A DNA stretch of 64,000 nucleotides from Hexactinellida sp. DTS-2022 (taxonomy: Eukaryota; Porifera; Hexactinellida). This document shows positions 1 through 64,000 of this stretch, in pieces. The DNA lies in the NCBI GenBank assembly GCA_028753945.1, contig JAPNXP010000014.1, positions 4,030,001 to 4,094,000 of the forward strand, in the 5' to 3' direction. The notes under the pieces are model-generated. The model did no database searches, was not told the DNA's origin, and saw only the letters and a program-made list of their open reading frames with translations. The position numbers were made by a program, and so were the translations under genes. Position 1 is the first letter of the stretch; each line of letters opens with the position of its first letter.

Positions 1-140
1 ATCGAAATAGTCTCATTGAGCACTAAATGCATTAATTATTCTCCGATTATAACGAATAATTAGATATAACGAAGCAATTTATAGGTCCCAAGCACTTCGT
101 TATAAGGAGAGTTTACTGTATAAATAAATATAGGACTAAT

Positions 141-385
141 CAGGGGCGGATACAGCCCTTCGACTCAGGGGGGCCCAAATTTGGAGGGGTAAAGCGCGAG
201 TAAAACGAGTGACGGTTAGGGGTCTGGGGGGCTTGCCCCCCTGAAAAGAATTACCCTTTGATAGCCAGATAATGAGCTATTACCATTTTTATTTCTAAAA
301 TAACTAAATTACAAAAATTCCCTCCCATGAGAAAAATCTCAGGGGGGGCCGGGCCCCCCTTGCCCCCCCCCTAGATCCGCCCCTG
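141..385. mobile_element. hAT-type miniature element, 245 bp
   Basis: The ends read CAGGGGCGGATACAG and, inverted, CAGGGGCGGATCTAG. The element is flanked by a perfect 8-bp direct repeat GGACTAAT (133-140 and 386-393), the target-duplication length of the hAT superfamily. The interior has G/C runs and no coding potential. Confidence 0.85.
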
Positions 386-409
386 GGACTAATATCAAGG
401 TCTGGTAAA

Positions 410-850
410 TTAATTAATTGCATATAGGATGATGTTATTTGCATATTAATGGAAATATAAAATATAAATAAAATCCCTTCCGCTGTCCGAATTTCTAAAA
501 AATCCTAGATGATAAATCATATATTTAAAAGGCTCGACCCACACCTTAGACACGGCAATACAGGATATTAATAAATTGTGTATTATTGCATATTTCGCAT
601 GGTCTATAGATTGGGTATATTCACAGCAATTTTTTATCAAGAAATTCCAAATACTTCAGAAAATAGACCACCTTGCGCCACTGACGTAATACATAAATTT
701 GGTGGGGATTTCGTCACATTTTATAGCGAAATTATGTAAATTGTAATGTTTAATACTTCACAACATAAAATTAAACCATTGCATAATCACCTACATAGTT
801 AACAATGTAATATAACCACTATATAAGATTGCTACTGAATGAAGTGGATA
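410..850. repeat. dispersed repeat, family seen again near 38 kb
   Basis: About 320 bp of this stretch recurs in reverse orientation at roughly 37735-38065 (shared landmarks: the phrase AAGGTGTGGGTCGAG, a TTACGTCAGTGGCGCAAGG stretch, and TATAGATCATGC-like sequence). The part at 427-510 recurs in the same orientation at 38708-38785. A piece of the same family, again with the GGTGTGGGTCGAG phrase, lies at about 5519-5575. The small reading frame inside is not conserved as protein. Superfamily unknown. Confidence 0.6.
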
Positions 851-860
851 TACTACATAT

Positions 861-1128
861 ACCGTATTTATTCGAATACTAGCCTAGGCGATTATTGTTT
901 TTTAGGCCATTTTCTGACCAATAATTTATGTGACTTTTCGAGAATATCACATGTTGATACAATATATTTAGTATAGTCGGTTGATAATCGTAATGCGACT
1001 GATATTAGAGAAAGAAATTTACTCAGGGTACCGGTAGTAAATTTGTATTTGCTTATTTGGGGGGGGGGGGGGTATTATTGGTGGTAGGCGATTATTCGAA
1101 TAGGGGCTACTATTAGAGTATATACGGT
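861..1128. mobile_element. Miniature inverted-repeat element, ACCGTATTTATTCGAATA family
   Basis: The termini ACCGTATTTATTCGAATA and its inverted counterpart ending ACGGT bracket about 270 bp, with TA on both sides. A poly-G run sits at about 1060-1072. A better preserved relative is at 61873-62134. Confidence 0.65.
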
Positions 1129-1640
1129 ATATACATATAGGAAAACTGTATTATAATATAAATGCATTGATATTTTTCTCCAAACTAAAAAACCTATACC
1201 TGCATTCACCCAATTTAATAAAAATTCATTTAGAAATTTGATGATTTCAAACTTAAAGTATATTGCATACACATTCGATATTCCTAATAAATTTAACGAA
1301 TAGTTGTAAGTGTTTGAAGATAGAAATGCGAATAATAATTGGAATTTGAATAGTTTAACTTTGAAGCGTTACTGAACAATATTGTGCAAATGAATTTTCA
1401 TCAAAGTGGCTGCAGCTCACTGTTGGTATACATAGATAATATCTAAAGACTAAACCACTCTTAAACTTCTGCAGTTTTTTTTTCAAAATGAGCGCACGTA
1501 AATTCATCAGGTATAGGAATTTAATATTACGGAATTTTAATTATACTCAATCACTCGAGTCAATATTATTAGAAATAAACTTTCAGTCTAATTGTGATCA
1601 TTATAGATAAGGCTTTCACTGATATAACAATGGATCAGAA
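1129..1640. other. Intergenic, nothing recognised
   Basis: AT-rich sequence without a credible reading frame or paired termini. It ends at the target duplication of the next element (1634-1640). Confidence 0.5.
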
Positions 1641-2277
1641 CATGAACTACTATAGATAAGGACTGGAAACGAAAATAAAAAATGGACCATGGATGAACTA
1701 GAAGTGCATTCGATATGTTTGCCCATTACAATTGGTAATGAACTTTACACATGAATTATGTTGTTTTTACCTGGATTTGGCTCTGTAAACTAAGTATGTA
1801 ATATTGTCATATATTTGACATCCATTCATTGTAGAAATAAGTTATCCATTAACATACAAGCAATATTATAAGTACTCAAATAACAAAATGTGAAATGAAA
1901 ACAGAATTACTATGCACAGTATTTGTTATTAAATAATTGATTTCAATTTTCTTCCGAATATCTTTAGGTAATGTGCATTTAGTGGATATTACTACCATAT
2001 TAGTACTAAATATCCTCCGAACTCTACAAATATGAGAGATATTCCTTTAAGCAAGATTTATCAACGAATACGTTTTGAGCTAGTCGAATTCGCACTTTTC
2101 TAGAAGGCGGGGGATATGATTGTTTTTTAAAGCTTGATTTTAATCAAACTTGATTGATATCTCCAACAATACCACAATTGATTCAGTTTCAATATCTGAA
2201 GGCCATTTAATAGAACCACGATCAATATATACAGATCTTACAAGGTCATATTTCGTAGCCTCTGTAATCTCAATATA

Positions 2278-3190
2278 ATCTGGTCGTTGAAATCCCAAAA
2301 TGGGTCATACCTAGAAAAAATTCATACAAAGCGTATTTTAGTATCATTAGAAGCGGAATTTTTCGTAGAATAACATATCCAAAATCCGTTATGGGGAAAT
2401 TTTTTTACACGGGTGGCAGTGTCGGCCATTTCATAGTAAATCGCCGACATTTTCGTTACTAACTTTCTCAAATCAATTCTAATCAACTTATAATCAGCAT
2501 ATTTGTACTCAGCGTAAAATTTCCAGCAATTTGATATATCACATGACAACATTTGGAAGATTTTTTCCATAGCAACGCTGGAATGTATCAAAAATATGTC
2601 AGGAATGTGCGAACATTCCATTCTCAAATTGTGTGCCTATCCAATCTAGTGACCCCTCGTTCAACTCCACTAGTATAATTATACACATATCGACCCTCTA
2701 AAATGGGATTTGACGAGATTTAGCTGAAAATCTTCAATATTAGGTTTATCTCGATTAATCTCATTAAATCCCATTTTAGAGGGTCGATATGTGTATAATT
2801 ATACTAGTGGAGTTGAACGAGGGGTCCTAGATTGGATAGGCACACAATTTGAGTATGGAATGTTCGCACATTCCTGACATATTTTTGATACATTCCAGCG
2901 TTGCTATGGAAAAAAATCCTCCAAATGTTGTCATGTGATATATCAAATTGCTGGAAATTTTACGCTGAGTACAAATATGATGATTATAAGTTGATTAGAA
3001 TTGATTTGAGAAAGTTAGTTACGAAAATGTCGGCGATTTACTATGAAATGGCCGACACTGCCACCCGTGTAAAAAAATTTCCCCATAACGGATTTTGGAT
3101 ATGTTATTCTACGAAAAATTCCGCTTCTAATGATACTAAAATACGCTTTGTATGAATTTTTCTAGGTTCAACCTTCCAACGACCAGACTA
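2278..3190. repeat. Large fold-back inverted repeat inside element D
   Basis: Two arms of roughly 440 bp (about 2278-2720 and 2757-3190) are inverted copies separated by about 40 bp. Each arm carries the same 84-101-residue open frame pointing outward from the centre (2322-2627 minus, 2901-3155 plus), which makes a real protein unlikely because the frame is simply duplicated by the palindrome. The outer edges read ATAATCTGGTCGTTG and its complement. A transcript would form a long hairpin. Confidence 0.8.
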
Positions 3191-3756
3191 ATATCCTTGT
3201 TTCAGTAAGTAGTTGATCGTTGAATATAATGATGGCAGTTAGTGGTTTCAAGATAATAAGAGCAACCACAACAGATTGGAGAACATGAATGTCGAGGTCG
3301 ATAGAGCTTAGATCATGAATAACTTCAATATCCTGGTCGCAAGAAAATGAATTATTTCCATCTGTTGTTGAAGAAAGTGTGGATAAATTGATTAAGAAAA
3401 ATTATAGGTTTAATTAAGCAGAACTGTGGAGTAGATGGATTTGTCAAATCCATAACTGGGTTTAGGCCAAGTTGACTCTTTAATACTATAGATTAGGTCA
3501 TGTGATATTAAGCATCGCTCATCATTCAATATAAATCCCAAATAGGTGCTCTATTGGGTAATGGGTATTCTGGAGTTATAGCTAAGAACATTCTCATAAC
3601 CACAATTAGAGTGAGCTGTGAATTGGTTAATGGCAGAGCAATACAAGATTGGGGAAAACTATAACCTTTGAATTTTTGTGCGCTAAGTTTATCATCCTTT
3701 CCAATTGTTGAACTCCATCGCTCAAGCAATTTACAAATTAATTCAAGAAACCCAAA

Positions 3757-4578
3757 CACAGTGGGCAAACAAGTGGAAATTGAGCATTTTTCGAGGGCCT
3801 CAGATTGACTCGATATTATTGAAATCGTTTTCAGCATACATGAAAACCTAAAAATCCAATTTATTGTGCTGAGAAAAATTCGAGATCAAGAGTTATGTGT
3901 AATGAGATCATCATGTTACAACAATTCTAAAAAAAGCAATTTTTGTGGATTCAGAATTGCAGTATCAAAGTCGTACAAAATTCAACAAATTATATTATGT
4001 TGATGAAATATTAAGTTATCTTTATCATTGTCATTGGCATTGTATGAAATCAATGTAACATGAATGCATTTTAACTTCTTATATAGTCTAAAATTATAAT
4101 ACATTCCTACCAGAATTTTTATGATTCGGACGCATTCACTAATTTCCAATATTGTTCAAGAACTTTTGAGAGCAATCATGAGCAATTGGTTTTTACATTT
4201 TAAATGAAAGGTTATGATGATACCTTCAAATTAAAAAGTGTTCTAGATGCGCGAAAGGGCGCGACTGGGGTCATCTAATGACTTTTAAACATAATATATT
4301 AGGATTTTAACTATTTTTGAAAAATTATATCAGGTTCAAGAATCATAATCAATGATCATGGTTGAACAATAAATTTTTGTTAACAAACCTAAAATATAAT
4401 TTATGACTAATTTATCATTAATCGTCTAGAACTGCGTTTAGGAGACTACATATATAATTTTTGAGATTGCCATTCAGTTTGCAGGTACCGATAACCTATA
4501 TGTCAATAATACTTCATTATATTCTATCTAGCATAGTTTTTCCTATTTCCACTTACACCCCTGAAAATGCCCACTGTG
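3757..4578. mobile_element. Miniature element with CACAGTGGGCA ends, copy 1
   Basis: It starts CACAGTGGGCAAAC and ends in the inverted form TGCCCACTGTG. The last 110 bp match the last 110 bp of a second copy at 30484-31640. The flanks CCCAAAC and GCCAAAC (reading the terminus as ACAGTGGGCA) are a possible 7-bp duplication with one mismatch. No coding capacity; the 103-residue frame on the minus strand at 3526-3837 straddles its edge and is a chance frame. Confidence 0.7.
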
Positions 4579-5499
4579 CCAAACGCTATGATGTCTAGAA
4601 TACTCTTCATTCAAACGCACATGTTTAAGAGGAGTATTTATCGTTGAATACGCCAAGTGCTAGATAAATTTCAGAACTAAACTTGTGGACCAACATACAT
4701 TACTGAGGTAGTGAGCTTACTTTATAGTAGAAAGTCGTTCTTCTTTGTACAATAATCGAATATTATTAAACTTAGCTTCATTCAGTTTAGTAGTCAAATG
4801 AGTGAAGGATAGAGTAACGTAACATCAATGATTCAATGTCCAAGTTTAGCCAATTGTTTCTTATCAACTTTATTGTGTCCAAATCAAACAATATATAGAG
4901 CTCTCTCTGGACAAGTTGGGTGTGGAACTTGAGGAAGTAATGTATTCTTCCGCTCTAAGGTTGTGGATACAAATAATATCTTGTATTCTTGGAGATATCA
5001 GTCCATGGAGAGCTCTACTCCATTTGGCTTTGATATCACGTGAAACTTCGGCAATCTGAAAACTGTGGTACTAAGGTAACCTCTGTAATTTGTCTTCCAA
5101 ATACAGAACGTGTGCTAAGTATAACAACGCGTTTGACTCATATAAACTAGTTAATATAGAAAAAGTAAAGAAATAAGGAGTAAATGCATAAAAGAATTGG
5201 GTAACAATTATCGCTTACAAAATCCCGTACAAAATTTACATTCATACACATAATACAAAAACAAATATATATACTCAAATATAGTTTCAATATTTATGGG
5301 TCATTAATAATACCTTAATTCTAGACACTTAAAATGCATTTCCAGTCCATTTTTAGTGTCGAATCCAGCTAAAAACAACATAATTCATGTGTAAAGTTCA
5401 TAACCTATTGTAATAGGCAAAAATATCGAATGCACTTCTAGTTCGTCCATGGTCCAATTTTTTATAGTCATTTCCAGTCCTTATCTATAGTAGTTCATG

Positions 5500-5843
5500 A
5501 TCAGAAGAATAAATATCTTCTAAGGTGTGGGTCGAGACTTGATTAAATTAAAAAATCACATGACAATGCCCAAATAAGTAAAGTATGCTGTAAAATACAA
5601 GAGTTATTAAAAATTAAAATATTAGGAGTCATTTGGAAAAGTTTATAGATAATATTCATACGATTCTGTCCATAAAATAATAATTAAACATATCATACAC
5701 AAATATGTACAAGTTCGGTTCTATCTTTAAAAGCAAGAATAAAAATTTATTAAATTAGTATATGCCAAAATTATAAAGAGCTAATAGCTGTAATTATTGT
5801 ATATTAGGCCATATAAACTAAATAATTTGTTTATCATCCCCGT
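5500..5843. other. Intergenic with repeat debris
   Basis: The 7-bp duplication of element D is followed by a fragment of the GGTGTGGGTCGAG repeat family. From about 5810 there is a stretch also present at 38455-38640 and 13509-13680; it is interrupted at 5844 by the next hAT element and resumes at 5998. Confidence 0.45.
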
Positions 5844-5997
5844 CAGAGGCGTAGCCAGATTGCGGCACTTGGGCACAGGCCGCACCCAAAAAGAATTGTG
5901 CCCACTAAAATGCCCATTAGTATAACACTATAGAGCGAAATGACGCAACCATAATCTACCAGTGCCGCACCTTCATGCAGGCCTAGCTACGCCTCTG
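5844..5997. mobile_element. hAT-type miniature element, 154 bp
   Basis: The ends are CAGAGGCGTAGCCAG and the inverted CAGAGGCGTAGCTAG. Perfect 8-bp duplication ATCCCCGT (5836-5843, 5998-6005). Confidence 0.9.
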
Positions 5998-6157
5998 ATC
6001 CCCGTCCGTCCCAATTTCCCCTCAGCCCGGCAGAAATGTTTAGACGGCTAGAAACACATGTAATTTTAAGGGGGGTAAGAAATCTTCAAGTCTGGTTCAA
6101 TAATTCAAACCTATAATGAAGATATGACAAATTTCACTCTTTTAAAAGTACATAGCA

Positions 6158-6352
6158 CAGGGGTTTTTTTAAGGTTGAGACCTTGGTGCAACTCAGCGCA
6201 GCCTTGGTGAACTCAACACTGCAGAGGCCTCGGCCGACCCGAATCGTGGTGTAATTCAACACTGCAGAGGCCGCTGCCGACCTGAATCGTGGTGTAACTC
6301 CAAAAAATATTGGTGCAAATTTACACCAAGATCGGCCTTAAAAAAAACCCTG
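6158..6352. mobile_element. hAT-type miniature element, 195 bp
   Basis: The ends CAGGGGTTTTTTTAAGG and CCTTAAAAAAAACCCTG are inverted, with perfect 8-bp duplication ACATAGCA (6150-6157, 6353-6360). The interior has two tandem copies of a unit containing ACTGCAGAGGCC. A relative with the same end type is at 53932-54116. Confidence 0.9.
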
Positions 6353-6481
6353 ACATAGCATAATTCACAACTTTTTCTAATGAAAGGAAATTATAAAAAT
6401 TTGATAAAACATCTACAATAAACTCGAATACCACAAAAAAATTGCTGTTAAAATTAAATCTAGTTGTGACGAGAACATTTA

Positions 6482-6656
6482 CAGTGCAACCTCGATTATC
6501 CGGACTTTGATTATCCGGACTCTTCGATTATCCGGACATGAGTCCAAGTCCCAATCCTATACTATTATATATAAAATAACCTCGATTATCCGGACTTTAA
6601 TTTATACGGACATTTTCGTTCGGTCCCAATGGTTCCGGATAATCGAGGTTGCACTG
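6482..6656. mobile_element. pogo/Tc1-like miniature element, 175 bp
   Basis: It is flanked by TA on both sides with termini CAGTGCAACCTCGATTATCC in inverted orientation. Internal repeats of GATTATCCGGAC are present. TA duplication and CAGTG ends fit pogo/Tigger-type elements. Confidence 0.8.
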
Positions 6657-7329
6657 TATTAAGGAGGCACTAAAGTGATTCGATAAGAATAGAGAAAGCG
6701 GAACAGCGGAAATCCAGATTTATGATTTACAAATTTCTAGATTGAAAAAGTTCCTTCGTGATCAATATATTCTGGATATAACCAAAAATATATTACCGTA
6801 ATTCTCCGAATAATCGGCCAGGCGATTATCATTTCGTGGGCCAAAATTCCAAGAAAATAATAACTACGTATGTTAATTCCAATGATTCTCAGGGGCAATA
6901 AACATCGAAATTGCAGAAATCAATGTAACCACTCGTCAGTAATGAACTGATGGGTATTATTTTAACATAAAAAAGTCATTTTTATTGTTCTGAGGGTTAT
7001 TCAAAATCCAGGCACATATTACGGGAACTATGGTATTTCGATAAACCTTCATACATTTCAGCAATTTTAAGTTAATATACAACGATTAATGCTCTACTGT
7101 TTTTGGTACATTCACTCAAGTTTAGAAATTCCAATTCGTCAATTTTAAATCAACAGTATTATTAATTAACATAATATCCGAATAATGTTCAGAACTCTGA
7201 AAGTATCAATAACAAAACGAATGATGATGTATAAAAAATATGAAATATTCAGTGAATTTTCAATGTGATTGAACAGAAAACACCATAGTGGAGACACAAT
7301 TAGTTAAATTAATAGAAGTTTGCAGCAAG
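6657..7329. other. Intergenic, nothing coding
   Basis: AT-rich. A short degenerate fragment resembling the CCGAATAA...GGCGATTATC element ends lies at about 6795-6840. Nothing else recognised. Confidence 0.45.
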
Positions 7330-7596
7330 CATGGGCGTAAACTTCGTCAAAACACCCAAGGTGCCACGACACTTTGTTCATCCCCTAATTATATATTTTT
7401 CTGAATAACTATTTCATTTTGTGTTAATGTGTCTTAATTTTTAGTATAGAAAAAATATTTAGCTCACCATCTGCTAAATTAAGTTTGTGGGGTTAATTTC
7501 GGATTGAAATACCAGGTGCACGATACCTTTGGCACCATGGTATCACAGCCGCCAGGGTGCCAAGCACCCGCCGCACACCCCAAGTTTACGCCCCTG
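7330..7596. mobile_element. hAT-type miniature element, 267 bp
   Basis: The ends are CATGGGCGTAAACTT and, inverted, CAGGGGCGTAAACTT. The 8-bp flanks GCAGCAAG and CCAGCAAG match at 7 of 8 positions. Confidence 0.8.
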
Positions 7597-8209
7597 CCAG
7601 CAAGCGTCCTTGATTTGAAGAAATAATACATAAAAATGAATCTAATAATATGTGAAAGAAAAGGAAGGAAATAAATGTATAGGGGACAATCATGGCTTTC
7701 TATACATTCTCATAAAAGCTTTATGGCTATATTGTTTAGGACAGTGTGAAATTTTACATCAAAAATGAAAAAAATTGCAAGAGTTGAGCTTTGTTCCCAA
7801 AGAGGCGGTAATTTGATATGATCAATACATAAAAAATATGATAAACTACCTTAGCTAAATAACTAATAAAATAAAAAGGCAGTCTAACAGAAGATTGTAA
7901 TCATTTAGTATAACTTTTTCACTTTGATAAATGGCAAATAATAATAATAATTTTTTGGCAACTACTATATCAAGCGTAATTCTAGTTAACTCTGATCAAG
8001 GGGCGAGTATATTTATTACCTATAATACCTATATAGATTGATTTTATTGCGATTCTTATAAAATTTTAAATGTGTTCTAGTTATAATAATATATTCACCT
8101 ACTATAGAATAAAATAAATGCACTATTTCGGGAATGATATTCTAAAAACAATTCAAGGCAAAAATATTCTGAATAAATGGTTAAAAGATTATAATTCAAG
8201 GCTTTTCAC

Positions 8210-8545
8210 GAGTGGCATGATTGACTCGATGACTCGCGAGTCACCCCCGGTCAACAAGTCAGACTCGGTAACTCGAGTTATCGAATTTTATCACGAGTCA
8301 ATTGACTCGGTGACTCAGGACTCGCGAGTCATCGAGTTTAGGACTCGCGAGCTATTGATCTGTACGTAAGGTAAGAATAAGCAATTGGAAATTGAGTATA
8401 TACCTGTATATTTTCACTAATCTGATTATTTTAAGAATTCGAAATCCCATGAGTCCCAAATATATTATCTGATTGACTTGATATCTTGCGAGTCACCACG
8501 AGTCAGACTATATGTAAAATTTATTTTACATATAGTCTAACTATT
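8210..8545. repeat. GACTCG-rich simple palindromic repeat
   Basis: Many degenerate copies of GACTCG/CGAGTC (including GACTCGCGAGTC palindromes) occur at 8220-8350 and again at 8446-8500. A short perfect hairpin of about 15-bp arms (ACTATATGTAAAAT and its complement) follows at 8500-8533, then a GT run. The 83-residue frame at 8118-8369 is a product of the repeat and not a credible gene. Confidence 0.6.
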
Positions 8546-8571
8546 TTACATGTGTGTGTGTGTGTGTGTTT

Positions 8572-8870
8572 CAGTGCTCGACAAATTAGGTGGTTTGGAT
8601 GCGTTAGCCACCAAAAATCTTATTTAAGCCACCAAATATTCCCTTTGGTGGCTTAACTAATCAACCATGAATTGTGGTTATTTGACGTGGTGTAGATTTT
8701 ATTTATTGTTGCATTATTTGTTATTAATATGAGTGTTGTTTTACAGCATTATAACTTTGTTAAGTAATCAGTGGTTTGTTAAATCGGCCGTTGCTTATTC
8801 TTTAGCCACCAGAAAAAGTGAGGTGGTGGCTTAATTAACCACCATCAAAATTTAATTTTGTCGAGCACTG
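8572..8870. mobile_element. Miniature inverted-repeat element, CAGTGCTCGACAAA ends
   Basis: The left end CAGTGCTCGACAAATT is matched by the inverted right end AATTTTGTCGAGCACTG. The interior repeats a GTGGCTTAA / TTAGCCACC motif in both orientations. It sits directly after a GT microsatellite, so the target duplication is ambiguous. Probably hAT-like. Confidence 0.7.
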
Positions 8871-9149
8871 CACTGTGTTTAGACATAACAGTTTCATGAA
8901 TAGTATATGTAGCAATTCTATGTGGTAATGTGGATATAAATTTACTAGATAAATAAATTACGTTTCTTGAATGAAAATTCAATCGTGGAGGGGCAAAAAT
9001 AAAATTAATTGACTTATCTATCTGATGGTTATCGCTATACCAAATATCGGAGAGAAATGAAAGATTTATTTCCGTTGCACTCTTTCAAGATGATGTGCCA
9101 GTCATGGACTGGATAAAATCTCTTCAATATGGAATCTGTTAGAAGTTAC

Positions 9150-9602
9150 CAAATCTCATAATCACTCAAGAGCTGATAATCAATTAGTAGTATTGTCCTC
9201 GCAAATAGGAATAAACGCGAGCAGAACTAATCTACAGATAGTTTAATAGAAATTTTCAATAATGAATGTCGGGACTCAACTGTAGGATGTACTTTGACTT
9301 TCAAACAACTTGAAAGTACAATGTGTTAAAGACGGAGTTTAAATATTCGCAAGCTTCCGTCAACTCCTGTAGAATTCGCCGATCTTTTGCTAAACTAATC
9401 TTTCTCAAGTAATCACAGATTTAAAGTTAGAGAGGTAATGAAATTGCACAAGTATTTGCTACAGATCTTTTGATTTCGAAACTGATAGTAGTAGAAACGA
9501 CTCACTTTGATGCAACCTTCAAAGTAGTCTCGAATCATTTTCAGCTATTAACATATTCATTCAGTACAAAGGACATGCAATACCAGCATTACATATATTA
9601 AT
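9150..9602 (+). pseudogene. MULE (Mutator-like) transposase relic
   Basis: Frameshifted fragments translate to stretches typical of animal FLYWCH/MULE transposases. First comes a piece containing SHNHSRADN (the end of a FLYWCH-like zinc domain), then FNNECRDST and QLESTMC followed by a stop. After that come RRSLNIRKLPSTP and, near 9490-9600, THFDATFKVVSNHFQLLTY, which contains the first catalytic aspartate of the MULE DDE core (DATFKVV). At least one frameshift and two stops are visible. The second aspartate and the glutamate region are missing, so it is a truncated dead copy, distinct from the fuller copy at 25486-26893. No paired termini were found. Confidence 0.65.
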
Positions 9603-10005
9603 GTCTAACAAAACCGAACTGCTGTTAGAGGCGGGTATAGGGGGAGCACAGGGGGCAAGCGCCCCCTCCCAACCCTTGAAAAATATTGCCAAAGTAATAT
9701 GTGCAAAATTGGGTCCTCATTACTACCGCGCGCTCCGATGCCTCCCTTCAATTTGCTCATCAGTTACTTGATGCTCACTATGTGCTTTTGTAAAAAAGAA
9801 TTCACCTGTTTCTAGGTTCAGACCAGGGCAGTCTATTCTAAACTCTCCACATTTCATATAACGAGAATTATTTTTGTATTTGTCTTTTAAAACCATATGA
9901 ATAACTACTCTAAACCACGACAGAACAGGTTAAGTGTACGCATAAGAATTTGAATGGACCAGTTAAATTAGGAATTATGCAAGAATAAGTAGTCTCGAAT
10001 ATTAA
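9603..10005. other. Intergenic with a solo hAT-like end
   Basis: At 9629-9680 a GAGGCGGGTATAGGGGG...CAAGCGCCCCC stretch resembles one end of the GGGGCGGAT hAT family, but no partner end was seen. The rest is featureless. Confidence 0.4.
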
Positions 10006-10520
10006 AACTCAAGGATGTTAATGCTACACTGAATGCTGAGTTAATGGTACGCCGAATTAGTCAATATTACACTGAACAAAATAACGGGAAATTTACCGGG
10101 TTAAGGGTACGGAGAAGAGTTTAATGGCACGCAAAACTAGTTGATAATATACTGAACAAGTTAATGGCAAAATGCGAAGGTTAATGGTATGCCGAAGAAG
10201 TTAATGGTACGCCGAAAGGGTTAATGGTACGCCGAAGAGGTTAATGGTACGCCAACAGGTTAATGGTACACCAAACAAATTAATGATAAGCCTAAAAGGG
10301 TAAGGCAGGTAAACTAGTTGAGGATATACTGAACAAGTTATTGGCAAATTGTACAGGTTAATGGTACACCGAAAAGGTTAATGGTACGCCAACAGGTTAA
10401 TGGTACGCCGAAAAGGTTAATGGTACGCCAAACATGTTAATGGTACGCCGAAGAGGTTATTGGTACCACCGAAAGGTAAATGGTACGCCAAACAGGTTAA
10501 TGGTACGCAGAAAATTTGAA
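10006..10520. repeat. Minisatellite, ~20-bp unit GGTTAATGGTACGCCGAAA
   Basis: About twenty degenerate tandem units, best conserved at 10140-10260 and 10350-10510. Variation lies mostly in the last few bases of the unit (AAA, AGA, ACA). No coding potential. Confidence 0.85.
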
Positions 10521-11049
10521 TGCAAGTTCGATCGATTCTTTTTAATTTGATTTTAATTGCTTTGACTTTTTCCTAATTGATTTTATTCTGTGATTTATTT
10601 CATTTTACCCTGCGTACCTTTAACCAGTTTTGAAGAGGTTTCCAAACATAAACCTGAGAACGTTTGCGAGAGCCATCAATAATTTTGTAAGATGACATTA
10701 ACTTGAATGTAGGTCGAATCTTAGTAATGCAAATAAAATTTATACAATATACTACATGCATCGTAATAATGATTATACATAGTCTACTCTATATAAGGCC
10801 TACCATCAAAGCTGATATTTTGCACCAAGGATGAAGTAGTGTACGATATTATTATTGACCCATAGTTATCTACATTTATCTCTGTACAGTTAGAAATATT
10901 TAAAAAATAGTTGGATCAACTTGTTATTGATTTTTGTTAATTTTTAGTATTAATTAATACAAATTCTCCTTCCACCGATATTTTAAGCACTTCCTAGTAC
11001 TATATTTGACTTTGTTTCTCTTTATAGTTAGATTTTTTAAAAATTCTCA

Positions 11050-12932
11050 ATACCGAACTGTTCTACCCCTGGTTGTAGGGGTAATTATACTCCAGAAGAG
11101 CGCGTCCCAATTTTTAAACTTCCAGATGGTCCACCTGAGTTAAGACATGCCTGGATACCTGCTCTCCATCGTGAGGATATTTCTGACCTAAAAATGGTGT
11201 ATGTGTGTGCTAAGCATTTTACGAAGGAAGATATTCAATATTTTCACACGGTACCCAGAGCCAGAGGAGATGGCACATCCTATGAGGTCCCGTGAGGAAG
11301 ACCCAAATTAAATCCTTGCGCTGTCCCCTCTCTCCTTCCTGGTTGTCAGTCTTATTATTCCTCTACCCCTTCAATTAGAATCAAACGAACTCGGTTCTCT
11401 TACGACTCCAAAGAGAAAGATTTATTGAACCAAGCAACTAATCTCAGCTTGAGATCAGAGAACACAGAAATGGAGAAGTTTTGTGTTGACGAGATAAGTT
11501 AGCTTTGATAACAATCCCAACTGACTGGTTAGTTTGGATTCAAACTAATATTTGTGTGAGATTTTATTGCCTAAGATGGAAAATCATAATATTTGTGCAG
11601 ATGTTTCTCTTGAAATATTCTTTTTTATCTGTGAACGGATATATATATGGGGAGTCCATTTCTTTCTCACTTATCTCTATCACTGATATCCGACAAATTG
11701 AAACGATGTATTTACAGAGATTACTCTGAAACTTAGCTCTTCCTCTCAGAAGAAACACCCTCACCATATCTCTAAAGCCAAAGAACATATTGAGGAGGCT
11801 ATATGTAATCTATTAGATAGTGATGATTCAGAATCCAATTGTTCCGATTTGCCAAGATTACAATTTATTCTTGGCCAACTAGAGAATGTGGGTATTTACA
11901 AGAAGAGAAGGAGATATAATGTTATTACACGAATTATGGCCATAGAAACGGATCTGGTTTCTCCTGCTAGTTACAAATTTCTCCAATGTTCAGAATGCAT
12001 TTCTTTTCGACATGTTCACACACTAGAAAAGTTGTACTCTTCTTTTGGGCTGGAAAACTACTCTTGTACTTACCTTAGCCAGGTATCTTCTTCTTTAAGT
12101 TCTCAAGAGAAGAATGTAATTATTCAGATGGATGAGATCCACGTTAACTTAAGTCTGAGGGGTGGGAAGGGTGGGAAAATATTTGGTCCTAACTTATCCC
12201 CTGAATACCCCACAAGAACTGTATTTGCTATCATGGTTTCTAGTTTACACAAAAAATGGTCCTGTATTTCTCGTTTGATACCTTGCGATCTATATCTGCT
12301 GAATACCTTTCGTATAATTAAGTCTTGTATTTTGGTTATCGAATCTTTCGGTTTGAAAGTACAAATTATTTCTAACGACAATTACCCTTCAAACGTGAAC
12401 TTATTCAAGTTATTTTCTCCAACTAAAAAGTTAGAGACTAGTGTACCACACCCTTCTGATAATAAAAGAAAACTCTATGTTACTTTTGACTTTGTGCACA
12501 TTTTGAAAAGTATTCGAAACAATTGGTTGAATCAGAAAGATATTCGGAAAACCTTTCACTTTCCCAACTTTCAGACATTAAGCTGGATTACTGTGTGCAT
12601 CCTGTTCAAGTTTACTCTGCATCTTTTAGTGATGTGCGTCTCCTCTATAATTTAGAGAAAGAATCCTTAGCTAAGTTAGCTCCTACCTTGACTATCAAAG
12701 CTTGTTATCCTTCTGCTATTGAGCGCCAAAATGTGAAACTTGTTATGAAAGTATTAAACGAATTAACTGTTCCAGCTCTGAAGTTACAGAATGAACTCCG
12801 TAACCAAGAAGACCGAAACAATACACACCACTTTGTTGAAATGCTTCTTCAAATTTGGAAACTTTTAAACATAAATTCTCCACTTAAATGTAAACGTTTG
12901 AATGATGATATCTCAAGACCTCTAACATACCT
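11050..12932 (+). pseudogene. THAP/P-type transposase of element A, 5' part
   Basis: The first segment (11050-11295) is a THAP zinc finger. It has the C2CH set NC...GC near the start, then RHAWIPALHRED and VCAKHFTKEDI, ending at a stop. The start codon reads ATA where the sister copies have ATG. After frameshifts, 11849-12655 encodes the catalytic part: IIQMDEIHV (first Asp), IISNDNYPSN (second Asp) and VTFDFVHILKSIRNNWLN, a signature shared with elements B, C and E. A shift at about 12530 moves the frame into ERQNVKLVMKVLNELTVPAL up to PLTYL, where the Harbinger insert begins. Unlike copy C, no introns interrupt the regions before and after the first catalytic Asp. Dead copy. Confidence 0.85.
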
Positions 12933-13430
12933 GGGGCCTTATTCACTAACATTTCTTAAGTTTTGCTTAACTCAAAAACTAAGCAAAACTTAAGAAAACT
13001 TAACGGAAATCTTAGATTATGCTTAACTTTAAGCACAAACTTAAATTTTGTTTAGTTTTCTTAAAGTTAGAATACGTAACGGAAATCTTAGATGCTTAGT
13101 TTTGGTTAAGTTTTCTTAAAGTTAGAAAACTTAACGGAAATCTTAGATTATGCTTAACTTTAAGCAAAAACTTAAGTTTTGATTAAGTTTAACCAAAATC
13201 TAAGAAAAATTAAGTTTTTGCTTAGTTTTGGTTAAGTTTTCTTAAACTTAGAAAACTTAACGGAAATCTTAGATTATGCTTAACTTTAAGCACAAACTTG
13301 AATTTTGTTTAGTTTTCTTAAAGTTAGAATACTTAACGGAAATCTTAGATTTTGCTTAAGTTCTAGTCAAACTTAAGTTTTTTGAGAAAATAATTTTCTT
13401 GTAAATTGCAAGTTTTGGGGATATATATCA

Positions 13431-14934
13431 TAAGCCCTTCGGTCCCGGTCACTTCGCTACGGATGATCAAATCGTTACGCGGTCTTGCTTTTTTCAATGG
13501 ACAGTTAAGGCCATATAAAATAAATAACTTCATTCCCATCTATCCCAATTTTTACCCTCCGTACGGATATATGAATGATTATCTTAAACATAATCATACT
13601 AGATATTAGCTATACTTGTGTAAAGACTCCTAATGTATCAATTTTATATAAGTCTTATATTTTTGAACATTACTTAATTACTTAAGCATTATGAATGCAA
13701 ATTTCGAAATCATCATACTGTTTACCATAGCCTTCTCTAATAAGGCCTACCATTAACTGTACCAGGGATGCGTTAGTGGACGAACATATTTATACACGAT
13801 CTCTATATTGCCGTAACGGTGGATTTTTCCCCCAAGTGATGTATTACATATTTGGAGACCTTCATGTCTTCAGCCCATAGATGTAAAATTTTTGTAGAAA
13901 TATGCACATTTCATGACGTAATAGACGATTAATTGACGAAATTACTCATTCTTTGAGAACCTGTAAATCGTTAAATACTGAACCTTTGATCCAATGATAA
14001 ATATCATGTATTCTTAAGGGTGCTTTACACAAATTGTGAAAAGTTATTCGTGATGATATTGGCAAAAATCTTGAGTTAGAGTGCAAACCATGGATGGCAC
14101 TTTTTTGGTAAATTTTGTCTGTATTTCAAAAACTAACATCGTTACAGCCAAACTACTATAACCATTTGATAGCCTATGCTCCACTTCCTATCCCATTATA
14201 ATACATTCCGACACGTTATCTCTAAAGATTACTACGTAATCATCAATAATAGTACAGTCGAATAGTATATAATATTATTGATGATTACGTAGTAATCTTT
14301 AGAGATAACGTGTCGAAATGTATTATAATGGGATAGGAAGTGGAGCATAGGCTATCAAATGGTTATAGTAGTTTGGCTGTAACGATGTTAGTTTTTGAAA
14401 TACAGACAAAATTTACCAAAAAAGTGCCATCCATGGTTTGCACTCTAACTCAAGATTTTTGCCAATATCATCACGAATAACTTTTCACAATTTGTGTAAA
14501 GCACCCTTAAGAATACATGATATTTATCATTGGATCAAAGGTTCAGTATTTAACGATTTACAGGTTCTCAAAGAATGAGTAATTTCGTCAATTAATCGTC
14601 TATTACGTCATGAAATGTGCATATTTCTACAAAAATTTTACATCTATGGGCTGAAGACATGAAGGTCTCCAAATATGTAATACATCACTTGGGGGAAAAA
14701 TCCACCGTTACGGCAATATAGAGATCGTGTATAAATATGTTCGTCCACTAACGCATCCCTAGTCCAAAAAAACATGTTTAATGGCAGGCCTTATTAGAGA
14801 AGGCTATGTGTTTACCTATTATAACATTTTGAAGATAGTGTATTTCTCAAATGTAAATGCGGTTTTTCCCCCATCCCTTTAATATTATACTGACAAACAC
14901 ACAAACACTCAACAATTAGTTTTAATCATATAGA
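13431..14934 (-). mobile_element. Non-autonomous Helitron H2, carrying a fold-back insert
   Basis: Read on the minus strand it starts TCTATATGATTAAAACTAAT just after an A (14935 complement) and then enters GTTTGTGTGTTTGTC. It ends ...GACCGAAGGGCTTA before a T. An imperfect short hairpin region built on GCGAAGTGACC precedes the end. Its left and right parts align with Helitron H3 at 53809-54866, which lacks the fold-back insert and so shows the empty site. No Rep/helicase gene. Confidence 0.7.
13736..14808. mobile_element. Fold-back P-like element, 1073 bp
   Basis: It begins CATAGCCTTCTCTAATAAGG and ends in the inverted form. A perfect 7-bp duplication TGTTTAC flanks it (13729-13735, 14809-14815). 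Almost the whole element is two near-identical inverted arms of about 515 and 535 bp around a 23-bp loop (about 14251-14273). The arms differ mainly just inside the termini (about 13766-13775 versus 14763-14780). The terminal sequence matches the ends of P-like element A, whose transposase presumably moved it. No gene; any transcript would be a long hairpin. Confidence 0.9.
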
Positions 14935-15329
14935 TATATATTTTATTTGGTGAATAAGTTTGTATCCATGACTCCCAAGTTGAACCTATTTTAAATATTT
15001 GTACATTACTTATGCAGTTATGCCAATTAAGTCGTATTATACTTAAATTTACATGAATATCTTAAACATCCTGATACTTCGCACGAGTTTCTGTCTAATG
15101 ATCAATAAATATTATTCTCAGAAAAATTGCAGACCCTAGAAGACGAATACTAAATTTATCTCGCATGTAGTAATATGATACTATAAGTAATTATAGAATT
15201 ATATATTTATATTATAATAGACTATATATTACTCGAACTAGTTAATGTATAATATCTTGTGCAGCAGCAATTTTCTGACAATTTACTCAGTATTAGGTAT
15301 AGTTAACGTAAATTCTATATATTCTTTTC
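14935..15329. other. Harbinger 5' non-coding region
   Basis: AT-rich sequence between the Helitron insertion and the transposase start. It probably contains the element promoter, but no motif could be supported. Confidence 0.4.
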
Positions 15330-16374
15330 ATGGCATCTGGACTAAGTTTGATTGAGATTGAAATTGAATTAATACAAAGCAGCTTACGTAGACAGCGAGT
15401 TTTTAGAGATCGACTAAACCCCCTGGATGCATATTCTGACTTTGAGTTTATCACTAGGTACAGAATTACTCAGTATATGTTCCTCGAACTCCTGGAAAGG
15501 ATTTCTACGAAACTAAATCGCACCACAGCTCGTTCTTACCCAATTGCTCCGTAGCTCTACAATTTTTAGCTACCGGGACATTTCAGACGGTAGTCGCATC
15601 CGCACATGGGATCTCCCAAACATCTGTATCCAGATGCGTAACTGACTAACTGCTGTATGTGAAGCATTAACAGCTATTGCTCCTACATATATTCAATTTC
15701 CAAATACATCTCGACAAAAAGTAATTCAAAGATTCTTCCTCAAAAAATACAAGTTTCCACTAGTTCTCGGTTGTATTGATTGTTCACATGTTTCCGTCCT
15801 TGCGCCATCATCGAATGAGGATATCTATGTTAACCGAAAGGGATTTCATTCTATTAACATACAAGCGATTTGTGACCACGAATTTCACTTCATTAATGCT
15901 GTTGTTAAATGGCCGGGATGTACTCATGATGCTTTCATATGGCGACAATCAGGCATAAATCAAAAGATAACAACTGGTGAGATCGAAACTGTACATGGGT
16001 GGTTCTTGGGTGATAGTGCTTATGGATTAAAACAAAACCTAATGACTCCTATAACTTCTCCAATTACTCCTGGGCACAGAAGGTATAATCGGGCTTTTCT
16101 TAAAGCTCGCCAAACCATTGAGTGTACCTTCGGAATATGGAAGAGCCGTTGGAGATCAATGGATAAAACAGGAGGAACCCTTTGTTATAGCCCTGAAAAA
16201 TGTTGCAAAATTATATTGGCTACCATGGTGCTGCATAACATGTGTATTAGCCATGGCCTGTTAGCCGATTTTGAAATGTTGATGGCTGATCCTATCTCAG
16301 ATATAGTCCCACCGGAACCTTCAGAAAATGGATTAATAATGAGAGAATCAATAATATCAGAATTTTTTGCTTAA
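15330..16374 (+). pseudogene. PIF/Harbinger DDE transposase (HARBI1-like), two frameshifts
   Basis: An RNase H-fold endonuclease that, with the Myb-like partner encoded next door, would excise and insert the element. The N-terminal part (15330-15554) has RFRD/RLNPLDAYSD and YRITQYMFLELLERI. A frameshift at about 15551 leads into ALQFLATGTFQTVVASAHGI and VSRCV. A second at about 15640 restores a long frame to 16374. The catalytic triad is visible: D in LGCIDCSHV, D in FLGDSAYGL and E in QTIECTFGIWKSRW. The closing motif ATMVLHNMC is also typical. Apart from the two shifts the protein is full length (about 345 codons) and well preserved, so inactivation looks recent. The first ATG at 15330 gives the expected N-terminus. 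Confidence 0.9.
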
Positions 16375-16522
16375 TTATGTTGTTGTATACGACATTGAAT
16401 TTATACTAGTAAAGTAGGTAATAGTATAATTACAAAGTTATATTATAGAATACTATTTATTGGAGAACAATTAGCGAACTATCTATCTTTGATTACTTGG
16501 TTAATTAATTAGTAGAAATCCA

Positions 16523-17337
16523 TTAATAATCGGTAGAAGGAGGATACATTGATGGATGAGGAGGAAAATTCTTCACATAGGGATTTGAAACATAAGACCC
16601 GACTGCTGCTACAGGATGCTCTAAACCTGGCTGGGTTAACGCAGCTAACAGTCTGTTTTGGTTCGCGAGTATCTCGGGGATTGTTTCCATCATTATATCC
16701 CCAATTCGTTTCAGGCTGTACTCGATTTTCTCCATTCTATGTTATATATTCTTCATGCAATCCAATTTCTGCTGTTCTTTTTCGAGGAGAATATGTTTAG
16801 TTTGAGTGAGATCACTTGGTGATAAGCTATGTGAGGAGTATTTTCTCTTGCGATTGGGCAGTACCTCAAACTTCGGCTGGTCATCATCAGTTGAGAAGAT
16901 TGGACTTATTGGCATCTGCTGGTCAGACTCAATGGAAACTTGAGAGCTGATATCTATTCCAGAAGCAATGCCCTCAAACACTTCTTTTCCCTTAATACTT
17001 CTAATCTTGTCCTCCAATAGTGTTAACTCGGCTCCAGGGGGACCTCCGCCAGTTTTATGAATTGAAGCAAGCTTATCGGCGATTAGTGGTTTATGTTTGC
17101 TCAAGAGGTTAGACCACTTTTTAGTATATCATCTCTAGTTCTTGTTACCCCATGTAGAGATGATAACTTAGAGGCGACTTCCTCCCAAACCAAAGTCTTC
17201 TCTTCAAAGGTAAATGAAGCACCTAAGCTGCCGAATAACTGCGACTTGTTTTCCTGGATTATGTCCACCAAGGAATGAATTTCTTCGGTGGAAAAACGAA
17301 CGGGTTTTGAGCGGGTTTTGGATTTTTCGAGGGTCAT
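16523..17337 (-). pseudogene. Harbinger Myb/SANT-like DNA-binding protein
   Basis: This is the second Harbinger protein, thought in this superfamily to bind element ends and bring the transposase to the nucleus. From the minus-strand ATG at 17337 it encodes RFSTEEIHSLVDIIQENK and LVWEEVASKLSSL (Myb/SANT-like helices). A frameshift near 17104 leads into DKLASIHKTGGGPPGAEL, the conserved HKTGGGP end of the domain. An acidic linker follows, then QTKHILLEKEQQKLDCMKNI. An in-frame TAA at about 16742 precedes EKIEYSLKRIGDIMMETIP, a helical tail. One frameshift and one stop make it a pseudogene. It is divergent to nothing and convergent with the transposase, tail to tail with about 150 bp between. 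Confidence 0.8.
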
Positions 17338-18098
17338 TTGGTTAAGAATGCAATTATGTAATTATTGTTAAATTGTTATTTATATATCCGGTGTTTAAAT
17401 TGTATATGTTCGTTAGTTGAAGTTAGTGATAGGTTTGAAATATAATAACAGTTAAGTCAACGTCCGGTATGACTTAAGTTTTAAGTCAAGTTTTAGTCAG
17501 AGTTAAGAAAAATTTTAGAAAATTCTAAGAATTTGTCTAAAGTTAAGCAAATTCTTAGTTTTTGCTTAAGTTTTCTCTAGTGAATACCAACTTAAGTCTG
17601 ACCATAGCCTACTTTAAATACAGCTGGACATGCTGCATAAACATCGAAAAAATAGGAGTCCAGTTTTATTATCTTCAGTTTAGATCTACTAAGCGTCTTA
17701 CATTGTATACATTTAACTATTCCCAGGTTTCAATATATGAGGAATCTTTTGCGACTACTTATAAAGTTCTCAGTAACCTTACTATGTGGTTTAGGCGCCA
17801 AATAAATGATGACGTTAGCGTATTTAAAATTGAGCATTTAGTATGGATCTTTTTGCATAATGTTATATGTTATGTATTTTTCTGGTGGACATCTTTGAAT
17901 TGGTTAATACCCCGCCCAACTTAGCACACTAATTATAGAAGAATCAATGCAACTAGCCATTTTCCATAAACCATACAAAATAGGAGTCCAGTATTTTAAT
18001 TATTATCGAACCACAATTGTCAACTATTTAACTTATCTATTAGTGTATATATGGCATTTTTTGACAAGTTTTCATCTTAGTTGGTAAATTTGGTTATA

Positions 18099-18148
18099 CA
18101 GTCAATTCCGCTTAATAGAGCCACCGGTTAATAGAGAGGAGTTGACTG
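18099..18148. mobile_element. 50-bp pogo-like miniature element
   Basis: The ends CAGTCAATTCCGC and GAGTTGACTG lie between TA dinucleotides. A longer relative (100 bp) is at 57268-57367; both share CCGCTTAATAGAGCCACCGG and sit upstream of a P-type transposase. Confidence 0.6.
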
Positions 18149-18212
18149 TAGTTATTTTCTGAAGCCCTTTTATTCATCTACGTATATTGATTCTTTTAGC
18201 TAGTATATTCTT

Positions 18213-20830
18213 ATGCCTAATAAATGCGCAGTTGTTGGGTGTCGCGTCGGCTATTGTGGTGGTCCTAGGAAGCCCTTATTTCACTTCCCAAAGAAAGTTT
18301 CTCTACAAGAAAGGTGGATCGTGTTTTTAAACCGAACTAGTTACTCTCCAACTTCTAATTCAACTATATGTATAGATCATTTTGAAGGAAAGTATATAGT
18401 TCAGCATCCCAACAGACCGCGGCTCGACTATTCACTTGATCCTATTCCTTCTATTCATCCATCATCTATCCCCAAGAGTCAAAGGGTGATACCACACAAA
18501 TCTAGAAAACCTCCTGTAAAAAGAATATATCAAGAAGATGAATTCCTTCTATTTAAAGCTAAATTCAAATTCAATACTCTGCAAGATATATCCTTATTCC
18601 TAACCAATTCAAATGAATACAAAGAATTGAAGATAGACATCAACGAGTCTCATGTTGTAGCTTACCGTCTTAACATTCAGTCTGGGATAGTGGTGGTCAA
18701 GGAATGCATATACATCGATCGAAATTTTAATCTGCAGCTTAGCTATGATGGGATTCCCCTTCCACTCCCACCGTACATTAGGCAATCTCCTTTCTGTCAA
18801 ATTCGATCACTTGACATGCTAACTAACCTCCCCAATTATTGCCTGAATTTTTCTTCTCAGGATTATGAAATCAATGTTATAAAAGAGTTAATCAAACTTA
18901 CATACTACAGTCCTAAAGGGAGACCGAAGTACTCTTCCAGTGTATTACGCTTCGCTTTACTATTGCGGTACACTTCAAACTCTGGATACAATTTCCTTAA
19001 GAAACACTTGCCTCTTCCGAGCGAAACTCTCCTAAAAAGCCTAAAATCAAACTCTATTCAAGGTGGTAATGCTTTATCAGGATTGAGAGACAATGATCTT
19101 ATTGGTAGTGATGTTGTTTTGCTACTCGATGAAATGCATCTACAACAACAGGTATTCTTATTTATGATACTTATTACCTAATACCTATACAATTTTGAGT
19201 TTAACTATATCCTTATATAGGTTCAATTTGATGGCAAAACCATTATTGGATGTGATGGAGAGCTGGAAATGTATAAGAGCATACTCTGTTTTATGGTAAT
19301 TTCTCTAAAGAAAACGATCCCGTTTATACTAAAGGCAATACCTATTGTCAAACTATCATCAACCATTATTTCTGATGGGATTTTAAACTGCATCACTATC
19401 TTAACCCAAGCTAATTTCTATACTCGTGCTGTAATTGCTGATAATCATCGAAGTAATATCAGTGCATTCCAACGCCTGCTAAACAATTATTCGATTCAGG
19501 AGAAAAGCAATTGTATATTAATCCAAACGATACTGTTAAACACATTTACCTGATGTTTGACACAGTACATCTTATTAAAAACATAAGAAATAATTTGTTA
19601 GCTTCTCGATATTTTAAAGTTCCTCAGAGTCACCTCTTATTCCATAATTTACCTCATACTTTCCCGGCTGGTGAAGTTCATTGGTCACGTCTACATTCAA
19701 TCCATTCACTTGACAACGTACAGTCTGCACACCTTAGACTAGCTCCAAAAATAAATTACTCAGTTCTTCATCCTGGCAACAATAAACAATCTGTTCCCTT
19801 GGCATTAGCTATTTTCGAACCTACCACAACTACGGCACTTCTCCAATACATTCCCAACGATACTGTCACGCCAGCATTTCTGAAACTTTTCTATTCATGG
19901 TGGCTGATAGTAAATGCAAAGGAAAGGTATCATCCTAATCCTGTCGGTAGCTCCTTGATATCGAATGACGATAAAATTGATTTTTTACATAAAATGAATG
20001 AGTGGCTTATCGAATGGAGAGATACTAAACAGCTTGGTTTAACAAAACAGACATTCAATGCTCTAATTTGCACTAATAATGTTATAGCTGACTTGTGTAG
20101 TGATTTGCTAGAGAGTGGCTATCAATTTGTTCTAACTGGAAGATTGCAAACAGATCCACTTGAAAGAAGATTTTCACTGTATCGGCGGATGAGCGGTGGC
20201 CGCTTCTTAGTTAGCTTGAAAGAAGTCTTACAATCGGAATCTATAGTCAAGGTGAAAATTTTACTCAAACAGAATTTAAAAATTGAAGATTTTGCAGTTT
20301 TATCTACAGAGAAAGAAACTGAAATCCAACAGTTCGTTGGAGAGTTGAATATGGATAATTTTGATCATTTGCAGTTATCTGAAAGTGCAAGGCAAGTGGC
20401 TGTTTACATCGCTGGTTATATCACTAAAAAGCTGTTAAAGATTACACACTGTGACAACTGTCTTGTTCGACTGAAAGAAGATCAAGTTACAAGCCCATAT
20501 GTTGATACTTTAAACAGAGGTGGACTTAACTTACCATCAATGTCACTCTATTATTACGTCGAAGCTGCATTTTGTGTAATTGAAGCGAATCAACATGTGA
20601 TTTGTAGTTCTGGTCTCCCTTTCAAAGTTTTGGCATGTAGAATTTTGGATTCATTGTATTCTGGTTGGGATTCGGAATTCTCTTGTGTCACTCACAAAGC
20701 CCATATTTGCAATATCGTCAATAACAAAGTTGCTAACGTTTACTTCTCCAATTTGTCAAAAAAGATTAGCCATACACAACGTAAGCACCAAGTTGAAGCT
20801 TTCAAGAGTCGTCAACGCCAAAAATTATGA
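18213..20830 (+). pseudogene. THAP/P-type transposase of element B, one frameshift
   Basis: Exon 1 (18213-19151, 313 codons) starts with a THAP domain: KCAVVGC, ERWIVFL (the invariant Trp) and ICIDHF complete the C2CH zinc site. It ends VLLLDEMHLQQQ with the first catalytic Asp. A 69-bp intron (19152-19220, GT...AG) joins to VQFDGKTIIGCDGEL. Exon 2 carries AVIADNHRSN (second Asp). A frameshift at about 19508-19511 moves into the last 440 codons, with MFDTVHLIKNIRNN, LQTDPLERRFSLYRRMSGGR (the presumed catalytic Glu region) and YIAGYITKKLL...CDNC, a probable zinc site. The intron position just after DEMH is close to intron 2 of copy C. Joined length would be about 850 residues, similar to THAP9/P transposases. 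Likely inactive as it stands unless the shift is a sequencing error. Confidence 0.9.
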
Positions 20831-21469
20831 ATATTATAGTATATTTTTAGAAATATACTATCTCATAACATTTAGACTGGAATTCATTGTACAGAGTGAA
20901 TTAACAATATCTCTCTCTCAATTTGTTACTTACAATATATATACAGTAGAAGTTATTATATTATATTTTTGTATGTCATCATTTATTTGGCGCCTAAACC
21001 ACATAGTAAGGTTACTGAGAACTTTATAAGTAGTCGCAAAAGATTCCTCATATATTGAAACCTGGGAATAGTTAAATGTATACAATGTAAGACGCTTAGT
21101 AGATCTAAACTGAAGATAATAAAACTGGACTCCTATTTTTTCGATGTTTATGCAGCATGTCCAGCTGTATTTAAAGTAGGCTATGGTCTGACTTAAGTGT
21201 TGCTTAAGTGCTGATTTAAGTTTAAGCAAAAACTAAGAATTTGCTTAAGTTTTAAGCAAATACTAAGAATTTGCTTAACTTTAAGCAAATTCTTAGTATT
21301 TGCTTAAGTTTTGTTTAGTGAATACCAACTTAAGTCTGACTTAAGTGTTGCTTAAGTACTGATTTAAGTTTAAGCAAAAACTTAGTTTTTGCTTAACTTT
21401 AAGCAAAAACTAAGAATTTGCTTAAAGTTAAGCAAATTTTAAGTTAAGAAGTTTAGTGAATAAGGCCCC

Positions 21470-22427
21470 AGGACGAACGATTTTCATTCTTAGCTTGTGT
21501 TGTGTTGTTATTTGGTTAGAGACTTGGCTGGCCTTGCCAGGAAATGTAGGAAAGTTAAGTAATCAAACGTTTACCAGTTTTAAACATGCTTGTACTGTAT
21601 TGCCTCAGATAACGAAGCATTTAACTGGATTTTGTGGATTTAACTATCTTTTGACATCATTTTTACAGACAGATCCATTAGAACATCACTTTGGCCTATA
21701 TCGTATGTGATGTCAGGTTCAAACTATCATATCTCGTATCTTCAAATCCTTGAAACTGAACGCCGTCTCAAGTTATCCAACATATTAAAGATTTTTGCTT
21801 TACAACAAGATTGTGGCTTATATTCAATTCAGAGATTTATTGATTCATACTCATCCTTTGATACGAATAATGGCGATGAAATCGATGTCCAACTAGTCTG
21901 GGATGAAATTGATGATCTAACTTCCATTGAATGTAGTTTACAGACACTTCAGTCATTAGCTTTTATTGCTGGTTTTGCAGTACATAATTATATTTTAAAA
22001 ACTCAGTCATGTCATGTTTGCATTGATCTTTTGACCATTGACAGAGACTATATCTTTGATGAAGATTCACAATCACAACCCGAGTTCAGGCTTTTGCAAT
22101 TAACTGACCGTGGTGGCCTAAAGTATCCATCTGAGTTTATCCTTCGAATCTATAGTAACTTTATGGAAGACGCTATTTGCAATTGAAAGCAAAGAAAACT
22201 TGTTGGCGATATTGATGCAAGGATCATCCAGAAAAATTATTGTGGAAGTAACCTTGATATTCTTAGAAGAGACTGATGCGATTGCCAAATTGAGTTGCAT
22301 TTCTTGTGGTGTCTATTTTGACTATCCTAAAAAATCTATTTTCACTTGCGCCAACTGTTTACTAGCTAACAAGGTTAATAATTATAACTCAGATGTTGCA
22401 TCTAAGGTAAAGAAAAGCGAAAACTGA
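21470..22427 (+). pseudogene. THAP/P-type transposase of element A, 3' part
   Basis: This continues the frame of 11050-12932 on the other side of the Harbinger insert. DERFSFLACVV, then after a shift WLETWLALPGN, QTFTSFKHACTVLP and LQTDPLEHHFGLYR run into MMSGSNYHISYLQIL with a further shift at about 21707. The end has SLAFIAGFAVHNYILKTQ, CHVCIDLL, LTDRGGLKYPS and CANCLLANKV, matching copy C residue for residue in many places. A stop at about 22183 and a frameshift separate the last block (22200-22427). Together the two parts cover the whole protein. Confidence 0.85.
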
Positions 22428-22685
22428 AGTTCTCACATTAATGAAATACACCAGAAGGCTACTCTTCTATTATTATTATTGTTATTATTATTGTTATTTG
22501 AACCCACATTATTATTTATATATTCTTATCATTGTTGTTAAGTATGCAATAAAGACTCAATAGAGAAAATCTATTAATTTACTAGAATAATTTATTATAA
22601 CAGATTAATTTCTAAAATGAATCTCATCGTACACTACTTCATCCATGGTACATTTGATGGTAGGCCTTATATAGAGTAGGCTATG

Positions 22686-23484
22686 TATTATATATAGTAC
22701 GTAAAAGTTAGTAAACCGATTGTCCAACAGGAAGCCAAATGTTGTCAAACTGACAAAAGTGGAATTATTTTAAGAAAATGTATGGATATTTGAAATCAAG
22801 AACATCGATCAAACTGTTTTATTAACAACAGTTTGAATATCAAGAAATATGTGTCAGTTATTTATTGCGTGCATTAATTTGGTGGGACTAAATCCAGCTA
22901 TGGAAATAGTTATTGAAATAAAATAAATTATTTCAAATTATCAAACTCTTCACTATGGCATGTAATAAAACTATATGAAATTACTCGACCATTATGTAAA
23001 TTTGAAATATTAGATTGGGTCTGCTTTTTCAGGACAAGCTCTAAATTTTTTTTGTTGAGTAGTAGAAATAGTGCATCTCAAATCATATTCTCAGTTAATA
23101 TCAGTCGAGCGGTTTGCTTGCTCAAGCTGCGTGGCTTGCGTATAATATATAAGATACCACATAACAAAGTATTTATCAACACGAATAGTTAAAGAATAGT
23201 AGAATGAGGACAGTCAAATTAAAGAAAATAATCAATTGTTAACTAATTGACAGAAATCAGCAAAGGAGGAAAATGTACTTTTAATATTGAGGAATTTTTA
23301 ATCAAATCATAATAATAACAAATACGTATTCAAAAGTATCGAATTATAATTGCGTAGAAATTGTGGTATGTAAAAGAGGAACATTCAATTATTAAGAGAT
23401 CTTATTGCCCCATGTAAATAGCCCTGCGGCCCCACCGGTTGGGAACCACTTAATTTTAACAAAGCTATTTATGACAGAGTAAAA
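22686..23484. other. Intergenic, nothing recognised
   Basis: AT-rich sequence after the right duplication of element A. No frame over 60 codons and no paired ends seen. Confidence 0.5.
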
Positions 23485-23835
23485 AGCTAAGTTGTTTAAT
23501 ACGTCTTTTATTGGCTACGTATTATGTATAATACGTATAATGTAAAACATATAATACGTATACCTTAGATATAATATCGAGCTCATGGAATTTGCTTTGA
23601 ACAACTTTTGGTTTAATCGTTATTCTTTTATTGTTAATCGACTCGTAGTATAGTTTGTATAGTACAAATATGATTATTTGCTAGATGTTGTTTTTACAAC
23701 AATAATTAGAAATATTCTATTGAATTTACTTCAAAAACATTCCTGGTTGATCATAGATTTAACGTATAATACGTACTGGTGGATAGCGTATTACGTATAA
23801 TACGTGTATTATACGCAATACGGGTATTAAACAAC
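23485..23835. mobile_element. Miniature element rich in TAATACGTAT, CTAAGTTGTTTAATACG ends
   Basis: The left end reads GCTAAGTTGTTTAATACG and the right end CGGGTATTAAACAACTTAG, an inverted pair. The interior has many TATAATACGTAT/ATACGTATTA units. Related sequence recurs at 34355-34390 and 34855-34935. Confidence 0.6.
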
Positions 23836-23929
23836 TTAGGTAAAAAGATAGGTGTTGGAAAAGTTTACAAGACTAACAAGATCTTAAAAAATGGGTAGTC
23901 TGTTGATATAATTGCTATTTTTATTAGAA

Positions 23930-24600
23930 GATATCAAACCTACTTTGCTAGCAATCAGGTTCAGCTGATAGGATTACCAAACATGGAGTTAGAACTTGTC
24001 AATACATTCAAAGATACTTTGTCAAAACATGGATTGATGGAAACCAAAGTATCTGCAATTTACATTGATGTCATGACTAACAACGGCGCAGGATCTTTCC
24101 ATTACAAGACTAGATCCTTTAAAAAAACACTCTAATATATGGAAATTTAGGTCATCAATGTATAAAGTATTCCCAGATTATGATTCACAGATAAGAAGAT
24201 TGGATCATGGCCTACAAAATACTAGATTGCCAAAGTTAAGACCCGTATGAATGCTGATATAAGACATCGAAACAAAACCAAGTATCTAAACAAGGAATAT
24301 TCAGCCATAGCATACATAAACTACATGTCCTTAACAATAGGAAATGAAAGCAGAACATTAAAAGAAAAATCACCTGATGGGCAAAATTTGGACCCAAAAG
24401 TTCAGAATCAAGTGATGATGAGTCTACACTAAGATGTTACGTGTGCTTACAGAAACTTGGAAGGAATTTTTCTCTTGTATACGAGGGCCATGCACAAGCA
24501 GGATTTAGCCAGAGCTGTGCTGATACTTTGCGGCAAGACAATCATGAATGCCCAATTTGTCGATGTGTAATTCTTGGTGTAATGAGAGTCCTCCAATAAT
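23930..24600 (+). pseudogene. Decayed protein with C-terminal RING-like finger
   Basis: The best part (about 24384-24600) reads SSESSDDESTLRCYVCLQKL, then VYEGHAQAGF, SCADTL, HECPICRCVI and ends MRVLQ-stop. The C-x2-C, the GH, the later C and the CPIC pair resemble the very C-terminal RING of MDM2, IAP or Neuralized type proteins, with an acidic serine-rich stretch just upstream as in MDM2. One expected cysteine after the GH appears to be glycine. Upstream, three or more frames must be combined (23930-24120, 24140-24245, 24247-24432) to read RRYQTYFASNQVQLIGLPNM... and FPDYDSQIRRLDHGLQ, so the gene is broken or these are exons I cannot join. I do not recognise the upstream part. Host pseudogene or transposon-carried gene are both possible. 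Confidence 0.45.
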
Positions 24601-24824
24601 AAAATCTCTAGTTTATATTACGTAAATACATTTTAATTAACATCATATATATTTTCAACACTCACTTAATCAAATGTTTTGATGATTACATACACTATTT
24701 ATTAAATGCGAAAGGATATATATGTAGGGAATATTTTTTAAACCAACTTTGCATAACAATAAATCAATAATTTGCAGATATAAATTATTCGACATACCTG
24801 AAATACCATACATAGCTAGTTTTA

Positions 24825-24955
24825 GGTCTTATTACTACTTCAAAGAGTTTAAGTCTTATACGTACCTAGTTCAGAAATATTTAGGTCTTATTCCTATTTC
24901 AGAAATATTTAGGTCTTATTCCTACTTCAGAAATATTTTAGGCATTATTCTTACA
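24825..24955. repeat. Minisatellite, ~28-bp unit
   Basis: About four to five units of TTAGGTCTTATTCCTACTTC followed by AGAAATAT. The open frame across it is repeat-derived. Immediately after, at 24958, a solo pogo-like end (CAGTGAACCCGGGTTAATCC) has no partner. Confidence 0.65.
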
Positions 24956-25199
24956 TACAGTGAACCCGGGTTAATCCGAACCTCGTTAATCCGAACCCTC
25001 GAATGTCCGAACAGGAGATCCACAACTATTTTGTAAAATTTGGAAAAAATCTTTATATTGTATATTACAATTAAATTACAAATAAATAAGTATCAGACAA
25101 GTATTTACGAGTATACTATCTGTTTAGTTTGGACAGGGACTTCTTTAATATAGGGACTGGAAATTTCGTTTTACGGTAAAATTAGCGTAGGCCTAAAAG

Positions 25200-27149
25200 G
25201 AATGGCGGAAAGTTGGTCGCGGGGAAAATTGGTCGCGCGGAAAATTGGTCGCGGGGGATTTTATATTTTTGATTTCTCAGGTTCCACATGTTTCTCATTT
25301 CTCACTTGGTGTTTGTTATGTGCATATCAGTTATGTATCTGTTGTTATCTCATCAACACACACACAGGTTACACTTGACACATATAATTTACTTATATAA
25401 GGTAAGGTGAAGAGATTATACAAATTCACATTTATTAATCTCTCTCTCGAATTCACATTTACTAATCTCTACTCGTTATCATCAGATGGATTCTCTCTTC
25501 ATTGAACGCATAAAGAGCAACAAGAATAAAGATAAAGCAACAGTATTTGGGTATATCTATACTCTAAACCGTGTTTCTGATGAGGTATCATATTGGGTAT
25601 GTGAAAAACGGGGCATATGCAAGGCTAGGATACACACGAGTAACGATATTATAGTAAAACCTGATCAAGTATCTGAAATAGAACAATCTCATACACACGC
25701 GCCCTCACAAGATCGTATTAAGATGTTGAAGGAATATAGAAAGATGAAGGATTTGGCATCTGTTACTGAGCAGAGCACTAGGGGTATTTTATCTTCAGGT
25801 ATAGAAACAATGCATCCATCCACTGTAAACAAGCTTCCACAATTAGAATCTGTGAAACGAACGATTCGGAATTACAAAAGTATTAGCATGGAGAGCTGTG
25901 GTAACCCTACCACCGCTGCTGAAATCGTCATTCCTGACAAATACAAAATCACTTTGAAGGGCGAACCATTTTTGCTTTATGATTCTGGATTTGGTGACCA
26001 GCAAAGGATTATTGTCTATGGTACAAGAAATTTCATTTCCTGTCTAAGTAGCTGTGACAACTGGTATTGTGATGGAACGTTTAGTGTTGTTCCGGACCTG
26101 TTCGTACAACTATATACTATTCATGCAGAAAAAGATGGAAACATTTTCCATGTATCTATGCGCTGCTCCCGAATAAAAGTGAAGCTACATATGACAAGTT
26201 GTTTAAGAAATTATTAGAAATTGAACCATTGTTAAACCCTGTGACTGTTATGATCGATTTTGAAAGAGCTGCGATGAATGCACTGGAGGAGAATTTTATT
26301 TCTGTAATAACAGGATGTTTTTTTCATTTGTCACAGTATATATTCAGACAAGTTCAAGAACAAGGGTTGGCTATACGCTACCAAGAGGACAACAATTTTG
26401 CTATTAATATCAAAATGCTTGCTAGTTTAGCGTTTGTTCCAGAAAATGACGTTCTAATTTGTTTTAATATTCTTATGCAACAGTTTCCAGAAGAGGCCAT
26501 AACTCTAGCGAAATACTTCAAAAGACATACATTGGTAGAGTCTTACCCGATCTTAGTAGAAGGACACCAATGTTTCCAATTAGAATATGGAATATTTATT
26601 CAAGAGTGAATAGTCGTCTAGCCAGAACAAACAACAATGTTGAGGGGTGGCATAACGCTTTTAAATCAACAGTAGTCTCCTCACATCCAAGTTTTTGTAA
26701 ACTATCGCTGTTTCTACAAAGGGAACAGTCATTGCAAGAGGCGGTTCTGGCAAAGTGGGAGGCTGGAGAAACTAAGAAGCGATCAAAGCACAGTATTGCA
26801 CGTGATGCTCGTATCTTAGCCCTTGTGGCAGATTACGAATCTCGTGATACATTGAGTTATCTGAAGGGAATCGCATACAATTTTGAGTTTTAAAGTAATC
26901 TATACCCTTATTCTTAATACAGTTCTCTATTATTCAATATTACATCTTCAATAAAGTTAATTAATAGCACAATAGCAATTAAATATAGAAGTTAATGTCA
27001 TTTAGATTTAAACAATTTTCAAAGCCTAAACTTCCCCGCGACCATTTTTCCCGGCGACCTATTTTCCGCACGACCATTTTTCCGCGACCAATTTTCAGCG
27101 ACCAATTTTCCCCGCGACCAATTTTCCCCGCGACAATCTTTCCGTTAAC
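25200..27149 (+). mobile_element. MULE element, 1950 bp, 10-bp duplication
   Basis: It is flanked by a perfect 10-bp direct repeat GGCCTAAAAG (25190-25199, 27150-27159), within the 8-11 bp known for Mutator-like elements. The termini carry tandem GGTCGCGGGGAAAATT units: about three on the left, about seven imperfect inverted ones on the right (27027-27145). The right arm of element G (30150-30190, GGCTTAAAAT on the opposite strand) shows the unoccupied target. Confidence 0.9.
25486..26893 (+). pseudogene. FLYWCH-MULE transposase, two frameshifts
   Basis: The N-terminal FLYWCH-type zinc finger has VFGYIYTLNRV, YWVCEKRGICKARI and HTHAPS. The MULE catalytic core follows: WYCDGTFSVVPDLFVQLY (first Asp); after a frameshift at about 26160, VMIDFERAAMNALEENF (second Asp) and GCFFHLSQ. 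After another shift at about 26575 come FPIRIWNIYSRVNSRL, RTNNNVEGWHNAF (catalytic Glu) and HPSFCKL. The ATG at 25486 gives the complete FLYWCH domain. Full length (about 465 codons joined) with only two shifts, so a recently dead or mis-sequenced autonomous MULE. Confidence 0.9.
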
Positions 27150-27596
27150 GGCCTAAAAGAGTATTGTTACTTATTGATATCCCCTAATCCAAAATGCTAG
27201 ACACAGGAAATGTATTATTGTTGTATAGGAAGCAATATTTTGGGAATCCAAAGGTCATATTGGTTTATCGAAAATATCTGTGTAATGTAAGTAATGCGAT
27301 ATTCACACCTTTCCATATATGGTAATCTATTTATATATTAAAAGAGGAATTGTTGTCTGTTTGTGTGTTTGTTTGTGTGTTTGTTTGTGTGTGTGTTTGT
27401 CCAGAATTAATTGGAGAGACTACGAGTCCTAAAAAACTAAAAATTTGTATACGGGGGAAATTTTGTACTGCGACAACGATCTATTGGTCTTTGAAACAAA
27501 ATAACGGTTTATGACGTCACAGTTTCGAAAAACAGATATTTTGTACTAGCTTCCCAATTTTGCTCCGATCTGTCTAAATTCAAAACATTAGACGTA

Positions 27597-27755
27597 CAGT
27601 TGAAACCGGATATTTTTAACACATTCTTTACACGAAAATTTGTTAAAAATATCCGATTGTTAAAAATACCCGATTTTATAACAACAACAATAATTAATTA
27701 TTTACAAGAAAATGTGTTAAAAATATCCGATTGTTAAAAATATCCGGTTTCAACT
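27597..27755. mobile_element. pogo-like miniature element, 159 bp
   Basis: TA-flanked, with CAGTTGAAACCGGATATTTT at both ends in inverted orientation. Internal repeats of TTAAAAATATCCGA. Confidence 0.8.
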
Positions 27756-28069
27756 GTACACTAAATTTCTACACCTGATAGCATTTCACGAATTCCAATT
27801 TTTCTTCTGATTGTGACACAGTTAATTAATTAGTCCCTACACTAATCAACCATAAATAGTGTATCGTACCAACACAGGTAGTATAGCAAAGTGCAAGTGT
27901 GTTGTGTGTATGTGTGAGTTTGTCCAGAATTAATATGGAAGACTACGAGTCCTAGAAAGCTGAAAATTGGCATGCAGGAGTAATTTTACACGCTGACAAC
28001 GATCTATTGGTTTTCTAAGCTAAATAACGGGATTATGACGTCATAAACGCACATATTTGGGAATAACTC

Positions 28070-28440
28070 TTTCAGTTTTTATTCGATTCGCCCACAATTT
28101 TAGATGATAACACAACATACAATGAGACACACGTGTTCCAAATTATGGGAATGTGACGTCACGTAGGAACTAACTTGGATTCAGCTCTTACACTTTTGGT
28201 TCAATCAACAAATAATCTTGTCACATTATAAAAACAGAATGTATCGCATGTCTCTAGAAATTTTCATAATTTTCGCATTCAATCTGAGCCAGGCAATAAC
28301 AAAAAGGTAACCTCCAATTGCTGCGTCATTACACAAATAGAGGTTTGACGATTTAATCTTCACCTACATTATTTCCGAAATTGCATACTTGATTAATCCC
28401 GTTTGGCTTCCATCAGTTTATTTCTATTCATGATGTATTT
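28070..28440. repeat. Helitron-internal repeat block, second copy at 44216-44570
   Basis: About 350 bp aligns with 44216-44570 in the same orientation. Shared landmarks are ATTCGCCCACAATTT, ATGAGACACACGT, ATGACGTCACGTAGGAAC and CCGAAATTACATACTTGATT-like sequence. It marks the same Helitron family at the second site. Confidence 0.7.
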
Positions 28441-29147
28441 AGCTTACGTCAATAACATAAGCATAATATTACATATCAAAGTAATTCAACAATTTACAAA
28501 CAATTTACTATGCAGTAAATCATGATTAGTAAATAACATGAATTAATTAATTAATTAATATATTGATTTGACATACTGGGGTCCCAAATAGCAGCATACT
28601 GAGTTGAGTACGTGTAATTTACAAGTCACAGGTTTAACTTATTTAATAGGAGTAATATGAGTGATATTTTAGGAGAGTAAGGCCGCGAAGCGTCCGTTAA
28701 TTAATTGTGTTGCGTAGTGTCTAATACGAACCATCAAAAGTCGCAAAGCGACTTTTGTGAGAGTGATCCGTCGCTAAGCGACCGAGACCGAAGGGCTCGT
28801 ATTGTTAAAATCTCGAGATTAGTTAACTTTAGCCATATTAAATTTATTAATGGCGAATGGGAAATCATATTTAGGGACTCAGTAGATCACATTGATATAC
28901 CTAAGGCGTTCCCCTTAGCCTATATTATTATTTTGGCACTCTCCACAGGAGGATCGCCACGACCCTGTTTTGTAGCTTAACTAATTCTTACCTATCAGAT
29001 ATTTGTAATTATGTTGTTTATTAAAAAATCTTGATAAGTTTCTTTCAAATATATTCCTATTTATTCTGTCTGACTAATCCTAATGATAATGATAAATATA
29101 TTCAGATAATAAATAATCCCATACATAATCCCATACTCTGAATTTAT

Positions 29148-29573
29148 TTATACCTGCTAACCGTACAGGAATTCCCTGTACAGTACAGGAATTCCCTGTA
29201 AAGTACAGGAATTTTGACCATTTTGGCTGTTCTGTACAGGAGTACAGGGATTTTTAATTACTAATTATGAGTCAAATAATGCCTAAAAATGTCTACAGTT
29301 ATGATAGTATATTCTGCCAACCATGCATTATGTTGATCATATAAAGGCACAACTTTGTTTATATATTTATTCAAGGTACAGGGAATGTGCACTAAATTGC
29401 ACTAAATATTATAATGTCTTGGTTAGTGTAATTAATTTCTGTAAGTGTATAGTAATTCCTTCGACGAGCGAGCGAGAAAACTTTTGTGAGGTGTACAAGG
29501 ATTTTGCCCAAAGTATAGGAAAGATTGGAGCCCTGTACAGGGATATGACTCAAATAGGTTGGCAGGTATGATA
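29148..29573. mobile_element. Central element of G, TACCTGCTAACC ends
   Basis: It is bounded by TACCTGCTAACCGTACAGG and the inverted GTTGGCAGGTA. Near the left are three tandem units of TACAGGAATTCCCTG, and CTGTACAGGGAT recurs near the right. A CGACGAGCGAGCGAG motif at 29461 is shared with 55621. It sits at the exact centre of the fold-back. Confidence 0.5.
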
Positions 29574-29813
29574 ATCATTAGGAATAGTCAGAATAAAAAG
29601 GAAAAGATTTGAAAGAAACTTTTAAAGATTTTTTAATAAACAACAGAATTAGCTAAACTACAAAAACAGGGTCGGGGAAATCCTCCTGTGGAGAGTGCCA
29701 AAATAATAATATAGGCTAAGGGGAAGGCCTTAGGTATATCAATGTGATCTACTGAGTCCCTAAATATGAATTGCCATTTCCTATTCGCCAATAATAAATT
29801 TTACATGGATAAA

Positions 29814-30110
29814 GTTAACTAATCTCGAGATATTAACAATATTACCATATATGGAAAGGTGTGAACATCGCATAACTTACATTCCACAAATATTTTCGAT
29901 AAACCAATATGACCGTTGGAATCCCAAAATATTACTTCCTATACAACAATAATACATTTGATATGTATAAAGCTAACTAATCTCGAGATTTTCTCAATAT
30001 TACAATATATGGAAAGGTGTGAACATCGAATAACTTACATTCCACAGATATTTTCGATAAACCAATATGACCGTTGGACTCCCAAATTATTACTTCATAT
30101 ACAACAATAA
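29814..30110. repeat. ~150-bp tandem duplication in right arm of element G
   Basis: Segments of about 29814-29957 and 29966-30110 are near-identical direct repeats. Each runs from AACTAATCTCGAGAT through GAAAGGTGTGAACATCG to CAACAATAATACATTT. The left arm has a single copy, so the duplication is arm-specific. Confidence 0.75.
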
Positions 30111-30483
30111 TACATTTCCTGTGTCTAGCACTAGCGGATTACGGGATATCAATAAGTAACAATACTATTTTAAGCCTACGCTAATTTTACCATAAAACGA
30201 AGTTTACAGTCCCTATATTAAAGAAGTCCCTGGTTTAACAAACAAAAAACCCTCACATACGGGATGGGAGTGTGCTTCTTCTGGTTGCACGTGCCGCACC
30301 CAATGTTTGACTTAAATATTATTTCAATATACGAATTACATTAAATCTTAATATAATTTTATTAATGTTTGAATTGGTATGATTTCAAATCTGAAATAAT
30401 TTAGTAAGAATAACTATTACAGTAATTGGAATGAGTGAAGTAATATACTTTACTATTTTGAATAATAGAATTGACATCACGCG

Positions 30484-31640
30484 CACAGTGGGCAAAGCAG
30501 GGGAAATTGTGTAACTTTATAACATTGTCAAATCTATTAGTTATACTTTTTTTGGATTCAGCATAACCTAAAATCTCCAAAACTCAATTTTTAAAGTAAT
30601 TCAATGCAAGGACAATGATTAATGTGAAAAGGAATGAGTAGTGTGATACTCATTTTCAAAACAGAGTTTTGTGGTTAGAAAAACATTGAAATTGAATTCA
30701 CCATAACTATACTATTGTGTATGCTAATCTGATGCACAATAGCAGTTTTATCTTACTAGTGTTCATACCCAAATATGATATAAGTTAAGATAAATTTGAT
30801 TTGAGTTTTGAGTCTGAAGTTGCCAGATTATCACTAGAGATTTTCTAAAGATCGGACACAAATTAATTTTCACATTCAGTTCAAAAACTTTGGGTGGTCC
30901 ATAATGGTCAGTTATTTCAATGATTCTAATTAGTCTAAATACTTATTGACTTGATTTATCCTAAATAATAGACCCACCCAAGCCCCCCCTCTACATAATT
31001 TTTAAATTTACCATTGTCCCCTCAGAAATTCCTATAATATATATTTAATTTCTCCACTATTTACCCAATTAATTTAGTTTTTTTTTCATCCATTAACTGG
31101 TACTGATAATGAATAACAAAGCAGTTTATGATATCTTAAAGTCAAATCCCCCAATCAGCATACCAGGAATTCATCCATGCTTTTGAAATTTAGTAAGATA
31201 ATTTTATGAGATCCGAAAGAAATTTAGGCGCTAGCAATGTTCCATATTATACAACTATGCAACCTAATACTATCTAGGGTTTCCTAAGAGTAATTGCACC
31301 TGCGATAGTTACACTCAGCATCCATCTACCCTCTTCAAATTCAATGCTATATAGAATACCTGGGATAAGACTAACATTCCAATTATTTTTACCCCAGTTT
31401 AAGATGTATTATCAATAATCATGGGTGATTAATATATGATTGTAACAAAACCAAAAATATAATAAATCATGAATTTACCATTGATCTTCAATAACTACTG
31501 TTATGAGATTACACACAATATTTTTGATGATGCCATTCGGTTTGCAGCTACCGATAACCTATATGTCAATAATACTTCATTAGAGACTATCTAGCATAGT
31601 TTTCCTATTTCCACTTACACCCCTGAAAATGCCCACTGTG
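30484..31640. mobile_element. Miniature element with CACAGTGGGCA ends, copy 2
   Basis: CACAGTGGGCAAAGCAGGGG at the left and TGCCCACTGTG at the right. Its last 110 bp match the last 110 bp of the copy at 3757-4578, including GATAACCTATATGTCAATAA. No clear target duplication and no gene. 30233-30483 before it shows nothing. Confidence 0.7.
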
Positions 31641-32229
31641 CATGCATCATCAACTGAAAGATGTTTAAACTTTCAAGTGTATAATTTTGTATGAAACACA
31701 ATCATTTACAACCAATCAAATAACAGTCATTATCTAGCAGTATAATGGCTTACGTAATATGTTCTATAGTATCAAGTATACTATAGAGTAATTACAATAT
31801 GGAGAAGATGACTGATTTAGGTAAAAAACTGTTAATAAACGTAGAATTGATTAGCGACCTACTATACATTATAACTGATATATAGAAAGAACATCCTTAG
31901 GAAAAATAAAACCTCTATATTTTCACTTGCTAATTCGAATTATTAAAGAGTCACTAGAACAGAACACAAATTCCGATATAACTGACGAACAAAGACAAAA
32001 TTGAGAATTCAAGCTTCGAGATGATCATCTCCAGGAATTCTCTATCCCCTGTCTAAATTTAAAATTTCTACCACCAATGGTCTCGTCAGGCCATAGCGTA
32101 CGGCTGCACTGCCGGCCGGAACTCCATCAGAACGAATTCAATAGTGTGAATGAGCATCATTATGACCTTGGGAAGTAGTGTCCTTGGGAAAGGTACTAGG
32201 TGGGAGTACGGGCAGACTATGACTACGTA
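31641..32229. other. Intergenic, nothing recognised
   Basis: Mixed AT-rich sequence becoming more GC-rich after 32050. No coding frame. Confidence 0.45.
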
Positions 32230-33691
32230 TAGCCGTAGACAAGGGGGGGCTTGGGGGGCTTAAGCCCCCCACTAAAAAATCTTATTAATTGAAGTTGATC
32301 ATACTAATAAATTTATAGTTTGGTCATAATCTAAAGTAATCCTGTCACGGAAATTTTGGTCCCCTTGGAAAATTGGTCAGGGGGGACCAAAATTTTCATG
32401 GAAATTTGGTCCTTCTGTGGAAAATTGGTCCCTCTGAGGTTTGTCTTTATTTTGTTGCCGTGTTTACTAGAATAGTAGCCTAGGTGATTTTCCGTCTAAT
32501 TGGGACCAAATATTTATGAATAAGCTGTCACTGGAAAATTAGGCCCCGAAAAATTGATCCGGTGTCATAGTGCCAGCGGTCCCCCCCCAAATAATGTCCC
32601 CCCGGACCTGTGGCCCTAGTGTCAGCTGTCCCCCTCGGACTCCTCACCCTAGGGTCAGATGTACCCCGGACCAGTGCCCTAGGGTCAGATGTCCCTCCGG
32701 ACCAGTGGCCCTAGGATCATATGTCCCCCCCCTCGGACTCCTCACCCTAGGGTCAGATGGCCCCCCGGACCTGAGGCCCTAGGGTCAGACAGACTAAAGT
32801 TCGCTATCTACCTAACAGTGTTTGGCTTCATGATAGATGTCGTGACTACGCTGAGTATCTTCCCGCTCTACGCCCTGGCGCAGCCCTTGTGCTGGGGCCC
32901 CAGCAAACAGGGCTGGTATCTGGGACTGATCTATCTAACCCACTGTCTCGGCTTCTACATATTTCTACCGTTCCTATTCAAATGCGGTTGTCCGGACAAC
33001 CTGCTCATCTTAATAGGCACGGTGGGCTCTGCGCTGGTATACGGACTGACAGGGGCGCTTCACACGGAACCGTATAGACGGGACCCCTAGCGAGGCGAGG
33101 AGTGCGACCAACGGGACCACCCCCAGAAGTCCACAGTGTCCCCCCGGACCTGTGGCCCTAGGACAGCTGTCAGCCCGGACCAGTGGACCTAGTGTCAGCT
33201 GTCCCCCACTCGGTCTACTCACCCTAGAGCCAGCTGTCCTCCCGTCAGCAATTATATTTTTATCCCATAACCTGACACAGATACATGTTGAAAACTATTG
33301 AATTGCTATTGCTACTACTACATGTATTACTAACATCTATTTTACAAACATCATTCTATTCCATCTCTTTTAAGCCCATTTGCCGTGGCTTTTTATGGAG
33401 GAAACATTTAAGTGTTCTGGGACCCTAGTGTGAGGTTTCTGAGGGAAGACATCTCATCCTAAGGGAGACTTCTGACCCTAGGGTGAGGAGTCCGAGGGGG
33501 GGGAGACATCTGACCCTAGGGCCACAGGTCCGGGGGGACATCTGACACGGGGGGACCGCTGGCACTCCGACACCGGGACCAAAATTCCATGGAATATTGG
33601 TCCCATGGTGGGACCAAAAATTCCAATTTTCCAGTGACAATCCCACACCTCAGCCCCCAAACTAAAAATGTTGTCTACGCCCCTGCTACGG
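32230..33691. mobile_element. GC-rich hAT-like composite with tandem GGACCTGTGGCCCTAGG repeats
   Basis: The left boundary reads TAGCCGTAGACAAGGGGG and the right boundary GTTGTCTACGCCCCTG, an inverted pair like the CAGGGGCGTAG hAT ends elsewhere in the window. CTACG occurs on both flanks but a full 8-bp duplication is not clear. Inside, 32570-32790, 33120-33240 and (inverted) 33470-33560 hold degenerate copies of a roughly 40-50-bp unit such as GGACCTGTGGCCCTAGGGTC. GGTCCC/GGGACC-rich ends of another repeat lie at 32350-32420 and 33585-33620. The unit-derived open frames are artefacts. Confidence 0.5.
32791..33078 (+). pseudogene. SLC46-like transporter fragment (one exon-sized piece)
   Basis: A single frame reads RLKFAIYLTVFGFM, TLSIFPLYALAQPLCWGPSK, QGWYLGLIYLTHCLGFYIF, then CPDNLLILIGTVGSALVYGL and TGALHTE. 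The pattern of three membrane segments with PLCW.P between them and a G-rich third helix resembles the middle transmembrane helices of SLC46 (proton-coupled folate transporter family) in the major facilitator superfamily. Codon third positions are strongly G/C, unlike the AT-rich genes elsewhere here. A possible splice acceptor CAG precedes it at about 32788. The upstream and downstream frame is repeat sequence and the frame soon stops at 33090. No other SLC46 piece was found, so it looks like a host exon captured in the GC-rich repeat or an isolated old exon. Confidence 0.5.
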
Positions 33692-33758
33692 GTCTTAGTA
33701 TTAACATGCCTGCAGTACGACTGGCAACCTACACTAGGTTGGCGCGAGGCACAATAAG

Positions 33759-33810
33759 AGTGGTCGAGGGTTAGGCTGCTGATGAGTCCCTGCAATGGGA
33801 CGAAACCACT
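33759..33810 (+). ncRNA. Hammerhead-ribozyme-like core
   Basis: CTGATGA (33779-33785) is followed by a perfect 5-bp stem II (GTCCC 33786-33790 / GGGAC 33797-33801, loop TGCAAT) and GAA. ACCACT (33805-33810) then pairs with AGTGGT (33759-33764) as a 6-bp stem III, with C at 33765 in the cleavage position. All core residues expected for a hammerhead are there. Stem I (33766-33778) is weak: only about two pairs can be drawn in a type III arrangement. A second possible 3' partner CGTGGTC lies at about 33868. Such motifs are known in Penelope-like elements, satellites and retrozymes. Activity is inferred, not shown. Confidence 0.5.
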
Positions 33811-34016
33811 GACATATCATCCCTATGAGGTGAGGGCCTATTGGACGATTAGTCTCCATACTAAGTCGTGGTCCCATCTCATATCAATAGTATAAAACTA
33901 TAGTAGGACTCTACAATAACGTTTTTACTAAAAGAAGCATACTAAAATGTACTCGAGTGATCCTGCTCAGTCGGTTCTGTATTTTCTAAAAATATATTGA
34001 TGACTGGAAATTAGTA

Positions 34017-34184
34017 CAGTTCAAACCGGTTTTTTCTAATCATTTCTTTTCAGATAAAAATAGTAAGAAAAAACCGATGAAAAATACAGTATAGTTGGAA
34101 TTTCTTACAAAAGATTGCATTACTAATAGTTAGAATAAACCGATAAGTTAGAATAATCCGAGTTAGAATAACCGGTTTCGACTG
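34017..34184. mobile_element. pogo-like miniature element, 168 bp, orientation 1
   Basis: TA-flanked, with ends CAGTTCAAACCGGTTTTTTC and inverted CAGTCGAAACCGG. An inverted copy of equal length lies at 34507-34674. It is inserted in a P-transposase fragment. Confidence 0.85.
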
Positions 34185-34360
34185 TAGCTGCTTCTTTGAT
34201 TGTTACAAGAACAAGACTGGATTGAAATATATCAGGGCTTAGCTCGAAATTTAAAATATCATCAATTAGAGATTCAATTTGTCGTAAATCGGTTATTAGA
34301 TTATGATGCAAGCATACTTGGTGTTGGCAACTAATGGCTGAAACAATATCTTTAAATGGA
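34185..34360 (-). pseudogene. P-type transposase fragment
   Basis: The minus strand reads TVSAISCQHQ, LITDLRQIESLIDDILNFEL, IFQSSLVLVTIKEAA. This lines up with residues in the linker between THAP and catalytic regions of element C (58070-58240: TVSAVTRQYQ, RITDLRQIDSLIDNILNFEP, LESSLVLVSIKEAA). It is cut on one side by the 34017-34184 miniature element and on the other by TAATACG repeat sequence. Isolated fragment. Confidence 0.75.
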
Positions 34361-34506
34361 ACGTATTACGAATAATACGTATTACACATATCAGGAGCGT
34401 AAAAGCGGTCAGGACGGTCAATCCATGGCCTGGCCACTGCTTCCTACTCATTGCATAGACTGTGTAGTACAAATATAAATATAAACAAGTAGTGTTATAC
34501 ATGTTA

Positions 34507-34674
34507 CAGTCGAAACCGGTTTATTCTAACTCGGATTATTCTAACTTATCGGTTTATTCTAACTATTAGTAATGCAATCTTTTGTAAGAAATTCCAACTA
34601 TACTGTATTTTTCATCGGTTTTTCTAACAATTTTTATCTGAAAAGAAATGGTTAGAAAAAACCGGTTTGAACTG
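34507..34674. mobile_element. pogo-like miniature element, 168 bp, orientation 2
   Basis: Inverted counterpart of 34017-34184, TA-flanked, nearly identical in sequence. The pair encloses the P fragment and 200 bp of other sequence. Confidence 0.85.
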
Positions 34675-34854
34675 TACTACAATAATGTCGGCGGAATTAT
34701 AGCCACGATTTATTAGTTTCCAATCTAAGTTTTTATGATTAATTATTTTATTACTATTATTAGAATTGAATATATTTTAGCAGTATATTTAGTGGTACTT
34801 TAGAAATATACTATTGCATTTAATTAGAAAACAGTCTTTTTGGTAATTGATTTA

Positions 34855-35039
34855 GTGTATAATACGTGCAAAAAGATAGCGTATTACGTATAATACGTAT
34901 TACACGAATTATTCGCAATACGCGTATTAATCGACTTGGATTATGAGTGAAATTTGAGGAGGGTAGGCAGCGGGGGCCGTTACCGTAGTGTCTAACTAGA
35001 ACGAACAAGGTCGCGAAGAGACCGAGACAGAAGGGCTGG
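34855..35039 (+). mobile_element. TAATACG repeat debris followed by a Helitron 3' end
   Basis: 34855-34935 resembles the miniature element at 23485-23835. From about 34937 the sequence matches the last 150 bp of Helitron H1 (ATGAGTGA.ATTT, GTAGTGTCTAA, GACCGAGACAGAAGGG) and ends CTGG before a T at 35039, which fits the CTRR rule. No 5' end was assigned. Confidence 0.6.
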
Positions 35040-35552
35040 TTTATAAAAATGACACTATGAATTTTCAAAAATATCATGAAATTCTAGAGATATTTTTATT
35101 ATAGATTTGGTAGTTTTTAAATGACATAAATATACAGTAAATATATTGGTGGAAACTGAGTATAGAAATGGATATGGTAAACAATTGCCTTAAGAGAAAT
35201 TTAAGAATGATTGCTCAAGATGTATCGAATTTAATGTGAGCGAACAACTTTTAGAATCTCTGCTACATGAAGCACATGGCAAAATTGACTGCAAACCAGT
35301 CGTTTCAATATCATTCCACATACAAAACAATATTACAGAGGTTAACACGAAGAAAATTAAAGCAACACTTCTATGACAATCAATAAAATATAAAATGGTG
35401 AAATTAGTGAAAAAGTATAGTTTACTGATAGTTGAGTTGTCAGAGCAAATGAGGTGAATACCGGAATCATGACTCATGATTATATGAGTCAAGATCTAAC
35501 TTTAAAGTCCCAAAACTAATAACGAGCGAATAGAAATAAGTTATTATGTGCA
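35040..35552. other. Intergenic, nothing recognised
   Basis: The 100-residue minus-strand frame at 35190-35492 has no recognisable domain and no supporting neighbours. Treated as chance. Confidence 0.4.
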
Positions 35553-35976
35553 TAGGGATGCCAACTTTTTTTAATCCCAAAGCGTGATATTTTGATTGAA
35601 ATTCAAAAAGCGTGAGGAATATAAGCTTCAAAAACGATTTTTCACCTCAATAAGCTGTAAATTGAGGGTTTATTTAGCCGCCACCCCTGAATTTTATTAT
35701 ATCTCCCTATCAACCTTTCTACTAAAAATTAATAAAATTGTTAGCATGAGTAATTATCCATTGTAATGCAAAATATAAATTTTAATGATTCAAGACAAAG
35801 AGTAAAACTCTGTAATAAATTTTACAAAAAATTTAGTATAGATGTGTCTTGAAAAATAATAATAAATAGGCTCTAAAATTGATGGAACAATTATAAATTT
35901 CATAAAAAAGCGTGAGAATTCGAATATAAGCGTTAGGGGTTGATTTTTTTAAAGCGTGAGAGTTGGCAAACCTGGG
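35553..35976. mobile_element. Miniature element, AGGGATGCCAACTTT ends
   Basis: AGGGATGCCAACTTTTTTTAATCCC at the left; GAGTTGGCAAACCTG at the right, inverted. AAAGCGTGA occurs near both ends. Related in end sequence to the element at 56848-61156 (CAGGGATGCCAACC). Target duplication unclear. Confidence 0.6.
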
Positions 35977-36338
35977 GATGGATAACTCTGAAAATAGCGT
36001 AAATTATTGACAATGTAATGGAGTAGTCGAAAACTTTTTGACATTAGTGTGTATTGCATCGTAATTTTTGAAATAAATATCCTATCAAAGTAGATCAAAG
36101 TACATGTTATTGACATCTAAGCACAAATAACCAACAAATTGTACCCACATTTTTGGAAATTATAGAAGAGACCAAAAATATTGAAAATTTCATCCATATA
36201 TGGAAACTATAAACTCAGTCCTTATGTAGAAGGGTTGATATTTTGAAAATCTAACCAGTAACAAATTATGAGATACTGAATTTCGTCAACTTTAATACAA
36301 CGTGTGCAAATTTTAAATTGATAAGTAAGTGGAAAAAC

Positions 36339-36976
36339 CTGGGTAATTGTCCGGGAGGAGCAGTTTCAGGTAGTTCTTGAATAGTAATAGTTTGATTGTC
36401 TTTATATAAAGACAAACCAAATTCTGTCTCTAACAGGTTACCATCTTCGTCTTTCATCGGATAATTTAAACTAGGATTTGGTGAATCAAGGCTAAAAAGA
36501 TCTGAATAACGACGCTCTAGTATTTTTTCAGTATTAGGGCAAAAATGAACACTCTTAACAATTTTGGGATGGATGAAAGAGACCTTGGTAATTATTCCTT
36601 CAACACAAATTAGTTTATTTAAGTGATGACTTTTAACAAGTCGAGGGTTGAGAAACTGAGATCTGACAGCACCATCAAACCCAACAAAAAAGCTCTCAAT
36701 GTTTTTACCATATGAAGGATCTATAGACATAATAAATTCTTTCAATCCCCTTTGAAGAGCAGCCATTTCAGGAACTGCATTGGATAATAAAGAAATAATT
36801 CGATGGGGAAGATAGCAGCGAAGGTCATGAATGTTAATAATCAAGCGATATTTTGCATGACGAATCATATTCTGAACTTTTTCATAATAACAACCATTTC
36901 TTGGAGTGGATTTATCATCTAGAAAATCAAGATATTCTTTTTGGGCACTTTGTAATGTTAAGTCTTCAAATTCCAT
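36339..36976 (-). CDS. mcm3: MCM3 DNA replication licensing factor, first coding exon
   Basis: MCM3 is a subunit of the MCM2-7 replicative helicase that is loaded at origins in the nucleus. From the ATG at 36976 the minus strand encodes 212 complete codons of the MCM N-terminal region. FEDLTLQSAQKEYLDFLDD opens it; RLIINIHDLRCYLPHR and YGKNIESFFVGFDGAVRSQF follow; then the OB-fold stretch LNKLICVEGIITKVSFIHPK and NLLETEFGLSLYKDNQTI lead to QELPETAPPGQLPR. A splice donor CAG/GTTTTT at 36338-36339 interrupts the Arg codon exactly where animal MCM3 continues with its SVDV region. The sequence after it is non-coding. The helicase exons were not found anywhere to the left, so the intron exceeds what I can follow or the locus is truncated. 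No frameshift or stop in the exon. Confidence 0.9.
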
Positions 36977-37067
36977 TAGTAAATAGAACTCAAATAAAGA
37001 AAAGGTTCGATAAGTCAGGGCATGAAGAACTAATTAATATATAATTAATATATAAGGCCCTGAATTG

Positions 37068-37379
37068 CAGGGGTTTATATAGGATTTTCTTCGCCGGCAC
37101 TTTTTTTATGTTGGGAAAAGTTGTACGGCATCCATCAAGGTCAGCCTAATAGATGATCGGTTGCATTCAATGATGCGGTTTATTTGCAGTAGGAAAATTC
37201 TACGGAACACAAACAGGGGCTTTTCTTGAAGTTTCTGGGGCAGAAAATCTGACCAGACTCCCGGCATCAAATAAGTGCCAACCAGGTACCTAAATCGAAT
37301 CACACTCCAAGCCCTTGGAACCACAAGCGATGCCTTGCTGGCACCTAAAGTGCCGGCCAGGCACCTTGATAAACCCTTG
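37068..37379. mobile_element. hAT-like miniature element just upstream of MCM3
   Basis: CAGGGGTTTATATAGG at the left and ATAAACCCTTG at the right are inverted. The flanks CTGAATTG and CTGATTGA look like an 8-bp duplication with an indel. A TGCCGG-rich palindromic interior. It begins about 90 bp before the MCM3 start codon, so it may sit in or beside the promoter. Confidence 0.65.
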
Positions 37380-37543
37380 CTGATTGAATATTAGAAAGTA
37401 GACAATGGACAAATTGAGGTGTTTGATGTGTCAGTTAGTACATATGTAGCGAACAATAAACGTGAAATGTAATTATGAATGGCATTTTGCTCTTAATGGC
37501 AAGTTAACAGGTTAAATATATTATATGTAATAATGACCTTGTA

Positions 37544-37735
37544 TCTATATAATAAAACAAAAGGGTGGGTGTGTGAAATAATATTTATTTATAAATTAAA
37601 TTAGCATATGTATTGAATAAACAAGGAATAATAAACACTTAAACTTCTGTGGTTTTTTTGTTAGACCTGCGTATGTTGGAACTATTGGCCCTTTGTGAAA
37701 ATTTTCGGTTTATTTAGATTAAAATACAGTTTCCC
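37544..37735 (+). mobile_element. Helitron-like 5' end (H5)
   Basis: After an A, TCTATATAATAAAACAAAAG followed by GGGTGGGTGTGTG is the same kind of start as at 55364. The 3' end was not located. Confidence 0.5.
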
Positions 37736-38065
37736 TGTATATATACACTTCATTCAGTTGAAATCTTATATAGTAGTTATATAACAATGTTAACTAAGTA
37801 ATATTATGCAATGGTTTAATCTGAAGTTATGAAGTATTAATCAATACAAAATTAGATAATTCCGCTATGAATTGTGACGAAATCCCACTAAATTTTTTAT
37901 TACGTCAGTGGCGCAAGGTGGTATATTTCCTAAGTATTTGGAGTTTCTGGTTTGAAAATTCCTGTGAATATACCCTATCTATAGATCATGCGGAATATGC
38001 AATAATATACATTTAATCAATGTTCTGGGCTTCCTTGTCTAAGGTGTGGGTCGAGCCTTATATAC
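37735..38065. repeat. Dispersed repeat, reverse copy of 530-850
   Basis: Reverse-complement match to the repeat near the left edge. The end AAGGTGTGGGTCGAGCC corresponds to the 5519 fragment as well. Confidence 0.6.
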
Positions 38066-38454
38066 AAACAAATATAATTTTATTGATTGTACGAATTTGA
38101 TTGAATTATTTAACAATTGACTATCAATTAAAACTCAATTCAAGAGCTCAGTTGGAACGAGTTTCTAGAAGTAGTTAATAATTAATTAATTAATTAATTA
38201 ATCAATTACCGGGGCTAATAGTAATTTCAAAATATTCAGAGAAAATTTAACAAAAAAACATTATATAACTTGTATAAGTATTGATAGAATCCGCTATAGC
38301 GATGTACGTTGAACTGTATGCATTATTACACAAAAGGACTTGGTTTGACACAAAATTACACGGTAAAGTAATATCCAGGTACATTAATGTATTTGAGTCA
38401 AAATTACACGTGCCTCAATTTTACACGCACATTACTATTTTTATTAAAATAACA

Positions 38455-38785
38455 TATTAGGCCATATAAATAAATAAATTGTTTATCATCCCCCTCCGTC
38501 CCAAATTTATACCCCGTCCGATATATTTCATAAGTATCTAATGAACATAATCTTACAGATATTAGCTATAAACTTGTCTAAAGTACTCCTAATGTATCAA
38601 TTTTTTTAAAGTTTTGTACTTAGGGCACTACTTTAATTATTTGGACATTGTCATGTGATTTTCTAATTTAATTAAATATTTATGTTTATTGTTTGCATAG
38701 GTCCATAGGATAATGTTATTTGCATATTAATGAAATACAAAATAAAATCCTGTCCGCAAACAGTATTTCTGAAAAACTGGATGAA
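38455..38785. repeat. Dispersed repeat fragments
   Basis: 38455-38640 matches 13509-13680 (inside Helitron H2) and 5810-6060. Shared are AGGCCATATAAA.AAATAA, ATATTAGCTATA and ACTCCTAATGTATCAATTTT. 38708-38785 matches 427-510. Confidence 0.55.
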
Positions 38786-38789
38786 AAGA

Positions 38790-39530
38790 ATTAATTAATT
38801 TTCTCTTGCCTTAACACAGTCTGTAAGTATACTAATTTAATAAAATTATTTAAACAGATTATTGTTTAAATAATGTACTTTAGAGAATGTGCTTGCATAG
38901 TATTGTGCAAAATTGTCGTTACGAACTAGATGATGTTTCTTTTAGCAACCACCAAGTAAACCACAGTGCATTCCAAAGATTAAATACTGACAATATCTTA
39001 GGAAAAATTAGTATATAAACACAAATTCTTTTATTCTAAACTTTAAATGGATTACATTTCACTGCGCATCCCACTAATCATTCCCGACATCCCATCCGAC
39101 TTTCTTCTCCCTCACCTGTATTCTCTAACAGCGAACTATCAACACAAAATTAACTGGTTACGGGATTATGGGCTTTGAGCTCGTCCAATGCAATGCAAAT
39201 GTGGTGAATAAATGTATGAGGGTGCCTACGCCACTCCCATGATGGCTATAAGTGGAAATGTCGCGCATGCAAGAGTTCCTGTTCAGGCTAAGTTCCTTCT
39301 GGAATTGAAAAACCTAACTTTCTTCCTTAGCTTGTATTCTATTTACCCTATGTATTAGCTATCATTTAAAACAAAGTTTGACTCTCTAGCTCATATACAT
39401 TCAAAGTTGCAGTCAAGTATTTGAATATGGAACTAAATTAAGTATTATTATTATTTAACATTAATTGAAATTTGACTATAAACAAAGTTATAACATAAAT
39501 TTGGGTAGTTATCAATGCGATGTTAATGCG
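38790..39530. other. Intergenic, no gene supported
   Basis: A short frame at 39050-39180 (from MDYISLRIP to WLRDYGL) is 44 codons and has no recognisable motif. Nothing else. Confidence 0.4.
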
Positions 39531-39534
39531 TATA

Positions 39535-39765
39535 TAGTTAATACTAACTAGTTACTAGTAACACGGGAGCGACAGAGAGTTTCTATTAATTACGTGATTG
39601 CTTTCAATATTGCAGGAATTACTAATCAGAATTTTCTATAAATATCTCGAATTCTCAAAAATTTCAACTAGTCACTCCTGCAGAATTGAAAGTATTCGCG
39701 TAATTGATTAAAGCTCTCTGTCTCCCCCGTGCTACTAGTTAGTACTAACTATATAGGCATTTAGT
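39535..39765. mobile_element. Palindromic miniature element, ~100-bp arms
   Basis: TATATAGTTAATACTAACTA at the left and AGTACTAACTATATAGG at the right are inverted. The arms run inward through CACGGGAGCGACAGAGAG / CTCTCTGTCTCCCCCGTG and TTGCAGGAATTACT / AGTCACTCCTGCAG around a short AT loop. Confidence 0.7.
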
Positions 39766-39810
39766 TCGCTTTCATAGCTACCCACTTCATGAGAAACAAT
39801 AATGTATAGT

Positions 39811-39880
39811 CATAGCCTACTATACATAAGGCCTCACAGTAACAATTGAAATTTGGACCAGGGATGAGGTCGCCGATCGA
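39811..39880. mobile_element. Solo P-like terminal repeat
   Basis: CATAGCCTACTATACATAAG followed by GCCTCACAGTAACAATTG and GACCAGGGATGAGGT matches the ends of element A and the fold-back at 13736. No inverted partner with a matching 7-bp flank was found (left flank GTATAGT). Confidence 0.6.
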
Positions 39881-40095
39881 TTATGAAAATGACGATTTAT
39901 TCTTCCGATTGTCAAATTTGGTCAATCATGGTCTACCAAATATAAGACTTCACATTTTAAGGGAATTTTGACTAAGGTTGCGGTTGCAGCCGTAATTTCT
40001 AAAATTTAGAAATTTAGAATCTAAATGAACTTCAGAAATTTAGAAACTAAATGAAATTTAGAATCTAAATGAACCACAATGTTAAAGTATTAGTA

Positions 40096-40434
40096 CTGTT
40101 GTATGACAGTTTAACTACCATGACAATTCTACAACTTCTTTGTATGACTTCCTCAACTTGTAGTTCCTATTGCATAAGATGACGCATTCTTTCAAATAGG
40201 TTTTTATGTTTGTGTTAGTTACATTATCATTTGTTTATCAGCGATTTATAGTATGTATGAGGTATAGAGTTGATTGAAATAATACTATTTGAAGAAGGCG
40301 TCATCATGCAATAGGAACAACAAGTTGAGGAAGTCATACAAAGAAGTTATAGAATTGTCATGGTAGTTAAACTGTCAAGGCTAGAATATCCATGGTTATA
40401 ACAATAGAAGGTAGTTAAACTGTCATACAACAGA
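40096..40434. repeat. Inverted repeat with ~90-bp arms
   Basis: The arm 40096-40185 (TGTATGACAGTTTAACTACC, CTTCCTCAACTTGTAG) is inverted at 40297-40380. A second, shorter copy of the outer part (GTAGTTAAACTGTCATACAAC) is at 40412-40434. Non-coding. Confidence 0.7.
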
Positions 40435-40439
40435 CATTA

Positions 40440-41675
40440 AAATATAATCTCGCATATACATTTAATAAATTCATCTAAACACGATGAGAAAAGTAAACAA
40501 TTATAGAAATGGACCAGTATAGAATGAGAATATTAGAAATTGGTTATTAGAACTACAACCATGTAAGGAAACGAGTATAACTTTATAATTCTGGATATAA
40601 TAATTGAACAACTATTTAAGGCGGACAAAAGTAGCCTATTAGAGAGAATTAAATGTAAAGCAGATGATTCATCAAAAGTATTAATAAGGGTGTCCTTAAC
40701 ATGAAAAAACCGAAAATTTAGTCCAAAACTCAACATGACCCCATTTTTTTTTTTTGGACCAACCAATGCCGAAGGAGCAGAACTATCGTTTGTACATGGT
40801 TTGGAGTCTGGGCCAAGCGTATTTTCAGAGTTATGAGCTATTTTGTAGAGCGGATCACTGGTTTCACCACTTTGAACGATTATCAGTATTGTATTCCGCA
40901 ACAATGGTAAGATTGGTAGTATCATTACTCTATTCAAGCAATCATTGACGAAAATAATCAACAATTGATCAAAAAAAATGGTTAATAAGTGAAATTTTAA
41001 ACTTTTATGGCCTATAATCTCATTCGAGGGTACGTTTCCTGTCCATTTTCTTCTCAGACACCCGAGGTGCTAGAATCAAATTTACGTCTCAAAATGCTCG
41101 CAATACCCGACTTCCTATCCTTCAATAATACATTTTGTGACCCTAACACACACCGTTTTCAAAATGATCCATATATGGGCATGTAATGTGCCCATTTTTG
41201 ATGACGCAGCAAATTTACTCTCTCCTAAAGTATAGACTCTAGATCTTAGCTCTAACCATATAATCACATCAATATCCCATTACAAACTCATTGGAAGAAC
41301 AAATGAGACCATAATCCAAATCGCAACAATTCTATAAATTCGCATGCCCATATATGGTGGTGTGATTTCAGTGATGTGACCATAAACTTAGAAATTAAAA
41401 ACAACACTAGAGCTTAGTTCTAACTTCCTGGTCACAGACGATTAGCTTGCTTGCCTCCCAGTTTAACTTCCAAATTAATTGTTACTTTTTGGTAGCGTAC
41501 CCCATCAAATATTTGTACTAGTTATTTCTCGAGATTACTTGGTAAGTGAGCAATATTCTTAGTAAATACAAGTAGTTAAACAAGTAATGATGGTGCAGTT
41601 AAAAATTGAATTGAAATATATATAATAATGCGGTGTAAACATGTAATTAGGATACGATTGGCAACAAATTGATGG
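40440..41675. other. Intergenic, no gene supported
   Basis: The longest frame (143 codons, minus, 40533-40964) has no recognisable domain and a low-complexity AT composition. Treated as chance. Confidence 0.4.
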
Positions 41676-41679
41676 GAGT

Positions 41680-41775
41680 AGGACAATTCGCATCACGACA
41701 ACTCGCAACAGACAATTCGCAACATTGACAACTGGCAACGCGACAACTCGAAACGCGACAACTCGAAACAAATCT
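41680..41775. repeat. Tandem repeat, unit GACAACTCGCAAC
   Basis: Six or seven degenerate units of 13-16 bp (GACAATTCGCATC, GACAACTCGCAAC, GACAACTGGCAAC, GACAACTCGAAAC). Confidence 0.75.
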
Positions 41776-42196
41776 GATTGGTCAATTACTGAACTCGTAC
41801 AATGTTGGAACAACATTAGTATAGGAACAATAGATATGCATCCCACACACCTTTATTGTTCCCAAATGAAAAATTCCATTTTTTGTCAACAGGAATTCTC
41901 GTATATAAATAGATCTTGTTATTACAACATGTATTATGGTGGTTGGTTAATTGATACTGTCTCCAAAGAAAAGCTGTCGGCACAGCTATAATTTTAGATC
42001 TTTTGTCATTTCATAACACCTGGATGTGTAGAGTGGTACGAGCCACAATAGTCGTTGGTAAATTGTAAGTTTGTTTCTAACTTGAGTTTAATGAAATTCA
42101 TTATATAAGGATTAATTATCATTGTTAAATACGTAAAATTGATAATTTTCACAAAGTTGTTCCATTTGTGTTGTTTATTTCATTTGAAATTTATAT

Positions 42197-42555
42197 AGTG
42201 CAGCGGCACAACAATACAATTGTTCATTTTTTTGATAAAAGCACCAAAATTTGTACACATGTACTTTGATGTAGTGCGAACATTTTTGGATATTGAGGCA
42301 ATTGAAAGAGTGTCTATATCGGCCATGACAGCTCATCAAAGTTAACACGTCCGATAGTGTTCGCCGGACTTGTTTCCCATAAAAACTTGTTCAAATTAAG
42401 CGATATCCTCTTTTTATTGTTGAATTCGGTTTCCAAGTAAAATTTCCGATAATTTGATATATCACATGACCATATTTACATGTGTACAAATGTTGGTGCT
42501 TTTATCAAAAAAATGAACAATCTGTTGAAACTTTATGTCTATGCCGCTGGACTCA
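42197..42555. mobile_element. Fold-back miniature element, GTGCAGCGGCA-like ends
   Basis: The left arm (AGTGCAGCGGCACA, TTGTTCATTTTTTTGATAAA, AGCACCAA) is inverted at 42472-42555 (TTTATCAAAAAAATGAACAA, GCCGCTGGACT). TTGATATATCACATGACCATATTTAC beside the right arm resembles the arms of the fold-back at 2278-3190. Confidence 0.65.
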
Positions 42556-42719
42556 TATTAATCGAGTCAAATATGCAAAGTTAATATTAAGTTTATCATC
42601 TGATGTCATGCTCATAATATTTCACTTAGAAAACCTATGTAGCTTAGAGAAACTACTCCTATACAACAAATTTCGTCCTCTAAGTAGTGTGATCTTTTCA
42701 ATCAATTACGGACAAACAT

Positions 42720-42863
<144 letters not shown>

Positions 42864-42978
42864 TAGTATGTATCTTTATAGTTATTTGATCTGAGGAATG
42901 CATATTGTCTTTAACGATAGTATCCCGAACGAGAGCACGCCTCATTTTATCAAATCCAAAAACTATTTCCCCTTTATT

Positions 42979-43322
42979 CAGGGTTGTTTGATTTAAATCA
43001 TGATTTAAATTAATTAATGATTTTTATTAATAAAATCATGATTTAATTCAAAAATCTGATTTTAATCAAAATATCAGATTTTTATGATTTAAATCAGATT
43101 TATTGAGTTAAATCAGATTTTTTATTCCTATTGTTTTTGCGAAAAGTAAAGAAATACATTGATAATGAGTCATTATCAATGTAAATAATCCATTAGCCAA
43201 ATAATATACGCCAGTGTGATATAGATTGCAAAAAAAACAATTAATATCAAAATTCTGATTTAAATCAATTAAATCAGATTATTTTGATTTTTTTATAAAA
43301 ATCATGATTGTTATCAACCCTG
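42979..43322. mobile_element. hAT-like miniature element, GATTTAAATCATGATT interior
   Basis: CAGGGTTGTTTGATTTAAAT at the left, AATCATGATTGTTATCAACCCTG at the right. The interior is multiple GATTTAAATCA/AATCATGATT units. No clear 8-bp duplication. Confidence 0.7.
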
Positions 43323-43524
43323 CATGTACTACTTCCGAAACATCTTATGATATCATATAATTTAAATTAAGGCATTTGCTATTGTATTATCTGCGATATG
43401 ATCGGTTTTGAATGGATAAATGGAATGTTTGGATGTTATAAGGACTGCAGTATAGTATAATTTTTATAATACCGAGTATATTCTCTAATTTTCCATATTT
43501 AGTATTTTCATATAAGATGTTTGG

Positions 43525-43768
43525 TGTATTCCCCGAATAAGCGCCGTGTGAATAAAAATGACATTGATCTGATAAAATTTATATACATTAGTTGATCAGT
43601 GGAATGTAAATTCCATAGAATTTTGCAACTTAGCTTCGGTAGGTATACTGTCGGTGGAAACCATTAGAACCGACCTAATAATTTATACTTTTTTTTCACA
43701 AAAATTTAAGGATAATTTTGGCTCACGAAAACAACAAGCTCCGGGGCGCTTATTCGGGGAAATACTGT
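43525..43768. mobile_element. Miniature element, TATTTCCCCGAATAAGCGCC family
   Basis: GTATTCCCCGAATAAGCGCC and inverted GGCGCTTATTCGGGGAAATAC. The right 130 bp match, inverted, the left 130 bp of 49421-50533 (through GGAAACCATTAGAACCGACC). The 81-residue frame at 43654-43899 crosses its border and is not credible. Confidence 0.75.
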
Positions 43769-44129
43769 ATTTGTTGATTAAATTGATTGAAGAAACTACA
43801 ATACCCACAGGGTTGATTTTGGCATGCAGGAGTATTTTCGGTCTGGCTCAGACAAGTTCGATTCTTGAACGAAAACTCAAATCCACCTTGGAATTATGAC
43901 GTCATTGCCACATTTTTGAAGTGTGAAAATCAACCAATTTGCTTTAAATGACACTCCATGAGAGATAGAAACGTGAAAATTGTATATAATATTTAAAATA
44001 GTACCAATATATCCCAAAGATCACTAATATGCTTATTAATTGTAAAATATGACGTCATCATCATCATTAAAATTTACAAAAAATTTATTAATCTAAAAAA
44101 ATAGTTTCTTATTTGCGAGGCAGTAAGTT

Positions 44130-44214
44130 CCTAGTGTAGCACACAACAACGTCGAAGCGGTTTTGTGTGGGGTGCGACACGTCGCTAAGCGACCGAGAAA
44201 GCTTAGCGAGCTAG
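44130..44214 (+). mobile_element. Helitron 3' end (CTAG)
   Basis: GCACACAACAACGTCGAAGC, then CGACACGTCGCTAAGCGACC (hairpin GTCGC/GCGAC), then AGCGAGCTAG before a T. A canonical CTAG terminus. 43775-43980 upstream has the GATTGAAGAAACT and ATGACGTCATTG blocks also seen after the 5' end at 55364, so it is probably the body of the same copy. Confidence 0.65.
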
Positions 44215-44215
44215 T

Positions 44216-44570
44216 AATTCGTCCGAATCGCCCACAATTTGGATGACAAGACAACATATAAAATGAGACACACGTATACCGATTAATGGGATTATGACGT
44301 CACGTAGGAACAAATTTCGATTTAGCTCTTACAATTTTGATTCAGTGGCCATACAATTTTTTAAGATTCTAATATATATTGTATTGCATGTCTCTTCAAA
44401 TTTTGATAATTTTTCACATGTAATTTGTGCCAGGTATTAACAAAAATGTGACTTACTGCTGCCTCGTTGCACATATTGATGTTAGGTGATTTAATCTTCA
44501 CCTATATTAATTCCGAAATTACATACTTGATTGCTTAATCCAGTTTGGCTTCCATCTGTTTAGTCTTCGC
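44216..44570. repeat. Helitron-internal repeat block, copy of 28070-28440
   Basis: Same orientation as the H1 copy and about 80% alike by eye. It follows immediately after the CTAG end, suggesting one Helitron inserted into another. Confidence 0.7.
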
Positions 44571-45034
44571 ATTCTTATGTTAACATATTCTATTATTTGA
44601 CGCCATTTTTAATTATTAGGTATACAGGGGCAGATCCAGGAGTTATTAAAAGGGGGGGTGGGGGGGGTGGGGTTGTCTTTTAAACAAAAAACACTCATCT
44701 AGTTGGGGGACTAGGGCGCTATAAGCCTCCAAGTGGGATCCAGGGTCGAAGCCCCTGGAAGCAAGGTACGATATAATGCTATTTGCACAATTTCAATACC
44801 TAACAAATGCGATTCTTAGTGGATTATTCTGGACATTTCAAAAATTCACGAGAGCAATGCCACACTGTGCCCAAGGAGGAGTGGACATTGTTTCTTGTGA
44901 TGTCCCAAATTCTCGGCAGGGGTTCTAGAGGGAGATTTAAGATTGTTAAATAATTTATTTTATATTTGTTTGTATATAATTTATTACTGAATTATAGCTA
45001 AATTGTGATCCTTTCCAACTCCAGGCCAAATTAA
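44571..45034. other. Intergenic with solo hAT-like end
   Basis: CAGGGGCAGATCCAGGAG at 44626 followed by a G-rich run is a lone end of the GGGGCGGAT hAT family. No right end seen. Confidence 0.45.
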
Positions 45035-45715
45035 GGTTGCAGTATACTTTTAAGCACTTTTTCTAAAGTTTTTTGCAGATTTGAAAGATCTTTTTTGTTT
45101 TAGATTCCCTGCTGCGAGATCTATCCAAAGATGCAATAATATTCGACCTTGGTAACATGGAGAAAATTTAAATTTTTTATAAACACACTTTCTTGGGATA
45201 CACAAGTTTTTTCCTCTTAATGATTAAGACTTGTTTCCTGTTTTATTACATAGAGAAGCTTCTAATATATCATGTGAATGTACAACTTCTTTTTGATTAC
45301 TTATGAGTCCAATTTTTCATCAATAACAGTCGACATCACTTTTTTTATCATTAGGAAATATAATATAATTAGAAAGAAAAGTCACAAATGAAATTCGCTA
45401 CATAGACAAGATAGAACTAATTGAGAGCTGTCCAAAACCGTTGAGATTTTGTTTCTAGGTTGTATATGAAGGCAAAATGTGTTTCCCAAATTGACAAAAG
45501 TTGCGGCTGGAGATGGCGGTGTCAGAAAAAAATGAGCCCCTACAGGAGTGGCTTAGGTGGAGGTCACAAAAAAGTCGGTATTATTAAAAGTTTTCTATAT
45601 TTTTCTACAAAGTTTGGAATAGAGATGCGGCATAGGCTGTTCTATCCAGAAATGAAATAAAACCTATAAGTGGCAAAATACCCGAAATTGGTAAATTTAA
45701 AGGTATACTGCAACC
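45035..45715. mobile_element. TTAA-flanked element (piggyBac or Kolobok type), 681 bp
   Basis: TTAA on both sides (45031-45034, 45716-45719). Inverted ends GGTTGCAGTATACTTTTAA and TTTAAAGGTATACTGCAACC. No transposase; the 66-residue frame inside is not recognisable. Confidence 0.75.
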
Positions 45716-46303
45716 TTAAATCTTTTCATCCTATCCTGGTTTGCCCAAGAAACGTTTTCCGTGATTTATTTGTGGGTTCGAGTTTTTTGTCAAATAAATA
45801 AATGAACCAAAATGGCTTTTGGTAGGGTCCTGGGGGTACACAGGCGGCACGCCCCCCCCCCTTGAAAAAATAGGTACAAAATATGGCGATTCAACCAAAA
45901 AAATTATATTAGAGTACTCTACTCAGCATCCAAGAAGGTTACAATTTAGTCAGTATTAATTAGTTCTATACACAAGGCAATGGTGCTGATTGTTGGACTT
46001 GGACCAGGGATTGGTTAGGTAAGTCAAATTAAATTTTATTTTAAGCATATTTACTGCTGGCATTTAGCATTGTACACCGTAAAGCAACCATTTTAATTAA
46101 TTATACACCAATTTGCACCATAAATGACGCATAGGAAGAAATGTTGAAATCTTGTGATTATCTAATTTTAACCAACCATAATATTTATGTATTATTTACT
46201 ACTTGATTAAAAAGATTTTAAAACACTGTTAAAATCTTTTCACGACACCTATCTTCAACAGAAGCGTTCCCCAACAGTAAATTCATTTGAATCTTCTAAT
46301 AGC

Positions 46304-48168
46304 ATGTCTTGTGTTGTCCAACGTTGCAATTCTAATTATTAAAGCCAAGTTCTATCTACCTCCGCTTTTCATTTCCCAAGAGATCCTAAATTACTTGAAG
46401 AAAAGTTCACGGCGATGATTTTTTTCCTAAGAGATCCGAATTTACTTGAAGAAAGGATCAGGGCAATTTCACGGCCACGGAAGGTTTATGAAATCAACAA
46501 GCAGATGAGGGTAAGTTTCTATAATTTCAATTTATTAATTGCCATATTTACATTATTTTCTTTAGTTATGCATTCGTCATTTCAAAGAAGATAACATCGA
46601 AAGGACCATAACCTACAATGACGGGCTTCGTACTGTACAGCTTCCAGAGAGAGAATAGCTGTGAAGAAGACAGCAGTACCCAGCATTTTCCCAACTGTCC
46701 TTCCTATCTTTCTGAATTCAATTCCAAGCCAAATAGACTATCCATAGATGACAAAGAACGACTGCTGAGGTAATCTGCATACTTCAAGAGTTTAGCTGAC
46801 AACGAAGAAAGGGTAGATAAGTTCCTAGTTCATTCATATTCTGATCTTCTTTCTAAGCTAAATTTAATCGACCTACCAAACGGCTGGCTAACTAATGTGT
46901 CTGATAACACCCCTTTATTTTTTTATAAAAATCGTTATTTTAGAACCGGACCTTTCATCGACCGATCTGTGTTAGTTAACGATGATTTGTACATCAAAGC
47001 ATTTGAAGATAAAAACGTCACCATTCCAATCTCGCAAATTTTCATTAATGACACTCGCCAAGTTGAGACCATCCTTGATGAAGTAGATACATTTTCAATA
47101 CTACTTCAAACTATTAACTCTCAAACTTGAATGTTCTATTAACAACCATTTAAAACTTGCTATCCATGAACTCGAAAGTGCAATGAAGCTTGTTGATGGT
47201 GACTCGATAGACCTAGAGTCCTAGACATAGATTATTTACATTGCAGTAGTGAATCTCTGAGTATTTCATTCCACTTTTTAGTTGACAACAGATATTATAT
47301 AATTGCTAAAAGTTGTCGACGATATTTTATAGATATTTTATAATTGCTAAAAGCTGTTGAAGGTGATTAATATCAAATTCTGAAGGAAATAAGTTTCAAA
47401 TTTAGCCATAAGGAACGCCATGTGATACTTCAAATGGGCGAAGTTCACACCGTAGTGATGCTTCATATAAAAGATGTAAAGTTTTTGGGCGCCATCGACA
47501 ACCCTGGAAACCCCCCCCCCCCCAACAACTGTGTTTTCAACGATGATAGGAACTTCCTCCGCGGCTGATTTATATCCATTATTACAACAACAATTGGTGA
47601 TATAGAGATTTGTGATTTATTTGGGTGAGGCAATATGTACAGATAATTATCCTTTAAATGTCACTGTATTTAAATTATTTTCATATGACGCGAAAATATT
47701 GCAACCTCAAGTTGTACATCCATTTAACTCAACTCCCTACCTTATCTTATCCTTTGACATAGTCCACATTATGAAATCAATTCGTAATAACTGGTTAAAT
47801 TTAGAAGACTTTATTTATCCTAATTTTGAGAATTGACCGATGATATTCCACTACCAGTCATCATACCATCTACTCAGTTGAAAGATTATACATATACCTG
47901 TTGCTAATATTCTATTGGATCCGAGGGAATTGACTAAGTAAATACCCTCCAATATGTTTTGCTGCTTTTGCAGCATTTGACGACCTCAGAATCTTATAAA
48001 TAGCTGACAAATTTTCCATAATTAAGAGAGCCCCCTAATAACATCAAAAGCATTTTGCCATCTCATTTAGAGCGACAAAATGTAAACTTAGCTCTTAAGA
48101 TCTTTCATGAATCAACAGCAGCGGGGCTCTCTAGTTTATATAGTGAGTATACAACAAATGAAAATCGC
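46304..48168 (+). pseudogene. THAP/P-type transposase of element E, 5' part
   Basis: A THAP-like exon (46304-46510) opens MSCVVQRCNSNY-stop, then STSAFHFPRDPKLLEE. A partial 30-residue duplication of that stretch (FLRDPNLLEER) follows. A 55-bp intron (46511-46565, GTAAGT...TTTAG) leads to LCIRHFKEDNI, completing the C2CH set. Elements A, B and C have no intron here. Further on, PISQIFINDTRQVETILDEV (46897-47130) matches the linker of copy C. TDNYPLNVTVFKLFS and SFDIVHIMKSIRNNWLN (47612-47836) hold the second Asp and the FD..H..KSIRNN signature. LERQNVNLALKIFHESTAAG and TTNENRHIV end at the hAT insertion. The first catalytic Asp region is not evident. Many stops. Confidence 0.75.
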
Positions 48169-48839
48169 CATATAGTCAGTGGCGTAGCCAGACCTTGAGT
48201 CCAACCTGGGCACACTTGGGGTACTCACCAACGGCCTAGCCTCAAGAAAATCTAGGGAGTTAAAGGTAAATTCAGCGAGCGATCTAGAGGGGGCTTGGGG
48301 GTGTAACCCCACATATTTTTCACATACTTTTCACAGAGTGTATATGAAAAAACAGGGCATTATTGTTCTTCCTGGAACTAGTCATACAATCATTTATAAT
48401 AATAATAATAATAATAATAATAGGGGATACGGCATCCCATACAACTAAGTTGTTTAGCTATAATATTCTATAATAGTAGCGTACTACGCTTTATCGTCGC
48501 TTCGACGCCTGTAGTATCCACAGAATAACCGCTTCGCAGTTGTTATGTGGTACTAATCTCAACAACTCGTAATTTGTGTGCAGTTGTTCCAGATACAATA
48601 GTACCTTCCATTATTAAGCACAGTACAAGCCAATTCATATTGGTACGGAGAAGTTACGTAGAGTTTTTGAATCTCAGTGTGAATTAAAATCGTACCCGAA
48701 TATTGATGCGGCTAACTAAATATTGTTGCGGTCAAGGCCGCACCTGCTCTGCGGGCCTGTCATACACTATGTGAATATTTTGACATTTACTATTATTTAT
48801 GTCTAAGATTACCAAAACAATTTAACGTTCTCTTCCATG

Positions 48840-48986
48840 CAGTGCCGTAGCCACCAATTAAAAGTGGTCAGGTTAGACCGGGCTGGATATAGTACCAACA
48901 GGACCAAGGGTTCAGGTTAACCTGTCCAACCAACCAAAAGTGGTCAGGTTGAAACCTGACCAACCTGACCAGTGGCTACGGCCCTG
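48840..48986. mobile_element. 147-bp miniature element, CAGTGCCGTAGCC ends
   Basis: CAGTGCCGTAGCCACC at the left, GTGGCTACGGCCCTG at the right, CCATG on both flanks. The interior repeats AAAGTGGTCAGGTT and its complement. Confidence 0.65.
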
Positions 48987-49420
48987 CCATGTGTATACTT
49001 TATACCGTAGCCTTCCAAACCAGTCGTATAATTAACTTCTGCATTGAAATTAATGGACAATAATATAATCAATAACCCTTGCGAGTGAGTCAATGAATAG
49101 TAATATTGTAACAAACTAATTGTATTACAATAATAGGAAAAGTTATTAAGATTTCCATCCGCTCTCTATCTCTCTACTGTATTTTTGTGAAAGATAGAGT
49201 ACTCATGTTATCCATAACCATTCCATAGTGCGCAGCCTTTAGTTAATTGCACGGTTAATTCGACAACAAATCAAATTTGCATGAATTTAAACATCATTGC
49301 GAATAATTAATTTAAAAATATAATTTTTCGGCGGCGTACGAATACTTTTGGTAGTCACTATATTGTTCGGATAATAGAGATTGACACATTTTTTTATAAA
49401 GCTAGAGAAAGTATGAGAGT

Positions 49421-50533
49421 ACCGTATTTCCCCGAATAAGCGCCCCGGCGCTTATTGTTTTCGTGGGCCAAATTATCTTGAAATTTTTGTGAAAAATCCA
49501 GAATATAATATTTAGGTCGGTTCTAATGGTTTCCACCAACAGTATACCTGGTGCAGTGTATATGCACTTTTGGTGTACACTGATAAGTTGGTGTACATGC
49601 ATGTACAGTGTACACTGGTGTATATGCACTTTATGAACTATATTGGCTACAAGTGTATATACACCAGTGTATACGCACTTTTATCCATATTTTATGTCAA
49701 TGGGTGCTTATGAATTTAAACTAGTATATTGTGAATTCCTGTGTATCTAAGTTATGATATAACATTGATTCTGAAATTGTACATATATTCCCTCGATGTA
49801 ATATAGCTAGTATTATACATACGGATGTTATGATTATGAAATACGGCCCGCGTGAATTACTTTGATAATTGCAATCGATTAGATTTTCACACATGCAATT
49901 GTAGGATGCATTGCTGGGAATATAATTAGAATTAACTTCAAAGAATTTGTGTTTATTGAAATGCATTGCATGATTATAATTGTATCTTATCAATTAGAAT
50001 CAAATGTTATACAATCGAAACCGGTTTATTCTAAACAATTCATTTCATGGAAATAAAGAAGAAAAATCATGTAGTTAGAATAAACCGATTGAAGATAAAA
50101 AAAATTGGAATTTCTTACACATTTAGAATAAATAGAAAACGATTAGTTACGAAAAACTTGGATTAGAAAACCTGTTTCGACTGAATCGTTACTAGATAGA
50201 TACACAGGAATTCACAATACTTAATTAAAATTCATAAGCACCCATTGACATAAAAAATGGATAAAAGTGCGTATACACTGGTGTATATACACTTGTAGCC
50301 AATTTAGTTCATAAAGTGCATATACACCGGTGTACATGAGTGTACACCAACTTATCAGTGTACATGGATGTACACCAAAGTGCATATACACTGCAACATA
50401 CCTACCGAAGTAGCCAAAATCAATCGAATTACATTACAGTAATCAACTAATGTGTAATTTTTTTATCATACCAATGTCATTTTATTGACCCGGGGATATT
50501 CAAGCCCCCGGCGCTTATTTGGGGAAATACGGT
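49421..50533. mobile_element. Nested palindromic element, ACCGTATTTCCCCGAATAAG ends
   Basis: ACCGTATTTCCCCGAATAAG at the left, TTATTTGGGGAAATACGGT at the right. Inside, a second inverted pair (about 49549-49760 and 50205-50400) is built from GTGTATATGCACTTT and GTGTACACTGATAAGTTGG-type units. At its centre is a pogo-like miniature element (50012-50183). Confidence 0.7.
50012..50183. mobile_element. pogo-like miniature element, 172 bp
   Basis: CAATCGAAACCGGTTTATTC at the left and CTGTTTCGACTG at the right; internal TTAGAATAAACCGAT units as in 34017-34184. TA on the left only. Confidence 0.6.
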
Positions 50534-50800
50534 ATTTAGATTTTGAACGAGAGTATTTGGTTTGAACAATAATAGGACAGTAAAGTAGCGGTATCCATGA
50601 AGAATATGTTTTCCCCCCATCCTTGGACTGGATGCCCCATGCAGCAGGCCTTGACTATGTATTTCAGCAGGGTCCGCAGGGTTGAAATAATGAGCCGGTG
50701 GGTCCCACCCTTGGTACGACAACCGGAGCTTTAGCCGCGCTAACCGGGGCCTGGCCCTGCTGCCCCCCCCCCCCCCCCTGGCTACGCCACTACACATAGT

Positions 50801-51300
50801 CAACTTCATACATTTGATAATACAATCTGGAACATATTAAATGTTAATTGGGTGGAAAAGATATTCTCTTCAACAATCAAAATTTTGCTCCGCTTCGCCT
50901 AAACGATCCGAGATTATCCTTTTTGAACCATGTAGTTAAATGGCTGGATTTTTGGAAATTACTTCTTACGCCTAGAGGGAAGCTTACACCACAAGCATTC
51001 ACTAATTTTAGACATACTTGTATTGCCCTCCCTTTCTTAGTACAAAGATTGAACCTTGAATGCGGTTTTGAATATTTGCTGACATCCCGAAAAAAAATGA
51101 CACATTAGAACATCATTTTGGGCTATATCGCAAATGTCTGGTTCAAACTATAATACTGTCAATTTTTGGAAGTGAACTTCGACTTGAATTATCTAATCTA
51201 CTCAAATTTTTTAACAACTCTCTCCAAATATATTCAAGTTTTTAACGACACCTGATTTTCAATGATTGAATTCCTTGATAGAGGCTCACTTAATTCTAAA
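50801..51300 (+). pseudogene. THAP/P-type transposase of element E, 3' part
   Basis: This continues after the hAT insertion. LNDPRLSFLNHVVKWLDFWK and LTPQAFTNFRHTCIALPFL align with copy A. NDTLEHHFGLYRK (catalytic Glu region) is reached after a shift, then LRLELSNLLKF. The C-terminal zinc part is absent. Confidence 0.75.
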
Positions 51301-51820
51301 TCTGAAATTATCTACTAATCTTTCATCATAATGTATGAAATATTTTTATTAATGCTACCCGGCAGACATGGGGTCATCTATAAAGGGATTAAGTCCAAGT
51401 CCGGAATTAAACCCTTTTATTAAAGGAGGACTTAAGTACGGATTTAAGCCCTCTCAAAAATGGGATTAAGTCCAAAGGGCTTAAGCCCTTTGGGGCTTGG
51501 CCGCATGCCTGATCGCTAGCGATTCACATTTAAGTAAACTATTTTACGAGGGATTCTGCCGTCGGAATTTGGTTCTGTTATCAGTATTATTGTAGAGGAA
51601 TAGTATAGTGAAATATGGAGGGAATGGTGTATTTGTTTGATTCCAAAATGGGAAATTCTTAAAAAATTATACTACGTACTGTAGCTAATTGTATCTTATC
51701 GAAGATGGTTAGAAACTTTGATTGAATAGTGGTTGGTCGAGATAATAGCAAACTTGAAAAATTCAGTACTTAATTCTTCTAATCTTATAGATAGCTTCCT
51801 GATATGCAGATATATATATA
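51301..51820. other. Non-coding part of element E
   Basis: Contains a small GC-richer patch (51360-51500) with repeated GGATTAAGTCC/GGACTTAA and AAGCCCTTT units, otherwise nothing. Confidence 0.4.
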
Positions 51821-52563
51821 CAGTAATACCTCGTTTTACGCGTTTTTTTTTTACGCGTTTTCGTGTTACGCGGAACAATTTTTTATGACCAAACTTTTTT
51901 TACGCGATCCTCAACTCGTTTTACGCGGTTTATCTATGATTTTCACACAATTAATTCTCTTTTCTATGGATATTTTCGATAATTTTTAAGATTCATGGTA
52001 ACAAAGCGGTTCTACATTTCCAAAAAAACAAAAATGATGATTTAGAGATAGTAGATAGTTAGGGATATGTATTTGTCGTATAGTAATTTCATCCAAATAT
52101 ATTATTGGTCAAATGAATACATATTTGCTTCACTATTCATACTAGAGATACCCGGGTGTGGGAGGTACCCGAAGGTGTAGGGTTGCGGTGTGAAGGGAAT
52201 TTTAATTCCCTTCACAACACAATTCCGTTTCTGTGGGAATTCCCAAGTATTCTCACAAGTTGGTTTCTATCAGGATTCCCATAGGTTAAAATAATTTCCA
52301 TTCAAAACGATATTGGAAATCCTATGGGAATTCCCATGGGATTAACATACACACGGAAACCTTGGCTATCTGAGAGGTCCGGATGTTGGATTTTAGTGTT
52401 TAAACACTAGGTATTTAAAATTTTATTCGATGTTTATAATATTTGGAAACGCATCTATTGGTTTAACATGTGTTACTATGAGAATGAACCGTTTTTTTTA
52501 CGCGATTTCGTTTTACGCGGGCTTTTCAAGGAACGCATCTACCGCGTAAAAGAGGGATACCTG
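51821..52563. mobile_element. pogo/Tc1-like element, 743 bp
   Basis: TATA on both sides. CAGTAATACCTCGTTTTACG and inverted CAGGTATCCCTCTTTTACGC. Additional TTTTACGCG units near both ends. No transposase. Confidence 0.85.
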
Positions 52564-52825
52564 TATATATATATACTACCATCATTTGACTATTCTCTAT
52601 ATTACTGTCATTTAGACAAGGAGCTCCACAAACACCTACAATCAAGCCGCTCATTCAGGACGCATCGTAACCACATTCCCTCCCCTGTCGTCATAGATGT
52701 ACTACAGCTTTCTGCTCTTCTAGTAGAACTCAGATCATACATATTTTTACCTTCATACTATTATCTTTAATTTTTGCTTTTTATACTTATTTTATGGTAT
52801 GATTAGTATATTTATAATTTTATAT

Positions 52826-53413
52826 TAGAGCGGGACCCGGACCCGCCCCCGCCCCCGCCCCGCATCTATTAGTGATTCACCCGCCCCGCCCCGCAAATCT
52901 GTCAATATAAACAAATGAATCCGCAACTAACTCACATTAACCCGCGCCCAACCCGCACCAACACTCGATGACCAGTATTATCGCTAGGATTATATAATAG
53001 GGTGTAAACATTCGGCGCACAATGTGGGCACAGAAAAATATTTACATCCTTAAGGAATAAAGAAGACGGCAATATGTTTTGGGCGGAAATTTGAAGAATT
53101 ACGAGTTTATTATTCGGGATTACGAAATAATTCACCGTACAATTCGTTCCATCGCAAGAATTCTGCCATCTTAAGATTATATTGATCATTAATTTTGTTT
53201 AGGAAGTATAGAGGGGTACATTGTTAGAATTAGTGGACACTGCGCCCCCAAATAATCCTTTGCGAGAACTCTTGCGCAAACCCGCGCTGACTCGCAGATA
53301 GAATCTCTGATCCGCACCCGACCCGCAAACATTCTGATCATTTGACCCGCAAGAACCCTCGGGTTGCGGGTTCCGCAACCCGCATTTATTAACCCGCCCC
53401 GCGCAGTGCTCTA
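52826..53413. mobile_element. hAT-type element with TAGAGC ends, 588 bp
   Basis: TAGAGCGGGACCCGG and inverted TAGAGCACTGCGCGGGG. Perfect 8-bp duplication TTTTATAT (52818-52825, 53414-53421). CCCGCCC/GGGTTGCGGGTT-rich subterminal repeats. Confidence 0.85.
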
Positions 53414-53639
53414 TTTTATATATATAAAATGCATTATCAATTATTTCCCTTGACATAATCATTGATAGTCTACTTTAATTTAGAGCTGTATTCGGATTCA
53501 GATCTAAATGTAAAGTAACTGACCTAACCAATCCTGGTCCTAGTCCATGAATCAGCACCATTGCCTTATGTAAGAATGCTATGATTAGACATAATGATAA
53601 TTAATATACAGCTTGTCTAAATATGTTATTTAGTGTGCC

Positions 53640-53745
53640 TAATCTAAAAGTTTTCGAGGGGATACACCCCAGATCCCTCCTCAGTGTCGCTCGATACGCT
53701 CGATCCGGTCCCCTCCCCTTAGACAATCCCAGATTCGCCCCTGAT
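53640..53745. mobile_element. Solo hAT-like end
   Basis: Ends CCCAGATTCGCCCCTG at 53742, preceded by GC-rich sequence with a CGCTCGATACGCTCGAT palindrome. No left partner found. Confidence 0.45.
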
Positions 53746-53808
53746 AATGTATTTGCTTAATATATGGGTTACCGATGTCTAGAAATTTATTGGTCACATA
53801 TGAATGTA

Positions 53809-54866
53809 CGAGCCCTTCGGTCCCGCCGCTTTGCGACTGATCGGTTATACGCACCTCAAGTTGACGGCCGCTACGCAGCCTTACTCCTCACTGAACCTTT
53901 GATTATATAGCCAGTAAATATTCGTTGTAGGCAGTGTTTTTTTTAAGGATTTGCTTAGAGGGCCCTACCAACAATTAGAGGCCCTCACCCCAACAATTAG
54001 AGGCCCTCACTCTACATTTCATGATATTGAGTACTTAGCACGTTAAAAATTAGAGGCCCATTGAGAAAAATTAGAAGCCCATTTTGGGCCTCTAATTTGC
54101 CTTAAAAAAAACACTGGTTGTAGGTATATACACCCTTAACTACCATTTTCCATACTTCTGACTTGTTTACCTATATACCTATTGAAAACTAACTTCTGGG
54201 TTGATTTTGAATTTCATTAATTTGTTTACCTATTTGTGTAAACAACAACCACAAATATTCATATTAGAATTTGTAAATGTGAAATTAGAAATCAACATCC
54301 CATACCTCCCAAGTTTGAGATGGTCCAATGCGGGTCACCCACCTACTCCCCCCCTCACTACATAGATTCGAGGGTATGTGGATTCGTTTTGGAGATTAGT
54401 TAGGACTCTTATATACTTAAAATTAGATTGGTAAAGTAATTTTGACATATTTATGTTAGTTTCTATAGGAAAAAGACAAGTTTTACTACCTATTTACTGA
54501 ATAAGAGTAACTAAAATGAAAAAAATAATCTTAATAATGTTCTGATTTTAGAGAATTGTGCTCCAGAAAATTATTTTTCCAATGCGGGTTTAATAGCCGT
54601 TGAACCTCATTTCTAGCATGATTTTGAATTTCATTAATTTGTTTACCTATTTGTGCAAACAACAACAACAAATGTTAATTATAGACATTTATAAATGCCA
54701 AATTCGAAATCAGCATACTTATTTACTTATTATAACATTTGAAAGTTAGTTTTATATCCCAATATTAATTGCGGTTTATATTCTCCCATCACTTTAGTTA
54801 ATTAATACAATCCGGACAAACACACACACACACACACACACAACAGAAGAGTTTAAATAATATAGA
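53809..54866 (-). mobile_element. Non-autonomous Helitron H3, 1058 bp
   Basis: Minus strand: after an A, TCTATATTATTTAAACTCTT, a GT run and GTTTGTCCGGATTG; it ends GGACCGAAGGGCTCG before a T. Hairpin GTCGC/GCGGC lies 16 bases from the end. The same family as H1 and H2. An internal direct repeat (TTTCATTAATTTGTTTACCT) occurs at 54213 and 54630. A hAT miniature element (53932-54116) is inserted. Confidence 0.75.
53932..54116. mobile_element. hAT-type miniature element, 185 bp
   Basis: CAGTGTTTTTTTTAAGG and inverted CAGTGTTTTTTTTAAGG. Perfect 8-bp duplication GTTGTAGG (53924-53931, 54117-54124). Internal tandem AACAATTAGAGGCCCTCAC units. Confidence 0.9.
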
Positions 54867-55363
54867 TATACAGATAATACTTTGCTTGTTATGAAGTCAT
54901 GATGATGTTATATTACTAAATGTGAAGAAATACTAGAATCTCTGGTACCCTTGGAGATAATTTATTTACATTTGGCTTATTAATACCGATGCATCTTTTG
55001 ACACCTAATAAAATAATATATACTTTTATTGTTTTATTGCATGGATGTTGTGATTGGTAGCAGGGATGGATCCACTGGGGGGTTCAGGGGGTTGCACCCC
55101 CAAAGAATGGCTTAGGGGTAGTGCGAACCCCCCTCCCGAAAAATATGATATTATATTCCCAAATTATATCTAGGGACTGGCACAATTTCCGAGATTGGTT
55201 GAGAGAAATTTAGCAGAGTTATTTCCCTATCTCCCTATCTTAAATGCTTTGTTTATTAATCGTTAACTGTTGATTCATTGTGACTGTTGGTTAATGGATA
55301 GTTTAATTGATTAATTATTAATCTATAGTTATGTATGAAAGTAGAAAATATTTCTTTGGCGTA
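54867..55363. other. Intergenic with solo hAT-like end
   Basis: CAGGGATGGATCCACTGGGG at 55062 resembles hAT ends but is unpaired. No gene. Confidence 0.4.
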
Positions 55364-56150
55364 TCTATACTATTAAAACACAAGCCTGGGTGGGTGGGTG
55401 TATATCAGTGTTTCCCAACCTTTTAAAAATCGTGAACCCCCTGATAGCCGAAAATTTGGTGGTGCACCCCCAGGACATACTTAAGTCTGGAGGATACTAT
55501 TGACAAGAGAATCGATTATAAAAACAGGATGGGAGGTGAACATCATATGGTCTCATTAGGATGAAAAGCGTCAGTATGTAATAATATGACAAGGTTAATC
55601 TAAGTATACATGGATTTATAGACGAGCGAGCGTAGCGAGCGAGAAAAATTTTCTGGGGTGAAGAGGATTTTCAAATATTATTGAGTATTACTAACAATTT
55701 ATGACAACAATATTTACTGATTTAGGCTTGATAAAATATGAGATGCACCAATATTGTGGGGTGCACCAAAAGGTAGGTTGTGGTAAATGGACCAGTACGG
55801 ACGAAGCCCTCTTTGAAAAAGCGACAGGTAACTTACAGAACACAATAGTAACAAATAAATATAGTCGAGTAATCAGAATTTTAACTTGTAGATTTCAATA
55901 TTTAAAAAACTTTATTTTAAAATGCTCAATATTCACTCCACTCCTTGTCCAGTGCACCCCAGGTTGGGAACCACTGGTGTGTATATATGTGTATATATTT
56001 GTTTGTATGTTACGAGTTGATTGAAGAAACTGGACGGTTTCCAAATGATATTTTTGGCATATAAGGGTAACTTTTGGCACCCGCCAACAAGTTGAGGTTT
56101 CCACTCAAAATTTCTCACACCTCGACAAGTTGTGAAGTCATTGTCACATT
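55364..56150 (+). mobile_element. Helitron 5' end (H4) and body
   Basis: After an A, TCTATACTATTAAAACACAA then GCCTGGGTGGGTG is a typical Helitron start. The body after the hAT insert (GTTACGAGTTGATTGAAGAA, TTGAGGTTTCCACTC, TGAAGTCATTGTCACATTT) is shared with 62135-62300 and 43775-43980. The 3' end is not assigned. Confidence 0.6.
55406..55976. mobile_element. hAT-type element, 571 bp
   Basis: CAGTGTTTCCCAACC and inverted CAGTGGTTCCCAACC, the most widespread hAT terminus. The 8-bp flanks GTGTATAT and GTGTGTAT match at 7 of 8. GGTGCACCCC and related GGGGTGCAC repeats in the subterminal regions. The 107-residue frame at 55701-56024 crosses the right end and is not a gene. Confidence 0.9.
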
Positions 56151-56664
56151 TCGAGAACCTCGAAAAGAACGCTAGTATTAAATATATTTCAACTTCCTTA
56201 AAATGTGCTTTCTCAAATGCAGTTCTTAAAAAAGAACGTGCAAAAACTGCCACAGTTGACCCAAAAGCGCTTCCCACGGCGTCCACAATTCTAGGGCACA
56301 ACGTTGGACATTGCACCCCCAGATATTTTGTGCTGGATCTATCCCTGATTGGTAGAGTGGTAGGTCCCACTTTTTCTTCCCGATATTTAAGTGATATACA
56401 GCGGAAAATTATATCATTGAAACTAATTACCACAAAAGCAGGCTATAAAAACACGACAATACCCACCAAAATTCTCGAAATCGCTATTTTGAATAATGAT
56501 AATTTTGTAAATTTACATAATCAAATGATGACATAGCTCAATTGTAAAGGGTGCTATGTATCCCTTATGTTTCTATATAGTTATAGAACATTTATGAGGT
56601 CTATCACTACTAGTTAATTAGGTAACGATAAATAAACGATTTATCAATGGCCTTGCATTAATCC
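56151..56664. other. Unassigned; 134-residue frame of doubtful value
   Basis: A frame at 56132-56536 is open for 134 codons on both strands over much of its length, has no recognisable domain, and begins in Helitron sequence. I do not call it a gene. Confidence 0.35.
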
Positions 56665-56726
56665 ATGGTCACGGTTCACAAATTTGGCGAATAGGCCTTA
56701 TAAAACGTAGGTCACGGCCTACTATG
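56665..56726. mobile_element. Solo P-like terminal repeat
   Basis: Read on the minus strand: CATAGTAGGCCGTGACCTAC, TTTTATAAGGCCTATTC and ACCATGGATTAATG, the layout of element A ends. No partner with matching flank. Confidence 0.5.
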
Positions 56727-57267
56727 GTACTATTTTGAAAGAGGAAATGTTGGGTGGTCGAATACTTATGTCCGGGTACTGTATCAAGGGTACAAATCTG
56801 TATATTAGCTAGATTGCAACGTCTCTTTGGTGGAAGTCATAGAATATCAGGGATGCCAACCTCTGAAACCAAAAAGCTGGAGGTTTGCATTTTTTGGCGG
56901 GAGTTTTACCAAAAAAGCGGGAGGTCGTAGATTAAAAATCGGGAAAAAAGCGGGATACTCAAAATATATGCTGTTTCTTTGAATTTATCATGAATATAAC
57001 AATACAATCAGACGTAAACTACGTATAAAAGGACTGGAATCGACAAAAAATTGGACCATGGATGAACTAGAAGTGCATTCGATATTTTCACTAATTACTG
57101 TTTCTTATGAACATTAGATTATATTTATGTAATTTTTAACCGGATTCGAACCTAAAAAATGTCAAAAATACAATTTTGAGTGTAATTGTTTAAGGTATTA
57201 TTAGCAACCCATAAGCTTTAAAACAAAACCTGACTACGTTATCTATTATTTTCACAAAATTGAAATA

Positions 57268-57367
57268 CAGTCGACTCCGCTTAATAGAGCCACCGGTTAA
57301 TACATTTCTCCTCTTATTGGGTCTAGTAACCTGGTCCCGAGGTGACTCTTTTAAGCGGAGTCGACTG
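57268..57367. mobile_element. 100-bp pogo-like miniature element
   Basis: TA-flanked, CAGTCGACTCCGCTTAATAG and inverted CAGTCGACTCCGCTTAAAAG. Confidence 0.85.
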
Positions 57368-57499
57368 TATGCCTGAATTTGGATTTTCTAAGCGATTTTG
57401 TTTGTTCTTGGTGCATTTCTGTTCATTATTTACTTTTCTCTTTAATTCTCTTTAATTTATACCTACAAATATTTATATTAGTTTACTACGTAACTCGTT

Positions 57500-60183
57500 A
57501 TGCCCAATACTTGTTCAGTATTCGGATGCAAGTCCAATTACAGAGGTCATCCCAGTGCTACTGTATTTAAATTGCCGAGCGCCCCGCGCGATTTGAAAGA
57601 TAAATGGATTAGAGCTCTCCATAGGGATAGATATTCATTTGTATTCATCACTTCAGATAGGAAGACATTATACGGATTGACCGGACTGTCCAAGCTGATG
57701 GTACCTGTACTGAAACACCACGAATTAGGCCAACTTATCGTATTAACGCAGTACCCGTTATTTTCCAAGGCTGCCCGTCTTATTTTACTTCAACTGCTCA
57801 GAAAACAAAGCGTCTTAGTCGAGAATCTAAGGAAGAAGAAAACTTCGCTAAAGGTCTTCACGATAGTATCGTTCAAAACCAACAAGATCGTTTACAATTC
57901 GCTTTGGATAACTTTGATGATCTTAAAATGAAGTTGCCTCGTTTACATCTTAGCCAAGACTGGGTGGCGTGGTACTCTTCCAGTAGCACCTTGCAGATCC
58001 TACAGCTGGAATTATTTAACAACACTATTATAATTCAATCTACACTAACAATTCAGTCAGACTTAACAGTTTCAGCCGTTACTCGCCAATACCAAATACC
58101 CTTGCAGTTCAATCGAATAACCGACTTACGACAAATTGACTCCCTAATTGATAATATCTTAAATTTTGAGCCAAATCCAGAGTTACTTGAGTCCAGCCTT
58201 GTTCTTGTAAGTATCAAGGAAGCAGCCACTAAATTGCAATTGTCAATATCAATGTTAGATGCTACTGAACAGACTGACGAGGAACACTCAAGTACACATT
58301 TATTACCTCTCCTCCAGTTTATTACTTATCAACTTGAAAACTCACTAGTTTCCGCTAAACAACGAAGATATAACGTAGTTACTCAGGTTAGTATTTTCTG
58401 ATTTCATTAATTTCATTATTCACCTTTTTATTTTAATCTAGACGGTTGCATTGAAGGCAAATCTGATCTCACCAGCGTGCTATCGTTTTTTTACAATCCT
58501 TGGATTGTCTTAGCTTATTCTTCCAACCACAAGGTCACTTCGTGCTTTATCTTCGTGCATAGGATTGGACAGTGAATATTTACACTTACTAAATAATTTA
58601 ACTTTACATTTTGTAAAAGAGATCGCCATGTTGTTCTAAATATGGACGAAATCCACGTTTCATCAGAAATCTCCTATCAAGGTAATAGGTGATATCACAT
58701 ATAGTAAATGTATATATTTATGCTTACATTTCTTATTCTATTGTTTAGGTGGAAATATTATTGGTGAGATCGATCCTACTACTCCAACTAAGAAAGTTTT
58801 TGCCTTGATTATTTCTTCTTAATAGAAAAAATGGTCACAAGTTGTGAGGTTATTTCCATCAAATTTTTCTACTGCTGAGGAACTCTTCCCAATCGTAAAT
58901 CTTGTAATTAATGATATTGAAAAGTGTGGACTATTTGTTGAAGTACTCATAACAGACAATTATCCAATGATTGTACGTTTATTTAAATTATATTCTTTTG
59001 ACCAGAAGACGTTACTTCCCGCTGTTCAACATCCAACTTGCCCAGAAAGAAAACTCTTTATTTTGTTTGATTTCGTACACATAATTAAGTCTATAAGGAA
59101 CAACTGGTTAAACGTGAAGGACTATGATCTAACGTTTAAATATCCAGACATGCTTCTGTATCCTTGGACCTCTATTTCTGCTACAGAACTGAATGAGGCA
59201 AAATTTAATGATATTCGATTATTGTACCAGAGCGAACAACATTCTACAGTAAAGCAAGCTCACAAGCTTAGTTCTAAGGTATGTTGGCCCACAAGTTTAG
59301 AACGTCAGAACGTGAATCTAGCACTTCGCGTTTTCAACGAGTCCAATTTTGCAGCTCTTAAAATTCAAAACGATTTACGACAACATTCTAAAAAACGATT
59401 TACGACAACATTCTCCAGAATGATCCAATAGAGCACCAATTTGGCCTATATCGAATGATGAGTGGCGCGCAATATCACATCACCTACTCTCAGATATTGC
59501 AGAGTCAACGTCGCCTGAACCTTTCAAATATTCTTAAGTTATTCTCATTACAACAAAACAAAAGCGAGCTTACCCTTAAACGATTTATACAAACCTTTTC
59601 TCAAACTTCTGATGAGTTCATTGATGTGCCTTGCGATCCTTATATTGAAGCTATACATGATCTAACCTCTGTCAATCTGGACATTCATGTTCTCCAATCT
59701 ATTGTGTTTTTTGGTGGTTACGCTGTATACTCGTATCTTAAAACAACTAGTTGTCACTATTGCAATCAGCTACTTACTGAAAACAAAGAAATTGAGATTC
59801 CAGACGCAAAAAAGTATGACCTTGTAAGATATATTGATCGTGGTTCTTTGAAGTGGCCTTCTGATATCGTAATTGAGTCAATAGTGATACTGTGGAAAAT
59901 ATTCATTAAAATTGACGAAGACAAAGTTTTAAAGAAACTGTTCTACTCCTCGCCTTCAAGAAAGGTGTTAATTCAATTAGCTGAAAACGTATCGGTTGAA
60001 ATGTATAGTGAGAATTGGAGGAATAACTGTCCTGGTTGTTTTACTTCTGGGTGGAGTTTGTTAAGGAAAATACTTAGCACATGTGCTAATTGCATATTAG
60101 CCAACAAAGTTCGGAATGTAAACTCTGAAATAAATTCTGGAAAGAAGGATATCCGGAAAATGAAGAAATTTAAATCTATTTGA
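57500..60183 (+). pseudogene. THAP/P-type transposase of element C
   Basis: Starts at ATG 57500 with the THAP motifs NTCSVFGCKSNY and KDKWIRALHRDRY. A frameshift at about 57640 leads to CIHHFR, an in-frame stop, EDI. The linker (57904-58386) includes RITDLRQIDSLIDNILNFEP. Two short introns are visible: 58387-58441 (55 bp) and 58682-58748 (67 bp). Between them lie a stop, a frameshift, and LNMDEIHVSSEISYQG with the first Asp. After the second intron, KVFALIISS is followed by adjacent stops TAA TAG where copy A reads LH. LITDNYPMIVRLFKL (second Asp), LFDFVHIIKSIRNNWLN and LERQNVNLALRVFNES follow. At 59360-59420 a 20-bp stretch is duplicated and about 100 residues are missing before NDPIEHQFGLYRMMSGAQYH. 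The zinc-rich end CHYCNQLL...CANCILANKV is intact. Dead. Confidence 0.9.
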
Positions 60184-60438
60184 AATATTCCTTATGTACT
60201 GTATGCGTAATACTAATTCCTTATCTTGTATGTAAAATCGTTATACTTTCACTGAATTAACTTCAATGAAATGTTAATGATATTCACTTTGCTTTTACAG
60301 TATAATCCAGTTAAATATATAATCTAATGTTCATAAGAAACAGTGATTAGTGAAAATATCGAATGCACTTCTAGTTCATCCATGGTCCAATTTTTATTGT
60401 CGATTCCAGTCCTTTTATTACGTAGTTCACGAATCAGA

Positions 60439-60960
60439 TTAATTATACGTTTGAATATCTGCAATTAGGAAACGCTTACTTTTCAAGGAAAATCTATCAA
60501 ATTTCTTCTCGCGTATCTCGTATTCACCCAATGTATGCAATAACACAACGAAACGAAGTAGTAGATTATTGAATTATATTTATTACAAAGTGTTTTTTAG
60601 TAGATATAAGTATATGTAGCAGATTTAAATATCTTCAAAAGTTCATGTCATTTATGGACATTTTCTAGAGATTTCGAGGAATTTCATGACGATTAGGCCA
60701 TCAAATTTGTAAATGTGTTGTAAAGCTTATTCCACCCTTGGTTGCACTGATTGAAATATAAACTGAACGAGAGAAAATGCAGCATCATATCTGGTATAAC
60801 ACCTTTCTGGAGTATGTAAGCCACTTTAGGATATTTTTAAGAATTTCTTCCAAATTCGAATTTAACATAATATTAGTATGTACAGTGTAATAATAAGTGG
60901 GCTATAGAATCTTAACTAACATACAAGTATATGAGTAGAACAAAACTTGGAACTCGTAAA
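60439..60960. other. Interior of the CAGGGATGCCAACC element, right of C
   Basis: AT-rich, non-coding. Confidence 0.4.
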
Positions 60961-61163
60961 TTATATTATTACGGTATATAGACTAATTTTTGCAAAGAGA
61001 TTCAGTTATTTACTTATACATATATAAAATCCTAATATAGGACAGATTTCCAAGAAAGCGGGAGTTTGAAAAGTTTGGCGGGAGGTCGGGAGGATGGGAG
61101 AAATAAGGGCTAAAAATTGGGAGACTCCCGCCAAAGCAGGAGGGTTGGCAACCCTGAGAATAT

Positions 61164-61872
61164 GTTCAAAATCTTCGAACTGTCCAAACAATTCGATCGC
61201 ATCCGATATATGCCTGTTTCTTGGATCCCACTAATTAGCACTAAGTCACGGTATGTGGGATCATCGTGAGTTGTTGTACACATTAGGCAGCCTGCAGCCC
61301 CGGCGCCAGAGAAAATCCTTGCCATATTTCCATTAATCAGACAATGAACGATTTTAATATGTACTATTCCGGATTATGCAATTCTCTTGTTTCATTAGTA
61401 CTCAGTGACCATTCACTAAGAAGTTAAGTTCGAACTTAAGTAGTACGAACATTATGCAAGCTACGGAATTTGGATTAGACACTTTGGAATTCCATGTGTA
61501 CGAGCCATTGTATTTCTTAGGTCCGAGAAAATTCCGATTTGAGGGCACCCTCCGGATCCACAGTGCCCGGATAAGGGGTTGGAGTGTACTAGTATACTCT
61601 TAATAATGCTAAATACATAAAAGATCAAAAAATTAAAAAAATGTTTTTGGGAGTTTGGCGCACGTGGCACTCAAAATTATTTCTGAAACTAGGGCGTTTT
61701 ATTCTAAAAATTGTACTTCCGGTGCCTTATTTCCTAAAAATATCTGATATTTCTGAATTAAAATTTCAGTGAATACTCAAAATGTATAGAGCTTGCGAAA
61801 TATGCATTAAAAATCCAAACTTGAAATTTAATAATTTGCTCATAGAACTGTGCCACCAGCGGTAATCTATAT
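61164..61872. other. Intergenic, nothing recognised
   Basis: No frame with a recognisable domain. A short imperfect inverted repeat GAAGTTAAGTTCGAACTTAAG is at about 61422-61443. Confidence 0.4.
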
Positions 61873-62134
61873 ACCGTATTTATTCGAATAGTAGCCTCTA
61901 TTCGAATAATCGCCTACCTCCAATAATCGCCCACCTAAAGTAGCAAATAAAAATTTATTACTGCTACCCGGAGTAAACATTTACATCTAATATAACTCAC
62001 AATACGATTATCAACCGATTATCATAATTAAATTGTAATAAAATGTGATATTCTAGAAAATTGCTCAAAGTTATTGGTCGAAAAATGGAGTAAAAAACAA
62101 TAATCGCCTAGGCTACTATTCGAGTAAATACGGT
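61873..62134. mobile_element. Miniature element, ACCGTATTTATTCGAATA family
   Basis: ACCGTATTTATTCGAATAGT at the left, ATTCGAGTAAATACGGT at the right, TA flanks. GGCGATTAT/ATAATCGCC units inside. Same family as 861-1128. Confidence 0.85.
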
Positions 62135-62731
62135 ATGTATTTGTTTTTAAGTACCGAGTTGATTGAAGAAACTGCACTTTTCTCAAATCAGTTTTTTAGC
62201 AGTAACCTTTAGCCTCCTCCAACATGTTGAGATTTCAACCCGAAATTTCCCACTCCTCGCCAAGTTATGACATCATTGTCACATTTTGATAAGCGTGAAA
62301 ATTTGAGGCCATCCAAGTCAGCTGAAAAACTGTCGTTGGGTTTTTGGTAAAAATTTATGGGTCGAGATATATTGAATTAGGCAATAAAAATTTAATCAGG
62401 TAAAAAATTAATTTTCATCTATACCAGGGAAAATTCCAAATTTTTATAAATATATATTGTCTTGCTAGTTGCTAGAGTTAATAACCTGTTCAAAATACAT
62501 TTTCATGCTAACAGGAGAAGGACCCAAGTGAGACATTTTCGAAATTTTAACAGCAGTTTATTTGTTATTATTTCTATTGGTTTATTTTAATATACGAAGT
62601 ATACTCATCTTACAAGATTTCCCATTTTTTATCTTTGGGAACGACTAGCTTTAGTTCCACTATCTCCCAATTTTCCTAGCTTATTTTGATCTTGGGACTT
62701 TTCCCAAGTTAATTTACTTTGGAAATTATTA
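62135..62731. other. Upstream region of the NEDD1-like gene with Helitron-body fragment
   Basis: 62155-62300 matches the Helitron body seen after 55976 (GTTGATTGAAGAAACT, TGACATCATTGTCACATTTTG). The last 300 bp before the ATG are AT-rich. I could not support a specific promoter motif. Confidence 0.45.
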
Positions 62732-64000
62732 ATGGAAGCACCATTCGAAGTTGAATGTCAATTTATCTCAGCTGGTTATAACTTGAAACAATGGGATCTC
62801 GTTAAAAATGCCAATTTTTTGAGTTCTAATCAAGAGCATGAAGTTATGAAATCACCAGGAACTGAATTTTTGAGTCCTATTCATCCTTCAAGCCGGCACC
62901 CATTCTCTTCCTTAGTATTGGATTCTTCTTCTAAGTCAGTTGCTGCTTTAATAATTGGTAATCATGAATTATACATTTCAACTTTAATAGAAGGTATGGG
63001 TTTCAAGAAGATTCTATTGAACTCACCACATTGTTTAGTATTCATTGGTATAAATGATAAATTTATTGCTGTTGGATGTAATAAAGGTGTATTTATCGTT
63101 GATACAAATATCCCTAAAGTAATTGAATTTATCCGTTTGCCTATTCTTGACCACAAAACTGATACTGTTCTTTGTATTGATTCATCCCATGATCCTCTGA
63201 ATCCAAATTTAATTGCATTTGCTACAGAATTGGGCTTATTATATTATTTTTACTGCTTTCGTGAAAAATGTAACCCTGAGCAATTATCTATGAAGGATTC
63301 TTTTTCAAAAATTCTCAATCTTAAATTTTGTTCACACCTCTTTTCATATTTGGTTACCGCTCATTCAAGTGGTGCTGTAAATATTTGGGATATAAAGAAC
63401 AACAATTGTATACATAACTTTTCCTTCAATTCTAACACTTCAAGTGCTAGTCTTGATTTTACACATATTCGAAACGACTATTTATTGTGTATCGGATGGA
63501 ATGATGGCATTGTTGGGATCTTTAATTTAAAACTAATGCAAAAGGTAATTCAGTTTACTATACCAGATTCTATAATAACAGGATTGTTATTTGTACAGAA
63601 TGGTGTAAATCTAATTGTGGGAGATTCATTAGGGCAGATACATATTTACAATACCGATACACAAAAAATCAGTAGAGCCTACCGATTACACTCATCTACC
63701 TTAAAAGGACTTGCTTTAAAAAATATTAAACAATTGTCTCAAGGTAAACAATCATCCAATGGTTCCCATTTGCTATCAATAGGAGCTTCTCAATCTTTTG
63801 AAGATAGAGACTTAATTTCGCACCAAAGTTATGAACAAATGTATCTTGCAAACTTCAACAATTCACTAAATCCAATTACTTCAAAAAGTTCCTCACTCAA
63901 ATGTTCCAAACCTATTAATGTAGAAAACGCTCCATCACCAGTGATTATATCTCCTCTGCGTATGGATGTCAATTGTAAGCAAACATGTTCAATTCCATTT
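62732..64000 (+). CDS. nedd1: NEDD1-like WD40 protein, 5' part (runs off the window)
   Basis: An open frame of 423 codons without stop or intron from ATG 62732 to the edge. It is predicted to be the gamma-tubulin ring complex adaptor that docks at centrosomes through an N-terminal WD40 propeller. The opening FISAGYNLKQWDL corresponds to the first NEDD1 blade. VTAHSSGAVNIWDIKNN, LLCIGWNDGIVGIFNLKL and LIVGDSLGQIHIYNTD are successive WD40 blades, followed by YRLHSSTLKGLALK, in the same order and spacing as NEDD1. From about residue 340 the sequence is Ser/Asn-rich and disordered, ending in SPVIISPLRMDVN, which recalls the SP-rich phosphorylated linker of NEDD1. The C-terminal helical gamma-tubulin-binding part would lie beyond the window. 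The ATG is the first in frame and gives the expected N-terminus. An unrelated WD40 protein cannot be fully excluded. Confidence 0.75.
   Translation, partial: MEAPFEVECQFISAGYNLKQWDLVKNANFLSSNQEHEVMKSPGTEFLSPIHPSSRHPFSSLVLDSSSKSVAALIIGNHELYISTLIEGMGFKKILLNSPHCLVFIGINDKFIAVGCNKGVFIVDTNIPKVIEFIRLPILDHKTDTVLCIDSSHDPLNPNLIAFATELGLLYYFYCFREKCNPEQLSMKDSFSKILNLKFCSHLFSYLVTAHSSGAVNIWDIKNNNCIHNFSFNSNTSSASLDFTHIRNDYLLCIGWNDGIVGIFNLKLMQKVIQFTIPDSIITGLLFVQNGVNLIVGDSLGQIHIYNTDTQKISRAYRLHSSTLKGLALKNIKQLSQGKQSSNGSHLLSIGASQSFEDRDLISHQSYEQMYLANFNNSLNPITSKSSSLKCSKPINVENAPSPVIISPLRMDVNCKQTCSIPF

Follow-up and report, generated by a model that had tools for sequence, protein, structure and literature searches.

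The window analysed here, a stretch of 64,000 nucleotides from the glass sponge Hexactinellida sp. DTS-2022 (contig JAPNXP010000014.1, positions 4,030,001 to 4,094,000), contains five insertions that are P-superfamily elements (Table 1). Four of them lie between perfect 7-bp direct repeats, as a sequence-only reading of this DNA had claimed and as the reading of the flanks confirmed, and the fifth, at 10778-22685, has the GATTATA/TATTATA flanks that it had also reported (7 bp with one mismatch).

Table 1. P-superfamily elements of the window, with their transposase pieces and flanking repeats (positions within the window).
Feature	Position	Strand	Evidence
Left ATCAGAA copy	1634..1640	.	flank reading
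P-superfamily element, CATGAACTAC ends	1641..5499	.	termini, DNA similarity
Right ATCAGAA copy	5500..5506	.	flank reading
Left flank GATTATA	10771..10777		
Broken clade I P-superfamily element	10778..22685	+	flanks, ORFs, domain scan
P-type transposase piece, RNase H N-terminal domain	11702..12655	+	PF21787 E 1.9e-4
Left TGTTTAC copy, 7-bp duplication	13719..13725	.	flank reading, single copy in empty site
Non-autonomous foldback-like P-superfamily element, 1083 bp	13726..14808	.	termini match 10778-22685
Right TGTTTAC copy	14809..14815	.	flank reading
Left GTCTGAC copy	17596..17602	.	flank reading
Clade II P-superfamily element, CATAGCCTAC ends	17603..21185	+	termini, tree
Transposase N-terminal part, THAP + Tnp_P_element HTH	18204..19181	+	PF05485 E 1.8e-8, PF12017 E 4.4e-6
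Transposase C-terminal part of 17603..21185	19457..20830	+	groups in clade II
Right GTCTGAC copy	21186..21192	.	flank reading
C-terminal piece of 10778..22685 transposase (probable)	21644..22186	+	ORF position, by-eye match to clade I C-termini
Right flank TATTATA	22686..22692		
Left AATCAGA copy	57006..57012	.	flank reading
Decayed clade I P-superfamily element, CGTAAACTAC/CGTGAACTAC ends	57013..60431	+	termini, tree
THAP domain piece	57494..57931	+	PF05485 22.3 bits, cut-off 23.9
RNase H / GTP-binding insertion piece	58826..59431	+	PF21788 23.0 bits vs 24.8; PF21787 19.3 vs 24.6
Right AATCAGA copy	60432..60438	.	flank reading

The element at 10778-22685 is interrupted by two of the others, 13726-14808 and 17603-21185, and by a gene for a DDE_Tnp_4 transposase nested in it (15646-16374; PF13359, E 1.2e-33), which we take to be of the PIF/Harbinger type. 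Its RNase H piece scores 22.2 bits (cut-off 24.6), and the product is 55% identical over 275 aa to that of another locus of this genome (L014); the frame at 21644-22186, without a match in the Pfam scan, is probably the C-terminal part of the same transposase. The element at 17603-21185 has terminal inverted repeats (TIRs) of about 211-216 bp, and the C-terminal part of its transposase, which alone found no match in the Pfam scan, has at least 104 matches in its own genome. THAP/P-type transposases had been attributed to two elements, which is correct for 17603-21185 and less firm for 57013-60431, where none of the three domain scores (THAP, RNase H and GTP-binding) reaches its Pfam cut-off; a third carrier in the window is 10778-22685, whose broken P-type RNase H domain falls just short of the cut-off. 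The domain scan recognised no transposase domain in 1641-5499, which is related at the DNA level to 57013-60431, and four of four further copies of its family fetched from the genome have exact 7-bp repeats. The smallest element had been placed at 13736, 10 bp inside its true start at 13726 (CATAGCCTTC...). It is composed of an outer TIR (CATAGCCTTCTCTAATAAGG) and internal inverted arms of about 366 bp, contains no open frame of at least 110 aa, and sits inside 10778-22685, the ends of both being alike.

Several other features of the window touch on these elements. A P-type left end (CATAGCCTACTATACATAAGGCCTCACAGT...) is present at 39811-39870, with the same start as an end in L036, and the terminus scans of the window found no partner end for it. 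A subterminal motif near GGACCATGGATGA lies some 30-60 bp inside the ends (about 1680-1701, 22634-22655, 57049-57070 and 60371-60392); it is common to families with differing outer ends and may be a transposase (THAP) binding site. Three small inverted-repeat elements with CAGGG, CAGAGG or CAGTG ends (141-385, 5844-5997 and 53932-54116), presumably hAT-type MITEs, are flanked by exact 8-bp repeats (GGACTAAT, ATCCCCGT and GTTGTAGG), and the same scan is therefore able to detect repeats of 8 bp.

Duplication length was scored in 66 elements of the genome (62 and 4 added), compared with 928 preliminary candidates found with just the transposase domain, so other clades may differ; other transposase groups, with open frames of 905-1021 aa, lie outside this survey. 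The families with CATAG, CATGG or CRTRAAC ends, to which every window element belongs, have 7 bp in 39 of 44 copies (37 exact, two with one mismatch), the remainder being two copies with 8 bp (L128, and L167 with one mismatch), one with 9 (L043) and two with no recognisable repeat (L048 and L042). This is not so in the CACAG family, which combines CACAG ends with a P-type transposase of about 1000 aa: here 9 bp is found in 20 of 22 copies (19 exact, one with one mismatch), 8 bp in one and no recognisable repeat in another (L113), and the 9-bp length holds in all three CACAG TIR variants examined. Over the whole set, the family-typical 7 or 9 bp is present in 59 of 66 elements, one-mismatch repeats included, with 8 bp in three, a stray 9 in one and none in three; when only copies scored 7 or 9 are counted, the two groups stand at 39:1 and 0:20 (Fisher p 5e-15, with insertions treated as independent). 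Because single 8- and 9-bp copies occur in the 7-bp families and one 8-bp copy in the CACAG family, the length is modal, not absolute, as it also is for Drosophila P and 1360 (PMC3276498). The sequence-only reading had proposed a constant 7 bp over several subfamilies, to be checked by tabulating flank lengths; this was borne out for several TIR types and two deep transposase clades, but the CACAG sister clade makes 9 bp, and strays of 8 and 9 occur. L043 was considered as a second 9-bp lineage and discarded as a stray, since its four further copies comprise two exact 7-bp repeats, one 8-bp repeat with a mismatch and one without a recognisable repeat. L113/L114 (G000:C1:6280003-6283496) is a CACAG element with perfect ends and unrelated flanks, as expected from recombination between copies.

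The scored set covers part of the end pairs listed by pattern searches. Both ends were located in 15 of the 20 loci fetched in a first batch (not in L036, L050, L053, L062 and L063) and in six of nine in a second (L018 and L033 through the terminal motif; not in L028, L034 and L032, the last of which showed no left end when re-examined). Pairs taken from terminal-pattern searches are free of direct-repeat bias; elements from scans for direct repeats beside inverted repeats (L005, L009, L047 and L066 among them) are biased towards having a repeat. As a control, the left flanks of 62 elements were paired with the right flanks of other elements; among these 3782 mismatched pairs, exact repeats of at least 7 bp appeared in two, neither of 9 bp (one-mismatch repeats of at least 7 bp in 12). 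The 7-bp flanks in the window are thus unlikely to be due to chance, given two of 3782 exact control pairings against four of five window elements.

The exact 7-bp sites (n=35) show a palindromic preference in symmetrised counts, with G at.54 (dyad -3), T at.51 (dyad -2), A at.59 (dyad -5) and T at.79 (dyad -6), and A reaches only.20 at dyad -1. In the exact 9-bp CACAG sites (n=19), positions 6 to 8 from the dyad are mainly A/T (38, 37 and 35 of 38). Counting outwards from the duplication, both groups favour A/T at the second and third base, the preference at the second being weak in the 7-bp sites (58/70), and A/T is enriched at dyad 6 (66/70 in the 7-bp set, 38/38 in the 9-bp set, uncorrected for the number of positions compared). 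The idea that target motifs are positioned from the dyad was considered and dropped, because a rule counted from the cut fits equally well.

Duplications of 7 bp have precedents in this superfamily. In Drosophila, 1360 was found to duplicate 7 bp at 274 of 279 sites (98.21%) and P to duplicate 8 bp at 1,207 of 1,226 (98.45%), a disagreement noted by the authors in 2012 (PMC3276498), and Galileo makes 7-bp duplications, with 8 bp in three copies (PMC4168063). 1360 (Hoppel) resembles the elements described here in duplication length and in its palindromic target, GTTNAAC, where the duplication is bounded by G...C (PMC3276498), and our long unbroken open frames recall its intronless gene (after the title of a reference in PMC3276498). 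Unlike them, it belongs to a different host and is not known to have a 9-bp sister, the likeness being one of duplication length and target motif (PMC3276498). Galileo shares with them the predominance of 7 bp with rare 8 (PMC4168063), long TIRs and a foldback-like structure, but prefers GTANTAC, whereas the motif found here agrees with it in G at dyad -3 and T at dyad -2 and lacks A beside the centre, and the Galileo TIRs can be far longer. The zebrafish element Pdre2/THAP9 has a TIR, CATACCTGTCAAC, that starts like CATAG, but that TIR is 13 bp long and the duplication 8 bp (PMC10983969). It may then be asked whether the 7-bp elements are simply members of the known 1360/Galileo sub-lineage, with nothing new about them. 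This reading has a real chance of being right, somewhat short of even: both known elements make 7 bp (PMC3276498, PMC4168063), the G at dyad -3 and T at dyad -2, with their mirror images, resemble GTTNAAC, and the TIRs, long or of foldback form, are reminiscent of Galileo. Applied only to the window elements, this reading is close to correct, and what it leaves aside is the sister clade, which makes 9 bp. The suggestion of a P lineage with a different stagger stands in that these are P-superfamily elements with 7 rather than 8 bp, but 7-bp lineages had already been published (1360 and Galileo; PMC3276498, PMC4168063). What this genome adds, and it is modestly new, is the 9-bp sister clade; a literature search, with Repbase and most subscription journals outside its scope and hence weak as evidence of absence, found no 9-bp P-superfamily lineage.

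Unoccupied sites bear directly on the length. For ten elements, the flanks were joined around a single copy of the duplication and used to search the genome, and three of the ten found a full-length match among the best 40 candidates scored. For 13726-14808 a paralogous site at G000:C16:1973936-1974125 contains TGTTTAC once and no terminus base; the alignment has no gap at the junction, and its two substitutions lie elsewhere. Such an alignment, which the first reading had named as the way to refute its own claim, fits 7 bp. The site for L026 (GCTGCAC) is gapless and 168/170 identical, with two substitutions, and also gives 7 bp, and the site for L018, a CACAG element, gives 9 bp (gapless, 170/170 identical; at L018 itself the right-hand copy of the duplication has one changed base). 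L018 sits in a common repeat, its joined flanks having at least 38 matches of 98-100% along all 170 bases among the best 40 candidates; one of these matches was read letter by letter. Two 7-bp sites and one 9-bp site are therefore in agreement with the flank readings. It is very improbable that the elements really duplicate 8 bp, like Drosophila P, with one base wrongly assigned to the terminus: the C that follows the right TGTTTAC copy is also the first base of 13726-14808, so that TGTTTACC can be read as eight, and the C16 site, which itself reads TGTTTACC, is by itself compatible with this, but the 8-bp reading requires an asymmetric element, fails at the other three perfect sites of the window and is contradicted by the L026 site and by the flanks of other elements. 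The duplication of 13726-14808 is 7 bp, not 8.

Membership of the P superfamily was examined with a profile built from 14 transposase rows of the window and its genome, which matches the Drosophila P transposase (6p5a) with E 7.7e-26 over the RNase H and insertion domains. The elements share with P the THAP domain, the RNase H domain, perhaps with a GTP-binding insertion, and three acids, which we take to be catalytic, that align with those of P; their ends are of the CAT...ATG type, like the P terminus. Four genome proteins were scanned (L014, L021, L055 and L058), and PF21787 exceeds its cut-off in all four and THAP in three, L021, of the 9-bp clade, reaching 22.2 bits against 23.9. The HTH domain (PF12017) is above cut-off in the clade II protein of the window and in L058 and is not listed for L014, L021 and L055; the GTP-binding domain (PF21788) is listed for none of the four. 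In the profile, the corresponding insertion region of P is aligned. At least 150 PF21787 matches exist in the genome (the best 150 of the 928 candidates were scored), and 46 of the 150 listed lie in open frames of 865-1042 aa. The elements differ from Drosophila P in that P duplicates 8 bp (PMC3276498) and is remote in sequence; they are not P elements in the strict sense, defined by an 8-bp duplication. Even less probable than a misread eighth base is that the 9-bp elements come from another superfamily with 9-bp duplications, such as Mutator-like elements (maize Mu duplicates 9 bp; PMC2774946), since P-type transposase genes lie between CACAG pairs spaced about 3.37 kb from each other, and L021 matches PF21787 with E 9e-15, has its THAP domain just below cut-off and belongs to a group placed with clade I in the tree.

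The maximum-likelihood tree comprises 56 rows and 364 columns and is rooted on Drosophila P; L027, L040, the N-terminal piece of 17603-21185, frames under 200 aa (L010, L035 and L036) and short rows (L008, L029 and L031) were left out, the third CACAG variant (four elements) is absent, and the window's own locus appears a second time as row L037. Clade II (30 rows, support 97%) includes 14 rows with a scored length, thirteen of 7 bp and L043 with 9, and 16 without one. Within clade I (25 rows, support 90%) there are two groups: one of 7 bp (12 rows, support 91%; six scored, all 7), into which the pieces of 10778-22685 and 57013-60431 fall, and the CACAG group (13 rows, support 94%; twelve scored 9 and one 8). 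In this tree the 9-bp family is thus a supported clade within a 7-bp radiation. As 7 bp is found on both sides of the deepest split, a single change from 7 to 9 is the simplest history, in which 7 would probably be the older state and 9 derived once; because there is a single distant outgroup, the root and the polarity are weak and the direction is tentative.

In DDE transposases, the duplication corresponds to the distance between the two points of strand transfer. For the P element these lie 8 bp apart (PMC7776569). The window elements would move by cut-and-paste, their transposase joining both ends to target strands 7 bp apart and so producing the 7-bp duplications. We consider it very likely that in this genome the strand-transfer distance is characteristic of the transposase clade, with 7 bp in two deep clades and 9 in one monophyletic sub-clade that has CACAG ends and the transposase of about 1000 aa; the length would reflect how far apart the two active sites lie in the strand-transfer complex. 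Two insertions characterise the 9-bp rows. The first, of 12-14 residues, follows closely on the first catalytic Asp, and the second, of about 9-12, lies near the C-terminus. They are present in at least 90% of the 9-bp rows that cover these places and in at most 10% of nine rows of the 7-bp sister group (five of the nine without a scored length). Neither is present in the L058 row, and the first is missing from the P row. The 12-14-residue insertion in the RNase H domain might, as a hypothesis, contribute to the wider spacing in the 9-bp clade, and it is a candidate rather than the cause because it is one of many differences at about 38% identity. That the shift from 7 to 9, which adds a base to either side of the dyad, came about through this insertion is a doubtful proposition; if true, active-site spacing would be evolvable in the P superfamily and the loop responsible could be named.

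The length of the duplication usually serves as an invariable mark of a transposon superfamily. In this genome, two sister lineages with many long open frames differ by two bases, with little scatter, and together P (8), 1360/Galileo (7) and the CACAG family (9) would form a 7-8-9 series in one transposase fold for which a strand-transfer structure is available. The determinant of the stagger could thus be tested by swapping one loop, and annotators should not discard or misfile P-type elements for lacking 8-bp repeats.
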